Made by a program: the position numbers and the translations under genes. This document shows, piece after piece, positions 1-64,000 of a stretch of DNA of 64,000 nt. Position 1 is the stretch's first letter, and each line of letters starts with the position of its first letter. Where the stretch lies: NCBI RefSeq assembly GCF_011683955.1, contig NZ_JAAQPI010000022.1:1-64000 (forward strand), in the 5' to 3' direction. The notes beneath the pieces are model-generated. The model did no database searches. It had not been told where the DNA came from and saw only the letters and a program-made list of their open reading frames with translations. Source of the DNA: Pseudomaricurvus alkylphenolicus (GTDB taxonomy: Bacteria > Pseudomonadota > Gammaproteobacteria > Pseudomonadales > Cellvibrionaceae).

Positions 1-20
1 AGGTGCGGGATGCCGCAGAT

Positions 21-272
21 GCCTGCAACGGCCGCACGAATGTAGGTCGGATTAGAAGCGCTTCGCGCTTCGTAATCCGACGTTCCGCCGAAGGTTTAAA
101 TTGGCGGCGGCCGTGTATAAAACACCTCTCGCAGCAACATCCCAAGGTGTTAAAAACCAGGCCGCAGCCAACGAACATCGCCGGCGGAACCGTCGGATTA
201 CGCTCCGCGAAGCGGAGCTAATCCAACCTACGCGAGAGCAAAACTCTGCCGATTCGAACGGCAGCTTATGGC
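21..272. repeat. Dispersed hairpin-rich repeat, copy A (MITE/REP-like)
   Basis: This noncoding stretch downstream of cobB is clearly homologous to 39358-39630. Its core, 41-232, is bounded by inverted ends: GTAGGTCGGATTAG near 42-55 and its near-complement CTAATCCAACCTAC at 218-231. Inside are three stem-loops: a left one built on GTCGGATTA/TAATCCGAC, a central one built on CCGCC/GGCGG around a TTTAAA centre, and a right one built on CGCTCCGCG/CGGAGC. No convincing reading frame is present. A nonautonomous element or structured intergenic repeat is the simplest reading; a role as transcription terminator for cobB is possible. Confidence 0.7.
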
Positions 273-295
273 CCAAAGATGGCGGTGGTTGTTCT

Positions 296-1000
296 CTAAA
301 GCTGGGAAAGAAATTCCGGCACGATTTCCGTCGCGGGGCCATAGTAACCCTCATCAAACTGATTGGCATTGGCCGAGGGTTCCAGGTTGAGTTCTACCGT
401 GCGGGCACCGACGGCGCTGGCGAGTTGGAAGAAACCGGCGGCGGGGTAGACATTGCCGGAGGTGCCGATGGAGACAAACAGGTCGCACTGGCTCAGGTCT
501 CGTTCGATTTCGTCCATATACAGGGGCATTTCACCAAACCAGACAACATGGGGGCGCAGTTGACCGGGAACCTGGCAGCAGGGGCAGGGGCGGTCGACTT
601 CGATGGGTTCACGGCAGGGGAAGAGTTTATGGGTGGCGCTGCAGCGAATTTTGAGCAGTTCTCCATGCATGGGCAGTAGGTTGCTTGAGCCAGCCCGTTT
701 GTGCAGGTCGTCAATGTTTTGGGTGACGAGGGTGAAACGGCCGCCGTTGTTGGTGTGTTGAGTCTCAAATTCGGCCAGGGCGACATGGGCGTCGTTGGGT
801 TCGATACCGTTCAGCAGGTGGGCTCGGCGTTCGTTGTAGAAGCGCTGCACCAGCACCGGGTCGCGTTCGAAGGCTTCCGGGGTGGCGACGTCTTCGACGC
901 GGTGGTCTTCCCAGAGACCGTCGGCGGCGCGAAAAGTGCGGATACCGGATTCGGCGGAGATACCGGCACCGGTGAGTATCACGATGTTGTCAATGGGCAT
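296..1000 (-). CDS. cobB: NAD-dependent protein deacylase CobB (class III sirtuin)
   Basis: A 234-residue Sir2-family protein. It removes acetyl and probably succinyl groups from lysines, using NAD+ and releasing nicotinamide and O-acyl-ADP-ribose. The NAD-binding motif GAGISAESGI is at residues 11-20, QNIDDLH near 95, and the catalytic His lies in PMHGE. The pair Tyr55 and Arg58 (in FYNERR) matches the acyl-selective signature of class III sirtuins. The C-terminal half (RPHVVWFGEMPL, GTSGNVYPAAGF, VELNLEPS) is very close to E. coli CobB. It starts 22 nt after the trhP stop on the same strand, so the two are probably co-transcribed. Confidence 0.95.
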   Translation of the reverse strand: MPIDNIVILTGAGISAESGIRTFRAADGLWEDHRVEDVATPEAFERDPVLVQRFYNERRAHLLNGIEPNDAHVALAEFETQHTNNGGRFTLVTQNIDDLHKRAGSSNLLPMHGELLKIRCSATHKLFPCREPIEVDRPCPCCQVPGQLRPHVVWFGEMPLYMDEIERDLSQCDLFVSIGTSGNVYPAAGFFQLASAVGARTVELNLEPSANANQFDEGYYGPATEIVPEFLSQL

Positions 1001-1022
1001 GCAGCGGTGTCCTTGTGCGGGG

Positions 1023-2393
1023 TTAGGCGGTGTAACGCATCAGCAGAGCGTAGCCGCCGTCTTCGGCCAGGGGGATGGCGGCGGGCATGGGGATGCGAAC
1101 CTGGTGGCCGGATCCCGGGGCGACGTCGATGGCTTCGCCTTTTTTGTTTTCGAGGCTGGCAAGGTCAAAGCGCAGATTGCCCTGGGGAGTGACCAGTTCC
1201 ATGGTCTGGCCGGTTTCAAATCGGTTTTTGACGTCGATGGTAAGCCAGCCATTGTCGGCATCGTAACCGATGGCTTCGCCAACAAACTGTTGGTTGTTGT
1301 CGGGGGTGCCGCTGTCGTAGTTCTGGTATTCGCTCGGCACGTGGCGTCGGTAGAAGCCTTCGGTGTAGCCGCGATTGGCCAGGTGTTCAAGTTCGCCCAT
1401 GAGGTTCATGTCGAAGGGTTTGCCGGCGATGGCGTTGTCGATGGCGCGTCGGTAGACCTGGGCGGTGCGTCCGGCGTAGTAGTGGGATTTGGTGCGGCCT
1501 TCGATCTTGAGGCTGTGGATGCCCATGTTCACCAAACGCTCGACGTGCTGGACGGCACGCAGGTCTTTGGAGTTCATGATGTAGGTGCCGTGTTCGTCTT
1601 CGTAGGCGGGCATATATTCGCCGGGGCGACTGCGTTCCTGCAGCAATACGGCAATCTCGTCGCGATCGCCGCCTGTTTCCCCGCTGTAGGCATTTTGACC
1701 GGCTTGTTTAGGGTCATAAACGCTGGCCACCTCCGGCTGTTCAACCGCAATCAGGTCTCCGGTTTCGTTCTCGGTAGCGGCATGGGCGTTGTATTGCCAG
1801 CGGCAGGAGTTGGTGCAGGCACCCTGGTTGGAGTCGCGGTGGGTCATGTAGCCTGACAACAGGCAGCGGCCGGAGTAGGCGATGCAGAGGGCGCCGTGGA
1901 CAAAGACCTCCAGTTCCATTTCGGGGCAGCGCTGGCGGATTTCTTCGATTTCGTCCAGTGAAAGTTCCCGCGACAGAATCACACGGCTGATGCCCTGGCG
2001 GTGCCAGAACTGGACGGTGGCGTAGTTGACGGCGTTGGCCTGGACAGACAGGTGGATGGGCATGTCAGGCCAGGTTTCGCGTACCATCATTATCAGGCCG
2101 GGGTCGGACATGATCAGTGCATCGGGTTTCATCTCGATCACGGGCTCAAGGTGGCGCAGGTAGCTGCGGACCTTGTCGTTGTGGGGTGAGAGGTTGCTGG
2201 CCAGATAGAACTGTTTTCCCATGCCGTGGGCTTCGTCGATGGCCGCCGCGAGGTTTTCCAGGCGGTTGAACTCGTTGTTGCGCACCCGCAGGCTATAGCG
2301 GGGTTGCCCCGCGTAAACGGCATCGGCACCATAGGCAAAGGCGTAGCGCATGTTTTTGAGGGTGCCGGCGGGTGAAAGTAATTCTGTGGTCAT
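1023..2393 (-). CDS. trhP: Peptidase U32-family tRNA hydroxylation protein TrhP (YegQ)
   Basis: A 456-residue member of the U32 peptidase family, nearly the length of E. coli YegQ/TrhP. That protein is required for prephenate-dependent formation of 5-hydroxyuridine (ho5U34) in tRNA, the precursor of cmo5U. Visible family features are the N-terminal ELLSPAGTLKNMRYAFAYGADAVY, the Cys-rich centre with CIAYSGRCLLSGYM and GACTNSCRWQY (candidate Fe-S ligands), and KIEGRTKSHYY. The last part is a beta-rich C-terminal domain. It leads a minus-strand pair with cobB. Confidence 0.93.
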   Translation of the reverse strand: MTTELLSPAGTLKNMRYAFAYGADAVYAGQPRYSLRVRNNEFNRLENLAAAIDEAHGMGKQFYLASNLSPHNDKVRSYLRHLEPVIEMKPDALIMSDPGLIMMVRETWPDMPIHLSVQANAVNYATVQFWHRQGISRVILSRELSLDEIEEIRQRCPEMELEVFVHGALCIAYSGRCLLSGYMTHRDSNQGACTNSCRWQYNAHAATENETGDLIAVEQPEVASVYDPKQAGQNAYSGETGGDRDEIAVLLQERSRPGEYMPAYEDEHGTYIMNSKDLRAVQHVERLVNMGIHSLKIEGRTKSHYYAGRTAQVYRRAIDNAIAGKPFDMNLMGELEHLANRGYTEGFYRRHVPSEYQNYDSGTPDNNQQFVGEAIGYDADNGWLTIDVKNRFETGQTMELVTPQGNLRFDLASLENKKGEAIDVAPGSGHQVRIPMPAAIPLAEDGGYALLMRYTA

Positions 2394-2636
2394 GGTTCAA
2401 TCTCAAAGTGTGAGAAACAGTCGTGGGAATCTGTTGCAGTGTTATTCAATACTGAGCCTTGGGCAGACCGCTAAAGGGCCCGTATGACGGGGGCTGCGGG
2501 TCTTAGCACCAAAAGGCCTAAGGAAACGCCAAATTTTAACCCAAAGCGGCCGATAATTCAGGTGGGCTGCACTGTGATCTACTCCCAGTGCGCTGGACAC
2601 GGAACCCCGTCAGCACTTCGGGGGTCGGAGATTGGA

Positions 2637-3794
2637 ATGGGAATAGGGATCGAAAGGGATACCTCAACAGGCAATTCAGTGGCAGATTCGACGAATAAAT
2701 TGCAGCATGAAAACTCCCGTCTGCAGCAGGTGGTGAAAACCCTGCTTAAGCGGATTGAGGAGAATCAGCGCATTGAGAAGCACTTTCAGGAGTTTGAGTT
2801 CAAGCTCTTGGGCAGCAATAGCCTGTCCGGGGTACTGCATCTGCTGCTCAACGGGGCCATGGAGCACTTCCAGCTCGATGATGTCGGCCTGATTCTGGTG
2901 GACCGGGATTACACCGTCAATGATCTGCTGGAGGCCCTGGATATCGACCGCTTTGATAATCGCCTGCAGCTGCGCAACAGTGATGATTTTGCCATGTCGC
3001 TCTATCCCGGCGATTATCAGATCAGCCTGGGCGAGCTGGACCCACTGACCAGTGGTCGTCTGTTTCCCAATTCGTCCCGAACGGGCAGCGCGGCGTTGTT
3101 GCCACTGTTACGCCAGGGGCAGATGATCGGCAGCCTGCATTTTGCCAGTCAAAGTGCCCAGCGGTTTTCCGCTGACAAAGCCGTGGACTTTATGCATCAC
3201 CTGGCGAGTATTTGCGCGGTGTGTCTGGAAAACAGCCTGGCTCATGAACATCTCAATCACCAAAGTCAGGTGGATATGCTGACCCAGGTGAGCAATCGCC
3301 TGCATTTTGAAGCGGAGTTTGCCAAGGAGCTGGAGCGGGCCGAACGCAGCGATGATGGGTTGGCCTGTCTGTTTGTGGATGTGGATCACTTCAAGCGCAT
3401 CAATGATCAGTTTGGGCATCAGGCCGGTGACGCCTGCCTGAAGCGGGTGGCGATGGCCATCAAGCAGCAGTTGCGCAAGACCGATTTGCTGGCCCGCTAT
3501 GGCGGCGAGGAATTTGTGGTGTTGTTGCCCCGCTGTACCCAGGAGCCAGCCAGTGAGATCGCCGAACGCATTCGCGCCTCGGTGGCTGCTCTGAGGGTGG
3601 ATGTGGCGGCTGAAGAACCTTTGAAACCAACGGTTTCCTTAGGGTTGGCGTGCTGGCAGCCCGTGGGAGAGCGCAGTTCGGATCTTTCGCGACTGGGGCA
3701 ACGGCTTATCAGCTGCGCGGACGATGCCATGTACGAAGCAAAATCCAAAGGGCGCAATTGCGTGGTGATCAAGCCCTTTTGTCAGTTGGTCTGA
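2637..3794 (+). CDS. Diguanylate cyclase with N-terminal GAF/DUF484-like domain
   Basis: Predicted to make cyclic di-GMP from two GTP. The ATG at 2637 is preferred over an upstream in-frame start at 2484 because GGAG lies about 7 nt before it and the extra 51 codons are unlike the family; this gives 385 residues. Order: short coiled coil (about 12-50), a DUF484/GAF-like sensory region (about 50-210), then a GGDEF domain. The active-site motif is GGEEF near residue 289. RKTD sits five residues before it, so an RxxD inhibitory site for product feedback is present. There is no transmembrane segment, so it is cytosolic. It overlaps the 3' end of the convergent gene by 13 nt. Confidence 0.9.
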   Translation: MGIGIERDTSTGNSVADSTNKLQHENSRLQQVVKTLLKRIEENQRIEKHFQEFEFKLLGSNSLSGVLHLLLNGAMEHFQLDDVGLILVDRDYTVNDLLEALDIDRFDNRLQLRNSDDFAMSLYPGDYQISLGELDPLTSGRLFPNSSRTGSAALLPLLRQGQMIGSLHFASQSAQRFSADKAVDFMHHLASICAVCLENSLAHEHLNHQSQVDMLTQVSNRLHFEAEFAKELERAERSDDGLACLFVDVDHFKRINDQFGHQAGDACLKRVAMAIKQQLRKTDLLARYGGEEFVVLLPRCTQEPASEIAERIRASVAALRVDVAAEEPLKPTVSLGLACWQPVGERSSDLSRLGQRLISCADDAMYEAKSKGRNCVVIKPFCQLV

Positions 3795-4564
3795 CGCCTC
3801 TGGCTTACGGGCAGGGGATCGAGCTGCAATAGATAGCGCCGGTTCCAGCCCTTGCCGGTTACCCATAGCGCGTTCTGTTCGGGGTCCCAGGCGAGGCCGT
3901 TGAGCACGTGTTCCGGGTTGTTGCTGAGTTGGCGCTGAGCCAGCTCGTCGAGTTCAAGTCTTGCGATTACTCTGCCACTCTCCGGGGCAATGGCGAGGAT
4001 ATAGGTCTGGTGCCAGACGTTGGCCCAGATCACATCGAGGCCGACTGTCAGATCATTGAGTTGATGAACTTCGCGACCGTCTTCGAACACGGTGATTTTT
4101 TCTTGCAGCTGAAAGTTCTGGCTACTTCGCAGTTGCAATTGAGAAGAGCCGTCACTCATAACCAGCAGATGCTTCCATTTTGCCAGCCCCCAGCCCTCAC
4201 CGCGAAATCGATAGCTGCCTTGGGGTCGCAGATCATGGGCGCTGAGTCGGTAGGCCAGTCCCGCCTTCCAGGTCAACAAAAATACCGAATCCCCCAGTCT
4301 GACCAGACCTTCGGCAAATTGTCGCCTGGGCAGGCTGAAGCGGTGTAATACATCACCACTGAGTTTGTGGTAGCGGTGCACAAAGGATTTACCGTATAAA
4401 CCGCTGCTTTCAATCAGGTGTTCGCCGTCACTGTCCAGCCCTTGGGTAAATTTGTAAGGGCGATGGGGAAGATCCAGCAAGACCTTGTAGTTCAGCGTCG
4501 GTGTTTGTGCCTCGGCCTTGGGTATTGTGTTGGCTATGAGTAGAATGCTGGCGCACAGCAACAT
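3782..4564 (-). CDS. Exported glutaminyl-peptide cyclotransferase (glutamine cyclotransferase family)
   Basis: Member of the plant-type glutamine cyclotransferase family, a beta-propeller enzyme that turns N-terminal glutamine into pyroglutamate. Family motifs are FTQGL, ESSGLYGKS, FAEGL, LLTWKAG, GEGWGL, SDGSSQL, LNDL and VLNGLAWD. With the ATG at 4564 the protein is about 260 residues and begins with a signal peptide (MLLCASILLIANTIPKAEA) pointing to the periplasm. That n-region is short on positive charge; a TTG start near 4588 would add Arg residues and is a real alternative. It diverges from the DUF502 gene, whose start is only 46 nt away. Confidence 0.85.
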   Translation of the reverse strand: MLLCASILLIANTIPKAEAQTPTLNYKVLLDLPHRPYKFTQGLDSDGEHLIESSGLYGKSFVHRYHKLSGDVLHRFSLPRRQFAEGLVRLGDSVFLLTWKAGLAYRLSAHDLRPQGSYRFRGEGWGLAKWKHLLVMSDGSSQLQLRSSQNFQLQEKITVFEDGREVHQLNDLTVGLDVIWANVWHQTYILAIAPESGRVIARLELDELAQRQLSNNPEHVLNGLAWDPEQNALWVTGKGWNRRYLLQLDPLPVSQRRQTN

Positions 4565-4610
4565 TGCCGAAAACCGGCAAATACGCAAGACAGGCTTCAG
4601 GGAGGCCAGG

Positions 4611-5219
4611 ATGGGAAAGCTCAGGTCATTTATCGCCCTTACGTTCTTAGGGGGGATCACGGTGGTATTGCCCATTGCCATCCTGATGATTCTGTTCCAG
4701 TGGTTGTTCGCTCTGGTCACCGATTTTATTCAACCCCTGACGGATTTGCTAACCAGCCGTTCCGAGATGCGCGAACTGCTGGCGGATGGGCTGGTGTTGA
4801 TCCTTTTGCTGGGGTTATGTTTCAGCGTGGGGCTATTGATCAAAACCGGTGTTGGGCGCTGGTTGCACTATTGGCTGGACAAGGGGTTGGCGAGGTTTGC
4901 GCCGGGGTACAGCACCATTCGCGATATTGTGGTGCAGTTTATTGGTGGCAGCGAGGCCACCTCACTGCTGGCCGGAGAGGTGGCTTTGGTGAAGCTCTAT
5001 GGCGAGGATTCTGAGCTGCAGGTTACCGGCATTGTCACTGCTCGCCACGGGGATCGCGTGACGGTGTTTGTCCCCACCGCTCCAGTGCCCACTTCGGGAA
5101 TGGTTTACCATGTTCCGGAAAACTGCGTCACCTTATTGCCGGATATCAGCGTCGAGCAGGCGATGAAGACGGTGATCGCCTGCGGTGCCGGTTCCCAGAC
5201 GCTGCTGGGTGGAGCCTAG
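4611..5219 (+). CDS. DUF502 family inner-membrane protein
   Basis: A 202-residue protein of the DUF502 family (COG2928); the biochemical function is not known. Two transmembrane segments lie near residues 5-30 and 50-75. After them come a conserved soluble part with YSTIRDIVVQF and the closing GMVYHVPENCVTLLPDISVEQAMKTV region typical of the family. The ATG at 4611 has GGAGG five nt upstream; the longer in-frame start at 4518 would overlap the divergent neighbour and is disfavoured. Confidence 0.85.
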   Translation: MGKLRSFIALTFLGGITVVLPIAILMILFQWLFALVTDFIQPLTDLLTSRSEMRELLADGLVLILLLGLCFSVGLLIKTGVGRWLHYWLDKGLARFAPGYSTIRDIVVQFIGGSEATSLLAGEVALVKLYGEDSELQVTGIVTARHGDRVTVFVPTAPVPTSGMVYHVPENCVTLLPDISVEQAMKTVIACGAGSQTLLGGA

Positions 5220-5272
5220 CAGGCTCCCGCCTGCCCCCGGCACAAGGTTCTGCCGGCAACATCGATAAGCTA

Positions 5273-5599
5273 TCAGAGCTCCTCCGGGTTTTCCTCGCGA
5301 GCAGCTTCGCTGTCGAGCACATAGCTGATTGCGTCACTGACTGCCTGCTTTACCTTGTCGGCCATTTCCTGCATCTCCTGGCCCGACATAAAAAAGGTCA
5401 TGTCCACATCGTGTCGAATATAGCGCGGCGGCAGACGATTGAGGGCGACACAGGCGGTGTCGGCCAGAAAATCCATATCGGTACGGGCGCGTTCGCTGGT
5501 CTGGTAAATCTCTTCCAGCACCATATTTTCATAGTAGTTGTGAATGCTGTCGACTCCGGTGGGCATCTCGCCCCGGCGGCGTCCTGCTCCTAAAAGCAT
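5273..5599 (-). CDS. ComFB-family protein (probable cyclic-dinucleotide receptor)
   Basis: A 108-residue protein with the family core NYYENMVLEEI near residue 21 and CVALNRLPPRYIRHDVD near 50-66. ComFB proteins were named from Bacillus competence operons; cyanobacterial members have since been described as c-di-GMP/c-di-AMP receptors, so ligand binding is plausible here but not shown by sequence alone. It follows mnmC and fldB on the same strand. A GGDEF cyclase and an MSHA cluster in the same window make a c-di-GMP link attractive. Confidence 0.8.
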   Translation of the reverse strand: MLLGAGRRRGEMPTGVDSIHNYYENMVLEEIYQTSERARTDMDFLADTACVALNRLPPRYIRHDVDMTFFMSGQEMQEMADKVKQAVSDAISYVLDSEAAREENPEEL

Positions 5600-5646
5600 A
5601 GCGGTCTCCTGTCACTTATTTCGTTCCGTATCAAGCCAAGTGTAGC

Positions 5647-7764
5647 CTATACCTTTCCGCGTATCAGGTCACGGATCACAAAGCGGCCGGGATGCAGTGC
5701 TGTTGCTGTCGCCTGACTGACGGGTAAAGGTTCTCCACTGATTTGTGCGGCCAGCAGTTCCGCGCAGAGTGGTGCATAGGCCAGTCCACGGGAGCCAAAG
5801 CCCACATTCACGTAGAGATTCGTTTGGTTGTTAGCCGCCTCGGCAATGGAAGAGCGGGCGTTTTTGCGCAGCAGTGCATATTGGCTGAGGTAATCTTCCT
5901 GAATGGGTACCGGGCCGGTCAGGGGGAGGTAATCCGGTGTGGTGCAGCGCAACGCAGCGCGGCCACCCGTGACTGGGGACTGACAGAGTTCGCCCGCCAA
6001 TGATGGAATCTGCCCGGCCAGGCTGTCGAGATTGTGCTGATGATCTTCCTCTCTCAAGGCGAGTTCAAGCCGGCGGGGATCAAAGGTTGCTCCCAGACAA
6101 TGCTCGCCTTTAAAGGCCGGTGGCAGGTAACCCTCTCCGCAAATCACCGTATTGAGCAAATTGCTGGTGTCGGTGGCTTGCAAATAGGTGACCTGGCCGC
6201 GAATGGGTTTGAGTGGCAGAAATCGAGTCTGCTGCAGCTGGCGGAGTTCGCTCGCGCCGCAGCCAATCACGACATCTGCACTGGCGATTATTTGTCTCTC
6301 TCTACCCATTGCCTGCCATTGTTCTGAATCCCGAGTCTCGTCTCTGGTGATCTCTTCAATAGCGGTTTCTGTCAGCAATGTGATGTTGGGATGTTCAAGC
6401 AGGTGCTCGCAGAGGCTGGCGGGAGAGAGCCAGCCGGCGGCGGGGAAAAACAGACCGCCAAAATGTTGTTCGACACCACTAACGGCACTTGCCTGGGCAG
6501 GGTCGAGATGTTGAAACAGCGTCTGCGCACTGTTCTGCTGTTGATAGTGTTGCCACAACCTGTGTTGGTTGTCAGCGACTTTGTCGCCGTGCGCCAGTTG
6601 CAGCACACCGCATTGTTGCCCGGTTATCAGTGCCTGTTGCCACAGCGGCTGGTAGCAGCGCTGCGCAAACAACAGTGCCTGCAGATTAAAGTCTGACAGG
6701 GTTTCGCTGCGATGGGACAGTTTTGCGTAGACCACACCCTGGGGGTTGCCGGAGCCTTCCATCGCGGCGCCGGTGTTTCGCTCCACGATAGTGACTCGCC
6801 AGTTTCGACGAGCCAGCGCGGCGGCGGTCAGGCAGCCCGCTATGCCGGCGCCGATAACCAGTGCATGCCCGGCAGAATGGATCGAGCTGTCGACAGAACC
6901 ATTTAACCCTTTGTTTACCGGCCAGGGCACCGGGTGAGGGCTGTTATGTGCATGTTGATCAAAATCGTCAGCTCTGGGGAGTTCTTGAGGCTGGGCCAGT
7001 CTTGCCCGCAACATCTCACGCTTGTGGCCAAAGCCCTTTACTTTTTCTAGCGCAAAACCATGATGTTTGAGTCCACGCTTGACCACACCCGCGGCGGTAA
7101 AAGTGGCGGCAGTGGTTCCCGGTGAGCTCAGGGCCTGCATGATCTCAAACAACTCATCGCGCCACATGGCCGGGTTCTTTGCCGGGGCGAAGCCGTCCAG
7201 AAACCAGGCGTCCACGGATCTTATGGGTGCGCGCCAGGCCGGGTGTTGAGATTGCAGCAACTGCTGAAAGCCAGAGACAGCTTCGTCGATGATCAATGTC
7301 AGGCGGACGTTGCCATCGGCAAAGCTGAGATGATGGAAGCCTGGGTGGAGCAGATCGGGGTACTGTTGCAACAATGGCTCTGCCAACGGTGCCAACTCGG
7401 GCCAGAGCGCCAGCGCCCGCTGCAAATCCGGTTTTGTCAGCGGATACATTTCCACACTGATAAAGTGAAGACGGGCATCACTGGGCGCGGACTGTGACCA
7501 AAGCTGCCAGGCCGCAAGAAAATTCAGACCGGTACCGAAGCCGGTTTCGGCGATAACAAAATCCGCGTTGTTCTGCAGCGGCCGCCAGCGGGAATCCAGA
7601 TCATTGTGTTGCAGGAAGACGTAGCGGGTTTCTTCCAGACCGTTATGGCGGGAGAAGTAAACATCGTCAAATTCGGTGGCCAGGGGTTGGCCCTGTTCGT
7701 CCCACTGCAGTTGTGCGGTCGAAACCGTAGTACCGCTCAAGGCTGGTTTATTACTACCGCTCAA
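5647..7764 (-). CDS. mnmC: Bifunctional tRNA mnm5s2U34 biosynthesis protein MnmC
   Basis: A 705-residue two-domain enzyme. The C-terminal FAD oxidoreductase domain (from about residue 300, dinucleotide motif GAGIAGCLTAAALARR) converts cmnm5(s2)U34 to nm5(s2)U34. The N-terminal MnmD methyltransferase domain (about 1-260, with FGTGLNFLAAW and VDAWFLDGFAPAKNPAMW) then methylates it to mnm5(s2)U34 using SAM. Length matches the fused E. coli enzyme. Its start overlaps the fldB stop by 4 nt (ATGA), so translation is probably coupled. TusA elsewhere in the window serves the 2-thiolation branch of the same wobble base. Confidence 0.96.
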   Translation of the reverse strand: MSGSNKPALSGTTVSTAQLQWDEQGQPLATEFDDVYFSRHNGLEETRYVFLQHNDLDSRWRPLQNNADFVIAETGFGTGLNFLAAWQLWSQSAPSDARLHFISVEMYPLTKPDLQRALALWPELAPLAEPLLQQYPDLLHPGFHHLSFADGNVRLTLIIDEAVSGFQQLLQSQHPAWRAPIRSVDAWFLDGFAPAKNPAMWRDELFEIMQALSSPGTTAATFTAAGVVKRGLKHHGFALEKVKGFGHKREMLRARLAQPQELPRADDFDQHAHNSPHPVPWPVNKGLNGSVDSSIHSAGHALVIGAGIAGCLTAAALARRNWRVTIVERNTGAAMEGSGNPQGVVYAKLSHRSETLSDFNLQALLFAQRCYQPLWQQALITGQQCGVLQLAHGDKVADNQHRLWQHYQQQNSAQTLFQHLDPAQASAVSGVEQHFGGLFFPAAGWLSPASLCEHLLEHPNITLLTETAIEEITRDETRDSEQWQAMGRERQIIASADVVIGCGASELRQLQQTRFLPLKPIRGQVTYLQATDTSNLLNTVICGEGYLPPAFKGEHCLGATFDPRRLELALREEDHQHNLDSLAGQIPSLAGELCQSPVTGGRAALRCTTPDYLPLTGPVPIQEDYLSQYALLRKNARSSIAEAANNQTNLYVNVGFGSRGLAYAPLCAELLAAQISGEPLPVSQATATALHPGRFVIRDLIRGKV

Positions 7765-8297
7765 GGCTGTTCCTCAGTGAGCCCGAATTCTCTGAGGATC
7801 TGGGCGCACCAGGCGGCGATGCGCGCGTCGGTTTCGTCAAACTGGTTTTCGTCGTCCAGGGCCAGTCCGACAAACTGGCTTTCGTCTTCGGTCAGTGCTT
7901 TGCTGCCGTCGTATTCGTAACCCTGGTTGGGCCAGTAGCCCACCAGGGTGGCACCACGATTTTTCAGCTTGTGATGAAGGAAACCCATGGCATCGAGAAA
8001 CCATTCGGGGTAACCCACCTGGTCGCCGAGACCAAACAGGGCAATGCGCTTGCCGCTCAGATCCAGCTCGTCCAGCTCGTCCCAGATCTCTTCCCAGTCT
8101 TCCTGCAATTCGCCGTAATCCCAGGTGGGAATTCCCATGATCAGAAAGTCGTAATACAGGCAATTGGCAATGGGATCGTCAGCCACATTGTGCATATCCA
8201 CCAGGGCTTCACCCAGCAGCTGGCGAATCTTCTCCGACGCCATTTCGGTGTAGCAGGTGGAGCTGCCGTAGAACAGTCCTATGGGGGCTCGGCTCAT
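7761..8297 (-). CDS. fldB: Flavodoxin FldB
   Basis: A 178-residue long-chain flavodoxin that binds FMN and carries low-potential electrons. The phosphate-binding loop is GSSTCYTEMAS near residues 11-21, and the isoalloxazine-contacting segments are GIPTWDYGELQEDWEE and GLGDQVGYPEWF. The protein best resembles FldB rather than FldA. It overlaps mnmC by 4 nt; MnmC is a flavoprotein but no electron-transfer partnership is known. Confidence 0.92.
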   Translation of the reverse strand: MSRAPIGLFYGSSTCYTEMASEKIRQLLGEALVDMHNVADDPIANCLYYDFLIMGIPTWDYGELQEDWEEIWDELDELDLSGKRIALFGLGDQVGYPEWFLDAMGFLHHKLKNRGATLVGYWPNQGYEYDGSKALTEDESQFVGLALDDENQFDETDARIAAWCAQILREFGLTEEQP

Positions 8298-8365
8298 GGT
8301 GGCGGTGTTACCTCAGTGGAAAATCCGGGGGCGATATCTTAGTCATTTACCCCCGTAATTGCATC

Positions 8366-8848
8366 TCAAAGCGCGTTGGGAAATCCCATCTGGCGCCAGG
8401 CTTCATACACGATAACCGCGGCGGCGTTGGACAGGTTCATGCTGCGGCTGCCTTCCTGCATGGGGATACGCAGCACGTTCTCTGCGGGCTGCTGTGCCAG
8501 CAGTTCAGCGGGCAAGCCCCTCGTTTCCGGTCCGAACACCACATAATCACCGGGCTTAAAGCTGGCATCACTGAACCAGCGGCTGCCACGGGTACTGATG
8601 GCGTAAAGGTTTTGAGGCTGGCAGGTCTCCAGAAAGGCCTCCCAACTGGCGTGCACTTGCATGTCCTTCCATTCACCATAGTCGAGACCGGCGCGACGCA
8701 GGCGCTTGTCGTCCAATTCGAAGGCGATGGGTTCGATTAAATGCATGCGGGCGCCAGTATTGGCCGCCAGGCGGATAATATTGCCGGTGTTAGGGGGGAT
8801 TTCCGGTTGGTACAACACCAGATTGAGGGTGGCAGGAGTATCATTCAT
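8366..8848 (-). CDS. trmL: tRNA (cytidine/uridine-34-2'-O)-methyltransferase TrmL
   Basis: A 160-residue SPOUT-class methyltransferase that adds a 2'-O-methyl group to the wobble base of the two tRNA-Leu isoacceptors. Family motifs are LYQPEIPPNTGNIIRLAANTG at the N-terminus, LRRAGLDY, VFGPETRGLP (knot region, SAM binding) and the C-terminal IPMQEGSRSMNLSNAAAV. Length is typical. It is 68 nt upstream of fldB on the same strand. Confidence 0.95.
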   Translation of the reverse strand: MNDTPATLNLVLYQPEIPPNTGNIIRLAANTGARMHLIEPIAFELDDKRLRRAGLDYGEWKDMQVHASWEAFLETCQPQNLYAISTRGSRWFSDASFKPGDYVVFGPETRGLPAELLAQQPAENVLRIPMQEGSRSMNLSNAAAVIVYEAWRQMGFPNAL

Positions 8849-8970
8849 AGGTAATTGGCGCTACGCAGTAGGGTGCTTATCTGATAAGGTCGCCATTATA
8901 AATTAGAGTTATGTGAAATTGTGGTCTAGCCTGATAAAGAAATATGCGGGCCGCACAAAAAAATAACAGT

Positions 8971-8999
8971 TTGACCGAAAGTTGATCGTGGGGTGTTAA
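8971..8999 (+). promoter_or_regulatory. Candidate sigma70 promoter for the MSHA cluster
   Basis: TTGACC at 8971-8976 is followed after 17 nt by TGTTAA at 8994-8999. The -35 matches consensus in five of six positions, the -10 in only three. It lies about 100 nt before the first msh gene in the divergent 249-nt gap after trmL, so position supports it more than sequence. Confidence 0.3.
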
Positions 9000-9097
9000 G
9001 ATCAGGCGATGAGTGAGACATTTGCCCGGGGTGATCGGAGTTCAAGGCAGAGCCCGACGACCTCGACAACAAATGTAACGACTAGGGATGGCGCACA

Positions 9098-10021
9098 ATG
9101 AGCTGGTTTCCCTGGCGAAAAGCGCCGGCGGGACAGGTTGGCTTGGAGATTGGCGCCGAATTCATTGCTTTTGCCCACATTGATACAAACACTCCTCCAC
9201 GCGCTCAGCTGACGGCCTGTGAGATGCTGTTGGCCACTGATGGTTCCCTGCCCATGGATTCGTTGCGCCAACGGGTAGAACAGTTAGGCCTCACCGGGTC
9301 CCCCTGTAATCTTGTACTTCCTTCCAGCTACTATCAGTTGATGCTCGTTGAAGCGCCCAAAGTCCCTGCAGAGGAACTCAACGACGCGCTGAGGTTTCGG
9401 ATTAAGGACATGATCGCCTTTCCCATTGACGAGGCTCTGCTGGACACCTTTGATCTGCCTACGGACAGCTCCCGATCTGGCCGCCATATGGTTTATGCGG
9501 TGGTGACCGAGGAGGCCAAGATCAAGCCATTGATTGAGGCTGTCGCTGAGGCGGGTCTCAACCTGCAGAGCATCGATATTGCCGAAATGGCATTGCGCAA
9601 CCTCACGGAAAAGCTGCCAGTGGATGCCCGCGGTGTTGCAGTCATGCGAGTTCTGCCGGGGCAGGGCATGCTGACGTTGATGCGCGAAGGGCAGCTGTAC
9701 CTCTCACGGCAGTTCGATCTGCGCTATAACGGCGGCCTGTTTGATGATCTGCCCGAGGAGCAACTGGTGCTGGAGCTGCAACGCAGCCTCGATTACTACG
9801 AGCGCCAAATGGGGCAGGTTCCGCCCGGCAATGTGTATCTGTGTGGTGAAAACGTGACCGATGACAAAATTGGTGATGATCTCAGCGGTGGCATCGCTGC
9901 AGCGGTAACAACCCTCAATATTTCCGGTCTTTTGCAGATAAAAGAAGGTATCGACGAGAGTGTGATGCAATTGTGTGTCACGGCCATTGGTGGCGCTTTG
10001 CGTGGCAATGCGGAGGCGTGA
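9098..10021 (+). CDS. mshI: MSHA biogenesis protein MshI (PilM-like)
   Basis: A 307-residue actin-like protein of the PilM type, first gene of the MSHA pilus cluster. It opens with the PilM-like GQVGLEIGAEFIAFAHI and contains the Walker-like SIDIAEMALRNL and LYLSRQFDLRYNGGL segments. PilM homologues form a cytoplasmic ring that holds PilN and links the motor to the periplasmic frame. The next gene, 12 nt downstream, is the expected PilN partner. An AGGGA Shine-Dalgarno precedes the ATG. Confidence 0.88.
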   Translation: MSWFPWRKAPAGQVGLEIGAEFIAFAHIDTNTPPRAQLTACEMLLATDGSLPMDSLRQRVEQLGLTGSPCNLVLPSSYYQLMLVEAPKVPAEELNDALRFRIKDMIAFPIDEALLDTFDLPTDSSRSGRHMVYAVVTEEAKIKPLIEAVAEAGLNLQSIDIAEMALRNLTEKLPVDARGVAVMRVLPGQGMLTLMREGQLYLSRQFDLRYNGGLFDDLPEEQLVLELQRSLDYYERQMGQVPPGNVYLCGENVTDDKIGDDLSGGIAAAVTTLNISGLLQIKEGIDESVMQLCVTAIGGALRGNAEA

Positions 10022-10033
10022 CAAGATAAGCCT

Positions 10034-10693
10034 ATGAGTGCAGCTACCACCCCAAGCAGGCAGGAAATCAATCTGTATCTGCCCCATCTGCGTCCAAGGC
10101 TGGACTATCTGTCGGCGCCGGTGGTGGCGGCAGGATTGATGGCGATGGTGGCGGTGCTGGTATTGCTCTCCGCCTTGAGTGGCTGGCAAGCCGGTAACCT
10201 GGCCGAGCAACTGCACCAACAAAAGCAACGGCTGGCGACGCTGGAGCAGCAGACCGAGGATTTCAAAAGCCGGCTTCCGGCCAGTGACGCCGATCGACTG
10301 GAAGCCCAGATAACCAGCATCAGCGATGAAATTGAGCGACGCCGAAGCATCAGTGAACTGATCGACGGGCAGAGTATCGGTAATGCAAAAGGTTTCTCGA
10401 TGGCCATGGACAGCCTCGCCAGCCAGGTGAATGACCAGGTGGCGCTAACCGGATTCGATTTTATTGCCGGGGGCAGACGTATTGCTCTTGCGGGCCAGGC
10501 GTTGTCGCCGGAGGCGGTGCCATTGTACGTTGAGCGACTGCAGGTCAGTGAGGGCTTCAAAGACAGCCTCTTCGGACAGCTGCAAATTCAGCGAGTACCG
10601 GGCAAATCGCACCTCAGTTTCAGCCTCAATCAGGCCGCTGCCGATCAATTGCGGGAAAACCTGGCACGTGCCAGTGGGCAGGCACTGCAATGA
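10034..10693 (+). CDS. PilN-like MSHA biogenesis protein (second MshI part)
   Basis: A 219-residue bitopic inner-membrane protein with an N-terminal cytoplasmic peptide containing INLYLPHLRPR (the PilN-type motif that docks into PilM). Then come one transmembrane segment (about 32-56), a coiled coil (about 60-115) and a periplasmic PilN fold. In Vibrio-type clusters this part is annotated MshI2. Its stop overlaps the next start by 4 nt (ATGA). Confidence 0.85.
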   Translation: MSAATTPSRQEINLYLPHLRPRLDYLSAPVVAAGLMAMVAVLVLLSALSGWQAGNLAEQLHQQKQRLATLEQQTEDFKSRLPASDADRLEAQITSISDEIERRRSISELIDGQSIGNAKGFSMAMDSLASQVNDQVALTGFDFIAGGRRIALAGQALSPEAVPLYVERLQVSEGFKDSLFGQLQIQRVPGKSHLSFSLNQAAADQLRENLARASGQALQ

Positions 10694-11376
10694 GTCGCTG
10701 GCTGCAACAACAACCCTGGGTGCAAAAGTACGATCAACTCAGTCAGCGTGAAAAAATTCTGGTCGTCACCGCTTGCGCAGTGGTGTTGTTTCTGCTGATC
10801 AAAAATCTCGGTTTCGGGCGTTTTGAGCAGCAGCGTCAGACGATGCAGGCGCAACTTGAGCAGGCCCGACAGAAGGAAAGTCAACTGCAGGCTCAGCTGC
10901 AAGTGTTTCAGCAGGCGGTGGGCAGGGACCCGGACCGCAGCCGCCGCCAGCGCCTGGAGTTGCTGCGCCAGCAGCTGCAACAACAAGACCAGGCACTGTC
11001 AAAGCTGGCCGTGGGATTGATTCCCGCACAGCAGCTACCCAGTCTGCTGCAAGAGGTGTTGCGTTCAAGCGACCAACTGAAGCTTGAGCACATCGGCACG
11101 CAGCCGGTGGCGGAACTGACACTGGCCGGCAAAGTCGCTGAAGAAGACAATATTTTCGCCGAGGAAAAACAGAGTACGGGAGTCTACAAACATTCTGTGG
11201 TGTTGACGTTGCAGGGGGATTTCTTCGCGATCCGTGACTATCTGGCGGCGTTGGAGCAATTGCCCTGGCGATTGTACTGGGAAGCGCTCGATTATGACGT
11301 GCTCGACTACCCCAGAGCCCGGGTATCCCTTGAAGTATACACGCTATCAACCAATCAGGGGGTGTTTAATGGTTAG
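10690..11376 (+). CDS. mshJ: MSHA biogenesis protein MshJ (PilO-like)
   Basis: A 228-residue bitopic membrane protein. A cytoplasmic N-terminus with YDQLSQREKILVV leads into a transmembrane helix (about 20-36), then a Gln-rich coiled coil (about 37-100) and a periplasmic ferredoxin-like domain as in PilO/GspM proteins. It should pair with the preceding PilN-like protein to form the alignment complex between platform and secretin. Overlaps both neighbours by a few nt, indicating one transcript. Confidence 0.85.
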   Translation: MSRWLQQQPWVQKYDQLSQREKILVVTACAVVLFLLIKNLGFGRFEQQRQTMQAQLEQARQKESQLQAQLQVFQQAVGRDPDRSRRQRLELLRQQLQQQDQALSKLAVGLIPAQQLPSLLQEVLRSSDQLKLEHIGTQPVAELTLAGKVAEEDNIFAEEKQSTGVYKHSVVLTLQGDFFAIRDYLAALEQLPWRLYWEALDYDVLDYPRARVSLEVYTLSTNQGVFNG

Positions 11377-11683
11377 GTGGTGTCTGCCATTGCTTATTCT
11401 GTGGTCAGGCTGCTCCCAGTTGTGGGCGCAGACAGAGATGCGCGATCCCACACGGCCACTGAAATATTCGGCGCCCATCAGCAGTCAGCAGCAACAGGCG
11501 CTAAAGCTGCATTCGGTGCTGATTTCTTCACAGCGTAAGTTAGCGGTCATCAATGGCAAGACCGTACGGGAAAACCAGTGGGTGGACGGCGCCAGGGTTG
11601 TGTCCATATTACCCGGCAAGGTTTTGCTCAGTGTGCGGGGCCGGCAACAAGAACTCAGACTCAAGGCAAAGGTTAGAAACTGA
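11369..11683 (+). CDS. mshK: MSHA biogenesis protein MshK (PilP-like)
   Basis: A 104-residue exported protein with a signal sequence (MVRWCLPLLILWSGCSQLWAQ) and the motif RDPTRPL, which is typical of MshK and GspC/PilP-type pilot-interacting proteins. The ATG at 11369 has AGGGGG just upstream and overlaps the mshJ stop by 8 nt; a longer in-frame start at 11234 lies inside mshJ and is rejected. Likely role: periplasmic link between MshI/J and the secretin MshL. Confidence 0.85.
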   Translation: MVRWCLPLLILWSGCSQLWAQTEMRDPTRPLKYSAPISSQQQQALKLHSVLISSQRKLAVINGKTVRENQWVDGARVVSILPGKVLLSVRGRQQELRLKAKVRN

Positions 11684-13411
11684 ATGGTTATGGGGGATCG
11701 CAGCGCGCGAATTTGGACGGGATGGCTGCTGTTGGTGTTATTGGCGGGGTGCCAGAGCCAGCCCGAGCAGCCATTGGCGTCGGAAAGGCAGATGAAGGCA
11801 GTTACCGAGAGCGCCGAGAGTTACGGTCGCGATCGTCAGCAGCAGGTCAGCCAACGCAATGCCCAGGCCCTTGACCAGGCGTTGCTGGGCGGTGTAGCTG
11901 GCGGGTCCAACGAGCACGGCTCGGAAGAACGTTTCGATCTGGCGGTCAATAATATGCCGGCACGGGATTTTTTCCTGAGTCTGGTGTCTGGAACCGGGGC
12001 CAATATCGTTGTGCACCCGGAGCTCGAGGGTTCCATTTCGCTGGAGTTGAACGACGTCAGTATCGACGAAGTACTGGGAGTAACCCGCGATATCTACGGC
12101 TACGAGTTTAAACGCTCGGGCTCCATTTACACTATTTATGCTCGCAAACTGCGTACGCAGATCTTTTCCATCAATTATCTGGATGTTCGACGGGTTGGTG
12201 TTTCGGATACCTCGGTGCAGATCGGCAGTGTCGGCTCCAGCGATGACAACAACAATAACAATGGCGGCGGTGGCAGTAATACCAATAACGCTGCCCAGGC
12301 TAACTTGCTGGGGCTGGGTGACGATGGCGGGGGCAACAACCAGCAGAGCGGAAATTCCGCAGAGGGTATAGTGCCGGGGGCAAGGATTCAGACCCTCAAC
12401 GCCACCGATTTCTGGAAGACCCTGAAACTCACCGTTGAGGCTATTGTAGGCGCCGAAGGCAATCGCATGGTTATGGTCAATCCCCAGGCGGGACTGGTAG
12501 TGGTTAAAGCCATGCCCCATGAACTGAATGCCGTCAGGGATTTTCTCGAACGTTCGGAGCTCAGCGTCAAGCGTCAGGTTATTCTGGAAACGAAAATTCT
12601 GGAAGTAAGACTCGACGAACAGTTTGAGGCAGGTATCAACTGGAACGCTATCAGCGGCCAGTTATTGCTCGGCAATAATGTCACCGAGTTCGAACAACCT
12701 GCGGAGATCGTCAATGCCACGGACGGCGTCGGGGAGATTTTCGCCTCGTTGTTGCTGGTCAACGACATCACCAAGCTCTTGTCTCTGCTGGAGACCCAGG
12801 GCTCAGTGCAGGTGTTATCCAGTCCCCGAGTTTCCACCGTGAACAATCAAAAAGCAGTGATACGAGTAGGGTCCGACGAGTATTTTGTGACGGGGATCTC
12901 CAGCAATACCACGTCTAACGCCTCTTCTACCACCAATACCCCACAAATCGAATTGTCCTCGTTCTTTAGCGGCATTGCCCTGGACGTTACACCGCAAATC
13001 GCCGATGACGGCAGTGTGATTCTGCATGTCCATCCGGTGGTCAGTAACGTTGAAGATCAACTTAAGGACCTTACGGTGGGAGATCGGCAATTCTCGATTC
13101 CATTGGCGCTGCGGGAAGTCAGAGAATCCGACAGTATTGTGAGCGCCCGCAGTGGGCAGGTGGTGGTTTTGGGTGGTCTGATGCAGGAAAACACGCTCAA
13201 AGGCAAAGGTAAACGCCCCTGGATCGGCGATGTACCTGTGATCAACAGCCTCTTCAAAACCGCCAGTGAGGGCACAGTAAAAACCGAGTTGGTGATTCTG
13301 ATGCGGCCCATTATTGTCGACAACAATGATGTCTGGAGCAACGACATTCGCCGTAGTAACGAGCGGGTCAAGTCACTGGGCAGTGATTACCGGCAACTGT
13401 TCGAACGCTAG
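11684..13411 (+). CDS. mshL: MSHA outer-membrane secretin MshL
   Basis: A 575-residue secretin-family lipoprotein. The lipobox LLAGC places the acylated Cys near residue 22. An N-terminal STN-type/N0 domain includes VVHPELEGSISLELNDVSIDEVL. A low-complexity Asn/Gly linker (about residues 186-228) follows, then N1-type domains and the C-terminal secretin gate with VLSSPRVSTVNNQKAVIRVG and VVVLGGLMQE. It forms the outer-membrane channel through which the pilus leaves. It starts immediately after the mshK stop. Confidence 0.93.
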   Translation: MVMGDRSARIWTGWLLLVLLAGCQSQPEQPLASERQMKAVTESAESYGRDRQQQVSQRNAQALDQALLGGVAGGSNEHGSEERFDLAVNNMPARDFFLSLVSGTGANIVVHPELEGSISLELNDVSIDEVLGVTRDIYGYEFKRSGSIYTIYARKLRTQIFSINYLDVRRVGVSDTSVQIGSVGSSDDNNNNNGGGGSNTNNAAQANLLGLGDDGGGNNQQSGNSAEGIVPGARIQTLNATDFWKTLKLTVEAIVGAEGNRMVMVNPQAGLVVVKAMPHELNAVRDFLERSELSVKRQVILETKILEVRLDEQFEAGINWNAISGQLLLGNNVTEFEQPAEIVNATDGVGEIFASLLLVNDITKLLSLLETQGSVQVLSSPRVSTVNNQKAVIRVGSDEYFVTGISSNTTSNASSTTNTPQIELSSFFSGIALDVTPQIADDGSVILHVHPVVSNVEDQLKDLTVGDRQFSIPLALREVRESDSIVSARSGQVVVLGGLMQENTLKGKGKRPWIGDVPVINSLFKTASEGTVKTELVILMRPIIVDNNDVWSNDIRRSNERVKSLGSDYRQLFER

Positions 13412-13423
13412 CGGGACGGTAAT

Positions 13424-14335
13424 ATGAGTATGTATCTGGAGCATTTCGGTCTGCGGGAAAAACCGTTTTCGCTGACCCCCGACACTCAGTTCTATCTCAA
13501 CGAACAGAGTCATCGCGATGCGCTCAACACCATGCTCGTATCCCTCAAACACTCTGAGGGGTTTATCAAAATTGTCGGGGAAGTGGGTACCGGCAAAACA
13601 CTGCTGTGCCGCAAGCTTCTGTCCATGTTGGATGACGTTTATCTGACTTCTTATATTCCCAATCCGTATCTCACGCCGGCAGAACTAAAGGCGCATGTCG
13701 CCAGGGAAATTGGCGCCCAGGTGACGGCGGGTATGGATACCCAGGAAATCATGCTGGCAATCTATGACCGCCTGCTGCAGCTGGCTTCCGAGGGAAGGCA
13801 GGTGGTGTTGGTCATCGATGAAGCCCAGGCCATGCCTCGTGAGACGATTGAGTCCCTGCGCCTGTTAACCAACCTGGAAACCGAAAAACGCAAGCTGTTC
13901 CAAGTGGTGTTGCTCGGGCAGCCGGAACTGGATGAATTGCTCAACCGCGATGACTTGCGCCAACTGAAGCAACGCATTGTGTTTTCCGAAAATCTGCATC
14001 CGCTGACCACTGAGGGCACACGACAATATATTCGCCACCGACTTGGCCTCGCGGGTGCCCGGCGCGACTTGTTTACCGGTGCCGCCGCTTGGCTACTGGC
14101 CAAAGCCAGTAGAGGCGTGCCGAGGCTGGTAAATGTCATGGCACACAAAGCACTGCTGTCTGCCTATGGTCGCGGCAGCCTCAATGTGGATAGCTGGCAT
14201 GTGGCCAGGGCCATCAGTGACACAGAGGAGAGTTCGGCGCTGGGCAAGTTGCTGTCATTACGCTGGCATTTGCTCTGGCCACTGGCGGGAGCTATGTCTG
14301 CAGGTGTATTGCTGCTGCTCGATGGGGGCATCTAG
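13424..14335 (+). CDS. mshM: MSHA biogenesis AAA+ ATPase MshM (ExeA-like)
   Basis: A 303-residue AAA+ protein of the ExeA/GspA type, opening with YLEHFGLREKPFSLTPD. The Walker A is GEVGTGKT near residue 49 and the Walker B is VLVIDEAQ near 132. A hydrophobic segment at the extreme C-terminus (about 285-300) is a possible membrane anchor. ExeA-like proteins help secretin assembly across peptidoglycan, which is the inferred role here. Confidence 0.92.
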   Translation: MSMYLEHFGLREKPFSLTPDTQFYLNEQSHRDALNTMLVSLKHSEGFIKIVGEVGTGKTLLCRKLLSMLDDVYLTSYIPNPYLTPAELKAHVAREIGAQVTAGMDTQEIMLAIYDRLLQLASEGRQVVLVIDEAQAMPRETIESLRLLTNLETEKRKLFQVVLLGQPELDELLNRDDLRQLKQRIVFSENLHPLTTEGTRQYIRHRLGLAGARRDLFTGAAAWLLAKASRGVPRLVNVMAHKALLSAYGRGSLNVDSWHVARAISDTEESSALGKLLSLRWHLLWPLAGAMSAGVLLLLDGGI

Positions 14336-15643
14336 GTGAGCCTGATTAACGATACTCTGAAGGATCTGGAGGAGCGCTGGCCTCAGGCCGATGCCGCGGC
14401 CGGACTCACCGATAACAGCCGCGACGTGTCACTGGAAGGGGCCAGTGCGCTCACCGACAGGGGCAAGCCCCACGCCGGCCGCTGGTATCTTATTGGTAGT
14501 GGCGTTGTCGTCTTCGTATTGTTGGTTTGGTTTGGCAAGTTTTATGGTCCCCAGTCTGCCTCCACTGATCCGGCAGTGATTGCTTCACCTGTGGAAGCCC
14601 ATCTGGTTAAGGCTTTACCACCGTTATCAGAAGCCCAGAGCACACCGCTTCCCAACGAACTCGCACCGCAGACTGCGGATGCTTTGGACACTGAGGACGC
14701 TGCACAGGTTAAAGACCCTCCACAATCTCAGCCCTCACATCGCCAGCGCCTGCTGCAATTGGTACTGCTGGGTGACCAGGCACTGGCCCAGGATCGCCTG
14801 ACCACGCCCAGGCATGACAATGCCTATGACCGCTATCTGGCAGCGTTGGCCCTTGAGCCCGATAATCCTGAGGCCAAAGACGGATTGCGCCGTGTCGGTG
14901 AACGCTATCTTGAACTTATGCGCCTCGCTGGAGCAGAAGGCCGACATCAGGACGTTGAGCGCCTGGCAGAGCGCGCTCAAGAAGTGGGCGTTGATAATGA
15001 GCGCCTGCAGCGACTACTGGCTGATCTGAAACCCAACCTCCCCGTGGAGGAGATGGTCAGGGAGAGCGAAGCCTCGCGGGACGCACGTATAACCGCACAG
15101 GCACGCAGCCTGCTGTCCCAGGGCAAGACGCGACAGGCGCGGGCGCTGCTGACGACTCAGCTGTCCAGCGCACCGCAATCGGAGCAGGCATTGGAGGCAC
15201 TGTTTGAGCTTTATCTGAACAGCGGTGAACTGCCCCAGGCTGAAACGTTGTTACGTAATGCGGGGCATCTTCCTGTGGCAATGCGCGCGTTGATGCAGGC
15301 CAAGTTGCATACCCACTCGGGAGACTATCCAGCGGCCCTCTCCGTGCTCAATCAAATTGCGCCCGCACAGGTGATGCCTGAAAATTACCTGGCATTGCGA
15401 GCGGGGTTGCTGCACAAACTGCAGCGTCACCGGGAGGCCGCCAGGGAGTATCGCCGTCTGCTGACATCGCGACCCGCCAGTGCGACCTACTGGCTCGGTC
15501 TGGCGGTAGCACTGGATGCCGAGAATGACAGCGGCGCATTGGCGGCGTTCGAGAAGGTGATGCAACTCGCCAGTGGCTCCGAAAACTACCTCGAATATGT
15601 GCGTGGCCGGGTGGGTACGCTGGAGCAACGACAAGGGTCTTGA
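14336..15643 (+). CDS. mshN: MSHA biogenesis protein MshN (TPR protein)
   Basis: A 435-residue protein starting with GTG directly after the mshM stop. A conserved cytoplasmic start (MSLINDTLKDLEER) is followed by a transmembrane helix (about 48-66) and a Pro/Ala-rich linker. The periplasmic part is tetratricopeptide-like, with several repeats between about 130 and 420. It may act with MshM on the secretin; the exact role is unknown in the family. The conserved beginning makes the GTG start convincing. Confidence 0.88.
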   Translation: MSLINDTLKDLEERWPQADAAAGLTDNSRDVSLEGASALTDRGKPHAGRWYLIGSGVVVFVLLVWFGKFYGPQSASTDPAVIASPVEAHLVKALPPLSEAQSTPLPNELAPQTADALDTEDAAQVKDPPQSQPSHRQRLLQLVLLGDQALAQDRLTTPRHDNAYDRYLAALALEPDNPEAKDGLRRVGERYLELMRLAGAEGRHQDVERLAERAQEVGVDNERLQRLLADLKPNLPVEEMVRESEASRDARITAQARSLLSQGKTRQARALLTTQLSSAPQSEQALEALFELYLNSGELPQAETLLRNAGHLPVAMRALMQAKLHTHSGDYPAALSVLNQIAPAQVMPENYLALRAGLLHKLQRHREAAREYRRLLTSRPASATYWLGLAVALDAENDSGALAAFEKVMQLASGSENYLEYVRGRVGTLEQRQGS

Positions 15644-15679
15644 GATGGTTTTGACAGAGCGAGTGACGAGGAACGGGGC

Positions 15680-17407
15680 GTGAGTGCAGCACCACAACGT
15701 ATTCGTATTGGCGACCTGCTGATCGCCCAGCAGCTGATAACGCCGGACCAGCTGGATGCAGCTCTTGCGCAGCAAAAAACCTCGGGACGCAAGCTGGGCC
15801 GAACCCTGATCGATATGGGGTTTATCGAAGAAAACCAACTGCTGGGGCTGCTGTCGCGCCAGTTAAATTATCCGTTCGTTGAACTCAAGCATTTCCGCTT
15901 TGATCAGCAGTTAGTTTCCCAACTGCCCGAGATGGTAGCGCGTCGTTTCCGCGTTATGCTGCTGAAGGATGAAGGCGATGGCTACCTACTGGGCATGGGT
16001 GACCCGACGGATATCTTCTGTCTCGATGAAATCGCCCGCCATGTCGACAAGCCGCTGAAACCGGCAGTGGTGCGTGAGTCAGAACTGCTGGATATTCTCG
16101 ACATTGCCTACAACCGGGAGGACGAGATTGCCTCACTGGCGGAAGAGCTGGACGAGGAACTGGAAGACACTGGTGTTGATCTGGCGGACATAGTTACCGA
16201 TGCCACCGACACCGACGCGCCGGTTGTCAAAATGCTGCAAAAGGTATTTGAAGAGGCGATCAAAGCCAAGGCGTCGGATATTCATATTGAACCCGACGAG
16301 GCCGTATTGCGCATTCGCAAACGGATTGATGGGGTACTCACCGAACAGGTGATGAACGAGAAACGAATTGCAGCGGCGCTGGTGGTGCGCCTGAAGCTGA
16401 TGTCCGGTCTGGACATCTCGGAAAAGCGTCTGCCCCAGGACGGTCGCTTTAACCTCAAAGTGAAAGGTCGCAATATCGATGTCCGGATCTCCACCATGCC
16501 GGTGCAGTGGGGGGAATCGGTGGTGATGCGAATGCTCGATCATACCGATGGCATTCTGCCTCTTGCCAAGGTCGGTATGCCGGAAGAACTGGTTGAGCGG
16601 TTTCGCCGGGTAGTGCATCGTCCTCACGGGTTGGTGCTGGTAACCGGCCCTACTGGTTCTGGTAAGACCACCACTCTCTATGGGGCCTTGTCGGAACTGA
16701 ATAGCCCGGAGAAGAAAATCATTACGGTGGAAGATCCGGTGGAATATCGTTTGCCACGGATAAGCCAGGTGCAGGTGCATGAGAGGATCGGCCTGGATTT
16801 TGGCAGCGTGCTGCGTGCGACTTTACGACAGGACCCGGACATTCTGCTGGTGGGGGAGATTCGTGATGCCGAATCTGCAGAGATTGCACTGCGGGCCGCC
16901 ATGACAGGACATTTGGTGCTGTCGACTCTGCATACCAACGACGCCGTTACCTCGGCACTGCGTTTGATTGATATGGGAGTGGACGGACACCTGGTTGCTA
17001 CAGCTCTAAAGGCGATTGTTGCTCAGCGCTTGGTGCGCCGCATCTGCACGAGCTGTGTAGAAGATCATGAGCCCGACGCAAACGAACGCCAACTGATTGC
17101 TTTGCTCAGCAAGGTTCAATCGGTGCCGGATGTCACCTACAAGCGCGGTGCCGGCTGCCCACACTGTTTTAATACGGGCTATCGGGGGCGAATCGGGGTG
17201 TTTGAAATGCTGGAAATCAACCAGTCCATGGCCGAGTCTCTGAGAGAAAGTGATATTAATGGCTTTTCCAGAGCCACTCACGCCAGCCCTCACTTTCGCC
17301 CATTAGGCCACAGCGCTTTCGATTATGCGCTGCAGGGAGTCACCTCATTGGAGGAGGTTATGCGTGTCTCGGCCCAAGTGGAAGACGAAGCCGTGGGTGA
17401 GGTGTAA
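15680..17407 (+). CDS. mshE: MSHA pilus extension ATPase MshE with MshEN c-di-GMP motifs
   Basis: A 575-residue GspE/PilB-family hexameric ATPase that powers pilus extension. Two adjacent MshEN motifs lie at the N-terminus: residues 9-32 (beginning RIGDLL; Ile replaces Leu and Gln replaces the central Gly) and 38-61 (beginning KLGRTL, otherwise canonical). In Vibrio cholerae MshE this module binds cyclic di-GMP. Walker A GPTGSGKTT is near 322, followed by an Asp-box/Walker B region (DPDILLVGEIRD) and a four-Cys zinc site (CTSC, CPHC). The GTG start follows mshN by 36 nt. Confidence 0.95.
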   Translation: MSAAPQRIRIGDLLIAQQLITPDQLDAALAQQKTSGRKLGRTLIDMGFIEENQLLGLLSRQLNYPFVELKHFRFDQQLVSQLPEMVARRFRVMLLKDEGDGYLLGMGDPTDIFCLDEIARHVDKPLKPAVVRESELLDILDIAYNREDEIASLAEELDEELEDTGVDLADIVTDATDTDAPVVKMLQKVFEEAIKAKASDIHIEPDEAVLRIRKRIDGVLTEQVMNEKRIAAALVVRLKLMSGLDISEKRLPQDGRFNLKVKGRNIDVRISTMPVQWGESVVMRMLDHTDGILPLAKVGMPEELVERFRRVVHRPHGLVLVTGPTGSGKTTTLYGALSELNSPEKKIITVEDPVEYRLPRISQVQVHERIGLDFGSVLRATLRQDPDILLVGEIRDAESAEIALRAAMTGHLVLSTLHTNDAVTSALRLIDMGVDGHLVATALKAIVAQRLVRRICTSCVEDHEPDANERQLIALLSKVQSVPDVTYKRGAGCPHCFNTGYRGRIGVFEMLEINQSMAESLRESDINGFSRATHASPHFRPLGHSAFDYALQGVTSLEEVMRVSAQVEDEAVGEV

Positions 17408-17415
17408 CTGCTGCT

Positions 17416-18639
17416 ATGGCACTGTTCGACTACCGAGGTCGCAACTCTGAGGGGGAGCTGGTTCAAGGTAAACTGGATGCTCCTTCACGGGATGCCATTA
17501 TCAACCGTCTGTCTGATCGCGGTGTGATTCCGCTGGAAGTGGTTGAAGCCGGTGACGATTACAGTCTTTTGGAGCGCTTGCAGGAATGGCGCAGCCAGGG
17601 ACAGATCCGGGCGACCGACCTGATCATGTTTTGCCGCCAGATGTACACCATTACCAAAGCCGGCATTCCTTTGATTCGAGGGGTGCGGGGGTTGGCGGCA
17701 TCGATTCGTCATATAACCTTCAAAAAAGTGCTGCACGATGTTGCCGATCAGCTGGAGACTGGGGTGGAATTATCCGTGGCCATGCGGCGGCACCCAAGGA
17801 TTTTCAATAATCTGTTTATCAGCCTGATCAATGTCGGGGAGAACAGTGGTCAGCTGGACGAGGCTTTTAATCAGCTGAGTCAGTATCTGGAGCGGGATCT
17901 GGAAACCCGCAAAAGCGTTAAATCCGCGTTGCGTTATCCGGGGTTTGTGCTGATGGCGTTAGTCGCTGCCCTGGTGGTTATCAATATCTGGGTGGTGCCG
18001 GCGTTTGCCGACATGTTCAAGGAATTCGGTGCGGAGTTGCCATTGCCGACCCGGATTCTGATTGCCACCTCTGATTTTTTTGTGGCCTACGGGGGCTACC
18101 TGATCGTTATTGTTGCAGGGCTGGTGTTCGGTTTAAAGCATTACATCAAAACTGAAGAGGGCTCACGGCGCTGGGGGGAGATGTCGCTGAAGTTGCCGAT
18201 TGTCGGGGATATTGTTGAGCGGGCGTCTATGGCGCGATATACCCGCTCCTTTGCACTGATGCTACGTTCTGGAGTGCCGTTGGTGCATTCGCTTACTCTG
18301 TGTTCCCGGGTTATCGATAACCCGTTTCTGGGGGACAAAATTATCGCCATCCGTGAAGGTATTGAACGGGGTGAGAGCCTGAGCCAGACCCATACCAACA
18401 GCAAAATGTTTACGCCACTGGTATTGCAGATGATTGCCGTGGGTGAAGACAGTGGTCAGGTGGACGTATTGCTAAAAGAAGTGGCCGAATTCTACGAAAG
18501 GGAAGTGGATTATGATCTGGCCAGCCTCAGTGCGCGTATCGAACCTCTGATGATCGTGATTATGGCGGGCATGGTGTTGGTGTTGGCGCTGGGCATCTTC
18601 CTGCCCATGTGGAATATGTACAGTTTGCATTCGGTGTAG
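17416..18639 (+). CDS. mshG: MSHA inner-membrane platform protein MshG
   Basis: A 407-residue polytopic protein of the GspF/PilC family with two T2SSF domains (about 70-195 and 275-400). The signatures are MFCRQMYTITKAGIPLIRG and LINVGENSGQLDEAF in the first half, repeated as FALMLRSGVPLVHSL and MIAVGEDSGQVDVLL in the second. It is the platform on which the ATPase acts to add pilins. It starts 8 nt after mshE. Confidence 0.94.
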   Translation: MALFDYRGRNSEGELVQGKLDAPSRDAIINRLSDRGVIPLEVVEAGDDYSLLERLQEWRSQGQIRATDLIMFCRQMYTITKAGIPLIRGVRGLAASIRHITFKKVLHDVADQLETGVELSVAMRRHPRIFNNLFISLINVGENSGQLDEAFNQLSQYLERDLETRKSVKSALRYPGFVLMALVAALVVINIWVVPAFADMFKEFGAELPLPTRILIATSDFFVAYGGYLIVIVAGLVFGLKHYIKTEEGSRRWGEMSLKLPIVGDIVERASMARYTRSFALMLRSGVPLVHSLTLCSRVIDNPFLGDKIIAIREGIERGESLSQTHTNSKMFTPLVLQMIAVGEDSGQVDVLLKEVAEFYEREVDYDLASLSARIEPLMIVIMAGMVLVLALGIFLPMWNMYSLHSV

Positions 18640-18642
18640 TGG

Positions 18643-19164
18643 ATGAGACGCCAGCATGGGTTCAGTTTGTTCGAGGTGGTGGTGGTGACGGTGGTCATCG
18701 GTGTGCTGGTGGCGATTGGCCTGGAATACTATACCGAGGCCATGAAGGATTCGCGCCGGGTAGCAGTGGAGACCCAGGCCCGTAATTTTACCGCAGCGCT
18801 GTCCAGTGCCCACGCGCAGTGGTATATCCAAAGCACAAAGGGAGAAAAAATTTCCAGTGTGGAGGTGGAAAACCGCCAGGTATTTATCAATAAGTTTGGT
18901 TGGCCCTCGGGCGGGACACTGACATCGCGAACGGAAGGTGCCAGTGCTGGCAATTGCGAAAGCCTCTGGCAATTGCTTCTGCAGAACCCCCCGCCGGTCA
19001 CCACCAGTGAAAAAGGCCAGTTGGGGCAGCGCCGCTACCATATATCGGCTGCCGATGGAAAAACCTGTCGTTATGAGTTATTTACGGATCCAAGGGCGAC
19101 GCATTTTTTTGATTATTCGCTGGTGAGTGGGCAGGTTCGAGTCGAGGTGCCTCCGCTGAATTAG
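18643..19164 (+). CDS. Type IV prepilin-like protein (MshF/MshB position)
   Basis: A 173-residue protein with a class III prepilin signal: short basic leader MRRQHG, then FSLFEVVVVTVVIGVLVAIG with Glu at position +5 of the mature protein. PilD-type cleavage would occur after Gly6. The C-terminal part contains two Cys (NCESLW, TCRYEL) that could form the usual pilin disulfide. Position between mshG and mshA suits MshF or MshB; the prepilin signal favours an MshB-like minor pilin. It starts 3 nt after mshG. Confidence 0.75.
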   Translation: MRRQHGFSLFEVVVVTVVIGVLVAIGLEYYTEAMKDSRRVAVETQARNFTAALSSAHAQWYIQSTKGEKISSVEVENRQVFINKFGWPSGGTLTSRTEGASAGNCESLWQLLLQNPPPVTTSEKGQLGQRRYHISAADGKTCRYELFTDPRATHFFDYSLVSGQVRVEVPPLN

Positions 19165-19345
19165 CAGATAATTGGCGTGAAATACCGCTTGTAACCATTG
19201 GATTTTAAAAGAAAAGCTGGTTTGGGGCGAATATCGCGGGTTGGTTTGTTGGAATAAAAAACGATAAAGGCTATAGTGGCCGGTAATAATGCTTTCCATA
19301 TTGGCAGCCCAAGGAAAGCGGCTGTTATCATTGATAAGGAACCAA

Positions 19346-19375
19346 TTGTCGCAATAGACGCAGTTTGCGAATAAT
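19346..19375 (+). promoter_or_regulatory. Candidate sigma70 promoter for the major pilin
   Basis: TTGTCG at 19346-19351, an 18-nt spacer and AATAAT at 19370-19375 (five of six to consensus) lie about 30 nt before the mshA start. The 242-nt gap here is the largest inside the msh cluster, and major pilin genes usually have their own strong promoter. No sigma54 element with correct GG-N10-GC spacing was found. Confidence 0.35.
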
Positions 19376-19406
19376 AGAGAAATGCGACCCTAGGAGCTTT
19401 GATAAA

Positions 19407-19835
19407 ATGAAGAGACAACAGTCGGGCTTTACCCTGATCGAACTGATCGCGGTTATCGTAATTCTGGGTATTCTGGCGGCCACCGCCGTGCCTCAGTTGG
19501 CGAATCTGCAGAGCAGTGCTCGTTCCGGTACCGCCAAAGGGATTGGTGGGGCATTGGCCAGCGCCAGTGCGATGAATCATGCGGTGAATGTGGCTAATGA
19601 TGCGGGTGTGGGGCCTGCTCCAACCGCAATAGATTCCTGTGATGACCTTATTGCTCTGATCGACTCCAGTGAAGATGTTCAGGCCGTAGGGACTGACGGC
19701 GATTATCTGGTAAGCACAGCGGCTCTCGCCGATCTTACCCTGAGCGCGGTCGATGTTTGCTATGTTTGCTTTGGAAATGGCACTGATGCCTGTGTTGGTG
19801 AACAGGAAAGCTTCCAGGCATACGGCGCCAGCTAA
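19407..19835 (+). CDS. mshA: Major MSHA pilin MshA
   Basis: A 142-residue type IVa pilin. Leader MKRQQSG, then FTLIELIAVIVILGILAATAVPQL with Glu5; the processed pilin is about 135 residues. Mature sequence includes GTAKGIGGALASASAMNHAV, typical of MshA, and several Cys (SCDDL, VCYVCFG, DACVG) near the C-terminus. AGGAG lies about 10 nt before ATG 19407; the upstream in-frame start at 19365 would spoil the leader. It is the only full-size pilin with its own upstream spacer, hence the likely shaft subunit. Confidence 0.88.
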   Translation: MKRQQSGFTLIELIAVIVILGILAATAVPQLANLQSSARSGTAKGIGGALASASAMNHAVNVANDAGVGPAPTAIDSCDDLIALIDSSEDVQAVGTDGDYLVSTAALADLTLSAVDVCYVCFGNGTDACVGEQESFQAYGAS

Positions 19836-19847
19836 TGATCTGAGACT

Positions 19848-20312
19848 ATGAAATCCCAGTGGCAAAACAGCGGATTTACACTTATCGAGCTGATTGCCAC
19901 ATTGGTGATTCTGGGAATCCTGACACTGGCCGTATTCCAAAGCCAGGGTGGTATTAGCGCCGCCCAAGTCCAAGCAGCCCGTGACGATGTCGTTACGGGT
20001 TTGTTTTATGCGCAGCAGGTGGCCATGGCTCGTGGTACTGCAGCCAATACTGTTCGTTTTGTTTCCAGTGCCGCCGCGGACACCATTGATGTGCAGCTCA
20101 ATGGCGTGTCCCTGGCCAACGATATTTATCCTCTCTCCCTCCCCGATAATGTAAACATCACCAGTGTCACCTTGACTTACGATAAGCTGGGTCGTATTAC
20201 CAGCGCGCTTTCCAATCCGGTCGTATCCGGCGGGGGCGCCACCGGAACCATCGTAGTTTCGGCATCCGGCTACGTCTACGGTTGCGGAGGAGCGATTGCA
20301 TGTCCTCCCTGA
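19848..20312 (+). CDS. mshC: MSHA minor prepilin MshC
   Basis: A 154-residue prepilin: leader MKSQWQNSG, then FTLIELIATLVILGILTLAV with Glu5. Family resemblance is to MshC/GspH-like minor pilins, with a conserved QAARDDVVTGLFYAQQVAMAR helix after the hydrophobic stretch. Ends with a Cys-containing tail (YGCGGAIACPP). Minor pilins prime pilus assembly and sit at the tip. It overlaps the next gene by 13 nt. Confidence 0.85.
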   Translation: MKSQWQNSGFTLIELIATLVILGILTLAVFQSQGGISAAQVQAARDDVVTGLFYAQQVAMARGTAANTVRFVSSAAADTIDVQLNGVSLANDIYPLSLPDNVNITSVTLTYDKLGRITSALSNPVVSGGGATGTIVVSASGYVYGCGGAIACPP

Positions 20313-20791
20313 GTAACATTCGCGGCGTCACGCTTATTGAGTTATTGGTCTTTGTGGTGGTGATCGGCACCGCCACCACGGCGCTGTTTTCGGTCTTTAA
20401 TGTCACCATGGCCAATAACGTCGATCCCATGATTCGGGTTCGGTTGCAGGAACTTGCCCAATCCCAGCTGGATGAAATTCTGGCTCGAAAATACAACGAA
20501 AATACGCCCACGGGCGGCATTCCCGCGTGTGGCAGTGGTGAGGTCGGCGCCCTGGCCTGCACGGGAATCGGTACCGATGGCGGTGAGGCTGGTGTGGGCG
20601 ACTACGATGACGTTGATGACTTCCACCTGTTTGCCGATACGCCTTTCCCCGGTTATAACCGCTCCGTGTCCGTGACGGAGGGAGGTACTGACATCGGATT
20701 GGCAGTGGGGCAGGCGAAGCGCATCACTGTTACGGTGACGGCACCGGCCGGTGAATCGGTCCAATTGTCGGCGTATCGGGCGAACTTCTAA
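20300..20791 (+). CDS. mshD: MSHA minor prepilin MshD
   Basis: A 163-residue prepilin-like protein with leader MSSLSNIRG and mature start VTLIELLVFVVVIGTATTALF (Val at +1, Glu at +5). The family segment RVRLQELAQSQLDEILARKY follows. ATG 20300 has GGAGG upstream; a TTG six codons earlier is less likely. The stop overlaps the mshO ATG (TAATG), which suggests translational coupling. Confidence 0.85.
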   Translation: MSSLSNIRGVTLIELLVFVVVIGTATTALFSVFNVTMANNVDPMIRVRLQELAQSQLDEILARKYNENTPTGGIPACGSGEVGALACTGIGTDGGEAGVGDYDDVDDFHLFADTPFPGYNRSVSVTEGGTDIGLAVGQAKRITVTVTAPAGESVQLSAYRANF

Positions 20792-21573
20792 TGTACCCTG
20801 TATGCAGCAAGAAATACCAATCGGGGTTCACCCTGATTGAACTGATTGCGGTGATTACCGTGCTGGCCATTGTGGCGACTATCGGCAGTCAATTGGTGGC
20901 AAGGGCGGTACAAAGCTATAGCGACAGCCAGGAGCGCGTTAAACTGACTCAGCGCAGTCGTCAGGCGGTGGAACGTATGGCCCGGCAAATCCGCGCTGCA
21001 CTGCCTTATAGTATTCGCGTCACTAATGGAGGCGCGTGTCTCCAATTTCTGCCGGTGGCGGGAGGAGGAAATTATCTCGATCCGGTGCCGGATGTCGCCA
21101 ACGGTGCGACGGCCACTGCCACAATTGATACGGCGCCCTACAATGTGGATTTTGGCAGCGCCGAATATATGACCATTGGTGCTTTGGCAACCGGTGAGGT
21201 TTACGGTGCAAATCCGGTATCCAGGGCGACGGTTTCCGCCACTGGAGCCGGCACAGTCACCTTAACGGCGGCGAAGCAATGGCAGCGCAACTCCGTTAAT
21301 CAGCGTTTCTTCTTGGTGGATGATCCTCAGGCCTTCTGCCTTAGCGGCGGCGAATTGCGATTTTACGAGGATCAGGATATTACCGCCGCCAGTGTCGATC
21401 TGGGCGATGACTTTGACCTGATGAGCCAGGGCGCCGTTGCCAACGGCGTATTGTTTGCGTTGTCCGCTGCTACGGCGGATCGCAATGCCAAGGTGCTGAT
21501 CAATATCGGTTTTGGTTTCGGCAACGATCAAATCAATTTCAGCCAGGATGTGGGGGTGCGCAATGTCCCGTGA
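20791..21573 (+). CDS. mshO: MSHA minor prepilin MshO
   Basis: A 260-residue GspJ/PilW-like minor prepilin: leader up to SG at residues 11-12, then FTLIELIAVITVLAIVATIG with Glu5. The helix continues with QRSRQAVERMARQIRAALPYSIRV, a MshO/PilW hallmark. The large beta-rich C-terminal part fits a tip pilin. Overlaps mshD by 1 nt and mshP by 11 nt. Confidence 0.87.
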   Translation: MYPVCSKKYQSGFTLIELIAVITVLAIVATIGSQLVARAVQSYSDSQERVKLTQRSRQAVERMARQIRAALPYSIRVTNGGACLQFLPVAGGGNYLDPVPDVANGATATATIDTAPYNVDFGSAEYMTIGALATGEVYGANPVSRATVSATGAGTVTLTAAKQWQRNSVNQRFFLVDDPQAFCLSGGELRFYEDQDITAASVDLGDDFDLMSQGAVANGVLFALSAATADRNAKVLINIGFGFGNDQINFSQDVGVRNVP

Positions 21574-21988
21574 GCGTGGCTTTCTGATGCCTCTGGCCGC
21601 TTTTTTGGTGGTGATGATGGCGTTGTTTGCCCTGACCATGTCCCGCAATACCGGCCAAAGTGCGATTTCCAGCACCCAGGAACACATCTCGCTGCAGAGC
21701 TTTTACGCGGCAGAGAGCGGGGCGCAAATGGGTATGAGCCAGTTGTTTTTCAGAGCGGGAGCGCTGGATCGGGCCAGTGCGGACGATGTCTGCCTCAATA
21801 CCCTCGCCGATCCCCCCGCAAATATCCCCGGTTTCGCCAGTTGCACGGTTACCCTGGCCTGTACTCGCAACACCAATGCGGCCGACACCGTCAGCTTTTA
21901 CCAGATCACCAGTACGGCCAACTGCGGCGCCGGCAATATCACCGCACAACGGCTGGTGCAGGTATCGTCGTTGATTCGGGAGAGTTGA
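21563..21988 (+). CDS. mshP: MSHA biogenesis protein MshP (PilX-like)
   Basis: A 141-residue protein with leader MSRERG and hydrophobic segment FLMPLAAFLVVMMALFALTM. As in GspK/PilX-type proteins, the usual Glu5 of pilins is missing (Leu/Ala there), consistent with the end-of-tip subunit. The following FYAAESGAQMGMSQLF is a PilX/MshP signature. ATG 21563 overlaps the mshO end; the earlier in-frame ATG/GTG at 21512 lies deep in mshO. Confidence 0.85.
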   Translation: MSRERGFLMPLAAFLVVMMALFALTMSRNTGQSAISSTQEHISLQSFYAAESGAQMGMSQLFFRAGALDRASADDVCLNTLADPPANIPGFASCTVTLACTRNTNAADTVSFYQITSTANCGAGNITAQRLVQVSSLIRES

Positions 21989-21995
21989 GGTCCGC

Positions 21996-24974
21996 ATGAG
22001 CAGGCAGTCCAGGTTCTCAGCACTAGGATTAATGTTTCTCGCAGCAGTGATGTCTGGTTCGGCATTGGCTGTGGATTGCGACGATATTTTCAGTGGAGGT
22101 CTTCAAAATCACACGGGTGCGGGAACCATTGATGTTGACAATAACGCTGAAATCAACGGCGGGGGCACGCAGTTAGATACCGGTAATCTGCAAGGCGGCA
22201 CGGGCGCCTGCGACGGCAGCAACTGCAGCGCCAGCGGCAGTCCGGCCAGCGGCTCCAGTCCCCCGTTTCAGACCGGCGACGGCAGCGATGGGGATATCAG
22301 TGTCGGCAACAATCAGTCGGAGACCGTTGGCGACAGCGGCGATTTTCAGTTTCAGGCAGTTTCAACCGGCAACAATAACTCTACGCTCACTTTTTCTTCG
22401 GATCAAAGCGTTTACTATTTCCAGAACGGCTGGGATGTTAAGGGTACTATCACTTTGGCACCCGGCGACTATTGGATCGAGGAAGGTGTTGTTTTCAATA
22501 ATGGCACCAGCGTGGTGGTTAGCCCCGCCGGCACTGTTCGCTTTTATGCCAGACAATCCATATTGTTCAGTCAGGGTGTCAGTATCAATAACCCGGGGGC
22601 ATCGAGCCAGTTGTTAATATTTTCCGAGCAAAATATCACATTGGATCAGACCGCTACCGTCAATGCTTACCTCTACGCCGAGGGCAATGTCACTGCAAAT
22701 CAAAATGCCACGGTGAATGGATCCATCTCTGCGGGTGGAGACATTGCGATCGAAGAAAACGCAACGATCAACTATGAGGATCCGGATAGCGGCGATTACG
22801 GCGATTTCTGTGAGGTTACCCCGGATTCCTCCCTCGTAGATTACGGCGTTTACCCCGTAACACCCACGGTGACCTGCGAACCGGGGACTGTGGTGATTCA
22901 GCCTCACGATTCCAACCATAATGCGATTGCCAATGACGGAGTCACCATTACACTGACTACATCCCCGGCCAATAATGGCTGGACCAAAATCAGTGGTAAT
23001 GGCATTTTGTCGGGTAATCAATACACTTTTTCCGGCGGTGAAACCAGTGTCACCTTGGGTCTGGTTCGCACTACTCCCGGAACTCTGGATATTGATGTGA
23101 CAGATGGCAGCGCCAGCGATCCCGACGGCGATGCCATCGAGGATCAGGATATCGTTTTTGCCGATACTGCGTTTCGCTTTTATGGTAATGGCACCGTAGA
23201 TAATATCGGCACCCAGATCGCGGGCAAGGACTCGGACGTAATGCCCGGCAATCAGACGCTGACCGTTCGCGCCATCGGCACCGATACCAACACGGGTGAA
23301 TGCACGGCACTCACCTCGGGGGGCAACGTCAATATCGGTTTCGCTTATACCTGCGTTAATCCGGGCAGCTGTGCGACAACCACTGATGGAATGGCCATCA
23401 ATGGGACTCGCACTATCGATCAGATGGCGTCGGGATATAACGATATCAGTATCAATTTCGATGGCACGGGTACCGGCACATTTGATTTGAATTACTATGA
23501 CGCGGGTCGAATTCGCTTAAACGCCAGTGCCGTGCTTCAGGTGGACGGTAATAACGTAACGGTGCAGGGCAGCAGCAATGATTTTGTCGTGCGTCCCTCT
23601 GGTTTCTGTGTTGTCAGTGGTGACACCAATGCCGATTGCGCCGTGCAAAACCACACCTGTTCTGAGTTCAAGCGGGCCGGCGACAGTTTTAACTTAACGC
23701 TTTCAGCTCGCATCTGGGGAGATAGCAGCGACGCCAATACGGACTTCTGCAATAACGCGATTACGCCCAACTTTGTTCAGTCCGGTTTGACACTCGGCCA
23801 TTCGCTGATTGCTCCTGGCGGCGGTAGTTCAGGTGCCATCAGTAACACCGATGCCGACATAAACACCGGCGGCACCGTTACCGTGGTTCAGAGCGTCGAT
23901 GAAGTGGGGGTGTTCAATTTCAGCGTCGGGCCGCTCAATAATTATCTTTCCACCAGCGATGCCGATATCAGTGTGTCCTCCAGTGATGCGATCGGTCGTT
24001 TTGTACCCGGTCAATTCATTATTGAGAACGGCTCGGTATCCGCTGCCAATATGGTGTTTAGCTACTTTGATCAACCCTTTACCGTCAACTACGATATCCA
24101 GGCGCAGAGCACCACGGGTGAAGACACGGAAAACTATCGTGATCAGTTTGTGATGTTAGAAGCCGACGAATTAAGTTACGACGCATTGATCGGTTCAGTG
24201 GGACCACAAGTATTTGATGAAACTCGAATTCGCATTGATACCACTGATCTCGATTGGTCGGGAAATGCCGGGCTGGGTCAGATTGAAGTGCAGATGGTTA
24301 TCGAGCGAGACTCGGTCCTCAATAATCTACCCGAAGCCCCCTTATCGGAAGTTCGCATTGGCGCATTTGCCGAAGATACGGAAGGCAGCCTTACCATCAC
24401 TACCGCCAATCTGGATATGGACACAGATCTGGACAGCACCGATGACCATGTGGAATTGGGCGACCTGGATCTGCGTTTTGCGCGACTGTTTATCCAGGAC
24501 GTCTGGGGGCCGGAAGATGCAGCCCTGGCCATCCCCCTGCAAGTGGAATACTGGAGTGGCAGCAGTTGGGTGCTATCCGCCGGAGACGAAACCCAGCTGC
24601 AGCGAACCGATATTGTGTTGACGCCTTCAGTGGGCGCCGGCGCCGACATCAGCGCTGATCCCATTACAGCACCGGTGGGCACCAATCCAGCGGTGGGTTT
24701 TACCTATGATCCCACCGGCAATGCGACGATAGACTTTGGCGACGGCATGGGCAACGGTACCGGCAGTGCCGGTATGACAGTGGGGGCCCCCACCAGCACC
24801 GGTTTCTTTACCATCGATATTGATCTGTCTGACGAACCCTGGCTGCAGTTTGACTGGGACCAGGATGGTGACTATAACGATGCTGACGACCGCAATACGC
24901 CCACGGCCACCATCCGATTCGAGACCTATCGAGGGCATGATCGCGTCATCTATTGGCGCGAGGTTATCGACTGA
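21996..24974 (+). CDS. mshQ: Large exported MSHA protein MshQ (DUF6701)
   Basis: A 992-residue exported protein. Signal peptide ends at GSALA (about residue 25). Residues about 100-255 form a repetitive, Asn-rich beta-helix-like region (APGDYWIEEGVVF, QNITLDQTATVNAYLYAEGNVTANQNATV). The middle holds Cys-containing beta domains, and the C-terminal 330 residues match the DUF6701 region found at the end of MshQ proteins (LRFARLFIQDVWGPEDAALAIPLQVEYW, closing YRGHDRVIYWREVID). It is probably the surface or tip adhesin component; the family has no solved role. Last gene of the cluster, 7 nt after mshP. Confidence 0.88.
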   Translation: MSRQSRFSALGLMFLAAVMSGSALAVDCDDIFSGGLQNHTGAGTIDVDNNAEINGGGTQLDTGNLQGGTGACDGSNCSASGSPASGSSPPFQTGDGSDGDISVGNNQSETVGDSGDFQFQAVSTGNNNSTLTFSSDQSVYYFQNGWDVKGTITLAPGDYWIEEGVVFNNGTSVVVSPAGTVRFYARQSILFSQGVSINNPGASSQLLIFSEQNITLDQTATVNAYLYAEGNVTANQNATVNGSISAGGDIAIEENATINYEDPDSGDYGDFCEVTPDSSLVDYGVYPVTPTVTCEPGTVVIQPHDSNHNAIANDGVTITLTTSPANNGWTKISGNGILSGNQYTFSGGETSVTLGLVRTTPGTLDIDVTDGSASDPDGDAIEDQDIVFADTAFRFYGNGTVDNIGTQIAGKDSDVMPGNQTLTVRAIGTDTNTGECTALTSGGNVNIGFAYTCVNPGSCATTTDGMAINGTRTIDQMASGYNDISINFDGTGTGTFDLNYYDAGRIRLNASAVLQVDGNNVTVQGSSNDFVVRPSGFCVVSGDTNADCAVQNHTCSEFKRAGDSFNLTLSARIWGDSSDANTDFCNNAITPNFVQSGLTLGHSLIAPGGGSSGAISNTDADINTGGTVTVVQSVDEVGVFNFSVGPLNNYLSTSDADISVSSSDAIGRFVPGQFIIENGSVSAANMVFSYFDQPFTVNYDIQAQSTTGEDTENYRDQFVMLEADELSYDALIGSVGPQVFDETRIRIDTTDLDWSGNAGLGQIEVQMVIERDSVLNNLPEAPLSEVRIGAFAEDTEGSLTITTANLDMDTDLDSTDDHVELGDLDLRFARLFIQDVWGPEDAALAIPLQVEYWSGSSWVLSAGDETQLQRTDIVLTPSVGAGADISADPITAPVGTNPAVGFTYDPTGNATIDFGDGMGNGTGSAGMTVGAPTSTGFFTIDIDLSDEPWLQFDWDQDGDYNDADDRNTPTATIRFETYRGHDRVIYWREVID

Positions 24975-24989
24975 CCAAGAGGGTTTGTT

Positions 24990-25745
24990 GTGCGCTTAAG
25001 CCGCCTGCGCTTGAAATCCAGCCATACACCCGAAGCCATTTCCCAGCGCCTGGCATCCGGGCCGACGCAGGTGTACCTCAAAGATATGGTCTATGGCGCC
25101 ATTGATGGGGCCATCACTACCTTTGCGATTGTATCGGGTGTTGCCGGCGCGGGCCTTAGCAGTGGCGTATTGATTGTGTTGGGCCTCGCCAATCTATTGG
25201 CCGATGGGTTCAGCATGGCCGTCAGCAACTACTTGGGTACCCGCTCGGAAAACCAGTATCGCGCCAGTATGCGTGAACGGGAACAGGCAGAGATCGAGGC
25301 CTACCCGGAAGGCGAGCGGGAGGAGGTGCGACAGATCTTTGAGATGAAAGGGGTCAGTGGCGAGGCGCTGGATCATCTCGTTGACACCATTACCTCAGAT
25401 CGACGGCTTTGGGTGGATACCATGCTGCAGGAGGAGCACGGCCTGGCCCTGGAAGACGCCAATCCGGTCTGGGCGGGTGTTGCCACCTTTGTGGCTTTTC
25501 TATTGGCCGGCGCCTTGCCGCTGATCAGCTTTGTGGCCAACTGGATTCAGCCGGGGATGTTTGATTCGCCGTTCTGGATCAGCGCCGTGATTACATTATT
25601 TACATTTGCGCTGGTGGGTGTGATCAAGGGGCGCTACGTCAATCAGAGTTATTGGTGGTCGGCTCTGGAAACGCTCGTCGTAGGCGCGATCGCGGCGCTG
25701 CTGGCCTACGGGGTGGGTTGGCTGTTAAGAGGGTTGGTCGCCTAA
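24990..25745 (+). CDS. VIT1/CCC1-family Fe2+/Mn2+ transporter
   Basis: A 251-residue polytopic membrane protein of the VIT/CCC1 family, which moves Fe2+ or Mn2+ out of the cytosol. The first segment KDMVYGAIDGAITTFAIVSGVAGAGL and the next GLANLLADGFSMAVSNYLGTRSE are family signatures. A Glu-rich cytoplasmic domain (about 90-150, REREQAEIEAYPEGEREEVRQIF) should bind metal, and three helices follow. GTG start. It follows mshQ by only 15 nt and may be read through from the pilus transcript, without obvious functional link. Confidence 0.88.
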   Translation: MRLSRLRLKSSHTPEAISQRLASGPTQVYLKDMVYGAIDGAITTFAIVSGVAGAGLSSGVLIVLGLANLLADGFSMAVSNYLGTRSENQYRASMREREQAEIEAYPEGEREEVRQIFEMKGVSGEALDHLVDTITSDRRLWVDTMLQEEHGLALEDANPVWAGVATFVAFLLAGALPLISFVANWIQPGMFDSPFWISAVITLFTFALVGVIKGRYVNQSYWWSALETLVVGAIAALLAYGVGWLLRGLVA

Positions 25746-25801
25746 AAGCGGGACGGAGGTTAACCTGCTGGTGTTTGAGTAACAGCTCCGCCCCATTGGG
25801 C

Positions 25802-26344
25802 CTATTCGGCCACAGAATCCTCAACTGCTCCCAGCTCAATATCCACGCCGAGATTGTCGGAAATTTCATCAAGCTGATCCTGCAGCTGATCGAGGTCCAC
25901 GTCGGCGGGGATGTGCAGCAGACCATGGGCGGTAAACATGGGATCCCCGGACCAGGGCATACTGGAGCAGCTGGTTTGCAATTCATCGAGATTGATGTGC
26001 TGACTGGCAAAGGCCTGGGACAGTTCCTTGATAATGCCAGGTCTGTCGTTGCCCATAAGGCTGAACTGCAGGGTGATGTCTTGGCCCTCCTGTTGGGCTT
26101 CGGCCGCTTCCGATGTCACCACCTCAATGCCTTGGGATGCCCTTAACTGCGACAATGCGTTGCGCAGCCCTTCGAGTTGATCTTCGGCCACATTGACCTG
26201 AAGAATGCCGGCGAATTTACCGGCCAAGTGGCTCATACGGCTCTCCAGCCAGTTGCCCTGATGCTCGGCGATGGTATTGGCGAGAGCCTCTACCACGCCG
26301 GGTTTGTCGTCACTCAGAATGCTGAGTACCAGTGTGCGGTTCAT
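25802..26344 (-). CDS. GcvR-like tandem ACT-domain protein
   Basis: A 180-residue protein made of two ACT domains (about 1-85 and 90-175), the architecture of GcvR, the glycine cleavage system repressor partner. The first domain begins RTLVLSILSDDKPGVVEALANTIAEHQGNW and the second LQFSLMGNDRPGIIKELSQAFASQHINL. No DNA-binding domain is present, so it must act through a partner or bind an amino acid as a sensor. Convergent with the CCC1 gene. Confidence 0.85.
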   Translation of the reverse strand: MNRTLVLSILSDDKPGVVEALANTIAEHQGNWLESRMSHLAGKFAGILQVNVAEDQLEGLRNALSQLRASQGIEVVTSEAAEAQQEGQDITLQFSLMGNDRPGIIKELSQAFASQHINLDELQTSCSSMPWSGDPMFTAHGLLHIPADVDLDQLQDQLDEISDNLGVDIELGAVEDSVAE

Positions 26345-26515
26345 AATTAGCCACCTTGCCTGCCAATTCGTTAATCGTCATCAGTATAGTGACAGTTGAG
26401 ACAATCCGGTAGTCTCGGCCATAATGGGCGCCATTATTACTATTCGAACCGTCACAAATACAATTAAAAGAACAAGAATTCGAGCCGATGGCTCAATAGA
26501 CCAAGGATATTACCT

Positions 26516-27379
26516 ATGTTTGGAAACCGCCTTACTGCCGTTCCTTCTAAAATTCACAGCGCAGCGAGTCTGTTTGCCGGGGTCATGCTGGCGACATCAC
26601 TGGCGGCTTCCGTCCAGGCCGCGGAGCCGGTTACCGAGGCATTGCAGCAAGCGGTGTCCAGCGATTCGCGCAGTTCCGGTAACGTTGCCAGGGATAAATT
26701 CCGGAATCCGGGTGAGACGCTGCAGTTCTTCGGCGTCAAGCCAGATAGCCAGGTGATTGAAATCTGGCCAGGTCGCGGCTGGTACAGTGAGATTCTGGCG
26801 CCTTATCTGGCCGTTGAGGGCGAGTTTTATGCGGCACACTTTCCAGTCAATACGGAGGTGGCGTACTTTAAGCGCGCCCGTGACGGCTATGCCCAAATGT
26901 TGAAGGACAAGGCGGAGGTTTACGGTAAAACCCATCTCACGGAATTCTATCCGCCGACCAAGGTGCAAGCCGGCCCCGACGAAGGGGGGGTGGACCATGT
27001 GTTGACCTTCCGCAATGTTCACAACTGGATGAAGGCGGGATATGCGCCGCAGGCATTTGAGAACTTTTTTCAGATGCTGAAGCCGGGCGGTATTCTCGGT
27101 GTGGTTGAGCATCGGGCCAAGCCGGGAACTTCTGAGGAAGATATGATTCGCTCCGGCTATGTTACAGAAGCCAAGGTGGAGTTGCTGGCAGCCCAGGCGG
27201 GTTTTGAGTTGGTGGGTAAGTCTGAAGTGAATGCCAACCCGAAGGATTCAGCCGATCACCCCAAAGGGGTTTGGACTTTGCCGCCTTCGTTGCGTCTGGG
27301 GGAAGAAGACCGCAAAAAGTATCTGGCTATCGGCGAGAGTGATCGTATGACGTTGAAGTTTCGCAAGCCCAACCGCTGA
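26516..27379 (+). CDS. Exported class I methyltransferase-fold protein
   Basis: A 287-residue protein of the predicted-methyltransferase group COG4798. It starts with a signal peptide (cleavage near ASVQA|AEPV, about residue 36). The methyltransferase core follows, with a divergent SAM-loop motif VIEIWPGRGWYSEILAPYL near 80 and LKPGGILGVVEHRAKPG near 190. An exported SAM-dependent enzyme is odd because SAM is cytoplasmic; either it acts before export, or the fold is used otherwise. Substrate unknown. Stands alone between an ACT regulator and the YheU gene. Confidence 0.8.
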   Translation: MFGNRLTAVPSKIHSAASLFAGVMLATSLAASVQAAEPVTEALQQAVSSDSRSSGNVARDKFRNPGETLQFFGVKPDSQVIEIWPGRGWYSEILAPYLAVEGEFYAAHFPVNTEVAYFKRARDGYAQMLKDKAEVYGKTHLTEFYPPTKVQAGPDEGGVDHVLTFRNVHNWMKAGYAPQAFENFFQMLKPGGILGVVEHRAKPGTSEEDMIRSGYVTEAKVELLAAQAGFELVGKSEVNANPKDSADHPKGVWTLPPSLRLGEEDRKKYLAIGESDRMTLKFRKPNR

Positions 27380-27421
27380 ATTCTGAATACCGAGCAAATT
27401 CATTTTGATAGAGAGTGTGTT

Positions 27422-27703
27422 GTGATTATTCCGGCCGACAAGCTTTCTCCCGAGGCTCTGCAGGGGCTGATTGAGGAGTTTATTACCCGCGAGGGAACCG
27501 ACTACGGCGTGAACGAAGTGGATCTGGTGTCCAAGGTGTCTCAGGTAAAGGCGCAGTTGCAGCGGGGTGAAGTTGTGATTGTGTTTGATGAGGCGCAGGA
27601 GAGCGTGAGTATGATGACGGCTCGACAGGCGCAATTTGTGGAGAGGGAGTTGCAAAACGCTCGCAGTGTTGAGGATGAGTGGCAGGAATATGGTGGCTGT
27701 TGA
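27422..27703 (+). CDS. YheU family protein
   Basis: A 93-residue small cytosolic protein of the YheU family (UPF0270). It begins MIIPADKLSPEALQGLIEEFITREGTDYG, nearly identical in pattern to E. coli YheU, and continues with KVAQVK-like and LQRGEVVIVFDEAQESVSMM segments. GTG start at 27422. No known function; in enterobacteria the gene sits beside a hydrolase (yheT), and here too a hydrolase follows, overlapping by 14 nt. Confidence 0.85.
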   Translation: MIIPADKLSPEALQGLIEEFITREGTDYGVNEVDLVSKVSQVKAQLQRGEVVIVFDEAQESVSMMTARQAQFVERELQNARSVEDEWQEYGGC

Positions 27704-28325
27704 GTCGGAGTTTCTGTTAGATGGCCCGCAGTCGCCGCGCTTGGTGTTGGCCCATGGAGCGGGTGCGCCTATGGATTCAGAGTTTATGGCGCGTATGGCG
27801 GAACTGCTGGCCGAGCGTGGTGTTGGGGTGGTGCGTTTTGAGTTCCCTTATATGCGTGAGCGTCGGGAGTCCGGTAAGAAGCGTCCGCCCAATCGGCAGC
27901 CGGAGTTGTTGGATTGCTGGCGGTCTGTCGTCGAGTCTTTGGGTGATTGTGATCGGTTGTTTATCGGTGGTAAGTCGATGGGTGGTCGGATGGCGTCGTT
28001 GCTGATTGATGAATTGGCCGATGAGTTGGGTGTTAAGGGGCTGGTGTGTTTGGGTTATCCGTTTCATCCGCCCGGCAAGCCTGAGAAGCTTCGTACGGAG
28101 CATTTGTTGGATTTGAAAACCCGTGCTTTGATTGTGCAGGGGACTCGGGATTCGATGGGTAAACGTGATGAAGTGGGAGGTTATGGTTTATCCAGTGCGA
28201 TTGATGTGCAATGGTTGGAAGATGGAGATCATGATCTGAAACCCCGGGTTCGGTCCGGGTTTACTCATGATCAGCATTTGGAATCTGCGGCGGATATTGT
28301 TTCTCGGTTTGTTTTGTCGACTTAG
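27690..28325 (+). CDS. Alpha/beta hydrolase (KANL3/Tex30-type)
   Basis: A 211-residue protein of the small alpha/beta-hydrolase group related to Tex30/KANL3. HGAG (oxyanion region) near residue 18 is followed by GGKSMGGRMAS, with nucleophile Ser at the elbow near 93. The catalytic Asp is expected in VQGTRDSMG and the His in LEDGDHDLKPR. The substrate is unknown. ATG 27690 overlaps the yheU-like gene; a start five codons upstream is possible. Base composition of this stretch is less GC-rich at third positions than the neighbours, with many TTG and GTT codons. Confidence 0.82.
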   Translation: MVAVESEFLLDGPQSPRLVLAHGAGAPMDSEFMARMAELLAERGVGVVRFEFPYMRERRESGKKRPPNRQPELLDCWRSVVESLGDCDRLFIGGKSMGGRMASLLIDELADELGVKGLVCLGYPFHPPGKPEKLRTEHLLDLKTRALIVQGTRDSMGKRDEVGGYGLSSAIDVQWLEDGDHDLKPRVRSGFTHDQHLESAADIVSRFVLST

Positions 28326-28365
28326 GGAGTAGCTGTTTCTTTTTGCGCTAGTTGGATTGTAGCGT

Positions 28366-28469
28366 CCCGAATCGGAGGGAGCCATCTGGGACACGCACAA
28401 GTACATCCATGTAGCTCTGCTTCGCCCTCCATGGCGAAGACGGTCCCATATGGCTCCCTCCGATCCGGG
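28366..28469. repeat. REP-like imperfect inverted repeat
   Basis: Arms at 28366-28392 and 28443-28469 are inverted complements in 25 of 27 positions (core ATCGGAGGGAGCCAT). Between them lie a small palindrome TACATCCATGTA at 28402-28413 and a hairpin CTTCGCC/GGCGAAG at 28420-28439. The element sits in the 253-nt gap between the plus-strand hydrolase and a convergent minus-strand gene, as REP/BIME elements often do. Confidence 0.6.
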
Positions 28470-28578
28470 CCTTGGCATCAAGTTCTGCTTCTTAACTTTT
28501 TGGTCGTTCGTTGAGTGTCTATTGCTTGGATTGTAATGCCTTCTTCCCTATTAGACTTCGTTTATCGATTAAGCGTTA

Positions 28579-28866
28579 TCAGTTTTCCAACAGCGAAATC
28601 TTTTCCTGGTCATTGAGCAGAAGGTTGAGTTCACTCATCATGCCTTTGCGGGCATCTGAGTGAAACCAGGCATACCAGTCGCGGGCGGTGCGCCATTTGG
28701 AGAGGACAAATCTCCTGCGGGGGTTTTGGATGTCGGAGAAGGTTTCGCCGTTGACGAATCCTTGAGCTTCGTAGGCCAGGTGCAGTGTGCGCTTGGCGGT
28801 GGCTTCGTAGGTGGATTCCATATCTTCGGCAATATTGCGTTCAATCAAGACTGTGATCATCGACAT
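28579..28866 (-). CDS. Antibiotic biosynthesis monooxygenase (ABM) domain protein
   Basis: A 95-residue single ABM-fold protein (dimeric alpha/beta barrel). It begins with ITVLIERNIAEDMESTYEATAKRTLHLAYEAQGFVNGETF and continues FVLSKWRTARDWYAWFHSDARK, the pattern of ABM domains. Members include heme-degrading and quinol monooxygenases, but no distinguishing residues allow a substrate call. It is convergent with the hydrolase gene across the REP-like repeat. Confidence 0.7.
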   Translation of the reverse strand: MSMITVLIERNIAEDMESTYEATAKRTLHLAYEAQGFVNGETFSDIQNPRRRFVLSKWRTARDWYAWFHSDARKGMMSELNLLLNDQEKISLLEN

Positions 28867-28961
28867 TCCCTGCTTTTGGGTGAAACGTGTGGGTCAGGGC
28901 GCATCTTACAAAATCTCAAACTCCTCTGAAAGTTGAGTTGAGAAGATAAGGTGCTCAATTG

Positions 28962-29330
28962 TCAGTGTAGCGCAGGTGAGGGTGAGTCAACTCTCATGAT
29001 CAGCCATTCGGCCAATTCCATCCATTCTTTCATTAGTGATCGTATCACCAGCAGGCGACCGGAGTCGGATTCACGGTTAACGAGGGCTTCTTCACCCAGT
29101 TGAGTCAGTGCTGCGACGACTTTTCCGATGGATTGAGCACTCAGGGTGACGAAAAAATGATCGGCTTTGGTGGAGCTGCAGAGGTTGGGAAGGACTTTTT
29201 CTCCCTGAAGCTGGTTTCTTACGTCTAAAGCCAGTTGGGCATTGTAGTGTCTCAGGAGTTTGAATGTGAGTTCCAGCGCGCCTCGGCTGAGCACGTCCGG
29301 GCGGGCATTGATGTCGAGTTGCTGTTTCAT
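28962..29330 (-). CDS. Hypothetical protein
   Basis: A 122-residue soluble, mostly helical protein I do not recognise. No signal peptide or membrane segment. Coding is supported by protein-like composition across the whole frame and by fit between neighbours (95 nt upstream of the ABM gene on the same strand, divergent from tusA). A conserved-looking helix is SLMKEWMELAEWLIMRV near the C-terminus. The ribosome binding site is weak. Confidence 0.55.
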   Translation of the reverse strand: MKQQLDINARPDVLSRGALELTFKLLRHYNAQLALDVRNQLQGEKVLPNLCSSTKADHFFVTLSAQSIGKVVAALTQLGEEALVNRESDSGRLLVIRSLMKEWMELAEWLIMRVDSPSPALH

Positions 29331-29484
29331 TGAATATTTTCGCCCCCAACCAGCAAATACCTAGGGTGAGTGTTCGTTGGCCCGTTGTTCTAGCGCGGTG
29401 TCCGTATTGGCTTTGTCTCCGGGTTTACCATAAGTGTAGCAACGGATTTTTGATCTGCCCGGTCAATTCAGAGAGAATAGTGTT

Positions 29485-29718
29485 ATGGATATTGAATTTA
29501 ATAGAACGCTCGACACCAGCGGCTTGCTGTGCCCCGAGCCGGTTATGATGTTGCACAATGAAGTTCGGGATGCCGGTAGCGGCGAAGTGATTCAGGTGAT
29601 TGCAACAGATCCCTCCACCCAAAGGGATATCCCCAAATTTTGCCAGTTTCTAGGCCATGATCTGGTTCATCACCAGTCTGAGGACGATGTTTTTTTCTAT
29701 TACATCCGCAAGAGTTAG
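29485..29718 (+). CDS. tusA: Sulfur-carrier protein TusA
   Basis: A 77-residue SirA/TusA-family protein. It accepts persulfide sulfur from IscS on a conserved Cys and passes it through TusBCD-TusE to MnmA for 2-thiolation of tRNA U34. The signature [13 protein letters not shown] carries the active Cys16; the second half [25 protein letters not shown] is typical. It stands alone, followed by a strong hairpin terminator. It functionally joins MnmC in this window. Confidence 0.93.
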
Positions 29719-29781
29719 TACGCAGTCCGCAAAACCGCGACAAACCGGATCAATGAGCCACACCCTTTGACCGAGAAAGAG

Positions 29782-29806
29782 AGAGGGCCGCTTTAAGCGG
29801 CCCTCT
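29782..29806. terminator. Bidirectional hairpin terminator
   Basis: A perfect 10-bp stem AGAGGGCCGC/GCGGCCCTCT closes a five-base loop TTTAA between tusA and the convergent gene ending at 29818. Plus-strand RNA has a modest T-run (ACTTTTTA) just after; the minus strand continues into a pyrimidine-rich tract. It probably serves both genes. Confidence 0.8.
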
Positions 29807-29817
29807 GTTCAGACTTT

Positions 29818-30516
29818 TTAGACCTCTTCGACCAGGGTCGATATGGCAGCCAGGGCTTCGGGGTCCTCGGCTTTGAGTTTGTTGGCTATCTGGTGCTGGA
29901 AGAAGTAGCGAAACTCCTCGCGGCTCTGGGCCGGGTAGAGGCAGTTGTCGCCAGGCAGCACCGGGGTATTTTCTATTTTTTGTGGATCAGCGAGCATGCC
30001 GCAGAGGCTGCCGTCGTGGTGAAGGCGCCAGCTGATAACTTCGGTCAAGGTGATGCTGTGGAAGCCGTTGTCCGACAATACGGCGTGGGTGCCGATGGTG
30101 TCGGGGATTTCCTGCAGCACATCCCTGGGATTGTCGCACTGGAATTCGTAGTATTCCGCTGCGGTTTCCAGTTCAACCACCTTGTGAATAGGGGCTTCGA
30201 AGAAGATTTCGTCGATACCTGGGTCGTAATAACCCTCCCATTTGCCGTTCAGGGGATCCTGTATTTCGGGCGCGGCGACAATGTCGTCCAGCCATGGTAC
30301 CAGTCCGACGACTTCTCCATTGCCACGCAAGCCCCAGCAGAGAATTTTCAAGCTGAAAAGTTTGTCAGGACTGGCCTCGTTGGAATAGAGCATTTCTAAA
30401 CCATCGAGTTCTGGAGAAAGGCGAATAAAGCGCTGGTTGTGCAAAGCCGACATCGGCTGCCCAGTGAAGAAATCGACCACATTATCCATATTGTGGCCTG
30501 AAGTTGAGGTCTTCAT
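29818..30516 (-). CDS. Hypothetical protein
   Basis: A 232-residue acidic soluble protein without recognisable domain. The start at 30516 is well supported: AAGGAGG lies seven nt upstream. N-terminal MDNVVDFFTGQPM and the segments LKILCWGLRGNGEVVGLVPWLDDIV and WEGYYDPGIDEIFFEAPIHKVVELE look like conserved parts of a family seen in marine Gammaproteobacteria, with no function known to me. A GC-rich leader with repeated CCACC lies directly before the ribosome binding site and may control translation. Confidence 0.7.
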   Translation of the reverse strand: MKTSTSGHNMDNVVDFFTGQPMSALHNQRFIRLSPELDGLEMLYSNEASPDKLFSLKILCWGLRGNGEVVGLVPWLDDIVAAPEIQDPLNGKWEGYYDPGIDEIFFEAPIHKVVELETAAEYYEFQCDNPRDVLQEIPDTIGTHAVLSDNGFHSITLTEVISWRLHHDGSLCGMLADPQKIENTPVLPGDNCLYPAQSREEFRYFFQHQIANKLKAEDPEALAAISTLVEEV

Positions 30517-30600
30517 AATACCACCTCCTTGAAAGGCCTCGGTCGGTGGCAGTCACCCCCCACGGAAACTGCGGTGGTGTTGCCCCTAGCGAAGCGGGAT
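30517..30600 (-). promoter_or_regulatory. Candidate structured mRNA leader
   Basis: Read on the minus strand, the leader of the gene starting at 30516 contains GCAGT and ACTGC arms flanking a G-run (GGGGGG), plus two CCACC-containing tracts, and ends in the Shine-Dalgarno AAGGAGGTGG. CCACC can pair with GGTGG next to the Shine-Dalgarno, and the G-run can pair with the upstream CACCACC, giving alternative folds. It matches no riboswitch class I recognise. Upstream DNA is AT-rich, as for a promoter. Confidence 0.3.
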
Positions 30601-30729
30601 GTATTTTTATACACCATCACTACATAAGGTATATGCTGTTTTTCAAAAGCACAATACTTTGAAGTAAATTTATTTTTGGCTTTTATAACTTCCACGTATA
30701 AAAGCTGTATCGACTGCCAGGGGGATTGG

Positions 30730-31206
30730 TTGAGCGAGTATTATTTTGCCTATGGCTCCAATATGAATGCGGCCCGCATGACGGCTCGTGGTTTGCAGTT
30801 TAAACGGGCGCTGGCGGGCTCTATCGGGGGATTGCGGCTGGCCTTTAACAAGCGCTCCGCCAGTCGGCCGGATCGGACCTGTGCCAATGTGATACATTGC
30901 CCGGATTCGGTGGTGGAAGGGGTGTTGTATCAGCTCTCTTCTGTGGATGAAATATTCAAGATGGACCCCTTTGAGGACGCCCCTCTTTACTACAGTCGGG
31001 AGATTTACCTGGTGGAGTCAGACCAGGGACAAATTCCCGCCTGGGTTTATGTGGGTAATCGGGCTGTTTTGGTGGATGGTTTGCTGCCGGAGCATGAGTA
31101 TGTGGCGCATTTGCTGGAGGGGCGCGGTTACTTGTCGGAGGCCTATTTCCAACAGTTGCTGCAAATTGAACGCCATCCTCCTGCAAAAGCAGAGGGGTCG
31201 GTCTGA
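30730..31206 (+). CDS. Gamma-glutamylcyclotransferase family protein
   Basis: A 158-residue GGCT-fold protein that would release 5-oxoproline from gamma-glutamyl compounds. It opens with the substrate-loop motif YYFAYGSNM and has EGVLYQLSSVDEIFKMDPFEDAPLYYSRE, whose Glu is the expected catalytic acid/base. The preferred start is TTG at 30730, with AGGGGG just before; the protein then begins MSEYYFAYGSNM. First gene of a plus-strand run with epmC, the exonuclease and pdxB; the stop overlaps the epmC start by 1 nt. Confidence 0.85.
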   Translation: MSEYYFAYGSNMNAARMTARGLQFKRALAGSIGGLRLAFNKRSASRPDRTCANVIHCPDSVVEGVLYQLSSVDEIFKMDPFEDAPLYYSREIYLVESDQGQIPAWVYVGNRAVLVDGLLPEHEYVAHLLEGRGYLSEAYFQQLLQIERHPPAKAEGSV

Positions 31207-31796
31207 TGGGGGCGTTTGTAGAGTCGGCGCTGCTTGACGGTCGAGTATTGGGCAAAGGGGTGGAATTGGACCATATTGCCCTGACGGAGGTGTTCAATGC
31301 TCTGTTTGAAACCAGCCATAACACGATTCTGGTTGGTGGGGCGTCTGAACCGCTGTATCGTCCCTCGCAAGCGGTGGGTGAGCAGCATTGTATTGAGTTT
31401 ACGCAGGATTACGCGGCCAGTGCACTGCACGAGATTGCACACTGGTGCGTGGCCGGCGAGAAGCGGCGCCAGCAGGTGGATTATGGCTACTGGTACGCGC
31501 CGGACGGCCGCAGTTCCCGGCAGCAGGCAGAATTTGAGAGGGTGGAGGTCAAGCCTCAAGCGCTGGAATGGATGTTTTCTGTTGCCGCAGGGCGGTCATT
31601 TCGGGTCAGTGCCGACAATCTGGAGGCGGGTCTGGGGGCGTCTGACGGTTTTAAAGACGCTATCCACGCACAGGTGCAGCGCTATTGCCTTGAAGGGCTG
31701 CCCAGGCGCCCCAGGGACTATCTGCAGGCGTTGTCCCGGCGCAGCGGTCAGTCAGACCCCTGTAACCCCGAACTTTACCGCCGGGAGTGGTTGTAG
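31206..31796 (+). CDS. epmC: Elongation factor P hydroxylase EpmC
   Basis: A 196-residue member of the YfcM/EpmC family, which hydroxylates the beta-lysylated lysine of EF-P after EpmA and EpmB. Characteristic segments are NALFETSHNTILVGGASEPLYRPS, the metal-site motif ALHEIAHWCVAGEKRRQQVDYGYWYAPDGRS and the C-terminal LPRRPRDYLQALS. Its presence implies an EF-P lysylation pathway in this organism. It overlaps the gene before by 1 nt. Confidence 0.93.
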   Translation: MGAFVESALLDGRVLGKGVELDHIALTEVFNALFETSHNTILVGGASEPLYRPSQAVGEQHCIEFTQDYAASALHEIAHWCVAGEKRRQQVDYGYWYAPDGRSSRQQAEFERVEVKPQALEWMFSVAAGRSFRVSADNLEAGLGASDGFKDAIHAQVQRYCLEGLPRRPRDYLQALSRRSGQSDPCNPELYRREWL

Positions 31797-31798
31797 CA

Positions 31799-32734
31799 GT
31801 GTCTCGCACCCAACCCGTACATTTGATCGACGCCTCAATTTTTATTTTTCGCTACTACTTTTCACTTCCGGATCAATGGTTTAGCGAGGAGGAGCTGCCC
31901 ACGGCGGCGGTCTATGGTTATACCCGTTTTCTGCTGCGTCTGCTACAGGAGCAGCGCCCTGCATACGTGGCCGCCTGTTTTGATGAAAGCCTGGGCAGTT
32001 GTTTTCGCAACGAACTCTATGAGGACTATAAGAGCAGCCGAGTATTGCCGGATGAGGCTCTGGCCTTTCAACTGGAGGCCTGCAGTGAAGTTACCTCTTT
32101 GCTGGGGGTATCTGCCTTCGCCAGTGAGGTCTATGAGGCAGATGATTTGCTCGGCAGTCTTGCTGCCTTATTTAGGGCCGAATTGCCTGAAAGTGAGATT
32201 GCTGTCCTGACCCGCGACAAGGATCTCGGCCAGTTGCTGGAGCGAAAGCAGGACTATTTGTGGGAGTTTGGTGCCCGGGAAGCCCGCCCTTTTTATCGTC
32301 AGGATTTGCATGCCAAATTCGGAGTCTGGCCGGAGCAATTGGTGGACTACCTGGCCCTGGTGGGGGACAGCAGCGATGATATCCCCGGCGTACCCGGTAT
32401 TGGCGCCAAGACCGCTGCGGCTTTGCTGGCGTTTGGGGGTGATCTGGAAGGGGTATTCGCCCGTCTTGATGAGTTGCCGGATTTGGCGATCCGCGGCAGT
32501 GGCAAACTTCCGGAAAAACTCACCAGCTATAGTGACCAGATTGTGATGGCCCGAAGCCTGGCGCAAATCGTCACAGATATTGAGCTGTTTAATGAGGCAG
32601 ATCAGCCGCTGTCCATAGAGGATCTCAGGCCCCAGCAGCGCGATCGCGACGCCTTTGCCGAATTTTGCCGGTATATGGGCTTTGGTACGTCGATGATGGG
32701 CGCCTTTGATCGCCTTGAACAGGCTTCGGCCTAG
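31799..32734 (+). CDS. 5'-3' exonuclease / Xni-like flap endonuclease
   Basis: A 311-residue protein with the PolI-type 5'-nuclease fold standing alone. Metal-binding clusters are visible: HLIDASIFIFRYYF near the start, YEADDLLG, TRDKDLGQLL and LALVGDSSDDIPGVPGIGAKTAAALL (helix-hairpin-helix for DNA). It lacks polymerase domains and is close to Xni/ExoIX. Start: GTG 31799 is chosen because the protein then begins MSRTQPVHLIDAS; GTG 31787, overlapping epmC, is also possible. Probably trims flaps and RNA primers. Confidence 0.85.
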   Translation: MSRTQPVHLIDASIFIFRYYFSLPDQWFSEEELPTAAVYGYTRFLLRLLQEQRPAYVAACFDESLGSCFRNELYEDYKSSRVLPDEALAFQLEACSEVTSLLGVSAFASEVYEADDLLGSLAALFRAELPESEIAVLTRDKDLGQLLERKQDYLWEFGAREARPFYRQDLHAKFGVWPEQLVDYLALVGDSSDDIPGVPGIGAKTAAALLAFGGDLEGVFARLDELPDLAIRGSGKLPEKLTSYSDQIVMARSLAQIVTDIELFNEADQPLSIEDLRPQQRDRDAFAEFCRYMGFGTSMMGAFDRLEQASA

Positions 32735-32764
32735 AGTCTTGTGACGTCTTTTGGAGAGAAATTT

Positions 32765-33955
32765 TTGAGTCAACATTCAATAAAGTCACTGCGTATAGTC
32801 GCCGATGAGAATATTCCCTTTGTGGAGGAGTTCTTTGGCGATTTAGGGGCGGTGCAGCGCTTTCCGGGCCGCACCCTTAGCACTGAACAGCTGCGTGAGG
32901 CGGATGTACTGCTGGTGCGCTCGGTGACGAGTGTCAATCGGGAGTTGCTGGAGCAAACACCGGTGCGCTTTGTCGGTACTTGTACCATTGGTACCGATCA
33001 CCTGGATCTGGATTACCTGGGCCGCGCCGAAATCGAGGTTGCCAGCGCACCTGGCTGTAACGCCAATGCCGTGGTGGAGTATGTCTTTGGTGTGTTGGCA
33101 CGGATGCGTCCGGACTGGCAGCAGGCCAGATTCGGCATTATCGGCTGTGGCAATGTAGGCGGCGCCCTGCACCGCCGTTTGAAGGATCTGGGGCTTACCT
33201 GCGCTTGTTACGACCCCTTCCTCGATAACGCGAGCTACCCCGACCTTACTGAGCTGGAAGTGGTTCTGGATTGTGATGTCGTGTGCCTGCATACGCCCTT
33301 GACCCAGTCGGGTTCTCATCCCACTTTTCACCTCTTGGGTGAACCGGAGCTGGAGGGGCTCAATTCGGGCACTCTGCTGATTAATGCAGGTCGCGGAGCA
33401 GCCATTGATAATCAGGCCTTGAAGCGAGTCCTGATGCGGCGGCATGACCTCAAGGTGGTGCTGGACGTATGGGAGCCGGAACCCTTGCTGGACCCGGATC
33501 TGTTGGCGCTGGTCAATGGCGGCAGCCCGCATATCGCCGGTTATAGCTATGATGGCAAGGTCCAGGGGACGGCCATGATCTACCAGGCGCTGTGTCGCTT
33601 CCTGGACATTGAAGCGGAGCACAGCAGCGCTGAACTGCTGGCGGCGGATCCCAGCAGTTGCCAGCCATTGGTGCTGCGTGGGGATTCAGCAAAGGACATC
33701 ATCAATAACGCGCTTCTGGATGCCTTTGATGTGCAGGAGGACGACGAGAATCTCAGGGCCACCATGACGTTGAGTGAGGAACAGCGGGCCCAGGCCTTCG
33801 ATCAGCTGCGCAAGACCTACCGCAAGCGCCGCGAATGCCACTCCCTGGAGATAGAGTACTGGCCGAATGGCTTATCTGCCGATGAGAAAAAATCGCTCTA
33901 CCAACAACTGACGACTTTGGGATTTACCCTATCCATGGAGAACCCGGCCGGATGA
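32765..33955 (+). CDS. pdxB: Erythronate-4-phosphate dehydrogenase PdxB
   Basis: A 396-residue D-2-hydroxyacid dehydrogenase that oxidises 4-phosphoerythronate in pyridoxal phosphate synthesis. N-terminal RIVADENIPFVEEFFGDLG is the PdxB signature; the Rossmann motif GIIGCGNVGGALHRRL lies near 125. Catalytic-domain segments VLDVWEPEPLLD and SPHIAGYSYDGKVQGT are followed by the PdxB dimerisation domain. TTG at 32765 has GGAGAG six nt upstream; a GTG at 32741 would place the same site inside the gene. Pyridoxal phosphate is the cofactor of AlaA further on. Confidence 0.93.
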   Translation: MSQHSIKSLRIVADENIPFVEEFFGDLGAVQRFPGRTLSTEQLREADVLLVRSVTSVNRELLEQTPVRFVGTCTIGTDHLDLDYLGRAEIEVASAPGCNANAVVEYVFGVLARMRPDWQQARFGIIGCGNVGGALHRRLKDLGLTCACYDPFLDNASYPDLTELEVVLDCDVVCLHTPLTQSGSHPTFHLLGEPELEGLNSGTLLINAGRGAAIDNQALKRVLMRRHDLKVVLDVWEPEPLLDPDLLALVNGGSPHIAGYSYDGKVQGTAMIYQALCRFLDIEAEHSSAELLAADPSSCQPLVLRGDSAKDIINNALLDAFDVQEDDENLRATMTLSEEQRAQAFDQLRKTYRKRRECHSLEIEYWPNGLSADEKKSLYQQLTTLGFTLSMENPAG

Positions 33956-35139
33956 CCACCCATACTGCAAACGCCCTCTGCCTGGGTCTGATCATCAATC
34001 CCCTGGCGGGAGTTGGCGGTCCGTCCGGATTGAAGGGCAGTGACGATACCGCCCTGGTCAGACAGGCATTGGAACAGGGAGCTGACTTTCGTGCGGACCA
34101 GCGCGCCAGTCGCTGTCTGCAGATATTGCAGCAACGTTTTGGTCCGCTGTTGGAAGTGACAACCTGCCAGGGAGTTATGGGGGAGCGTGCCTGCCAGGCG
34201 GCCGGCATTACATCAGTTGCATTGCTCGATATCGGGGCGGAAAAAGCCCTGGACTGTCGCCCCGAAGATACCCGAGCTGCCGCCGCCCAACTGCGCGATC
34301 AGGTGGATCTGCTGCTGTTTGTCGGCGGCGACGGTACCGCACGGGATATCTGCGCAGAGGTACACGAACAGCTGCCAGTATTGGGTATTCCCTCAGGCGT
34401 AAAGATGCACTCCGGTGTGTTTGCCATATCACCGGAAGGTGCCGCTGAAGTGGTGGCTGCCATGATGTCCGGTGAGTTGGTGGATCTGCGTGAACAGGAG
34501 GTGCGGGATATTGATGAGGCGGCATTTCGCGAGGGCCAGGTACGCAGTGTTTACTACGGCGATATGTTAGTGCCTCAGTGCGGCCATTTTGTGCAGGCGA
34601 CCAAACAGGGTGGCCGTGAAGTTGAGGAGCTGGTGCTGGACGACATGGCTGCTTTTTTACGCGAGCAGATGGATCCCGACACTCTCTATCTGGTTGGGGC
34701 AGGCACTACCCCCCGTGCTCTAATGAACGAGTTGGGTCTGGACAATTCACTATTGGGCATTGATGCGGTGCTGGACGAACAGCTGCTTGCTTCGGATCTC
34801 ACCGGGCCTGAGCTGGAAGCGTTGGTGGCGCAGCACCGCGGCGATGTGGTGGCGGTACTGTCGATAACCGGCGGTCAGGGGTCGTTGATAGGCCGGGGTA
34901 ACCAACAATTAACGCCGACGGTTCTGCGCCGGATAGGCAGGGATCATCTGTGGATTCTTGCCACCAAAAGCAAGATTCGCGAGCTCGACGGCAGACCGCT
35001 GTTACTGGATAGCAACGACCTGGAGATTGATCGGGGTTGGAGCGGGTACTTGCCTGTGATTACCGGTTATCAGGACCAGATTCTATACCCGGTGGGTACG
35101 CACTTTGAGCATCAGGACGAGCCGGAGCACAAAGTTTGA
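33952..35139 (+). CDS. ATP-NAD kinase family protein
   Basis: A 395-residue protein of the COG3199 branch of the NAD kinase/diacylglycerol kinase superfamily. LGLIINPLAGVGGP at the start and LLFVGGDGTARD near 125 are the nucleotide-binding signatures; GIPSGVKMHSGVFAISPEGAAEVV follows. It resembles NAD kinase but lies outside the canonical NadK group, and substrate use is not established. It overlaps pdxB by 4 nt (ATGA) and the methyltransferase gene by 4 nt. Confidence 0.85.
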   Translation: MTTHTANALCLGLIINPLAGVGGPSGLKGSDDTALVRQALEQGADFRADQRASRCLQILQQRFGPLLEVTTCQGVMGERACQAAGITSVALLDIGAEKALDCRPEDTRAAAAQLRDQVDLLLFVGGDGTARDICAEVHEQLPVLGIPSGVKMHSGVFAISPEGAAEVVAAMMSGELVDLREQEVRDIDEAAFREGQVRSVYYGDMLVPQCGHFVQATKQGGREVEELVLDDMAAFLREQMDPDTLYLVGAGTTPRALMNELGLDNSLLGIDAVLDEQLLASDLTGPELEALVAQHRGDVVAVLSITGGQGSLIGRGNQQLTPTVLRRIGRDHLWILATKSKIRELDGRPLLLDSNDLEIDRGWSGYLPVITGYQDQILYPVGTHFEHQDEPEHKV

Positions 35140-36059
35140 ATAGCGTTATTGATCAGATTGGCAAACGCCTGAAAGATCTTCAAGATCCGCAGTGTGCGGA
35201 CAGTCAGCGATTGTTTCACGGACGCGGACGCCTGGTACCCGGATTCGAACAGGTCACGGTGGATTTGTTTGCGCCGGTGTTATGGGTGACGTTTTTTAAG
35301 GCCCCGGAAGCGGCAGACTTTGAAGCTAATCTGCTGCAGGCACTGGCGCAGCTGGCGGACCGGTTTGGTCTGGCCGCAGTTGCTGTTCAGCGACGATATT
35401 TAAAGGTAGCGGCGGACTGTGTCTGGGGAGCGTTGCCGAAGTCCATGGTGGCCCGCCGGGGTGAGGCGCGGTTTCATATTCAATTGGGTGAGAATCAAAA
35501 CACCGGCTATTTTCTGGATATGGAACCGGGACGTCGGTGGTTGGAGCAGCGCGCCGCGGATAAAAAAATACTCAACCTGTTCGCCTTTACCTGCGCCTTT
35601 TCGGTGGTCGGGCAGATGGCTGCAGCACGGGAAGTTGTCAACGTGGATATGAGTCGGGGGGCTTTGAATCGCGGCCGTGACAATCATCGCCTCAATGGGC
35701 TGGATACGTCGGGCATCGCCTTTATGCAGGAAAATATTCTGAAGTCCTGGGGACGCATTCGCCGTCGCGGCCCCTTTGATATTGCCGTGCTGGATCCGCC
35801 CTCTTTCCAACGAGGAAGTTTCGAAGCGCAAAAGGATTATCGAAAACTGGTGCGGCGACTGCCGGAGTTGTTGGTTGACGGTGGGGATGCGCTGCTGTGT
35901 CTGAATTCCCCACAGCTGAGCGTCTCATTTTTGCAGGAGCTGGTCGAGCAGGAATGCCCGGCGTGTCGGTTTATTGAGCGCTTGGCGCCGTCACCGGATT
36001 TTCCGGACAGAGATCCTGATCAGCAGCTGAAGTTGCTGCACTTTCAATACCACTCCTAA
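35136..36059 (+). CDS. Class I SAM-dependent methyltransferase (RlmI/RlmK-like)
   Basis: A 307-residue protein related to the COG1092 23S rRNA methyltransferases (RlmI, RlmK C-terminal domain) but without a PUA domain. The SAM motif is ILNLFAFTCAFSVVGQMAAAREVVNVDMS and the catalytic-side motif is VLDPPSFQRG, with NTGYFLDMEPGRRWL upstream as in RlmI. TTG start overlapping the preceding stop. Likely an RNA base methyltransferase; target unknown. Confidence 0.82.
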   Translation: MNSVIDQIGKRLKDLQDPQCADSQRLFHGRGRLVPGFEQVTVDLFAPVLWVTFFKAPEAADFEANLLQALAQLADRFGLAAVAVQRRYLKVAADCVWGALPKSMVARRGEARFHIQLGENQNTGYFLDMEPGRRWLEQRAADKKILNLFAFTCAFSVVGQMAAAREVVNVDMSRGALNRGRDNHRLNGLDTSGIAFMQENILKSWGRIRRRGPFDIAVLDPPSFQRGSFEAQKDYRKLVRRLPELLVDGGDALLCLNSPQLSVSFLQELVEQECPACRFIERLAPSPDFPDRDPDQQLKLLHFQYHS

Positions 36060-36094
36060 ATCAATACCCTGCAGCTGGGGTCAAAGCGAGGGGA

Positions 36095-36568
36095 TTAGGC
36101 GTAGCGGTAATCCAGAGATTGCCGCAGCAGTTGCTGCACCATGCGGTTGATAGTGACGGACTCGCCTGAGCGCAACACCGCTCGCAGCAGGTGGATATTG
36201 GTTCTGCGACTGGCCGCGACAGAGGCGGGCAGTTGCGGGTTTTCCGTCGCTTCCTCTCCATCAGGCAATGGGTCGGCGGAGCCACTGAGCAGGGTGAATC
36301 CCATATGGGTCAGAATGACCTGATCCAATCCTTCCTGCCGTATAGTTTCGCCGTAGCGGATGTAGCCGGATTCGGCCAGCCAGATGGCGGCGCCGAAACA
36401 GCTTTGGTGGCGTTCGCTGTGCAATCCGTATTCATCGGGTGTATCCGGTCCGCTGATTTCCTCAACCAGGAGCAAGGACTTACGTGGGAATTGGCGGTAG
36501 AGCTGCACCAGCATGCGCGCCACGTCTTTATAGAAATCATCGATATGAATGTCGCTCACAGCATCCAT
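36095..36568 (-). CDS. Hypothetical protein (possible winged-helix fold)
   Basis: A 157-residue soluble protein I cannot name. N-terminal part (FYKDVARMLVQLYRQFPRKSLLLVEEI) looks helical, followed by a Cys and Tyr-rich stretch FGAAIWLAESGYIRYGETIRQEGLDQVILTHMGFTLL that resembles a winged-helix wing region. No signal peptide or membrane segment. Convergent with the methyltransferase gene. Confidence 0.6.
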   Translation of the reverse strand: MDAVSDIHIDDFYKDVARMLVQLYRQFPRKSLLLVEEISGPDTPDEYGLHSERHQSCFGAAIWLAESGYIRYGETIRQEGLDQVILTHMGFTLLSGSADPLPDGEEATENPQLPASVAASRRTNIHLLRAVLRSGESVTINRMVQQLLRQSLDYRYA

Positions 36569-36675
36569 TCCTGAAAAATCGGGACTTTATTTTGGCGCAA
36601 AGTACAGCGAAGTGCGCCCCGTTGCCGACAACGGGGCCTTTTCTCGCGACGTGCGGAACAAACCGCGTTGCCGGG

Positions 36676-37902
36676 TTACTGTTGGTAGCGCTCCAGGAAC
36701 TCGCCGAATCGTGTTATGGCGTCGTCGATTTCGTCGGCCCGGGGCAGGAACACGATACGGAAGTGATCGGGTTCATTCCAGTTAAAGGCGGTGCCCTCAA
36801 CGAGCAGAATGCGCTCCTGAATCAGGAAGTCCAACACCATCTGCTGGTCGTTATGGATCTTGTGGCGGTCAAGGTCGATCTTCGGGAACAGATACAGTGC
36901 CCCCTTGGGTTTAACACAACTGACACCGGGAATTTCAGTGATTCTTTGCCAGGCCATATCGCGTTGTTCACGCAGCCGCCCGCCGGGCAGAATCAATTCG
37001 TTAATACTCTGGTAGCCGCCCAGGGCCGTCTGAATGGCAAACATGGAGGGCACGTTGGCGCACAGGCGCATGGAGGAGAGCATGTTGATGCCCTCGACAA
37101 AGCCCTTGGCTCGTTGTTTGGCGCCACTGATGATCATCCAGCCAGAGCGGAAACCTGCCAGCCGATAGGACTTGGACAGGCCGTTGAAGCTGACACAGAC
37201 CACGTCCTGGGCGAGGCGGCCCATGGGGACAAACTCGGTGTCGTCGTAAAGAATCTTGCTGTAGATTTCATCGGCAAAAATAATCAGATTGTGCTGGCGC
37301 GCCAGCTCAACAATCTGTTCCAGCAGTTCCTGGCTGTAGACGGCACCGGTGGGGTTGTTGGGATTGATGACCACAATACCGCGGGTGCGGTCGGTGATCT
37401 TCGATTTGATGTCGTCGATATCCGGAAACCATTCGGCCTGTTCGTCGCAGCGATAGTGGACGGGGTTGCCGCCGCCGAGATTAACGGCCGCGGTCCACAG
37501 CGGGTAGTCGGGTGACGGCACCAGTATCTCATCGCCATTGTTCAGCAGTGCCTGCATGGACATGGTGATCAGTTCGCTGACACCGTTACCCAGGTAGATA
37601 TCGTCGATCTCGACACCGGGAACCTGCAGTTGCTGGCATTCCTGCATGATCGATTTGCGTGCCGCAAACAGGCCGTGGGATTCGCAGTAGCCCTGGGCGT
37701 TGCGCAGGTTGTAGATAACATCCAGGATGATTTCGTCCGGGGCATCGAAGCCAAAGGGCGCAGGGTTGCCGATGTTGAGCTTGAGGACGCGGTGGCCTTC
37801 TTCTTCGAGCCGGTTGGCGTGTTCGAGCACGGGGCCTCGAATGTCGTAACAGACTCCATGCAGTTTCTCGGATTTATCAATGCTGAGCATTTGTTTTACC
37901 AT
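36676..37902 (-). CDS. alaA: Alanine-synthesising PLP aminotransferase AlaA
   Basis: A 408-residue fold-type I aminotransferase very similar to E. coli AlaA (glutamate-pyruvate transaminase). Conserved parts are NIGNPAPFGFDAPDEI, YLGNGVSELITMSMQALLNNGDEILVPSPDYPLW, INPNNPTGAVY, IIFADEIYSKILYD and the lysine motif SFNGLSKSYRLAGFRSGWM, whose Lys binds PLP. The C-terminal Arg in HFRIVFLPR binds the substrate carboxylate. Monocistronic on the minus strand. Confidence 0.94.
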   Translation of the reverse strand: MVKQMLSIDKSEKLHGVCYDIRGPVLEHANRLEEEGHRVLKLNIGNPAPFGFDAPDEIILDVIYNLRNAQGYCESHGLFAARKSIMQECQQLQVPGVEIDDIYLGNGVSELITMSMQALLNNGDEILVPSPDYPLWTAAVNLGGGNPVHYRCDEQAEWFPDIDDIKSKITDRTRGIVVINPNNPTGAVYSQELLEQIVELARQHNLIIFADEIYSKILYDDTEFVPMGRLAQDVVCVSFNGLSKSYRLAGFRSGWMIISGAKQRAKGFVEGINMLSSMRLCANVPSMFAIQTALGGYQSINELILPGGRLREQRDMAWQRITEIPGVSCVKPKGALYLFPKIDLDRHKIHNDQQMVLDFLIQERILLVEGTAFNWNEPDHFRIVFLPRADEIDDAITRFGEFLERYQQ

Positions 37903-38019
37903 CTGACATCAATTCCTTCGGGTTTGGGACCTTTATACCCTCTGCGGTGGTCAAATTCCGAAGCAAGAAATTTTATTAGTAGTGATTAGGTTTTTTAATC
38001 ACGTGAGAAGGAAGGGATT

Positions 38020-38463
38020 ATGGCAGATCAAGACTCAAAAAACGACGCCGAAACACCGGAAGGGGCTCCCAGTGGTTGGGGGGATGACTACTGGCGGCAG
38101 AAGCTGACGCCGGAGCAGTTTCATGTTTGTCGGGAGAAGGGCACCGAGCGGGCGTTTACGGGTGAATATTGGCAGACGACAACGGCGGGGAGTTATTTGT
38201 GTCGTTGCTGTGGCGAGCCGCTGTTTCAGTCTGACACCAAGTTTGATGCCGGCTGTGGTTGGCCCAGTTTTAACAGTCCGCTCAATGGTGAGGTGATTCA
38301 GGAGAATCGGGACACCAGCCATGGCATGATTCGCACGGAGGTGGTTTGCCGTAAGTGTGACAGTCACTTGGGGCATGTTTTCCCTGATGGCCCGGCGCCT
38401 ACAGGGCTGCGATATTGCATCAATTCCGCCTCTATCCTGCTGCAGCCGGAAGATGGGGAGTAG
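38020..38463 (+). CDS. msrB: Peptide-methionine (R)-S-oxide reductase MsrB
   Basis: A 147-residue enzyme that reduces methionine-R-sulfoxide in proteins. Zinc-binding Cys pairs are CRCC and CRKC; the motifs [11 protein letters not shown] and [25 protein letters not shown] contain the catalytic Cys (in RYCIN). Cytosolic, no signal peptide. An AAGGAAGGG tract precedes the ATG. Followed by a DUF1499 membrane protein. Confidence 0.95.
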
Positions 38464-38524
38464 GCTGTACAAGCCGCATAACTTTCTAAATTGATTTAAT
38501 ACTGACAACAAGGAATTCCTTAGC

Positions 38525-39256
38525 GTGAAGAATTGGTTGACGCGGATGCAGTGGTCCGCCCTGGTTTTGTTGATTTTGGTGATTGCCGGCCACAAGCTCG
38601 ATTTGCTGTCGTTCAGTATGTTGCGCCAGGGGCTGATGGTATCTATGGCGGCGATGTTGTTGGGGGCTGTGATTGCCCTGGGTGTGATGGCTTGGGCGAT
38701 ACTGAAAAAGCGCCGGGACTGGATGTTACCGGCGTTGATTGGGGTATTGGTTCCGGCCTTGCCGTTGGGGGTTATGATGTTGACGGTGGGTAAGGGGTTT
38801 GAGGTACCGCCGATTCATGACATCAGTACGGATTTGAATGTGCCGCCGGAGTTTGTGGCGGCGCGCAAGGCCCGGCAGACCGGCGAGAACAGTCTGGATC
38901 ACGGGGGCGAGAAGGTGGCCCGGCAGCAGCGGCAGGCGTACCCGGATCTGGAGTCTTTGAGTCTGGATGCCGATGCTGCAAAGGTGTTTGTGTTGGTGCG
39001 GCAGTTGGTTGAGCAGCGTGGCTGGGAGCTGCTGCGGGTGGATGAGGAGTCTCTGGTGCTTGAGGCGATGGAGGAGACGGCGATTATGGGTTTTAAGGAT
39101 GATGTGGTGGTGCGTGTGACTGAGGTGGCTTCCGGGGCTGTGGTGGATATGCGGTCGGTGTCACGCGTCGGGGTCAGCGATCTTGGTGCCAATGCTCAGC
39201 GGATTCGGCTGTTTTTGCGGGATTTGGAGGGGGCTTGTGAGGGGTGTGGGCCTTGA
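38525..39256 (+). CDS. DUF1499 domain membrane protein
   Basis: A 243-residue protein with three predicted N-terminal transmembrane helices (about 10-28, 35-58 and 66-88) and a C-terminal DUF1499 domain (about 100-240: DLESLSLDADAAKVFVLV, GWELLRV, IMGFKDDVVVRV, VDMRSVSRVGVSDLGANAQRI). The domain has no known activity. GTG start at 38525 after AAGGAA. The repeat copy B lies downstream. Confidence 0.83.
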   Translation: MKNWLTRMQWSALVLLILVIAGHKLDLLSFSMLRQGLMVSMAAMLLGAVIALGVMAWAILKKRRDWMLPALIGVLVPALPLGVMMLTVGKGFEVPPIHDISTDLNVPPEFVAARKARQTGENSLDHGGEKVARQQRQAYPDLESLSLDADAAKVFVLVRQLVEQRGWELLRVDEESLVLEAMEETAIMGFKDDVVVRVTEVASGAVVDMRSVSRVGVSDLGANAQRIRLFLRDLEGACEGCGP

Positions 39257-39357
39257 TTGGCCTGCCATATCAAACAAGGGGTCGGATCTGACAGCCTGCT
39301 TGGTGCCAGGAGCGGAAGTTCATATTCCGGTTCAGGGCACCATGGGCATTCGATAAT

Positions 39358-39630
39358 GTCCGCAATGGCCGCACGAGGTAGGGTGGATTAGAAGCGCTTT
39401 GCGCTTCGTCGCCTAAAGCGCCTACTGTTGGAATCCACCGATCCGCCGAAGGTTTAAATTGGCGGCGGCCGCCTATAAACCGCCTGTTACAGCAACATCC
39501 CAGGGTGTTAAAAACCGGGCCGCAGCCAACGAACAACACCTGCGGAACTGTCGGATTACGCTCCGCGAAGCGGAGCTAATCCGACCTACGCGGGAAGAAA
39601 ATCCTGCCGTTTCGAACTACCGCTTATGGC
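39358..39630. repeat. Dispersed hairpin-rich repeat, copy B
   Basis: Second copy of the repeat at 21-272, in the 441-nt gap between two convergent genes. The core 39377-39590 is bounded by GGTAGGGTGGATTAG and CTAATCCGACCTACG. The central CCGCC/GGCGG hairpin and right hairpin are nearly identical to copy A. The left hairpin differs by an insertion of about 22 nt, and its stem reads GGTGGATT/AATCCACC rather than copy A's GTCGGATT/AATCCGAC, so both sides changed together. I see no gene elsewhere in 39257-39697. Confidence 0.7.
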
Positions 39631-39697
39631 ACGTAACTGCCAAGTTTAAGCCAATCCTGATGGGGTCGTCTGGCAGGGGAGATACGACTGATACAAT

Positions 39698-40495
39698 TCA
39701 GTCGTAGATCTTTTTCTTTTTCCAGGGGTCGTCTGACTCTTGCTCTTCGAATTCGTCCCACTGGGCTTCGGCTTCCTGTTTGGCGGCTTCGGCGCGTTGG
39801 TCGATTTCGTATTCGGGCTCTTGTTCTTTGAGTTCGGACTCCAGCTTGTCGATGACGGCGTTGAGTTGCTGGATTTGTTTGATGTAGCTGGTTTCGCCGC
39901 TTTCTTTGGCGAGCAGTTTTTTGGCCAGGGTGTAGTAGTGGATGGCCAGTCGACCTTTGTCGCTGCCCTGGGCCTGTTTGGCGTTGACGATGTAGGCGTC
40001 GACGCTCATTTGGATGACCAGGTGTTTGATCTGGCTTTCGTATTGTTTGAACTGGGCGGGGCTGAGATTGCCTTTTTTCTGCTGTTGAGCGATGAAGGTG
40101 TTGAGACCCTGGAGCAGGGATTTGACTTCTTTAACTTGCTGGGGGTTGTCGAGGGTGGTTCGTTTGGTGTTGGCGGGTTTGCGCTGGGCGTTTTCGAGTT
40201 GTTGGCGGTGGAGGGCCAGTTCGTCGATGTAGACTTTTTCTTTGGGTTCCAGCTTGGCCAGTTGTTCGGTGACGTCAGTGAGGCAGCGGTGGACGAGTAT
40301 GTTGAGTTCTTTGGGCAGGAAGTCGTCAGGGAAGCCGTTGATCATGTATTTGAAGTCTTTGGCCCGCAGTTTGAGTGCGGAGAGCAGGCGTATCTTCTGC
40401 TGGCGTTTGCGCTCGATGTTCTGCGATATCAACGCATAGGTCACCAGCGCCACCATCAATAGGGCAATAATTGTAATTATCATTGTGGTCGACAT
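39698..40495 (-). CDS. Hypothetical single-pass membrane protein with coiled coil
   Basis: A 265-residue protein with one N-terminal transmembrane helix (MSTTMIITIIALLMVALVTYAL) and a long helical, charged cytoplasmic region. Motifs LRAKDFKYMINGFPDDFLPKELNILVHRCL and DAYIVNAKQAQGSDKGRLAIHYYTLAKKLL look conserved. The C-terminus is Glu-rich and ends basic (DPWKKKKIYD). Function not known to me. It diverges from the tRNA cassette. Confidence 0.72.
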   Translation of the reverse strand: MSTTMIITIIALLMVALVTYALISQNIERKRQQKIRLLSALKLRAKDFKYMINGFPDDFLPKELNILVHRCLTDVTEQLAKLEPKEKVYIDELALHRQQLENAQRKPANTKRTTLDNPQQVKEVKSLLQGLNTFIAQQQKKGNLSPAQFKQYESQIKHLVIQMSVDAYIVNAKQAQGSDKGRLAIHYYTLAKKLLAKESGETSYIKQIQQLNAVIDKLESELKEQEPEYEIDQRAEAAKQEAEAQWDEFEEQESDDPWKKKKIYD

Positions 40496-40719
40496 GGGAC
40501 AATGCTACTCATTTGGGTCGGTTGGCGCAAATATCAACGGATCATTGCGGTTACTCAGGAGTGTTTCTTATATCGTAATTCAGCGACGCCTGCCACCTCA
40601 GAGGGTATTTATGGTCAGCTTTGGGTCCGGTGGGCCGGTGTTGTCGGGGGCCGCCTTGGCAGATGCCGATGGTGCCGCTAAGTCATTGTTAGAAAAATGA
40701 AAAAAATATTATTGGAGAG

Positions 40720-40748
40720 TTGACAGGGGCGCCGTTGGTACATAGAAT
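40720..40748 (+). promoter_or_regulatory. Strong sigma70 promoter of the tRNA cassette
   Basis: TTGACA at 40720-40725 is a perfect -35, followed by a 17-nt spacer and TAGAAT at 40743-40748 (five of six). A GC-rich discriminator (GCGCCCC) follows, as expected for growth-rate-controlled stable RNA genes. I see no gene in 40496-40719; a 71-codon frame there has no supporting features. Confidence 0.8.
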
Positions 40749-40791
40749 GCGCCCCACTTCTGACGGCGACAGCCGATCACGGAGGTCCAGG

Positions 40792-40867
40792 GTCCCCTTC
40801 GTCTAGAGGCCTAGGACACCGCCCTTTCACGGCGGTAACAGGGGTTCGACTCCCCTAGGGGACGCCA
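40792..40867 (+). tRNA. tRNA-Glu (TTC), copy 1
   Basis: A 76-nt tRNA with acceptor stem GTCCCCT/AGGGGAC, anticodon loop CTTTCAC giving anticodon TTC, T-loop GGTTCGACTCC and encoded CCA end. It lies 2 nt before tRNA-Gly. The gene is identical to copy 2. Confidence 0.97.
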
Positions 40868-40869
40868 CT

Positions 40870-40945
<76 letters not shown>

Positions 40946-41043
40946 ATTTTATGAAGCTTGATGTTATCAGGTTTCCAGGCGGCAGCCGGTCATCTTTGAT
41001 GCGGGATGTCGTTTTTCCTAGGAAGGAAAGTGAACCACTTTTC

Positions 41044-41119
41044 GTCCCCTTCGTCTAGAGGCCTAGGACACCGCCCTTTCACGGCGGTAACAGGGGTTCG
41101 ACTCCCCTAGGGGACGCCA
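41044..41119 (+). tRNA. tRNA-Glu (TTC), copy 2
   Basis: Identical to the tRNA-Glu at 40792. The two copies lie 252 nt apart, and copy 2 follows a 98-nt spacer unlike the sequence before copy 1, so it is probably transcribed from the same upstream promoter. Confidence 0.97.
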
Positions 41120-41153
41120 TTTTCCACAGTTGAGCATTTGTGACGCTGTGTTT

Positions 41154-41229
<76 letters not shown>

Positions 41230-41235
41230 AATACG

Positions 41236-41263
41236 AAAAACCGGCTTTTTAGCCGGTTTTTTT
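41236..41263 (+). terminator. Rho-independent terminator of the tRNA cassette
   Basis: Stem AAAAACCGGCT/AGCCGGTTTTT with a TTTT loop, followed by more T residues. Classic intrinsic terminator directly after the last tRNA. Confidence 0.92.
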
Positions 41264-41327
41264 ATGCCTGAATTTTACTCTTAACTAAAGGGTCAAACTC
41301 CTTGATGCCGCGGGTTTCGTGCCTCAA

Positions 41328-41475
41328 GCGGCGGCTGGGAGCTGCGTTTTCCGAGCTGTCGGGCGGCCCTCCGGCCTTCCCTCAGTCCCAAAAAAGCCCG
41401 GCAAAAAGACGCCGGTCTTTTTTACTCCTTCGGCGCCCTCTTTTACGCTCGGAAAACGCAGCCCCCAGCCACCGC
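41328..41475. repeat. Long imperfect inverted repeat
   Basis: Arms at 41328-41356 and 41447-41475 match as inverted complements in 27 of 29 positions (shared core CTGCGTTTTCCGAGC). Between them lies a second hairpin AAAAAGAC/GTCTTTTT around GCCG near 41405-41422. The transcript would form one large branched hairpin. The element fills most of the 296-nt noncoding gap between the tRNA terminator and the convergent minus-strand gene. Confidence 0.6.
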
Positions 41476-41559
41476 TAACACCGTGGTGTATCTGGATTTG
41501 TGCCTCAATGACTGGTGCCGGTGCCCGGGCTGATGCGTGGCTGTTGCAAGAGGGGGAGA

Positions 41560-41973
41560 TTAATGAAGGCCGAGGATTCTCGCCCGCTCCTTTTCGTAGT
41601 CGAATTCGGTGTTATTATCCTCGGCTTCGAATCTCAGCTCGTCGAGCTGCTGGAAAAGGGAGATTTCCTCATCCGGCATATAGTGCAGGCAATCACCACC
41701 AAACAACCACAGTAGGTCTCTGGGTACCGCCGGGGTCAGATGCGGGAAGGCGGCGATGATTCGACAGATCATTCTCTGGCCGGTCTCGATAAAGGCTTCA
41801 TCGGGGTGTTGGCTGCTGCAGGTGACCTCCAGCATGTCCAGTAGTTGTTGCTCGTCTTCGCTGACATCAGCGTCGGGGCTGTTCAGGCCGGCCATGGTGC
41901 TGTGGATGTGTTGGCGCAGGCCGGTGAGCAGTTGTTGGTGAAATTGGAAGTGGGGGTTTTCTGGGTGACTCAT
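41560..41973 (-). CDS. Conserved hypothetical protein (PA2817-like)
   Basis: A 137-residue soluble acidic protein. The segment HLTPAVPRDLLWLFGGDCLHYMPDEEISLFQQLDELRFEAE resembles a Pseudomonas family I recall as PA2817-like; function unknown. ATG 41973 (MSHPENPHF) is preferred because GAGG lies six nt upstream; an ATG four codons earlier lacks one. Divergent from the ABC transporter genes. Confidence 0.7.
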   Translation of the reverse strand: MSHPENPHFQFHQQLLTGLRQHIHSTMAGLNSPDADVSEDEQQLLDMLEVTCSSQHPDEAFIETGQRMICRIIAAFPHLTPAVPRDLLWLFGGDCLHYMPDEEISLFQQLDELRFEAEDNNTEFDYEKERARILGLH

Positions 41974-42054
41974 TGGGGGCCTCATCTTTAATTTGGCGAT
42001 TATACCCCCATATTGGTTTGCAGTATCGACGGCGATTTTCTATACAGGACAGCT

Positions 42055-43002
42055 ATGACGACGGCACTCAGTATACGTGGGCTGCAGAAGACCTACGATA
42101 ATGGTTTTGAGGCTCTTAAAGGTATTGATTTGACGGTGGAGCAGGGGGATTTCTTTGCTCTGCTTGGGCCCAATGGGGCGGGCAAGTCCACCACGATTGG
42201 GGTGATTTGTTCTTTGGTGACCAAAAGTGCCGGTGAGGTGTCGATTTTTGGTCACGATATCGACAGGGATTTTGCTGCAGCCAAGAAAGAGCTGGGTATT
42301 GTGCCCCAGGAGTTTAATTTTTCTCAGTTTGAGACGGTCGAGCATATCGTTGTTAATCAGTCGGGTTATTACGGTCTGAAGAAGTCTGTGGCCCTTGAGC
42401 GTACCGAAAAGTATCTCAAGCAGCTGGGGTTGTGGGATAAGCGTCATACTCAGGCGCGGATGTTGTCCGGGGGGATGAAACGGCGTTTGATGATCGCGCG
42501 GGCGTTGATTCATGAGCCTCGTCTGTTGATTCTTGATGAGCCTACCGCGGGAGTGGATATTGAGTTGCGCCGTTCGATGTGGGAGTTCCTGCAGGAGATC
42601 AACGCCAAGGGTACGACGATTATTCTGACAACTCATTATCTGGAGGAGGCCGAAAGTCTCTGTCGCAATGTGGCGATTATTGATCAGGGGCAAATTGTGG
42701 AGAATACCAGCGTCAAGGCTCTGCTGAAGACGCTGAATCGGGAGACGTTTGTGTTGGATACCCGGGAAGCTCTGGCCGCCGTGCCCAAGGTCGCCGACTA
42801 TGAGCTGAAGTTGGTGGAGGAGCATTGTCTGGAGGTGGATGTGGAGAAGGGGCAGTCGCTCAATGAGTTGTTTGCCGGTCTGTCGGAGCAGGATATTCAT
42901 GTGGTGAGTATGCGTAACAAGGCGAACCGCCTGGAGGAGTTGTTTGTGTCGCTGGTCAATGCCAATGCCGCAATGCAACCCGATCAGGAGGTAAGCGCAT
43001 GA
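42055..43002 (+). CDS. ABC transporter ATP-binding protein (YadG-like)
   Basis: A 315-residue ATPase subunit. Walker A GPNGAGKST near 39, signature LSGGMKRRLMIARAL, Walker B LLILDEPTAGVD and switch His in LTTHYLEEAE are all intact, followed by a C-terminal domain of the ABC-2 exporter type. Together with the permease overlapping by 4 nt it resembles E. coli YadGH, an exporter with unknown substrate. ATG 42055 follows AGGAC. Confidence 0.9.
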   Translation: MTTALSIRGLQKTYDNGFEALKGIDLTVEQGDFFALLGPNGAGKSTTIGVICSLVTKSAGEVSIFGHDIDRDFAAAKKELGIVPQEFNFSQFETVEHIVVNQSGYYGLKKSVALERTEKYLKQLGLWDKRHTQARMLSGGMKRRLMIARALIHEPRLLILDEPTAGVDIELRRSMWEFLQEINAKGTTIILTTHYLEEAESLCRNVAIIDQGQIVENTSVKALLKTLNRETFVLDTREALAAVPKVADYELKLVEEHCLEVDVEKGQSLNELFAGLSEQDIHVVSMRNKANRLEELFVSLVNANAAMQPDQEVSA

Positions 43003-43772
43003 ATGCCCAGGAACAGTGGATCGCCCTGAGCACGATTGTGCGAAAGGAGGTGCACCGGTTTATGCGTATCTGGGTGCAGACCCTGGTGCCACCGGTAATC
43101 ACCATGACGCTCTATTTTGTGATTTTCGGCAGTCTGATCGGTTCTCGTATTGGCTCTATGGACGGCTTTTCCTATATGGAGTTTGTGGTGCCCGGCCTGA
43201 TCATGATGTCGGTGTTGACCAACTCCTATTCCAATGTGGTGTCCTCTTTTTATAGCGCCAAATTTCAGCGCAGTGTGGAGGAGTTACTGGTTTCACCCAC
43301 GCCGAATTACATTATTTTGTTGGGTTATACCATCGGGGGTGTGGCCAGGGGCCTGGCAGTAGGATTTATTGTCACCCTGGTGTCTCTGTTGTTTACTGAG
43401 CTCCAGGTGCACAGTTTGCCGGTGATGGTGGCTATTGTGGTAATGACCTCGGTGCTGTTTTCGCTGATGGGGTTTGTCAATGCGGTGTATGCCAATTCAT
43501 TCGATGATATTTCCATTGTTCCCACCTTTGTGCTGACGCCGCTCACCTATCTGGGAGGTGTGTTTTATTCGATTAGCCTGCTGCCGGAGTTTTGGCAGGG
43601 GGTTTCTCAGTTAAATCCGGTGTTGTATATGGTGAATGCCTTCCGCTATGGCATTTTGGGTATTTCCGATATCAATGTGGGTTTTGCGTTTATGGGGGTT
43701 GGGGCTTTTATCCTCGGGCTCTATCTATACTGTTTAAGTCTGCTCAACAGCGGCAAACGTTTACGGGCCTGA
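42999..43772 (+). CDS. ABC-2 type permease (YadH-like)
   Basis: A 257-residue inner-membrane protein with about six transmembrane helices, of the ABC-2/NodJ permease family. Features: FMRIWVQTLVPPVITMTLYFVIFGSLIGSRIG, VEELLVSPTPNYIILLGYTIGGVARG and PLTYLGGVFYSISLLPEFWQ. Start ATG overlaps the stop of the ATPase gene. Substrate unknown. Confidence 0.9.
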   Translation: MNAQEQWIALSTIVRKEVHRFMRIWVQTLVPPVITMTLYFVIFGSLIGSRIGSMDGFSYMEFVVPGLIMMSVLTNSYSNVVSSFYSAKFQRSVEELLVSPTPNYIILLGYTIGGVARGLAVGFIVTLVSLLFTELQVHSLPVMVAIVVMTSVLFSLMGFVNAVYANSFDDISIVPTFVLTPLTYLGGVFYSISLLPEFWQGVSQLNPVLYMVNAFRYGILGISDINVGFAFMGVGAFILGLYLYCLSLLNSGKRLRA

Positions 43773-43816
43773 TACGGCACAATCTGATTACGGTTAATTG
43801 AAGGGTAAAGAGGCGT

Positions 43817-44653
43817 ATGGCCACACAGTCCGATCATCATGGTACAGCTCTGGGCAAGCAGACTGAGTATATAACGGCGTATAGCCCGTCACTGCTTTGT
43901 CCTATACCGCGCCAGCAATCGCGCCGGGAGCTGGGGATCAATCCTGAAGCATTGCCGTTTCGCGGGGTGGATATCTGGACGGCCTTTGAACTCAGTTGGC
44001 TGGATAATGACGGCAAGCCCGAGGTGGCTGTTGCGGAGTTTGAGGTGCCGGCAACCAGCCCAAGCATCATCGAATCCAAGTCGTTTAAATTGTATTTGAA
44101 TTCGTTTAATCAAACCGCGTTTAACTCCTGGCAGGATGTGCAGCAAACTCTGGAGGGGGATTTGTCGAACGCTGCGGGGGCGACGGTTCAGGTGCGTTTG
44201 TTAACGTTGGTTGAGGCAACCAACGGAGCCTTGGGGCTGTTTGATGGTGAGTGCATCGATGGTGAAAAGGTGAAAGTGGACTGCTATTCACCCAGCCCCG
44301 ATCTGCTGGCAATAGAGCCGCAGGCCGAGGTGGTGGAGGAGACACTCTACAGCGATCTGCTTAAGAGTAACTGCCCGGTCACGGGGCAGCCGGATTGGGC
44401 CAGTGTGATGGTGCAATATCGGGGCGCCAGGATTGATCGCGCAAGTCTGCTCAAGTACATCATTTCTTTCCGTGAGCATCAGGATTTTCACGAGCACTGT
44501 GTCGAACGTATGTTTCTCGACATTCAGGAGCGGTGCCTGCCGGAGGCGTTAACGGTGTATGCCCGTTACACGCGTCGTGGCGGACTCGATATCAACCCCT
44601 ATAGAACCAACGGGGTGGCAGGGCCGGAAGCGGTAAGGTTGGTTCGACAGTAG
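43817..44653 (+). CDS. queF: NADPH-dependent 7-cyano-7-deazaguanine reductase QueF
   Basis: A 278-residue long-form QueF that reduces the nitrile of preQ0 to the amine of preQ1 in queuosine biosynthesis. LKSNCPVTGQPDWASV holds the catalytic Cys (near residue 189) and Asp; FREHQDFHEHCVERMFLDI and YARYTRRGGLDINPYRTN are family motifs. Length is close to E. coli QueF (282). No preQ1 riboswitch fits the 44-nt gap upstream. Confidence 0.96.
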   Translation: MATQSDHHGTALGKQTEYITAYSPSLLCPIPRQQSRRELGINPEALPFRGVDIWTAFELSWLDNDGKPEVAVAEFEVPATSPSIIESKSFKLYLNSFNQTAFNSWQDVQQTLEGDLSNAAGATVQVRLLTLVEATNGALGLFDGECIDGEKVKVDCYSPSPDLLAIEPQAEVVEETLYSDLLKSNCPVTGQPDWASVMVQYRGARIDRASLLKYIISFREHQDFHEHCVERMFLDIQERCLPEALTVYARYTRRGGLDINPYRTNGVAGPEAVRLVRQ

Positions 44654-44704
44654 TGTCCCCAGTGTCCTCTCTGGTTAATTCATCGAATTAGCCAGGCGGG
44701 ACAC
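44653..44704. terminator. Probable bidirectional terminator between queF and the cyclase gene
   Basis: Nested hairpin between convergent genes: outer arms GTGTCCC (44653-44659) and GGGACAC (44698-44704), inner arms CTGGTTAATTC and GAATTAGCCAG around an ATC loop, with one G-T pair. No clear T-run follows, so termination may be weak. Confidence 0.45.
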
Positions 44705-44708
44705 CGAA

Positions 44709-46109
44709 TCACTCGCCTTTCTGAATGCCTTTTTCTTTGAGGGTTTCCGCCGCGTTCTGCAGTGCCTTGATCACCTTGGTGCGATCGTAGTTGCGCAGTT
44801 TTTCGGTGTCCAGATGCATGGAAAAACCTTCGAGGTTTTGTTCAAAGTAGCTCTGGTTGCGCCCCAATTCCTTGCGCAGTCCCACCACCTGGTAGACTTT
44901 TACCGGGTGGCTGAACCCTTTAACGGTGATCTCGCCTTTATCGCGGCAAATGACGGCATCGCGGCAGAGTGACCAGGTTTCGTGGCTGAGCAGTATGTGC
45001 CCGGGTTGCGCCGCCGATTCCAGGCGGCTGGCCAGGTTAACATGGGTGCCCAGCACCGTGTAATCCATCTGGTAAGAGGTTCCAAAGGTGCCGACGGTCA
45101 CGTAGCCGGTATTAATGCCCATGCGGATCTGCAGGGGGCGTTTGATACCCTGGTCACGCCAGCGGCTTTGCAGTTCCTTCATGCGGCGGCGCATGGCAAT
45201 AGCCATGGTCACGCAGCGGAGGCTGTCCTGCTTGATGCCCTTGCTATTGCTGTCTCCGAAAATGACCATAATTCCATCGCCCATAAATTTGTCGATGGTG
45301 CCGCCATGTTTTTTGATGATTGCCGACATTTCACTCAAATAGGTATTGAGTAATTCGGTCAGGTTCTCAGCTTCCAGTTCTTCCGACAGTTGGCTGAAGT
45401 CTTTAATGTCGGAGAAAAAGATGGTCAGGCGTTTGCGCTCTGTCTGCAAGTCCTGATCGCGGCCGCTGCGGATCGCATCCCAGATTTGTGGGCTCAGGTA
45501 GCGGGACAATTTATAGGCGCGCATTTTCAGGGTTCGATTGTCCCGGGAGAAATGGTCGTGTTGTTCTTGAAGCGTTTGTGTGCGGTGGTGGTTGTGGTAC
45601 GCCGATATAAACAGGTAGGTAACCGCACCAATAAGACTGGGCAGATGCAGTTCCAGCTGCACAGTGGTTGGCAATGTTGGTGCATACAACAGAGCGCAAA
45701 CCACAGCGCCGGTTGCCAGCGCCAGGTTGTCCCTGAGCCAACCTAAGGCGCCGCCGTTGAGAAGGCTGCCCATTTGCACCATGAGTACCAACAGCAGGCT
45801 GGGAATGAATTTAAATTCGATCAAGCTCAATGACACGCCAATCAGAGCCGCGTCTATGGCGTAAAAGCAGGGCAGCAGACTTGGACGATTCGAGCGCCCA
45901 AGCCAGAAGGTCAGTCCCAGACTGATCACCAGATAGAACAGAATGCCAATGGCGGCACCCAGAGAAATAGATTGGGGTTGAATTTGCCAGCTTGTCAAAA
46001 GGTCGTTGCTGGCACTGGTGCCCAGTGTTGCGATGGTGGTGATACACAACAGTGTACGCAGGACGCTTTGTGCCCTTAGGTGATTGTCGCCGATAGGGTC
46101 GTCATTCAT
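44709..46109 (-). CDS. Membrane class III adenylate/guanylate cyclase
   Basis: A 466-residue protein. Residues about 15-170 hold five or six hydrophobic helices; a cytoplasmic linker then leads to a class III cyclase domain (about 225-420). Catalytic elements look intact: metal Asp in TIFFSDIKDFS and DKFMGDG, adenine-binding Lys in TIDKFMGD and Asp in MDYTVLG, and transition-state Asn/Arg in VNLASRLE. The Lys/Asp pair suggests ATP as substrate. It starts 9 nt after the coiled-coil protein gene, so the two form an operon. Confidence 0.88.
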   Translation of the reverse strand: MNDDPIGDNHLRAQSVLRTLLCITTIATLGTSASNDLLTSWQIQPQSISLGAAIGILFYLVISLGLTFWLGRSNRPSLLPCFYAIDAALIGVSLSLIEFKFIPSLLLVLMVQMGSLLNGGALGWLRDNLALATGAVVCALLYAPTLPTTVQLELHLPSLIGAVTYLFISAYHNHHRTQTLQEQHDHFSRDNRTLKMRAYKLSRYLSPQIWDAIRSGRDQDLQTERKRLTIFFSDIKDFSQLSEELEAENLTELLNTYLSEMSAIIKKHGGTIDKFMGDGIMVIFGDSNSKGIKQDSLRCVTMAIAMRRRMKELQSRWRDQGIKRPLQIRMGINTGYVTVGTFGTSYQMDYTVLGTHVNLASRLESAAQPGHILLSHETWSLCRDAVICRDKGEITVKGFSHPVKVYQVVGLRKELGRNQSYFEQNLEGFSMHLDTEKLRNYDRTKVIKALQNAAETLKEKGIQKGE

Positions 46110-46118
46110 AGCGCCGGA

Positions 46119-47432
46119 TTAGGATTTCATTCGCAGGGCCAGGTATTTGCTTTCCAGTTCGGTGTATTGGCGCTGCAGCTGCTTAAGTTCCTGGCTGACC
46201 GATTCGCCACCGATGTCCGGTTTGGTGGTCATGGCGGCTTGCAGCTGATTGACCAATTGTTCGTTTTCTTGTTTTAGCGTGCTGATGCTCCGTTCCATTT
46301 TGGCGCGCTGCTGTTGCAGAGTTTTGGCTTCGCGAACACTTTTGGCGTTCAGCTCGGAGCGTTTCTCCATTGTGCTGAGCTGGCTTTCCAGCTGTTCGAC
46401 CCGGTTATTTGCCTGCTGCAGCTCGGATTCCATCAACTCTATGCAGGTTTCAAATTCCTGAATGTTGCGCTGCTGACGCTGTAGCTGCTCCTGGAGATCA
46501 TTGATGACGGCGACTTTTTCTTCGTTGCTATGCGCTTTTGAAAGTCGGCTCTCCAACTCGTTGATCAGCTGATGCTGATTGGCCGTGATGGAGCGAAGCC
46601 GCTGTATCTCCTCGGCGCCTTGGGTCTGTTGGGTGTGCTCGATAGTGGTGACTTTTTCGATAATACGAGGCTCTCCCGCCTCGATAATGGGCTGCTGTTG
46701 TAAATGCCCGCCGAATTCGTTGTAAACGTTCCGGTATTGGGACAGAAGCCCTTCAAACCCGGCCTGTTTTTCGTCGCCGACCTGATAGGTGCTCAGCTGC
46801 TGGTGATAGTCGTCTGCTTGGGCCTGAGCGGCATCCCATTTGTCTTCCAGCTCAAAAAACAGCTGCTTGAATTTCTCCAGATTGGCAATGCGCTGGTCCC
46901 GTTCTTCCAGCTCTTCTCTCAGTGCTTCCAGCTCTGCACTGTTATCTTCTATGGGTTGGGGGGCTTCTGCCGGCGCTTCTGCCTTGAAAAAGTTCATCAG
47001 GTTGCTGAACTTGGCCTGGATTACGTTCCAGTTGGGTGACCCCTTGGGGTCGTCGCTGCTGAGGGAGGCTTCCTTTTCTGTCATCAGGAAGGCGTGGCGC
47101 AGGGAGGCGATCTGGCGCGGCATGGGGGCCTGGCTGGTCAGGTCCAGCACAATATCCTGGTCCGGGTCGAGGCTGGCGTGGTGGTCTCGGGTGTGCTGCA
47201 GCTGTTCGTCCACCAGTTCTGAGTAGGAGCGTGGTGGCTTGATAGAGGCCTTGAGCTCTTTATAGGCCTTTCTGGACTTCTTCAGGTCCTTGATGACCTC
47301 CGCCAGCTTTTCCTGCAGTCGGCTGATCAGGGTCTTGAGCCCGCGGGCGTGGAACAGCAGAAAAGCACAGACCAATATCAGCACGCCAAAGACTTCCGCT
47401 GCGCCAAATATGATCCAATTTGATACTTGCAT
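46119..47432 (-). CDS. Coiled-coil membrane protein upstream of the cyclase
   Basis: A 437-residue protein with one N-terminal transmembrane helix (about 6-28) followed by a long cytoplasmic coiled coil rich in Gln, Glu, Lys and Leu (about 30-85 and 165-430). Between them is a less structured acidic part (QDIVLDLTSQ, SSDDPKGSPNWNVIQ). No enzymatic domain is recognised. Sharing an operon with a class III cyclase suggests a scaffold or signalling partner, but this is inference. Confidence 0.75.
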   Translation of the reverse strand: MQVSNWIIFGAAEVFGVLILVCAFLLFHARGLKTLISRLQEKLAEVIKDLKKSRKAYKELKASIKPPRSYSELVDEQLQHTRDHHASLDPDQDIVLDLTSQAPMPRQIASLRHAFLMTEKEASLSSDDPKGSPNWNVIQAKFSNLMNFFKAEAPAEAPQPIEDNSAELEALREELEERDQRIANLEKFKQLFFELEDKWDAAQAQADDYHQQLSTYQVGDEKQAGFEGLLSQYRNVYNEFGGHLQQQPIIEAGEPRIIEKVTTIEHTQQTQGAEEIQRLRSITANQHQLINELESRLSKAHSNEEKVAVINDLQEQLQRQQRNIQEFETCIELMESELQQANNRVEQLESQLSTMEKRSELNAKSVREAKTLQQQRAKMERSISTLKQENEQLVNQLQAAMTTKPDIGGESVSQELKQLQRQYTELESKYLALRMKS

Positions 47433-47696
47433 AAATGCCGGTCTCCTGCGGACTGCGGTAGGGGCTGGCCAAAAGCTCGCTGTACGGGTTATATCGGCCG
47501 TTTCCGGGCAATCAACAGAGTTGTTATGTTGTTGTAAGAGTAGGACGATTATGACCCAAAAAAGTGGTTGGTGGGAACAATCTTACCCTGAATTGGGCAG
47601 GATTCAGGCGAAAGCGCCGCCGACTGGCAAAGATTCCGGTCAAATGGGTAGAATGGCAGCCCCGTGCAGATCATTGGGAGTTATTGAGAGGAGCTG

Positions 47697-48254
47697 ATGG
47701 AAGCGATTGAATTATTACTGAACCGAGTGTCCTGCGGGAAGCTCGTAGAGCCGGCACCCTCCAAAGAGCAGCGCCAGATCATGTACCGTGCGGCGCTGAG
47801 GGCGGCTGACCACGGCAATCTGCAGCCTTGGCGATTCCTGGAGATAGAGGGCGAGGGCAGGGAGCAGCTCGGGCAGCTCTATGAGCATGCTGCATTGCTC
47901 GAGAATCCTGATCTGAATGATGCCCAGCGGGACAAGTATCGGCGCATGCCGCTGCGGGCGCCATTGGTGCTGGCCGCGATTGCCCGCAATATCGATCACC
48001 CCAAGGTGCCTCCTGTGGAGCAGGTGATCGCCACCGGGGCAGCGGTGCAAAACCTGATCAACGCCGCCTTCGCCCAGGGGATCGGCGCCTATTGGCGTAC
48101 CGGACCCATGGCTTTCAACAAAGACGTGCATGAAGGTCTGGGCATGGAAGAGGGAGAAACCCTGGTGGGATTTGTTTATCTGGGCACGCCTGCGATACCG
48201 CTGAAGCCGGCCCCGAAAGCAGATACCGATGCCTTTTTTATGGCCTGGCCTTAA
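47697..48254 (+). CDS. Nitroreductase family protein (YdjA-like)
   Basis: A 185-residue FMN-dependent nitroreductase of the short YdjA type. N-terminal RVSCGKLVEPAPSKEQRQIMYRAALRAADHGNLQPWRFLEIEGEG contains the FMN-phosphate-binding residues; GAAVQNLINAAFAQGIGAYWRTG is the dimer/FMN helix and LVGFVYLGTP the C-terminal strand. The natural substrate is not known. GAGGAGC lies right before the ATG. Confidence 0.9.
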   Translation: MEAIELLLNRVSCGKLVEPAPSKEQRQIMYRAALRAADHGNLQPWRFLEIEGEGREQLGQLYEHAALLENPDLNDAQRDKYRRMPLRAPLVLAAIARNIDHPKVPPVEQVIATGAAVQNLINAAFAQGIGAYWRTGPMAFNKDVHEGLGMEEGETLVGFVYLGTPAIPLKPAPKADTDAFFMAWP

Positions 48255-48280
48255 AAAAGCAAAATTGCCGATTTCGGGCG

Positions 48281-48309
48281 TTGCCTTTCAAAAATCATTT
48301 GTGTAAAGT
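48281..48309 (+). promoter_or_regulatory. Promoter of tRNA-Ser
   Basis: TTGCCT at 48281-48286, 17-nt spacer, TAAAGT at 48304-48309, then a GC-rich discriminator ACCGCCC. Four of six matches in each box; location 70 nt before tRNA-Ser supports the call. Confidence 0.55.
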
Positions 48310-48378
48310 ACCGCCCTCGCTGACGGGGTGGTTGTCACGCCAGCCAGCGCGCAGGCGTGCGTAAACCGCAAACAATGT

Positions 48379-48466
48379 GGAGAGGTGTCCGAGTGGTCGA
48401 AGGAGCACGCCTGGAAAGTGTGTATACGGCAACGTATCGAGGGTTCGAATCCCTCCCTCTCCGCCA
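48379..48466 (+). tRNA. tRNA-Ser (GGA)
   Basis: An 88-nt class II tRNA: acceptor stem GGAGAGG/CCTCTCC, anticodon loop CTGGAAA (GGA), long variable arm (GTATACGGCAACGTAT region), T-loop GGTTCGAATCC and encoded CCA. Confidence 0.97.
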
Positions 48467-48471
48467 CATAT

Positions 48472-48508
48472 AAAAAAAGGGCTTGCCGATAAGGCAAGCC
48501 CTTTTTTT
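48472..48508 (+). terminator. Rho-independent terminator after tRNA-Ser
   Basis: Stem GGGCTTGCC/GGCAAGCCC flanked by A7 on the left and T7 on the right, giving a 16-bp hairpin that can end RNA from either strand. Confidence 0.93.
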
Positions 48509-48577
48509 ATGGGCTCTGAAAGAACAGGATTTTCAGGCGTTGATTTCAGATCCCCCTGTTGTACCGTAGATTGCAAC

Positions 48578-48606
48578 TTGCAAATCCCAGTTAAAACAGG
48601 AATAAT
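48578..48606 (+). promoter_or_regulatory. Promoter of ffs (4.5S RNA)
   Basis: TTGCAA at 48578-48583, exactly 17 nt, then AATAAT at 48601-48606 (five of six), with discriminator CGCCGCGC. Expected start near 48613, leaving a short 5' leader before the mature 4.5S RNA. Confidence 0.6.
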
Positions 48607-48623
48607 CGCCGCGCTTTTGCAAT

Positions 48624-48739
<116 letters not shown>

Positions 48740-48856
48740 TAACTTTCCCCTCCTTCTCGCCAGAAGCACCTTCAACAGATATAATCCCGACCTCGTTGTG
48801 CCCGGAAACGGCGCGTAATCCCACACTAACAACATCGATAGGGACCCCCAACCTCA

Positions 48857-50875
48857 ATGAGCTACCAAGTTCTCGCCCGCAAATGGCGCCCGCGGACGTT
48901 CCGCGAGCTGGTTGGGCAGCAGCACGTGCTGCAGGCTCTGGTCAATGCACTTGACCATAACCGTCTTCACCACGCCTATTTGTTTACGGGTACCCGCGGG
49001 GTGGGTAAGACCACTATTGCCCGTATTTTGGCCAAGTGCCTGAATTGCGAAACCGGCGTCAGCTCTGAACCCTGTGGCCAATGCCCGGCCTGTGTGGAAA
49101 TTAATGAAGGTCGTTTTGTGGACCTGATCGAGGTGGATGCCGCCTCTCGCACCAAAGTGGAAGATACCCGGGAACTGCTGGAAAATGTGCAGTACGCACC
49201 GACTCGGGGTCGCTACAAGGTTTACCTGATCGACGAAGTGCACATGCTCTCGTCCCACAGTTTCAATGCGTTGCTGAAGACGCTGGAAGAGCCGCCGCCA
49301 CACGTCAAATTTCTGTTGGCCACCACGGATCCACAGAAGTTACCGGTGACGATTCTGTCCCGTTGCCTCCAGTTCCATCTGAAGAACATGGATCCCGAGC
49401 GCATTGTGGGCCATCTGCAGAATGTGCTTGAGCAGGAAATGGTGCCTTTTGAAGAGGCCGCCCTGTGGCAATTGGGCCGAGCTGCCGACGGCAGTATGCG
49501 CGACGCTATGAGCCTGACTGATCAGGCGATTGCCTTCGGTGGTGGCAAGGTGGCTGACGCCGAGGTCAGTGCCATGCTTGGCACCATCGACCAGAATCTG
49601 GTGTTCCAGGTACTGGAAGCACTGGCAAGTGGTCAAGGTCCACAGGTGTTACAGGCGGTAGAGCAGTTGTCTGAACACGCCCCCGATTACGGCAGCGCCC
49701 TGGCTGATCTGCTCTCCGTATTACACCGCATAGCCATCGCTCAGGCATTGCCGGAGGCGGTGGACAATAGCCGCGGTGACAGAGACCATATTCTGCAACT
49801 TGCGCAGCAGTTGCCGGCAGAAGACGTGCAGCTGTTTTATCAAACAGCCCTGTTGGGGCGTCGGGATCTGCCGATGTCTCCGGACCCCAGGGCGGGCTTT
49901 GAAATGGTCTTGCTGCGCATGTTGGCATTCCGTCCGCAAGGCGTGCATTCAGTACCGACACAGCCATTGCCTGCGTCTGCACCTGTTGCTTCAGCCCCTA
50001 TTGTTTCACCCCCTGCGGCGGCACCTTCACAGGCTCCTGCTGCACCTGCTCCAACGGCGCCAGTGGAGGCGCCGGCACCCGCAAAAAAGTCTGAAGCCGG
50101 GGATATGGCGGCGGTGGCCGCTGGCGAACCCGTGGCTCCGCCACCTCAAGCGGCGCCAGCTGCCCCTCAGGCACCAGCGGTTGGTGAGGAGCCTCAGCGG
50201 GTTGTGGATCAAGAGCCTCAGCGGGTTGTAGATCAAGACACTCAACCTGCCGGTCAGCAGACTCAACCGGTTGCCGCACCCACGCCAGAGCCGGAAATCA
50301 AACCGGATCTGGCACCGCTGGCAGCCGATCCGGTGGACCCGACTCTGCGTAACGGTGGCGCCGGAACCGGTTTGTCTGCCGAGCAGATGGCGTCCATGGG
50401 CCTGCAGTCCGCCCGCGCCATACCCACTCCGCCACCCGAGGCCGCAGAGCCCGAGAAACCAGCCCTGGCCAAGCTGCCGCTGGCGAATCTGCAGCCCGAG
50501 CAGTGGATACAGCTCTACACCGGTCTGGGTGTCGGCGGGGTATTGCAGAGCACAGTGTCCAATTGCCAGCTGCTAAAGGTGCAGGGCAATCAACTGCAGT
50601 TTGTGCTCGATCAAGCCAACAGCATGCTCTACGATCCTTCACACCAGCAGCGCCTGTCGGATATGCTCAGCCAGTATTTTGGTGAGCCGGTCACAGCCGT
50701 TATAGAACAGGGTGCTATCATCGGTGAAACACCGGCGGCGTTTGCCATTCGTTTAAAGCAGGAGCAGTATGATAGTGCGCTCCAGGCTCTTCGAAGTGAC
50801 CCGCTGGTACAACAGTTGCTGCAGCAGTTCGAAGGCCAGCTGGACGAGGAATCCGTTCAGCCGCTTGGTCATTGA
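48857..50875 (+). CDS. dnaX: DNA polymerase III subunits tau and gamma
   Basis: A 672-residue clamp-loader ATPase. Domains I-III (about 1-370): Walker A GTRGVGKTT, zinc Cys cluster (CLNCETGVSSEPCGQCPAC), DEVH box in YLIDEVHMLS and SRC motif in ILSRCLQF. A Pro/Ala/Gln-rich linker (about 380-530) follows, including a repeated EEPQRVVDQ-like unit, and then the tau-specific C-terminal domain that contacts DnaB and Pol alpha. A -1 frameshift heptamer at codons 409-411 predicts a gamma form of about 412 residues. Confidence 0.96.
   Translation: MSYQVLARKWRPRTFRELVGQQHVLQALVNALDHNRLHHAYLFTGTRGVGKTTIARILAKCLNCETGVSSEPCGQCPACVEINEGRFVDLIEVDAASRTKVEDTRELLENVQYAPTRGRYKVYLIDEVHMLSSHSFNALLKTLEEPPPHVKFLLATTDPQKLPVTILSRCLQFHLKNMDPERIVGHLQNVLEQEMVPFEEAALWQLGRAADGSMRDAMSLTDQAIAFGGGKVADAEVSAMLGTIDQNLVFQVLEALASGQGPQVLQAVEQLSEHAPDYGSALADLLSVLHRIAIAQALPEAVDNSRGDRDHILQLAQQLPAEDVQLFYQTALLGRRDLPMSPDPRAGFEMVLLRMLAFRPQGVHSVPTQPLPASAPVASAPIVSPPAAAPSQAPAAPAPTAPVEAPAPAKKSEAGDMAAVAAGEPVAPPPQAAPAAPQAPAVGEEPQRVVDQEPQRVVDQDTQPAGQQTQPVAAPTPEPEIKPDLAPLAADPVDPTLRNGGAGTGLSAEQMASMGLQSARAIPTPPPEAAEPEKPALAKLPLANLQPEQWIQLYTGLGVGGVLQSTVSNCQLLKVQGNQLQFVLDQANSMLYDPSHQQRLSDMLSQYFGEPVTAVIEQGAIIGETPAAFAIRLKQEQYDSALQALRSDPLVQQLLQQFEGQLDEESVQPLGH
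50065..50125 (+). other. Programmed -1 ribosomal frameshift site in dnaX
   Basis: The heptamer A AAA AAG at 50083-50089 is in the correct phase (codons GCA AAA AAG). After a -1 slip the next codons are GTC and the stop TGA at 50092-50094. A Shine-Dalgarno-like GGAGG lies 13 nt upstream (50065-50069). A GCGGC/GCCGC stem-loop (50108-50121) lies downstream, possibly extended by GCC/GGC. This is the E. coli dnaX arrangement, including the same AAAAAG codons and immediate stop. Confidence 0.8.
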
Positions 50876-50901
50876 AATAAATTAGGTTTTACGAGGTAGT
50901 T

Positions 50902-51222
50902 ATGAAAGGTCTTGGCGATCTGATGAAGCAGGCCCAGGAAATGCAGGCCAATATGCAAAAAATGCAGGAAGAGCTGGCCAATGCCGAGGTACAGGGCGAG
51001 TCAGGGGCCGGCTTGATCAAGGTGGTCATGACCGGGCGTCACGATGTGCGTCGTGTGCATATTGACGACAGCCTGATGACGGAAGATAAGGAAATTCTGG
51101 AGGACCTGCTGGCGGCAGCGGTCAATGACGCCGTGCGCAAAGTGGAAGCCAACACCAAGGCCAAAATGGGCGATCTGACCTCTGGAATGCAGATGCCTCC
51201 CGGCTTTAAAATGCCATTTTGA
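50902..51222 (+). CDS. YbaB/EbfC nucleoid-associated protein
   Basis: A 106-residue DNA-binding protein of the YbaB family, which forms tweezer-like dimers on the nucleoid. [55 protein letters not shown] is characteristic. It sits between dnaX and recR, its almost universal location. Confidence 0.95.
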
Positions 51223-51292
51223 GACAGCTGTTTTGAGTCTTCACAGCAACCTGTGTCATAACAATATCGATTCGCACAGGTGATCAGTATTC

Positions 51293-51886
51293 ATGTTTAG
51301 TCCCTTAATTGATGAATTGATGAGCGCCCTGCGCTGTCTCCCGGGCGTAGGCCCCAAGTCGGCCCAGCGCATGGCACTGCACTTGCTGGAGCGCGATCGG
51401 CCCGGCGCCGAGCGGCTGGCGGGCAGCCTGGCCAAGGCTGTGGAGGGCGTCGGTCACTGCAGCCGATGTCGTTCTCTGAGCGAGCAGCCGGTTTGTGGAA
51501 TATGTGCCAATCCGCGTCGAGACGACTCCCTGCTAAGTGTGGTGGAAACGCCCGCCGATGTGTTGGCCATTGAGTCCGCCGGTACCTATCAAGGCAAGTA
51601 TTTTGTTCTGATGGGGCACCTGTCTCCCATCGATGGCATTGGCCCTGAGGACATTGGTCTCGATGTACTGATGGAACGGTTACGCGAGGGCAATGTCAGA
51701 GAGTTGATTCTCGCCACCAACCCTACCATCGAAGGTGAGGCCACGGCCCACTACATTGCCGACCAGGCCAAGGCATTAGGTGTCGCTGTCAGCCGTATTG
51801 CCCATGGTGTACCCCTGGGAGGAGAACTCGAATATATTGATGGCGGAACACTCGCCCACGCCTTTAGTTCAAGGAGAGCTGTTTAA
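51293..51886 (+). CDS. recR: Recombination mediator RecR
   Basis: A 197-residue protein acting with RecF and RecO to load RecA on gaps. Order: helix-hairpin-helix ([20 protein letters not shown]), four-Cys zinc finger (CSRCRSL...CGIC), Toprim domain ([15 protein letters not shown]) and C-terminal Walker-like end ([29 protein letters not shown]). Its stop overlaps the rnd ATG by 1 nt. Confidence 0.97.
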
Positions 51887-53046
51887 TGGCCGTCATTCCT
51901 TCCGACCCGATCTGGGTCAACAACGACGAAGAGTTGCAGGAATTGTGTCAGCGCTGGAGTGAGCAAGGTGCACTCGCCATTGATACGGAGTTTATGCGCA
52001 GCAGCACCTTTTATCCTCAGACGGCGTTGTTTCAGGTGGGAGACGGGCAGGGGTGTTATCTGATCGATCCATTGATCATTGAAGATTTCGAGCCCTTCAA
52101 GAACCTGATGGTGAATCCGGACGTCACCAAGGTGTTGCACTCCTGTTCGGAAGATCTGGAAGTATTTCAGACATTTCTGGAGGTCGTACCGACACCTTTG
52201 TTCGATACCCAGATCGCTGCGGCCTATGTGGGCCTGGGCTTTTCGCTGGGCTATGCCAAGCTGATCGAATGCCTGTTGAATGTTTCCGTTCCCAAAGATG
52301 AAACCCGATCCGACTGGCTGCAGCGTCCACTGAGTCAGTCCCAAATGCAATATGCCGCGCTCGATGTCGCCTATCTGATGGTCGCCTATGGTGTGTTGCT
52401 GAAGAAATTAAAAGCCAATCGCCGCCTCAGCTGGATCCAGGAAGACTGCGCTGAGATTGTGACGGCCGCAGAGGAGCCTGTGCACCCGGAGCTGTTCTAC
52501 ACCAAAATCAAATCCGCATGGAAGCTCAATCGGCGGGAGTTGGCGGTGTTGCAGGCGTTGACCCGCTGGCGCGAGATCGAAGCCCGGGCCCGCAATGTAC
52601 CGCGCAACCGCCTGGTCAAAGAGCGGGCACTTTGGGATATGGCCCGTATCATGCCAACCGAGCTCAAACACCTGACCGGTCTGGAGGGCATGACACCGAG
52701 AATGATCAAAGCCGATGGTGAACAGCTGCTGGAATTGATTGAAGAGGCCCGTCATACACAAGACGACCAGTGCCCGCCGCGGATACCGAAGCCCTTATCG
52801 GCGGATCAAGGGGATCTCATGAAGGCGCTCAAACAGACGGCCCGGGACATTGCCGAATCGCTGGATATCGCCCCCGAAGTGCTGGTCCGTAAGCGCGATT
52901 TTGAAGAATTGGTGCGCTCGGGAATGGCGGATCGAAATGCCTACGTTCTGAATCAACGGCTTTCGGGTTGGCGACGGGATGTGGTCGGCGATGTTCTGCT
53001 TTCTCAGGCGCAGGAATGGGGTTTGGCAGCCTCAGAAAACCCCTAG
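51886..53046 (+). CDS. rnd: Ribonuclease D
   Basis: A 386-residue 3'-5' exoribonuclease that trims tRNA and other stable RNAs. DEDD-family exonuclease motifs: Exo I ALAIDTEFMRSSTF, Exo II VLHSCSEDLEVF and Exo III YAALDVAYL with Tyr (DEDDy). Two HRDC domains follow (about 205-380). Starts on the last base of recR. Confidence 0.95.
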   Translation: MAVIPSDPIWVNNDEELQELCQRWSEQGALAIDTEFMRSSTFYPQTALFQVGDGQGCYLIDPLIIEDFEPFKNLMVNPDVTKVLHSCSEDLEVFQTFLEVVPTPLFDTQIAAAYVGLGFSLGYAKLIECLLNVSVPKDETRSDWLQRPLSQSQMQYAALDVAYLMVAYGVLLKKLKANRRLSWIQEDCAEIVTAAEEPVHPELFYTKIKSAWKLNRRELAVLQALTRWREIEARARNVPRNRLVKERALWDMARIMPTELKHLTGLEGMTPRMIKADGEQLLELIEEARHTQDDQCPPRIPKPLSADQGDLMKALKQTARDIAESLDIAPEVLVRKRDFEELVRSGMADRNAYVLNQRLSGWRRDVVGDVLLSQAQEWGLAASENP

Positions 53047-53078
53047 ACCCGTAAGCATTGATAAGAGATAAAGACTCC

Positions 53079-53366
53079 ATGAAGCTGGTCTGTGATATTT
53101 ACAAAAGTCCTCGTGAAGACGAGATGTACCTTTACGTCAAAAAGGCCGATGGCCTGTCGCAGGTACCCGAAGCGTTACTTGAGAAATTTGGCAAGCCCGG
53201 CCATGTGATGACGCTGATTTTACAGCCGGGCAAAAAGCTGGCCAGGGTAGAGGCCGAACGGGTTATCGAACAGCTGGAGGAGAAGGGCTACTATCTGCAG
53301 ATGCCGCCGCTGAAAGACGCAGAAATGAGTGAAATACAGCTCAAGAACACCAAAATGCAGTTGTAG
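53079..53366 (+). CDS. YcgL family protein
   Basis: A 95-residue protein of the YcgL family (UPF0745). [39 protein letters not shown] is the hallmark. The ATG at 53079 gives the standard N-terminus; a TTG seven codons earlier is not needed. In Pseudomonas the order rnd-ycgL-ycgN is the same. E. coli YcgL function remains unsettled. Confidence 0.88.
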
Positions 53367-53376
53367 TCACGCCACG

Positions 53377-53826
53377 ATGATTGCGCAAAAATCCTGGTTT
53401 TGGGAACGAAAAACCCTGCAAGAGTTATCGCAGCAAGAGTGGGAATCTCTCTGCGATGGCTGCGGTAAATGCTGCCTGCACAAACTGGAAGACGAGGATG
53501 CCGACGAGGTTTATTACACCTGCGTCGCCTGCCGCTACCTGGATACCGAAAACGGCGGTTGTCGCCAGTACAAACAGCGCTTGGAACTGGTCCCGGAGTG
53601 CATCAATCTAAAGCCCGAGGATGTTGAGAATTTTCACTGGTTACCCTCCACCTGCGCCTATCGACTGGTGGCTGAGGGGCAACCACTGCCCGATTGGCAT
53701 CCATTGATCAGCGGCCGCGCCGACAGCGTTCACCGGGCCGGCATTTCCGTTAAGGGACGGGTCTATCGCGAGCAGGATGTCGATGTCGAAGACCTGGAAG
53801 ACTATATCGTGCACTGGGTGGAATGA
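53377..53826 (+). CDS. YcgN family cysteine-cluster protein
   Basis: A 149-residue member of UPF0260 with Cys cluster CDGCGKCCLHKLED and further Cys in YYTCVACRYLDTENGGCRQY and STCAY, probably binding Fe-S or zinc. Start ATG 53377 (MIAQKSWFWERKTL) matches the family; 10 nt after ycgL. Overlaps the next gene by 4 nt. Confidence 0.9.
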   Translation: MIAQKSWFWERKTLQELSQQEWESLCDGCGKCCLHKLEDEDADEVYYTCVACRYLDTENGGCRQYKQRLELVPECINLKPEDVENFHWLPSTCAYRLVAEGQPLPDWHPLISGRADSVHRAGISVKGRVYREQDVDVEDLEDYIVHWVE

Positions 53827-54227
53827 TGAATACTGAGAGTCTGACGCTGGCCTGGGGTGCTTATCTCGCTGGAGCCCTGGGGCTGATGATCGTCTGGTGG
53901 CACATGACCGCCGCGGTGAAAAGGGATTGGCTGCGTCCCTTGCTGCGGGTGTTTATGGCAGCATTGCTTTTGTGCCCCTATAGCATTGGCGAGGATTACA
54001 CACAGATGGCGCCCGCCATACTTATGGTACTGATGGAGACCATTTTTGAAGGTGGTGAAGCATTTAACCGTGTGGGGCCGACATTATTGGGGGTGGTTGG
54101 CGCCGCACTGGTGGTGACTGTGGTCTGCCAATTGATATGGCGCCAGCGCCGGCGCAAGGCCGAACAGGATCGGCAATTGCAGCAGGCCCACGACAGTCTG
54201 GTAAAAGAAGCGCATACCCAGCCATAA
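53823..54227 (+). CDS. Hypothetical membrane protein
   Basis: A 134-residue protein with two to three transmembrane helices (about 8-27, 40-55 and 85-105) and a basic, helical C-terminal tail (WRQRRRKAEQDRQ). The loop YSIGEDYTQMAPAILMVLMETIFEGGEAF looks conserved. It is translationally coupled to ycgN (ATGATGA overlap) and precedes the VWA gene. Function unknown. Confidence 0.72.
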   Translation: MMNTESLTLAWGAYLAGALGLMIVWWHMTAAVKRDWLRPLLRVFMAALLLCPYSIGEDYTQMAPAILMVLMETIFEGGEAFNRVGPTLLGVVGAALVVTVVCQLIWRQRRRKAEQDRQLQQAHDSLVKEAHTQP

Positions 54228-54330
54228 AGGGTTAGAATACCCAAAAGATAATAACTAAAAGCTATAATCTTCAAAAGTACGGAATCCTTAAGTAAAAACC
54301 CGTAAACAAGAACCAAAGGATGAGGCATCT

Positions 54331-56625
54331 ATGAACAGGATTTTGCGCCCGGCGGTTACCTTGCTACTGGCATTGGTAGCGGGGCTGGTGCTGGCCCAGG
54401 ACGACACGCGTTCCAAACCCGCGGATGTGCGTCTGGTGATCGATGTTTCCGGCAGTATGAAACAGAACGATCCCGCCAACCTGCGCCAGCCGGCGGTGGA
54501 ACTGCTGATGCAGCTGATGCCCGAAGACAGCAAGGCCGGTATCTGGACCTTTGGCCGTTACATCAACATGCTGGTGCCGCACAAACCGGTCAACGATCGC
54601 TGGCGCACCGATGCCACCGAAAAGTCCGAACAGATCAACTCCCTTGGGCTCTTTACCAATATTGGCGAAGCGCTGGAAAAAGCCGCCTACGATTTTGATC
54701 GCGCCAGCCCCGCTTACAACACCAGCATCATTCTGTTGACCGACGGCATGGTCGACATAGACAAGGATCCGGATAAAAACCAGGCCGAGTGGCGCCGTAT
54801 TGTGGATGAGGTGTTGCCCAAATTGCAGCAGGCGGGCTACAAAATACACACCATCGCCCTGTCGGATAAAGCCGATACCGCGCTGATGGAAAAGCTCTCG
54901 CTCGGCACCGATGGCCTCTCGGAAGTTGCCAAAACGGCGGACGACCTGATGAAGGTGTTCCTGCGCATTTTTGATCAGGCGGCGCCGGCGGAGCAGGTTC
55001 CTTTGGAGGGGAACCGTTTCCTGGTGGATTCCAGCATCGAAGAATTTACCGCGTTGATATTCCGCAATAGCGATGTCGAACCCACGCGTCTGATCAGCCC
55101 GGACGAAACCGAATACCGCTTCGATCGTGAAACCTCCGACGTCAATTGGTACAAAACCCAGGACTACGATCTGATCACCGTCAAGCGCCCCTTGGAAGGT
55201 GAGTGGCAGGTGGTTGCCGACATCGACCCGGACAGCCGCGTAACCGTTGTCAGTAATCTGAATCTGTTGGTAAAACCCTTACCGACCAACCTGTTTACCG
55301 GGCAGCAAACTCAGCTCTCATTGCTGTTTCAGGAAGACCAGCGCACGGTTACGGATCGCAACTTCCTGAGTTTGTTGACCATCGACAGCCTGGTGGGTCA
55401 TACCGACAGCGGCCGCGAATGGCCGGAGCTGCTGAGCGAAGGATCGCCACCGGGCAACGGGATTTACTCTACCGAACTGAGCATGTTTGCCGATGAAGGC
55501 CGCTACCAGGTATCGGTGAATGTCGACGGCAAAAGCTTCCAGCGCAAATTCAATCACCACCTGACGGTTCGCGAACCCTTTGCGGTCAGCCTGGATAAAC
55601 TGGTTCTGGGCGGGCGAGAGCAGCAAAAACTCTTGGTACGAGCCCACAGCCAGGTGGTCGTGCCTGCGGAAACCCAAGTGGTGGCCCGCATTAAAGATCC
55701 CAATGGTCGCAGCAGCATCAAACCTATGCAGTTAACACCCACCGATGAATGGGAGTTGATTTTGCAGCCGGAGGTGGAAGGTACCTACCAGGTGCGATTG
55801 CGTATCAGCGGCATCGACAGTCATGGTCAGTCGTTTAACGTGGACCCTCCGGTACAGCGTTTTAACTATCCCTCGGCTGATAATCCATTTAGCCAGCCAG
55901 CGCCGCAGCCTGAGCCGGAACCCGAACCCGAACCCGAACCCGAACCCGAACCCGAACCGGAGCCCCAGCCGCAACCTGAGCCTGAGCCAGGCCCTGAACC
56001 GGTTGAGCAAGAGGATGAGTCCTCAGACTGGATGCTCTATGTCGGACTCGGCATAGGCAACCTGTTGGTCGTTGTTCTGGCGTTCTTTGCTTATCGCATG
56101 GTTATGGGGTCGGGTAAAGGCGACAGCCTCAAAGACCTCGAAAAAGCGGTGGACGACGCCGAAGAGGATGACCTGGACGATGCGCCAGAGGAACCTGCAG
56201 CGGTACCGGAACTGCAACCCGAGCCCGAGCCGGAGCCACCCGCTCCGCAAATGGAGGCCATGCCTGAGGCGGAACCTGTTCTGGACGACGATGACCTGAC
56301 CGAAATGCCTATGGATGCAGGCCTGGATCTTTCCAGTGACGATGTGACCGAGCAGGAAATTCAGCTTGACGATGAAGTCGCCGCCGACGAGCTGCTGGCG
56401 GGTCTCGAAGAGCCGCTGGATCAAGTCGAAGTGGATGATCTGGACGATATTCTCGGTGACGACCTGGGCAATGACTTGGCGGATGAATTGGGTGATGACC
56501 TGATGGAATCACTGGAGGCCGAAAGCCAGGCGGCGGAGGATGAGCTGGCCGGATTCTCTCTGGATGACTTCGCGCCGGAATCCCTGGATGAACTGGACGA
56601 TGACAAGGATAACGACAAAGCCTGA
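54331..56625 (+). CDS. Exported von Willebrand factor A domain protein (TIGR03503-like)
   Basis: A 764-residue bitopic protein. Signal peptide (about 1-22), VWA domain (about 32-220) with intact MIDAS residues (DVSGSM, FTNIG, LTDGM), then beta-rich periplasmic domains. A Pro-Glu repeat (about 525-565), one transmembrane helix (about 570-590, WMLYVGLGIGNLLVVVLAFFAY) and a very acidic cytoplasmic tail follow. Resembles the TIGR03503 family, whose role is unknown. A perfect TATAAT at 54263-54268 lies upstream without a good -35. Confidence 0.85.
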   Translation: MNRILRPAVTLLLALVAGLVLAQDDTRSKPADVRLVIDVSGSMKQNDPANLRQPAVELLMQLMPEDSKAGIWTFGRYINMLVPHKPVNDRWRTDATEKSEQINSLGLFTNIGEALEKAAYDFDRASPAYNTSIILLTDGMVDIDKDPDKNQAEWRRIVDEVLPKLQQAGYKIHTIALSDKADTALMEKLSLGTDGLSEVAKTADDLMKVFLRIFDQAAPAEQVPLEGNRFLVDSSIEEFTALIFRNSDVEPTRLISPDETEYRFDRETSDVNWYKTQDYDLITVKRPLEGEWQVVADIDPDSRVTVVSNLNLLVKPLPTNLFTGQQTQLSLLFQEDQRTVTDRNFLSLLTIDSLVGHTDSGREWPELLSEGSPPGNGIYSTELSMFADEGRYQVSVNVDGKSFQRKFNHHLTVREPFAVSLDKLVLGGREQQKLLVRAHSQVVVPAETQVVARIKDPNGRSSIKPMQLTPTDEWELILQPEVEGTYQVRLRISGIDSHGQSFNVDPPVQRFNYPSADNPFSQPAPQPEPEPEPEPEPEPEPEPEPQPQPEPEPGPEPVEQEDESSDWMLYVGLGIGNLLVVVLAFFAYRMVMGSGKGDSLKDLEKAVDDAEEDDLDDAPEEPAAVPELQPEPEPEPPAPQMEAMPEAEPVLDDDDLTEMPMDAGLDLSSDDVTEQEIQLDDEVAADELLAGLEEPLDQVEVDDLDDILGDDLGNDLADELGDDLMESLEAESQAAEDELAGFSLDDFAPESLDELDDDKDNDKA
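55921..55956 (+). repeat. Hexanucleotide tandem repeat coding Pro-Glu
   Basis: Six exact copies of CCCGAA, extended by degenerate CCGGAA/CCTGAG units, code the PE repeat of the VWA protein. Unit length is a multiple of three, so copy change would alter linker length without frameshift. Confidence 0.85.
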
Positions 56626-56638
56626 TAGGGTTTGATTC

Positions 56639-57250
56639 GTGTTGACCTGTGAACGCTGCCACCTGCGACAGGACTTGTGTTTGTGTCAGCAGGCGCCGCG
56701 TCTCAGCGAGCTGCCGCGTATTACTTTGCTGACTCACGAACGGGAATTGCAGAAAACCACCAACACCGGACGACTGCTGTTAGCGACCCTGCCAGGCGCC
56801 GAGCTTATGCTGTGGTCCCGTCGAGAGACGGATCGCGCCCTGAGCGAACGTGCCGCCCAATCGGGGCTTCAACAGGTGTTGCTGTTTCCTGACAAACCCT
56901 CTGAATCCCAGCCTGCCGGGCACCCAGTGACCTGCATACAACAACCTGAGCCGAACCGGGAAGAGTACATACTGCTGGATGCCACTTGGCAACAGGCCGG
57001 CAAGATGCTGCGTCAATCAAGGTTGCTAAAAACACTACCGCGACTGTCGCTGCAAACGCCGCAGGAGAGCGTTTACCATCTGCGGCGAAACCAGCAACCG
57101 GGTAATCTATCGACGGCGGAAACGGCGATTGCCTTACTGCATAACATCCGGCAGCCAGAGGACGCCGTTCAGTTGCAACAGCACTTTGAACGCTTTCTTC
57201 ACCATTATGAAGCCCACCGCAGCCACCACCCATTGACTGATTCCACATGA
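56639..57250 (+). CDS. tapT: tRNA-uridine aminocarboxypropyltransferase (DTW domain)
   Basis: A 203-residue DTW-domain protein that makes acp3U in the variable loop of tRNAs, transferring the aminocarboxypropyl group of SAM. N-terminal Cys cluster (CERCHLRQDLCLC) is followed by RITLLTHERELQKTTNTGRLL and the DTW-type motif LLDATWQQAGKML, then SVYHLRRNQQPGNLSTAETA. GTG start after the VWA gene. The Cys cluster is common in the TapT branch. Confidence 0.9.
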   Translation: MLTCERCHLRQDLCLCQQAPRLSELPRITLLTHERELQKTTNTGRLLLATLPGAELMLWSRRETDRALSERAAQSGLQQVLLFPDKPSESQPAGHPVTCIQQPEPNREEYILLDATWQQAGKMLRQSRLLKTLPRLSLQTPQESVYHLRRNQQPGNLSTAETAIALLHNIRQPEDAVQLQQHFERFLHHYEAHRSHHPLTDST

Positions 57251-57678
57251 ATACGCCGACGTGTGAATTGCTGGACGAACTGCAGCTGCCTCTGGTCAAT
57301 AAATTCTATAAACGCTGCCGCTACAGTGCCAAGGCAGGCCGTGGGGAGAAGGTGTACGTGTTGCGCGACCAGAGCGGTATCGTCGCTGCAGTCCGCCTTG
57401 AACCAAAACCCCAGGGCTACTACTTTCTGCGCAGCATGTGTGTGGACCCGGCACTGCGCCGGCAGGGGTTGGGGGCTCAGCTGCTCAAAGCGCTAACCCC
57501 CTTGCTGGAGCAAACCCGTTGCTATTGTTATCCGTTTGATCATTTACAGGCGTTCTATGCCGAAGCAGGCTTTGAGCAGGTACCCTCAGAGACAATGCCC
57601 GATTTTATCCGAGACGGCTTGCTACGATACCGGGCTCAGGGCCGTAAAATTCTATTAATGGTAAGGCCCCCGGCGTGA
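57247..57678 (+). CDS. GNAT family N-acetyltransferase
   Basis: A 143-residue GNAT protein. Acetyl-CoA-binding motif LRSMCVDPALRRQGLGAQLLKALTPLL (R-x-x-G-x-G) near residues 58-84, followed by FYAEAGFEQVP. Substrate unknown. Its ATG overlaps the tapT stop (ATGA), so it is translated from the same message. Confidence 0.88.
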   Translation: MNTPTCELLDELQLPLVNKFYKRCRYSAKAGRGEKVYVLRDQSGIVAAVRLEPKPQGYYFLRSMCVDPALRRQGLGAQLLKALTPLLEQTRCYCYPFDHLQAFYAEAGFEQVPSETMPDFIRDGLLRYRAQGRKILLMVRPPA

Positions 57679-57739
57679 ACAAGCGCTAAACTGAAAATAG
57701 TCCGCGCAACCAACAATCCATGGAGACAGGCAGGCAAAC

Positions 57740-58516
57740 ATGTGTGAACTGTTGGGCATGTCCGCCAATGTACCCACTGACATCTGTTTCAGCTTCCAGG
57801 GGCTGATCCAGCGGGGTGGGGGTACCGGCCCCCACAAAGACGGCTGGGGCATTGTCTTCTACGAAGGCAAGGGCATTCGCGAGTTTCGCGATCCCGGTGC
57901 CAGTGTCGAATCCCGCATCGCCCAATTGGTGCAGTGCTATCCCATCAAAAGCTGTTACGTCATCAGCCATATTCGCCAGGCCAATGTGGGCTCGGTGTGC
58001 CTGGAAAATACTCACCCTTTTACCCGTGAACTCTGGGGCCAGAACTGGACTCTGGCACACAATGGCCAGCTCAAGGGCAGCGAGGAATTGGCCTTGGGTA
58101 AAGACTTGCCGGTCGGTACCACGGACAGCGAACGGGCTTTTTGTTGGCTACTGGCGGAGCTGCGTTGCCGCTTCAGCGAAGCGCCGGACATACAAACCCT
58201 GTCGGAATTTCTCCACCCGCGCTGTGAACGCCTGCGCGCGATGGGTGTCTGTAATCTGCTGCTCAGCAACGGCCAATGGCTGTTGGCCTACTGCTCCACC
58301 AAACTGCAGTGGATCACCCGCTGCGCACCCTTTGGCGAAGCCAGCCTCACCGACGCCGATGTCAGTGTGGATTTCGCGGGCGAGACCACTCCCAACGACG
58401 TGGTGACGGTGATTGCCACAGAACCCCTGACCTGCAATGAACAATGGACCCCCATGGCACCCGGTGAGCTGATTGCCTTTGTGGACGGAGACCCGGTACA
58501 GCGCCTTACTGTATAA
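57740..58516 (+). CDS. Class II glutamine amidotransferase (YafJ type)
   Basis: A 258-residue stand-alone Ntn-hydrolase amidotransferase. The Cys2 nucleophile is exposed after Met removal ([12 protein letters not shown]). Motifs [33 protein letters not shown] and AHNGQLKG match YafJ/EgtC-like proteins. It probably hydrolyses a gamma-glutamyl amide; substrate unknown. Confidence 0.9.
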
Positions 58517-58517
58517 T
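58512..58517 (+). promoter_or_regulatory. Possible -10 element before hrpA
   Basis: A perfect TATAAT overlaps the end of the amidotransferase gene, 31 nt before the hrpA start. No clear -35 at 16-18 nt, so this is weak. Confidence 0.25.
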
Positions 58518-58547
58518 GCCGTCCTTTTGGGATATTGGGGGAGCCAG

Positions 58548-61500
58548 TTGAGTACCGAAGCTCTGCAACAGCTGCAGCCGCCGTTGGATGAGGTGATGGG
58601 GCGCGACCGCTATCGCCTGCAGCGCCAATGGCATGATATACAGGACCGCAGCCGCGCCGGCAAACCCGTCGATAAAGCCCTGCAAAAACTCAGTCAGGCG
58701 GTGGAGCGCTCTCAGCAGTTGCTGCAGCGTCGTCAGGAGGCTGTGCCGGAGATCAAATTTCCCGAAGAGCTGCCCGTCTCGGGGCGCAGGGACGAAATCG
58801 CCAGCCTCATCGACAAACATCAGGTGGTGATACTGGCCGGCGAAACCGGTTCCGGTAAGACCACTCAGCTGCCCAAAATCTGCCTGTCTCTTGGGCGGGG
58901 TGTCAAAGGCCTGATCGGTCATACCCAACCCCGACGGATCGCTGCACGTACCGTCGCCAGCCGCATCGCTGAAGAGCTGGATACGCCTCTGGGCAGCTCG
59001 GTGGGCTACCAGGTCCGCTTTACCGATCACAGCCAGGATACCAGCCATATCAAATTGATGACCGACGGTATTCTGCTGGCGGAAATCCAGCATGATCGTT
59101 ACCTCAGCAAGTACGACACACTGATTATCGATGAGGCCCACGAACGCAGCCTCAATATCGACTTTCTGCTTGGCTATCTCAAACGCATACTGCCCAAGCG
59201 ACCCGATCTGAAGCTGATCATTACCTCGGCGACCATCGATCTGCAGCGTTTCTCGGAACACTTCGATAAAGCACCGATTATTGAAGTGTCCGGTCGCACC
59301 TATCCGGTGGAGACCCGCTATCGCCCCATGGCGGACCAGGACGATGATCTCTATGGTGCTATTTGCGACACCGTAGAGGAAATCCTGCAGGAAGAGCGCA
59401 ACAGCACGCGCCGCGGTGGCGATATTCTGGTGTTTCTCAGTGGTGAGCGGGAAATCCGCGAGGCGGCTCTGGCGCTGCGCAAGGCGGACATTCCCCATCT
59501 GGAAGTGCTGCCGCTGTACGCACGTTTAAGTCTGGCCGAGCAGAACCGGGTGTTTAACGCCCATAAGGGGCGGCGTGTGGTTCTCGCCACTAATGTGGCG
59601 GAAACCAGTATCACCGTGCCGGGTATACGCTATGTGATCGATCCGGGTTTTGCCCGCATCAGCCGCTACAGTTTCCGTTCGAAGGTACAAAGGTTGCCCA
59701 TTGAAGCCATCTCCCAGGCCAGCGCCAACCAGCGCCAGGGGCGCTGCGGTCGGGTCAGTGAAGGTGTCTGCTACCGGCTTTACGACGAGCAGGATTTTCT
59801 CAACCGCCCCGAATTTACCGATGCCGAAATCTTGCGTACCAATCTGGCGGCGGTAATCCTGCAGATGCTTAACCTGCGCATTGGCGATGTGCGCCACTTT
59901 CCGTTTGTCGATAAACCTGATCAACGTTTGCTCAATGACGGTTTTAAACTCCTGCAGGAACTGCAGGCCGTCGATGGCAAAGGCAAGGTCAAACCCCTGG
60001 GGCGCCAGTTGATGACGCTGCCGGTGGACCCACGCCTGGGCCGAATGGTACTCGCCGGGGCCAAGACCGGTGCGCTGCGGGAAATCCTGATTATCGCCAG
60101 CGCACTGTCGATCCAGGATCCGCGCGAACGTCCGGCCGAAAAGAAACAGGCGGCGGATGAAAAACACCGCCGTTTTAATGACGACCATTCCGACTTTCTC
60201 GCCTTTATCAATCTCTGGGACTACGCCGAACAGCAGCGGCAGGATCTGTCACAGAACCAATTCCGCAAACTCTGTAAGCGGGAGTTCCTGTCCTGGTTGC
60301 GTTTGCGGGAATGGAGAGAAATTCATCACCAACTGTTGTTGGCCCTAAAGCCCCTGCACCTGAAGGCCAATCGCGAAGCCGCCGGCTACGAAGCCGTTCA
60401 CCGGGGGTTGATCAGTGGCCTGCTCGGCTACGTAGGCAACAAGGCGGAGGAAAAAGAATATTTGGGTGCGCGCAATCGCCGCTTCCATATTTTTCCGGGT
60501 TCGTCCCAGGCCAAAAAGGCGCCCAAGTGGATTGTAGCGGGGCAGCTGCTGGAGACCTCGCGCCTGTTTGCCCATCAAGTCGCCAAGGTGGATCCGGGTT
60601 GGGTGCTGGAGGCGGCTGAGCATCTGGTTAAGCGCACACAGTTTGAGCCCCATTACGATGTTCGTTCCGGGCAGGTAATGGCGTTCGAAAAAATATCTCT
60701 ATATGGACTGGTGCTGGTTGAAAAACGCCGGGTCAGCTACGGAGGTATTGATCCCGTTACCTCGCGCGAAGTGTTTATCCGTGCGGCACTGGTGGAAGGG
60801 CGTTATCGGGGCAAAGGCAAATTCTTCAAACATAACCAGAACCTGGTGGAAGAACTGCAGGAGCTGGAAGCCAAATCCCGTCGGCGCGATATTCTGGTGG
60901 ACGACGAAGTGCTCTACCGCTTCTATGATGAGCGGGTACCAGCAGATATCGTCAACCTGGCTGGCTTTGAACGCTGGCGCAAGGACATGGAAAAGGCAAC
61001 CCCGCGCGGCGAGCCCGGCCAGCTGTATATGGAGCGGGACTACCTGATGCGCCACGACGCCGCAGCAGTGACTGAGGCGCAGTTCCCCGGCGAGCTCAAT
61101 TGGCAGGGGCTGACTTTTGCGCTCAAGTATCACTTTGAGCCCGGCCATAAAGAAGATGGTGTCAGTATTCAGGTGCCGGTTGCAGCATTGCACCTGGTGC
61201 CTGAGCATCGCCTTGAGTGGATTATTCCCGGAATTCTGCGGGAGAAGTGTATCGCCATGGTAAAAGGCTTATCCAAACAGTGGCGCAAACATTTTGTGCC
61301 GGTGCCTGCCTTTGTGGACAAGGCACTGGCGGGCATGAAAGCGGACGACGTTCCTCTGGCGGAGGCGCTCTCACACCAGCTCAAGCGCCAGACCACATTG
61401 GACATTCCTATTGAGGAGTGGGCGGGTTGTCGATTGGACAACTACTACCTGTTCAATATTCAGGTGGTGGATGAAAACGGCAAGGTACTGGCACAGGGTC

Positions 61501-62459
61501 GCGACCTGGCCAGCCTGAGAGAGCGCTACCGCGACCGCCTGCAAAAAACACTGCAGAGCAGCGACGATTCCATCGAACGGGACAATATCGCCTCCTGGGA
61601 TTTCGACAAGCTGCCTCAGGACGTCCGCCTGAAACGCGCGGGTATGAGTATCACTGCCTATCCGGCACTGAAGGACAAGGGCGATACGGTAGAACTCAAG
61701 CTGCACGATAACCCGGTGGAGGCCAGTTTTGACAGCCGGTCGGGGATTGTTCGCCTGGCGTTACAACGCTTGCATACCACGGTAAAACCACTGCGTAAGG
61801 AATTGCTGCGAGGCAAAGACATAGGCTTGACCGTGGTCAGCCTGGGCAAGCGTGAACAGGTGGTGGACGATATGCTGATGGCCGCTGTGGCGGACGTCTG
61901 TTTTCCGAATACTGAAGCCGGTGGCGAGGGAGCTTTACCTCGTGACCGGGATGAATTCGAAAAGCAAGTGGATGCCGGGCGTGTTCGGGTAACCGCTCGC
62001 GCCAGAGAGCTGGAAACCCTGTTGCTCAATTTGCTCAACCAAGTGGTGGCTATCAAAAAAACCATCAAGTCCAGCAAAAACGCGCTGGCAATGGCATTGG
62101 CGGCCGGGGATATCAACCAACAACTGCAACAGCTGATTTATCCCGGCTTTATGCTGACGACGCCCAGTGACTGGTTACAACAGTACCCGCGTTATCTGAA
62201 GGCCATTCAACTGCGGCTGGACAAGGTGGCGCTGCAGACCCAAAAGGACAAAATCTGGACGGCGGAAGTCGAAGCCCTTTGGAATCGCTGGCAGCAGCGA
62301 GTGGATAAGGAAGGGCTGGCGACGGTATTAAATAATACTGCCTTGCTGCAATACCGGTGGATGCTGGAAGAGTATCGGGTTTCGCTGTTTGCCCAGTCTC
62401 TCAAAACCCTGATGCCGGTGTCGGCCAAACGGCTGAACAAACTTTGGGAAGAGGCCTGA
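58548..62459 (+). CDS. hrpA: ATP-dependent RNA helicase HrpA
   Basis: A 1303-residue DEAH-box helicase, the length of E. coli HrpA (1300). Walker A AGETGSGKTTQLPK near 97, DEAH in LIIDEAHERSL near 194, SAT motif TSATID and motif VI QRQGRCGRV, followed by winged-helix, ratchet and OB-like regions and the HrpA-specific C-terminal DUF3418 domain. TTG 58548 is preferred: GGGGGAG lies just upstream, while the longer frame from 58473 overlaps the amidotransferase. HrpA acts on stalled, collided ribosomes. Confidence 0.95.
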   Translation: MSTEALQQLQPPLDEVMGRDRYRLQRQWHDIQDRSRAGKPVDKALQKLSQAVERSQQLLQRRQEAVPEIKFPEELPVSGRRDEIASLIDKHQVVILAGETGSGKTTQLPKICLSLGRGVKGLIGHTQPRRIAARTVASRIAEELDTPLGSSVGYQVRFTDHSQDTSHIKLMTDGILLAEIQHDRYLSKYDTLIIDEAHERSLNIDFLLGYLKRILPKRPDLKLIITSATIDLQRFSEHFDKAPIIEVSGRTYPVETRYRPMADQDDDLYGAICDTVEEILQEERNSTRRGGDILVFLSGEREIREAALALRKADIPHLEVLPLYARLSLAEQNRVFNAHKGRRVVLATNVAETSITVPGIRYVIDPGFARISRYSFRSKVQRLPIEAISQASANQRQGRCGRVSEGVCYRLYDEQDFLNRPEFTDAEILRTNLAAVILQMLNLRIGDVRHFPFVDKPDQRLLNDGFKLLQELQAVDGKGKVKPLGRQLMTLPVDPRLGRMVLAGAKTGALREILIIASALSIQDPRERPAEKKQAADEKHRRFNDDHSDFLAFINLWDYAEQQRQDLSQNQFRKLCKREFLSWLRLREWREIHHQLLLALKPLHLKANREAAGYEAVHRGLISGLLGYVGNKAEEKEYLGARNRRFHIFPGSSQAKKAPKWIVAGQLLETSRLFAHQVAKVDPGWVLEAAEHLVKRTQFEPHYDVRSGQVMAFEKISLYGLVLVEKRRVSYGGIDPVTSREVFIRAALVEGRYRGKGKFFKHNQNLVEELQELEAKSRRRDILVDDEVLYRFYDERVPADIVNLAGFERWRKDMEKATPRGEPGQLYMERDYLMRHDAAAVTEAQFPGELNWQGLTFALKYHFEPGHKEDGVSIQVPVAALHLVPEHRLEWIIPGILREKCIAMVKGLSKQWRKHFVPVPAFVDKALAGMKADDVPLAEALSHQLKRQTTLDIPIEEWAGCRLDNYYLFNIQVVDENGKVLAQGRDLASLRERYRDRLQKTLQSSDDSIERDNIASWDFDKLPQDVRLKRAGMSITAYPALKDKGDTVELKLHDNPVEASFDSRSGIVRLALQRLHTTVKPLRKELLRGKDIGLTVVSLGKREQVVDDMLMAAVADVCFPNTEAGGEGALPRDRDEFEKQVDAGRVRVTARARELETLLLNLLNQVVAIKKTIKSSKNALAMALAAGDINQQLQQLIYPGFMLTTPSDWLQQYPRYLKAIQLRLDKVALQTQKDKIWTAEVEALWNRWQQRVDKEGLATVLNNTALLQYRWMLEEYRVSLFAQSLKTLMPVSAKRLNKLWEEA

Positions 62460-63412
62460 TGTCAACCTTTGCCTGGCGCAATGCCCGACTGCAACAAACC
62501 TCCTACACCGTTCAGTGTGGCGAGTATCAGCTGGGTTTGCGTCGCTGCCATGCCAATACCGGTGCCACTCCGGAAGCTCCCCCGATCCTGATGGTGGCCG
62601 GTTTTAATCACGGCTCCGAGGTGTTTTGGCCGCAGCAGGCCGAAGCAGGTCTGGCACCTTACCTCGCGGATCAGGGCTTCGACGTGTTTGTGGCTGAACT
62701 GCGCGGCAAGGGGGCCAGCTGGCCGGAAGTCTCCCGTCACAGTAAGTGGGGACTGCACGAACTCATCACCCAGGACATTCCCGCCCATTTACGCAAAATC
62801 GCGAAGTTGCGTCCCGGCGCACCACAGTTTTGGATCGGTCACGGACTGGGCAGTCTATTGCTCAGTGCCTGCTACAGTCGCCTGGACCTATTGCCGGCGC
62901 CGGTGCTGGGATTCGCGCATTTCGCGCCTCAGCGCCGCTGCGAATTCAGTTCTATGCTTAAAACCCTTCGCTATATGCAATGGCAAGGGGGCCTGGGCCT
63001 CTGCAGTTTGCTGTATGGCCGAAGCGGTCTGCCTGGCAAGCCGGTCGAAAGCCGGGACGTCAGCCATCAGTGGCAGCAGTGGTTAACTCAGCCCCAGTGG
63101 CTCGACTCAACCGACAATACGGATTACGTCAGGTTGTTGCGGGCACGAGGTTTACCGCCGAGCCTCTATTTTGCCGTGCAGGGCAATGCGCTGTGGGGTG
63201 GCGTCGATGATGCTCGCCTGTGGATGAAAGAGTTGGGGCGCCACGACGCACGATTGATCGGGCTCGGCAAGGCGGTGGGCAATCTGCGCAACTATAACGC
63301 CACCAGCATGCTCACACATGTAGACGCCTGCGAGGATCATTTTGTACAGTTACACCATTGGCTGACGGAACAAAAGCAGGCGTTTGAGGGTCATTACAGT
63401 CGCCGGGCATAA
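62459..63412 (+). CDS. Alpha/beta-hydrolase-fold protein lacking the nucleophile serine
   Basis: A 317-residue protein with alpha/beta-hydrolase architecture: ILMVAGFNHGSEVFW (oxyanion strand), LADQGFDVFVAELRGKG and nucleophile-elbow region FWIGHGLGSLLLSACYSRL near residue 127. The elbow reads Gly-His-Gly-Leu-Gly where Gly-x-Ser-x-Gly is expected, so the usual Ser is Gly. The C-terminal His region is HVDACEDHFVQLHHWL. It starts within the hrpA stop (TGATG), so it is coupled to hrpA. Catalytic status is doubtful. Confidence 0.78.
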   Translation: MSTFAWRNARLQQTSYTVQCGEYQLGLRRCHANTGATPEAPPILMVAGFNHGSEVFWPQQAEAGLAPYLADQGFDVFVAELRGKGASWPEVSRHSKWGLHELITQDIPAHLRKIAKLRPGAPQFWIGHGLGSLLLSACYSRLDLLPAPVLGFAHFAPQRRCEFSSMLKTLRYMQWQGGLGLCSLLYGRSGLPGKPVESRDVSHQWQQWLTQPQWLDSTDNTDYVRLLRARGLPPSLYFAVQGNALWGGVDDARLWMKELGRHDARLIGLGKAVGNLRNYNATSMLTHVDACEDHFVQLHHWLTEQKQAFEGHYSRRA

Positions 63413-63458
63413 GACAACATCTGATTTACAGACTTTTTACAGATTTTGTGAACGGAGT

Positions 63459-63487
63459 GGAAACTTCCTGTTTGCCGTTCGGTCATA
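63459..63487 (+). promoter_or_regulatory. ECF-sigma-like promoter upstream of the hvfA-like gene
   Basis: GGAAACTT at 63459-63466, a 16-nt spacer and TCATA at 63483-63487 resemble the GGAACTT/TCTGA pattern of sigmaE-type ECF factors. It lies about 150 nt before the precursor gene in the 222-nt gap. A sigma70-like TACAAT at 63582-63587 without a good -35 is an alternative. Confidence 0.4.
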
Positions 63488-63634
63488 GTAGGCATCATCA
63501 CGGTAACTGCAGTTTGACGTTCAGCGGGCAGTGCACCCAGTGATTGGTCTGCTTAGTCCGGTGTCGTACCGACAGACTTTGTACAATCCGGATCATAACA
63601 ACGAAAACGACTGTTCAACCAAAGGAACACGATT

Positions 63635-64000
63635 ATGGCGAAGAAAACAATGACTCCTCTGGCAGCTGCTGTTGGTGCTGCTTTTGTAGCGGGTGCAATG
63701 ATGACTCCGGTCGCATCTGCAGCGGAAAATCCGTTTGCGGCGACTGAGCTGAGCGCCGGTTACAATCTTGCCGGAAAAGACGCTGAAGGCAAATGCGGTG
63801 AAGGCAAGTGTGGCGAAGGCAAATGCGGTGGCGATAAAGCCGGTAAAGAAGGCAAGTGCGGTGAAGGCAAGTGCGGCGGCGACAAAGCCGGTAAAGAAGG
63901 CAAGTGCGGTGAAGGAAAATGCGGCGAAGGAAAATGCGGGGGCAACAAAGCACAGGGCGAAGGCAAATGCGGCGAAGGCAAGTGCGGCGGCAGCAAGGCC
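63635..64000 (+). CDS. HvfA/bufferin-family RiPP metallophore precursor (partial)
   Basis: The frame is open for 122 codons and runs off the window, so no stop is seen. Residues 1-29 are a signal peptide (MAKKTM start, hydrophobic core, cleavage about PVASA|AENPF). The family-like segment AENPFAATELSAGYNLA follows. From residue 51 there are ten EGKCG motifs in groups of 3, 2, 3 and 2, separated by GDKAGK, GDKAGK and GNKAQG. In HvfA-type precursors a DUF692 enzyme with a DUF2063 partner converts these Cys into oxazolone-thioamide groups that bind copper. AAAGGAA precedes the ATG. Maturation genes are expected just beyond the window. Confidence 0.85.
   Translation, partial: MAKKTMTPLAAAVGAAFVAGAMMTPVASAAENPFAATELSAGYNLAGKDAEGKCGEGKCGEGKCGGDKAGKEGKCGEGKCGGDKAGKEGKCGEGKCGEGKCGGNKAQGEGKCGEGKCGGSKA
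63785..64000 (+). repeat. In-frame tandem repeats coding EGKCG modules
   Basis: Fifteen-base units of GAAGGCAAATGCGGT type, with synonymous changes (AAA/AAG, TGC/TGT, GGC/GGT/GGA), repeat ten times, grouped by short GGCGACAAAGCC-like spacers. The pattern continues to the window edge. Confidence 0.85.

Follow-up and report, generated by a model that had tools for sequence, protein, structure and literature searches.

An intact EGKCG-type (HvfA/Buf_EGKCG) precursor operon in Pseudomaricurvus alkylphenolicus and its putative ECF-type promoter

Described EGKCG-type systems

Several systems that modify peptides carrying EGKCG motifs have been described. In nontypeable Haemophilus influenzae, the hvfABCX operon produces oxazolin from a precursor with a signal peptide and AEGKCGEGKCG motifs; six Cys are modified, and the operon includes the DoxX-like gene hvfX (PMC13419390). 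The mmrABC cluster of Microbulbifer, which yields bulbicupramide, encodes a precursor made of a leader and EGKCG cassettes, together with a multi-iron oxidase (MNIO) and a DUF2063 protein (PMC12538549). Between 5 and 8 Cys were reported for MmrA, and the Microbulbifer enzymes modified all six Cys of MmrA with loss of 24 H. The modified product binds Cu(I) and does not bind Fe, Ni, Zn or Mn appreciably (PMC12538549). Fontiphorin and gonophorin are captophorins from other lineages, which belong to the same EGKCG motif class and come with an MNIO and a PME1 partner; fontiphorin has seven modified sites and binds up to four Cu (PMC12668002). The published range of the Buf_EGKCG/oxazolin family is 31–506 amino acids, with up to 58 Cys (PMC12452194).

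The chemistry of these peptides has been revised recently. Oxazolin was first reported as an oxazolone-thioamide and was reassigned to a 5-thiooxazole in two preprints (PMC12668002; PMC13419390). Four H are lost per Cys, and the 5-thiooxazole was assigned in both of these reports and tentatively in the Microbulbifer study (PMC12538549). The name of the NCBI model still follows the older assignment. The same is true of the preliminary description of the present DNA, in which Cys was said to become an oxazolone-thioamide; that statement is out of date.

In Microbulbifer, proteomics did not detect the proteins of the cluster, whether or not copper had been added, the protection conferred on Escherichia coli was slight, and the authors were hesitant about a copper-protective role (PMC12538549).

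The precursor gene, its operon and its relatives

The window analysed here is a stretch of 64,000 nucleotides, bases 1–64000 of an 88397-base contig in the 8.88-Mb assembly of P. alkylphenolicus. An open reading frame listing placed an ATG near the right end of the window with no stop up to its last base (Table 1). When the same contig was read on, the stop codon was found 42 bases past the window end. The full precursor has 135 amino acids with 12 EGKCG motifs and 12 Cys, each Cys lying within a motif. The gene is intact, with no early stop or frameshift in any of its 135 codons, and the decay that the preliminary description had allowed for is absent. A signal peptide and at least ten motifs had been described from the window. 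By eye, the N-terminus (MAKKTMTPLAAAVGAAFVAGAMMTPVASA-AENPF) does resemble a Sec-type signal peptide, with a basic start, a hydrophobic core and a cleavage site after ASA; ten motifs fall within the window. The complete array is arranged in blocks of 3-2-3-2-2, its periods being 16 and 21 residues.

Table 1. Features of the precursor locus, in window numbering; features beyond position 64000 were located on the same contig.
Feature	Position	Strand	Basis or remark
DEAH-type helicase ORF with DUF3418, HrpA-like	58473–62459		upstream, in window
Alpha/beta hydrolase	62459–63412		upstream, in window
Putative ECF-sigma-type promoter, GAAACTT-N15-GTCATA	63460–63487	+	175 bases before start codon; conservation
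AAAGGAA, ribosome-binding-site-like	63621–63627	+	by eye
RiPP precursor gene (HvfA/Buf_EGKCG/captophorin type)	63635–64000, cut by window end	+	open reading frame, NF050137
Putative Sec-type signal peptide	63635–63721	+	translation judged by eye; presumed cleavage between ASA and AENPF
Leader-like stretch AENPFAATELSAGYNLAGKDA, conserved, 5' of first motif	63722–63784	+	same-family comparison
Ten EGKCG motifs, blocks of 3, 2, 3, 2, linkers of GG(D/N/S)KA kind	63785–63988	+	
Last two EGKCG motifs, past window end	64007–64036	+	
Hairpin with T-rich tail in precursor-MNIO interval, past window	64086–64131 (= L003:4087–4132)		fold
hvfB/MNIO (DUF692), past window	64161–65033		directly downstream of precursor
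hvfC/DUF2063, past window	65049–65801		after hvfB
Porin_O_P porin gene, then mlaA (MlaA lipoprotein)	downstream of hvfC		Pfam

The three gene products were compared with family models. The precursor scored 96.8 bits against NF050137, the NCBI HvfA-family domain model (cut-off 19.5), which bears out the HvfA/bufferin type first assigned to it. Against NF050188, the H. influenzae HvfA equivalog, it scored 58.6 bits where 95 is required; it is therefore a family member that cannot be named as the H. influenzae HvfA equivalog, whereas the two enzymes match the HvfB and HvfC family models. The MNIO reached 452.3 bits with NF003818 (HvfB family; cut-off 360) and 351.7 with the Pfam family MbnB_TglH_ChrH (PF05114; cut-off 25), compared with 264.7 bits for the BufB model NF050167, below its cut-off of 310. 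HvfC scored 317.5 bits with NF050145 (cut-off 142) and 82.2 with DUF2063 (PF09836; cut-off 27.2), and NGO1945_C was also above cut-off. Alignment of the MNIO to the HvfB-like crystal structure 3BWW (E 9.9e-84) was used to map residues N175, D242 and H244 of HvfB, alanine variants of which are inactive (PMC13419390). Their counterparts are N184, D226 and H228, which sit within the DVNN and DTH residues of the present enzyme. The gene is confirmed as an intact and fairly long representative of a RiPP metallophore family that is already known and widespread.

Both maturation genes predicted from the window, DUF692 and DUF2063, were present, in that order, immediately to the right of the precursor gene. 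The DoxX gene that had been expected with them was not: by Pfam, none adjoins hvfABC, and the next genes encode Porin_O_P and MlaA. DoxX is frequent across the family in hvfABC-type operons and is not universal. The H. influenzae operon has it, and the available text on mmrABC names no DoxX (PMC12538549). The porin gene between hvfC and mlaA also sets the present locus apart from mmrABC, a comparison made with Microbulbifer loci other than that of the studied strain.

Four DoxX matches were found in the same genome, all on other contigs. One of them belongs to a distinct row of genes on contig C45 (L005:1142–3648) for a DUF2282 precursor, an MNIO, a DUF2063 protein and DoxX, arranged as in Buf1 bufferin operons. 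A second EGKCG gene was not found in the genome, all four NF050137 matches falling in the one precursor gene. At 0.9 kb past mlaA, on the other strand, is a phage-type integrase; together with an NA37-like nucleoid-associated protein and an 823-amino acid protein without a Pfam match, it occupies a possible mobile island (L003:8985–14532). The assembly, at 8.9 Mb, is also large beside the five other listed genomes of the genus (4.0–5.7 Mb), and its listed contamination is 2.1%.

The motif model NF050137 was found in 102 of 144 genomes of the same family (Cellvibrionaceae). From the better-scoring of the matches listed, 68 precursors from 68 genomes, the present one included, were compared, with G095 and G106 left out, so that the set is not random. 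Loci L029, L030 and L034 were excluded since they come from the same genomes as L040–L042. An MNIO gene follows the precursor in 64 of the 68. Of the remaining four stretches, one is cut by a contig end; an MNIO gene lies elsewhere in the genomes of G113 and G009, and none was detected in G052. The leader is also conserved: the pattern [NDS].?F-x4-7-[LMI]xxGY occurs in 60 of 67 same-family precursors, and N-P-F, E-L, G-Y and L-A were invariant in an alignment of eight chosen precursors.

Gene order was compared in 40 same-family stretches of at least 7 kb, of which 39 contain HvfC, 33 MlaA and three Porin_O_P (the present one and two of genus g11). DoxX was found in none of these 40 stretches and in none of 71 loci (tblastn, one divergent query), and in 10 of 121 loci by the same search, each of these 10 being a more distant named locus; the use of a single divergent query weakens its absence from the relatives. 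The order DEAH-type helicase, hvfABC, mlaA is in general common to this locus and the Microbulbifer loci examined, and relatives of the locus include Microbulbifer guangxiensis, Cellvibrio, Exilibacterium and Aestuariicella. The locus is kept across the family and is presumably the same one that was studied in Microbulbifer as mmrABC (bulbicupramide).

Two variants were observed among the relatives. In Pseudomaricurvus alcaniphilus (L080:4507 onward), the precursor adjoining the MNIO gene consists mostly of EGSCG (8 EGSCG and 2 EGKCG), which could reveal what such MNIOs accept before Cys. In the same genome (G113; L040, contig C22), an orphan precursor with 10 EGKCG has no MNIO within 8 kb downstream, and the only MNIO match of that genome is on a different contig. 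The G113 entry among the 68 precursors is this orphan copy and not the syntenic precursor. The P. alcaniphilus record contains a 300-base stretch of G113 unchanged.

A promoter-like signature upstream and a hairpin downstream of the precursor gene

When the upstream regions of ten loci were aligned, a block GAAACT...CGGTCATAGTAGGC was kept in the present locus, L042, L057 and L078, and the rest had diverged. The layout of an AAC-containing -35 element and a GTC-containing -10 element is that of ECF sigma promoters. The signature was sought in 128 upstream regions, drawn from loci of the same family and from named loci; removal of redundancy left 78, which are not phylogenetically independent. 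GAAACT-N16-GTC occurred in 23 of the 78, and no alternative spacing between 10 and 23 was seen in more than two; on the reverse complement there was none at any spacing, and dinucleotide shuffles gave a mean of 0.08 and a maximum of 1. Within the organism's own family, the strict form was present in 7 of 43 non-redundant loci, a figure that counts against the explanation preferred below. A looser form, AAC-N17/18-GTC, was found in 51 of the 78 regions against 15 on the reverse complement (mononucleotide shuffles: mean 6.4, maximum 15), leaving 27 of 78 without the form in the stretch scanned. The AAC–GTC spacing was 17 in 37 regions and 18 in 14, with 1–6 at other spacings; as the reverse complement gave 6 and 9 respectively, the peak at 17 is firm and that at 18 weaker. 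Counted with redundant loci retained, the looser form was present in 17 of 20 loci of the genus Microbulbifer, in many cases as TTGAAC...GTCTGAC; for the genus Cellvibrio, where it reads TGTAACAAA...GTCTA, the count was 7 of 12.

In the P. alkylphenolicus genome, GAAACTT-N15-GTCATA occurs exactly once in 8.9 Mb. Matches with mismatches, the hvfA site included, were at or below control level across the genome (6 versus 5 for the reversed motif, 4 versus 4 and 4 versus 9), and no further regulon members are claimed. A cognate sigma factor was not found among 30 of the 40 sigma-domain matches of the genome, which were scanned. Two motif matches turned up in that scan, about as many as expected by chance on a rough estimate, and were not counted; one of them falls in the gap that separates a sigma gene from its downstream neighbour, which by eye is FecR-like. 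When 121 stretches were searched with six sigma queries, no sigma gene was detected in the vicinity of hvfABC. A scan for consensus sigma-70 promoters and terminators returned no more matches than shuffled sequences did, and did not list the hairpin described below. Transcription of the operon is likely to begin at the putative ECF-type promoter. Such control is not new as such, since a homologous DoxX/DUF cluster is reported to be under the hypochlorite-related ECF factor RpoE2 in H. influenzae, and one in Neisseria meningitidis under SigE (PMC7907618). A prior report of this particular signature was not seen in the open-licence literature searched.

Folding of the 121 bases that follow the precursor's last sense codon gave a free energy of -40.1 kcal/mol (z -5.4), and none of 200 shuffles was as stable. 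The hairpin has a GC-rich core of 10 pairs in its stem and is followed by TTATTTT; Rfam gave no match over L003 3000–8500. The interval between precursor and MNIO genes is at least 45 bases in 41 of 64 same-family loci, 25 of which fold with z below -3 (60 shuffles each). Conservation of the hairpin is suggestive only: a script set the start positions of the MNIO genes, 23 of the intervals leave no room for a structure of this kind, and hairpins often occur between genes. The structure is likely to raise precursor over enzyme mRNA.

Proposed function and competing explanations

The locus is very probably a captophorin (HvfA/Buf_EGKCG) operon that makes a Cu(I)-binding thiooxazole peptide, with a likely ECF promoter and a hairpin that probably sets the mRNA ratio. 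By analogy with the relatives that have been studied, the precursor would be synthesized with a signal peptide and the conserved leader, and HvfC, an RRE-type partner, would help present it to HvfB. The latter would convert the Cys of each EGKCG to a 5-thiooxazole with loss of four H. A product of about 106 residues with up to 12 rings would be exported to the periplasm and there act as a copper sponge, each chain taking up several Cu(I). The calculated monoisotopic mass from AENPF onward is 10052.5 Da, and conversion of all 12 Cys would lower it by 48.4 Da. An ECF-type sigma factor would probably start transcription, and the hairpin would probably leave more precursor than enzyme mRNA. Against this reading stand the scores below the H. 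influenzae HvfA and BufB equivalog cut-offs, the lack of DoxX, the proteome and E. coli results from Microbulbifer (PMC12538549) and, for the regulation, the failure to find a cognate sigma factor in the scan and the control-level counts of mismatched promoter matches. A wider proposal is offered tentatively, with rather more doubt than belief. Gammaproteobacterial EGKCG captophorin operons may share an unrecognized ECF-sigma promoter (GAAACTT-N15-GTCATA and lineage variants) and remain unexpressed unless the sigma factor is released by an envelope-stress signal, bulk copper not being that signal. Their transcript would be tuned by the hairpin, and motif number, through rapid turnover of the array at a fixed locus, would set the copper capacity.

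The most serious alternative, itself unlikely, is that these are redox or thiol-stress peptides induced by an ECF factor under oxidative stress of the envelope. Their thiooxazoles would then serve to remove oxidants or to shield envelope thiols, and copper binding would be of secondary importance. The ECF-type signature in the organism's own family and beyond would fit such a role, as would control of homologous clusters by RpoE2, with its link to hypochlorite, and by SigE (PMC7907618), and the failure to see the Microbulbifer proteins under copper (PMC12538549). Against this stand the preference of the Microbulbifer product for Cu(I) over four other metals (PMC12538549) and the uptake of several Cu by fontiphorin (PMC12668002). 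In Caulobacter, moreover, the targets of the ECF factor SigF are bufferin clusters. Metals too are known to trigger ECF factors, SigF among them (PMC3511200). Binding of Cu(I) is retained as the preferred function.

The large number of motifs invites another explanation, namely neutral drift of the repeats through unequal recombination, with most sites unmodified or unimportant. Counts do vary. After exclusion of L053, which is cut by a contig end, and with L076 tallied from its own start (a stray upstream KCG excluded), the 67 complete same-family precursors, mostly at the same locus, contain 4–18 KCG with a median of 8, and the five sampled genomes of the genus alone span 4 to 12. More than 12 KCG are present in five of the 67, 12 in two (the present one included) and fewer in 60; a frame with at least two KCG was found in 69 of 80 named loci, with a maximum of 12 reached in three. 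Twelve motifs is therefore high and not exceptional, far below the 58-Cys maximum of the family (PMC12452194), and 'unusually long', as the precursor had been called, was an overstatement. Drift is nevertheless improbable as an account of the array, since all 12 motifs read exactly EGKCG despite diverged codons. The units have eight DNA spellings that differ by a mean of 2.1 of 15 nucleotides, always synonymously. This pattern argues for selection acting on the peptide motif of every unit and against fresh DNA slippage.

A chance, low-complexity repeat frame without function has a negligible probability: the array is repetitive, as TRF likewise detects, and long spurious open reading frames occur in its other frames, but 5000 shuffled copies of the precursor protein averaged 0.012 EGKCG each and never had more than one, and the synonymous-only divergence, family models, adjoining maturation genes and conserved synteny all speak against it. 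Chance origin and decay were both ruled out by the intact frame, the family models and the shuffle control.

The gene itself is one more fairly long precursor in a large known family. The promoter signature is the most interesting lead. The Microbulbifer study could not say when this strictly conserved cluster switches on (PMC12538549). The signature may bear on the absence of the Microbulbifer proteins under copper; it offers a concrete, testable reason for that silence, and hints at which stresses to try.
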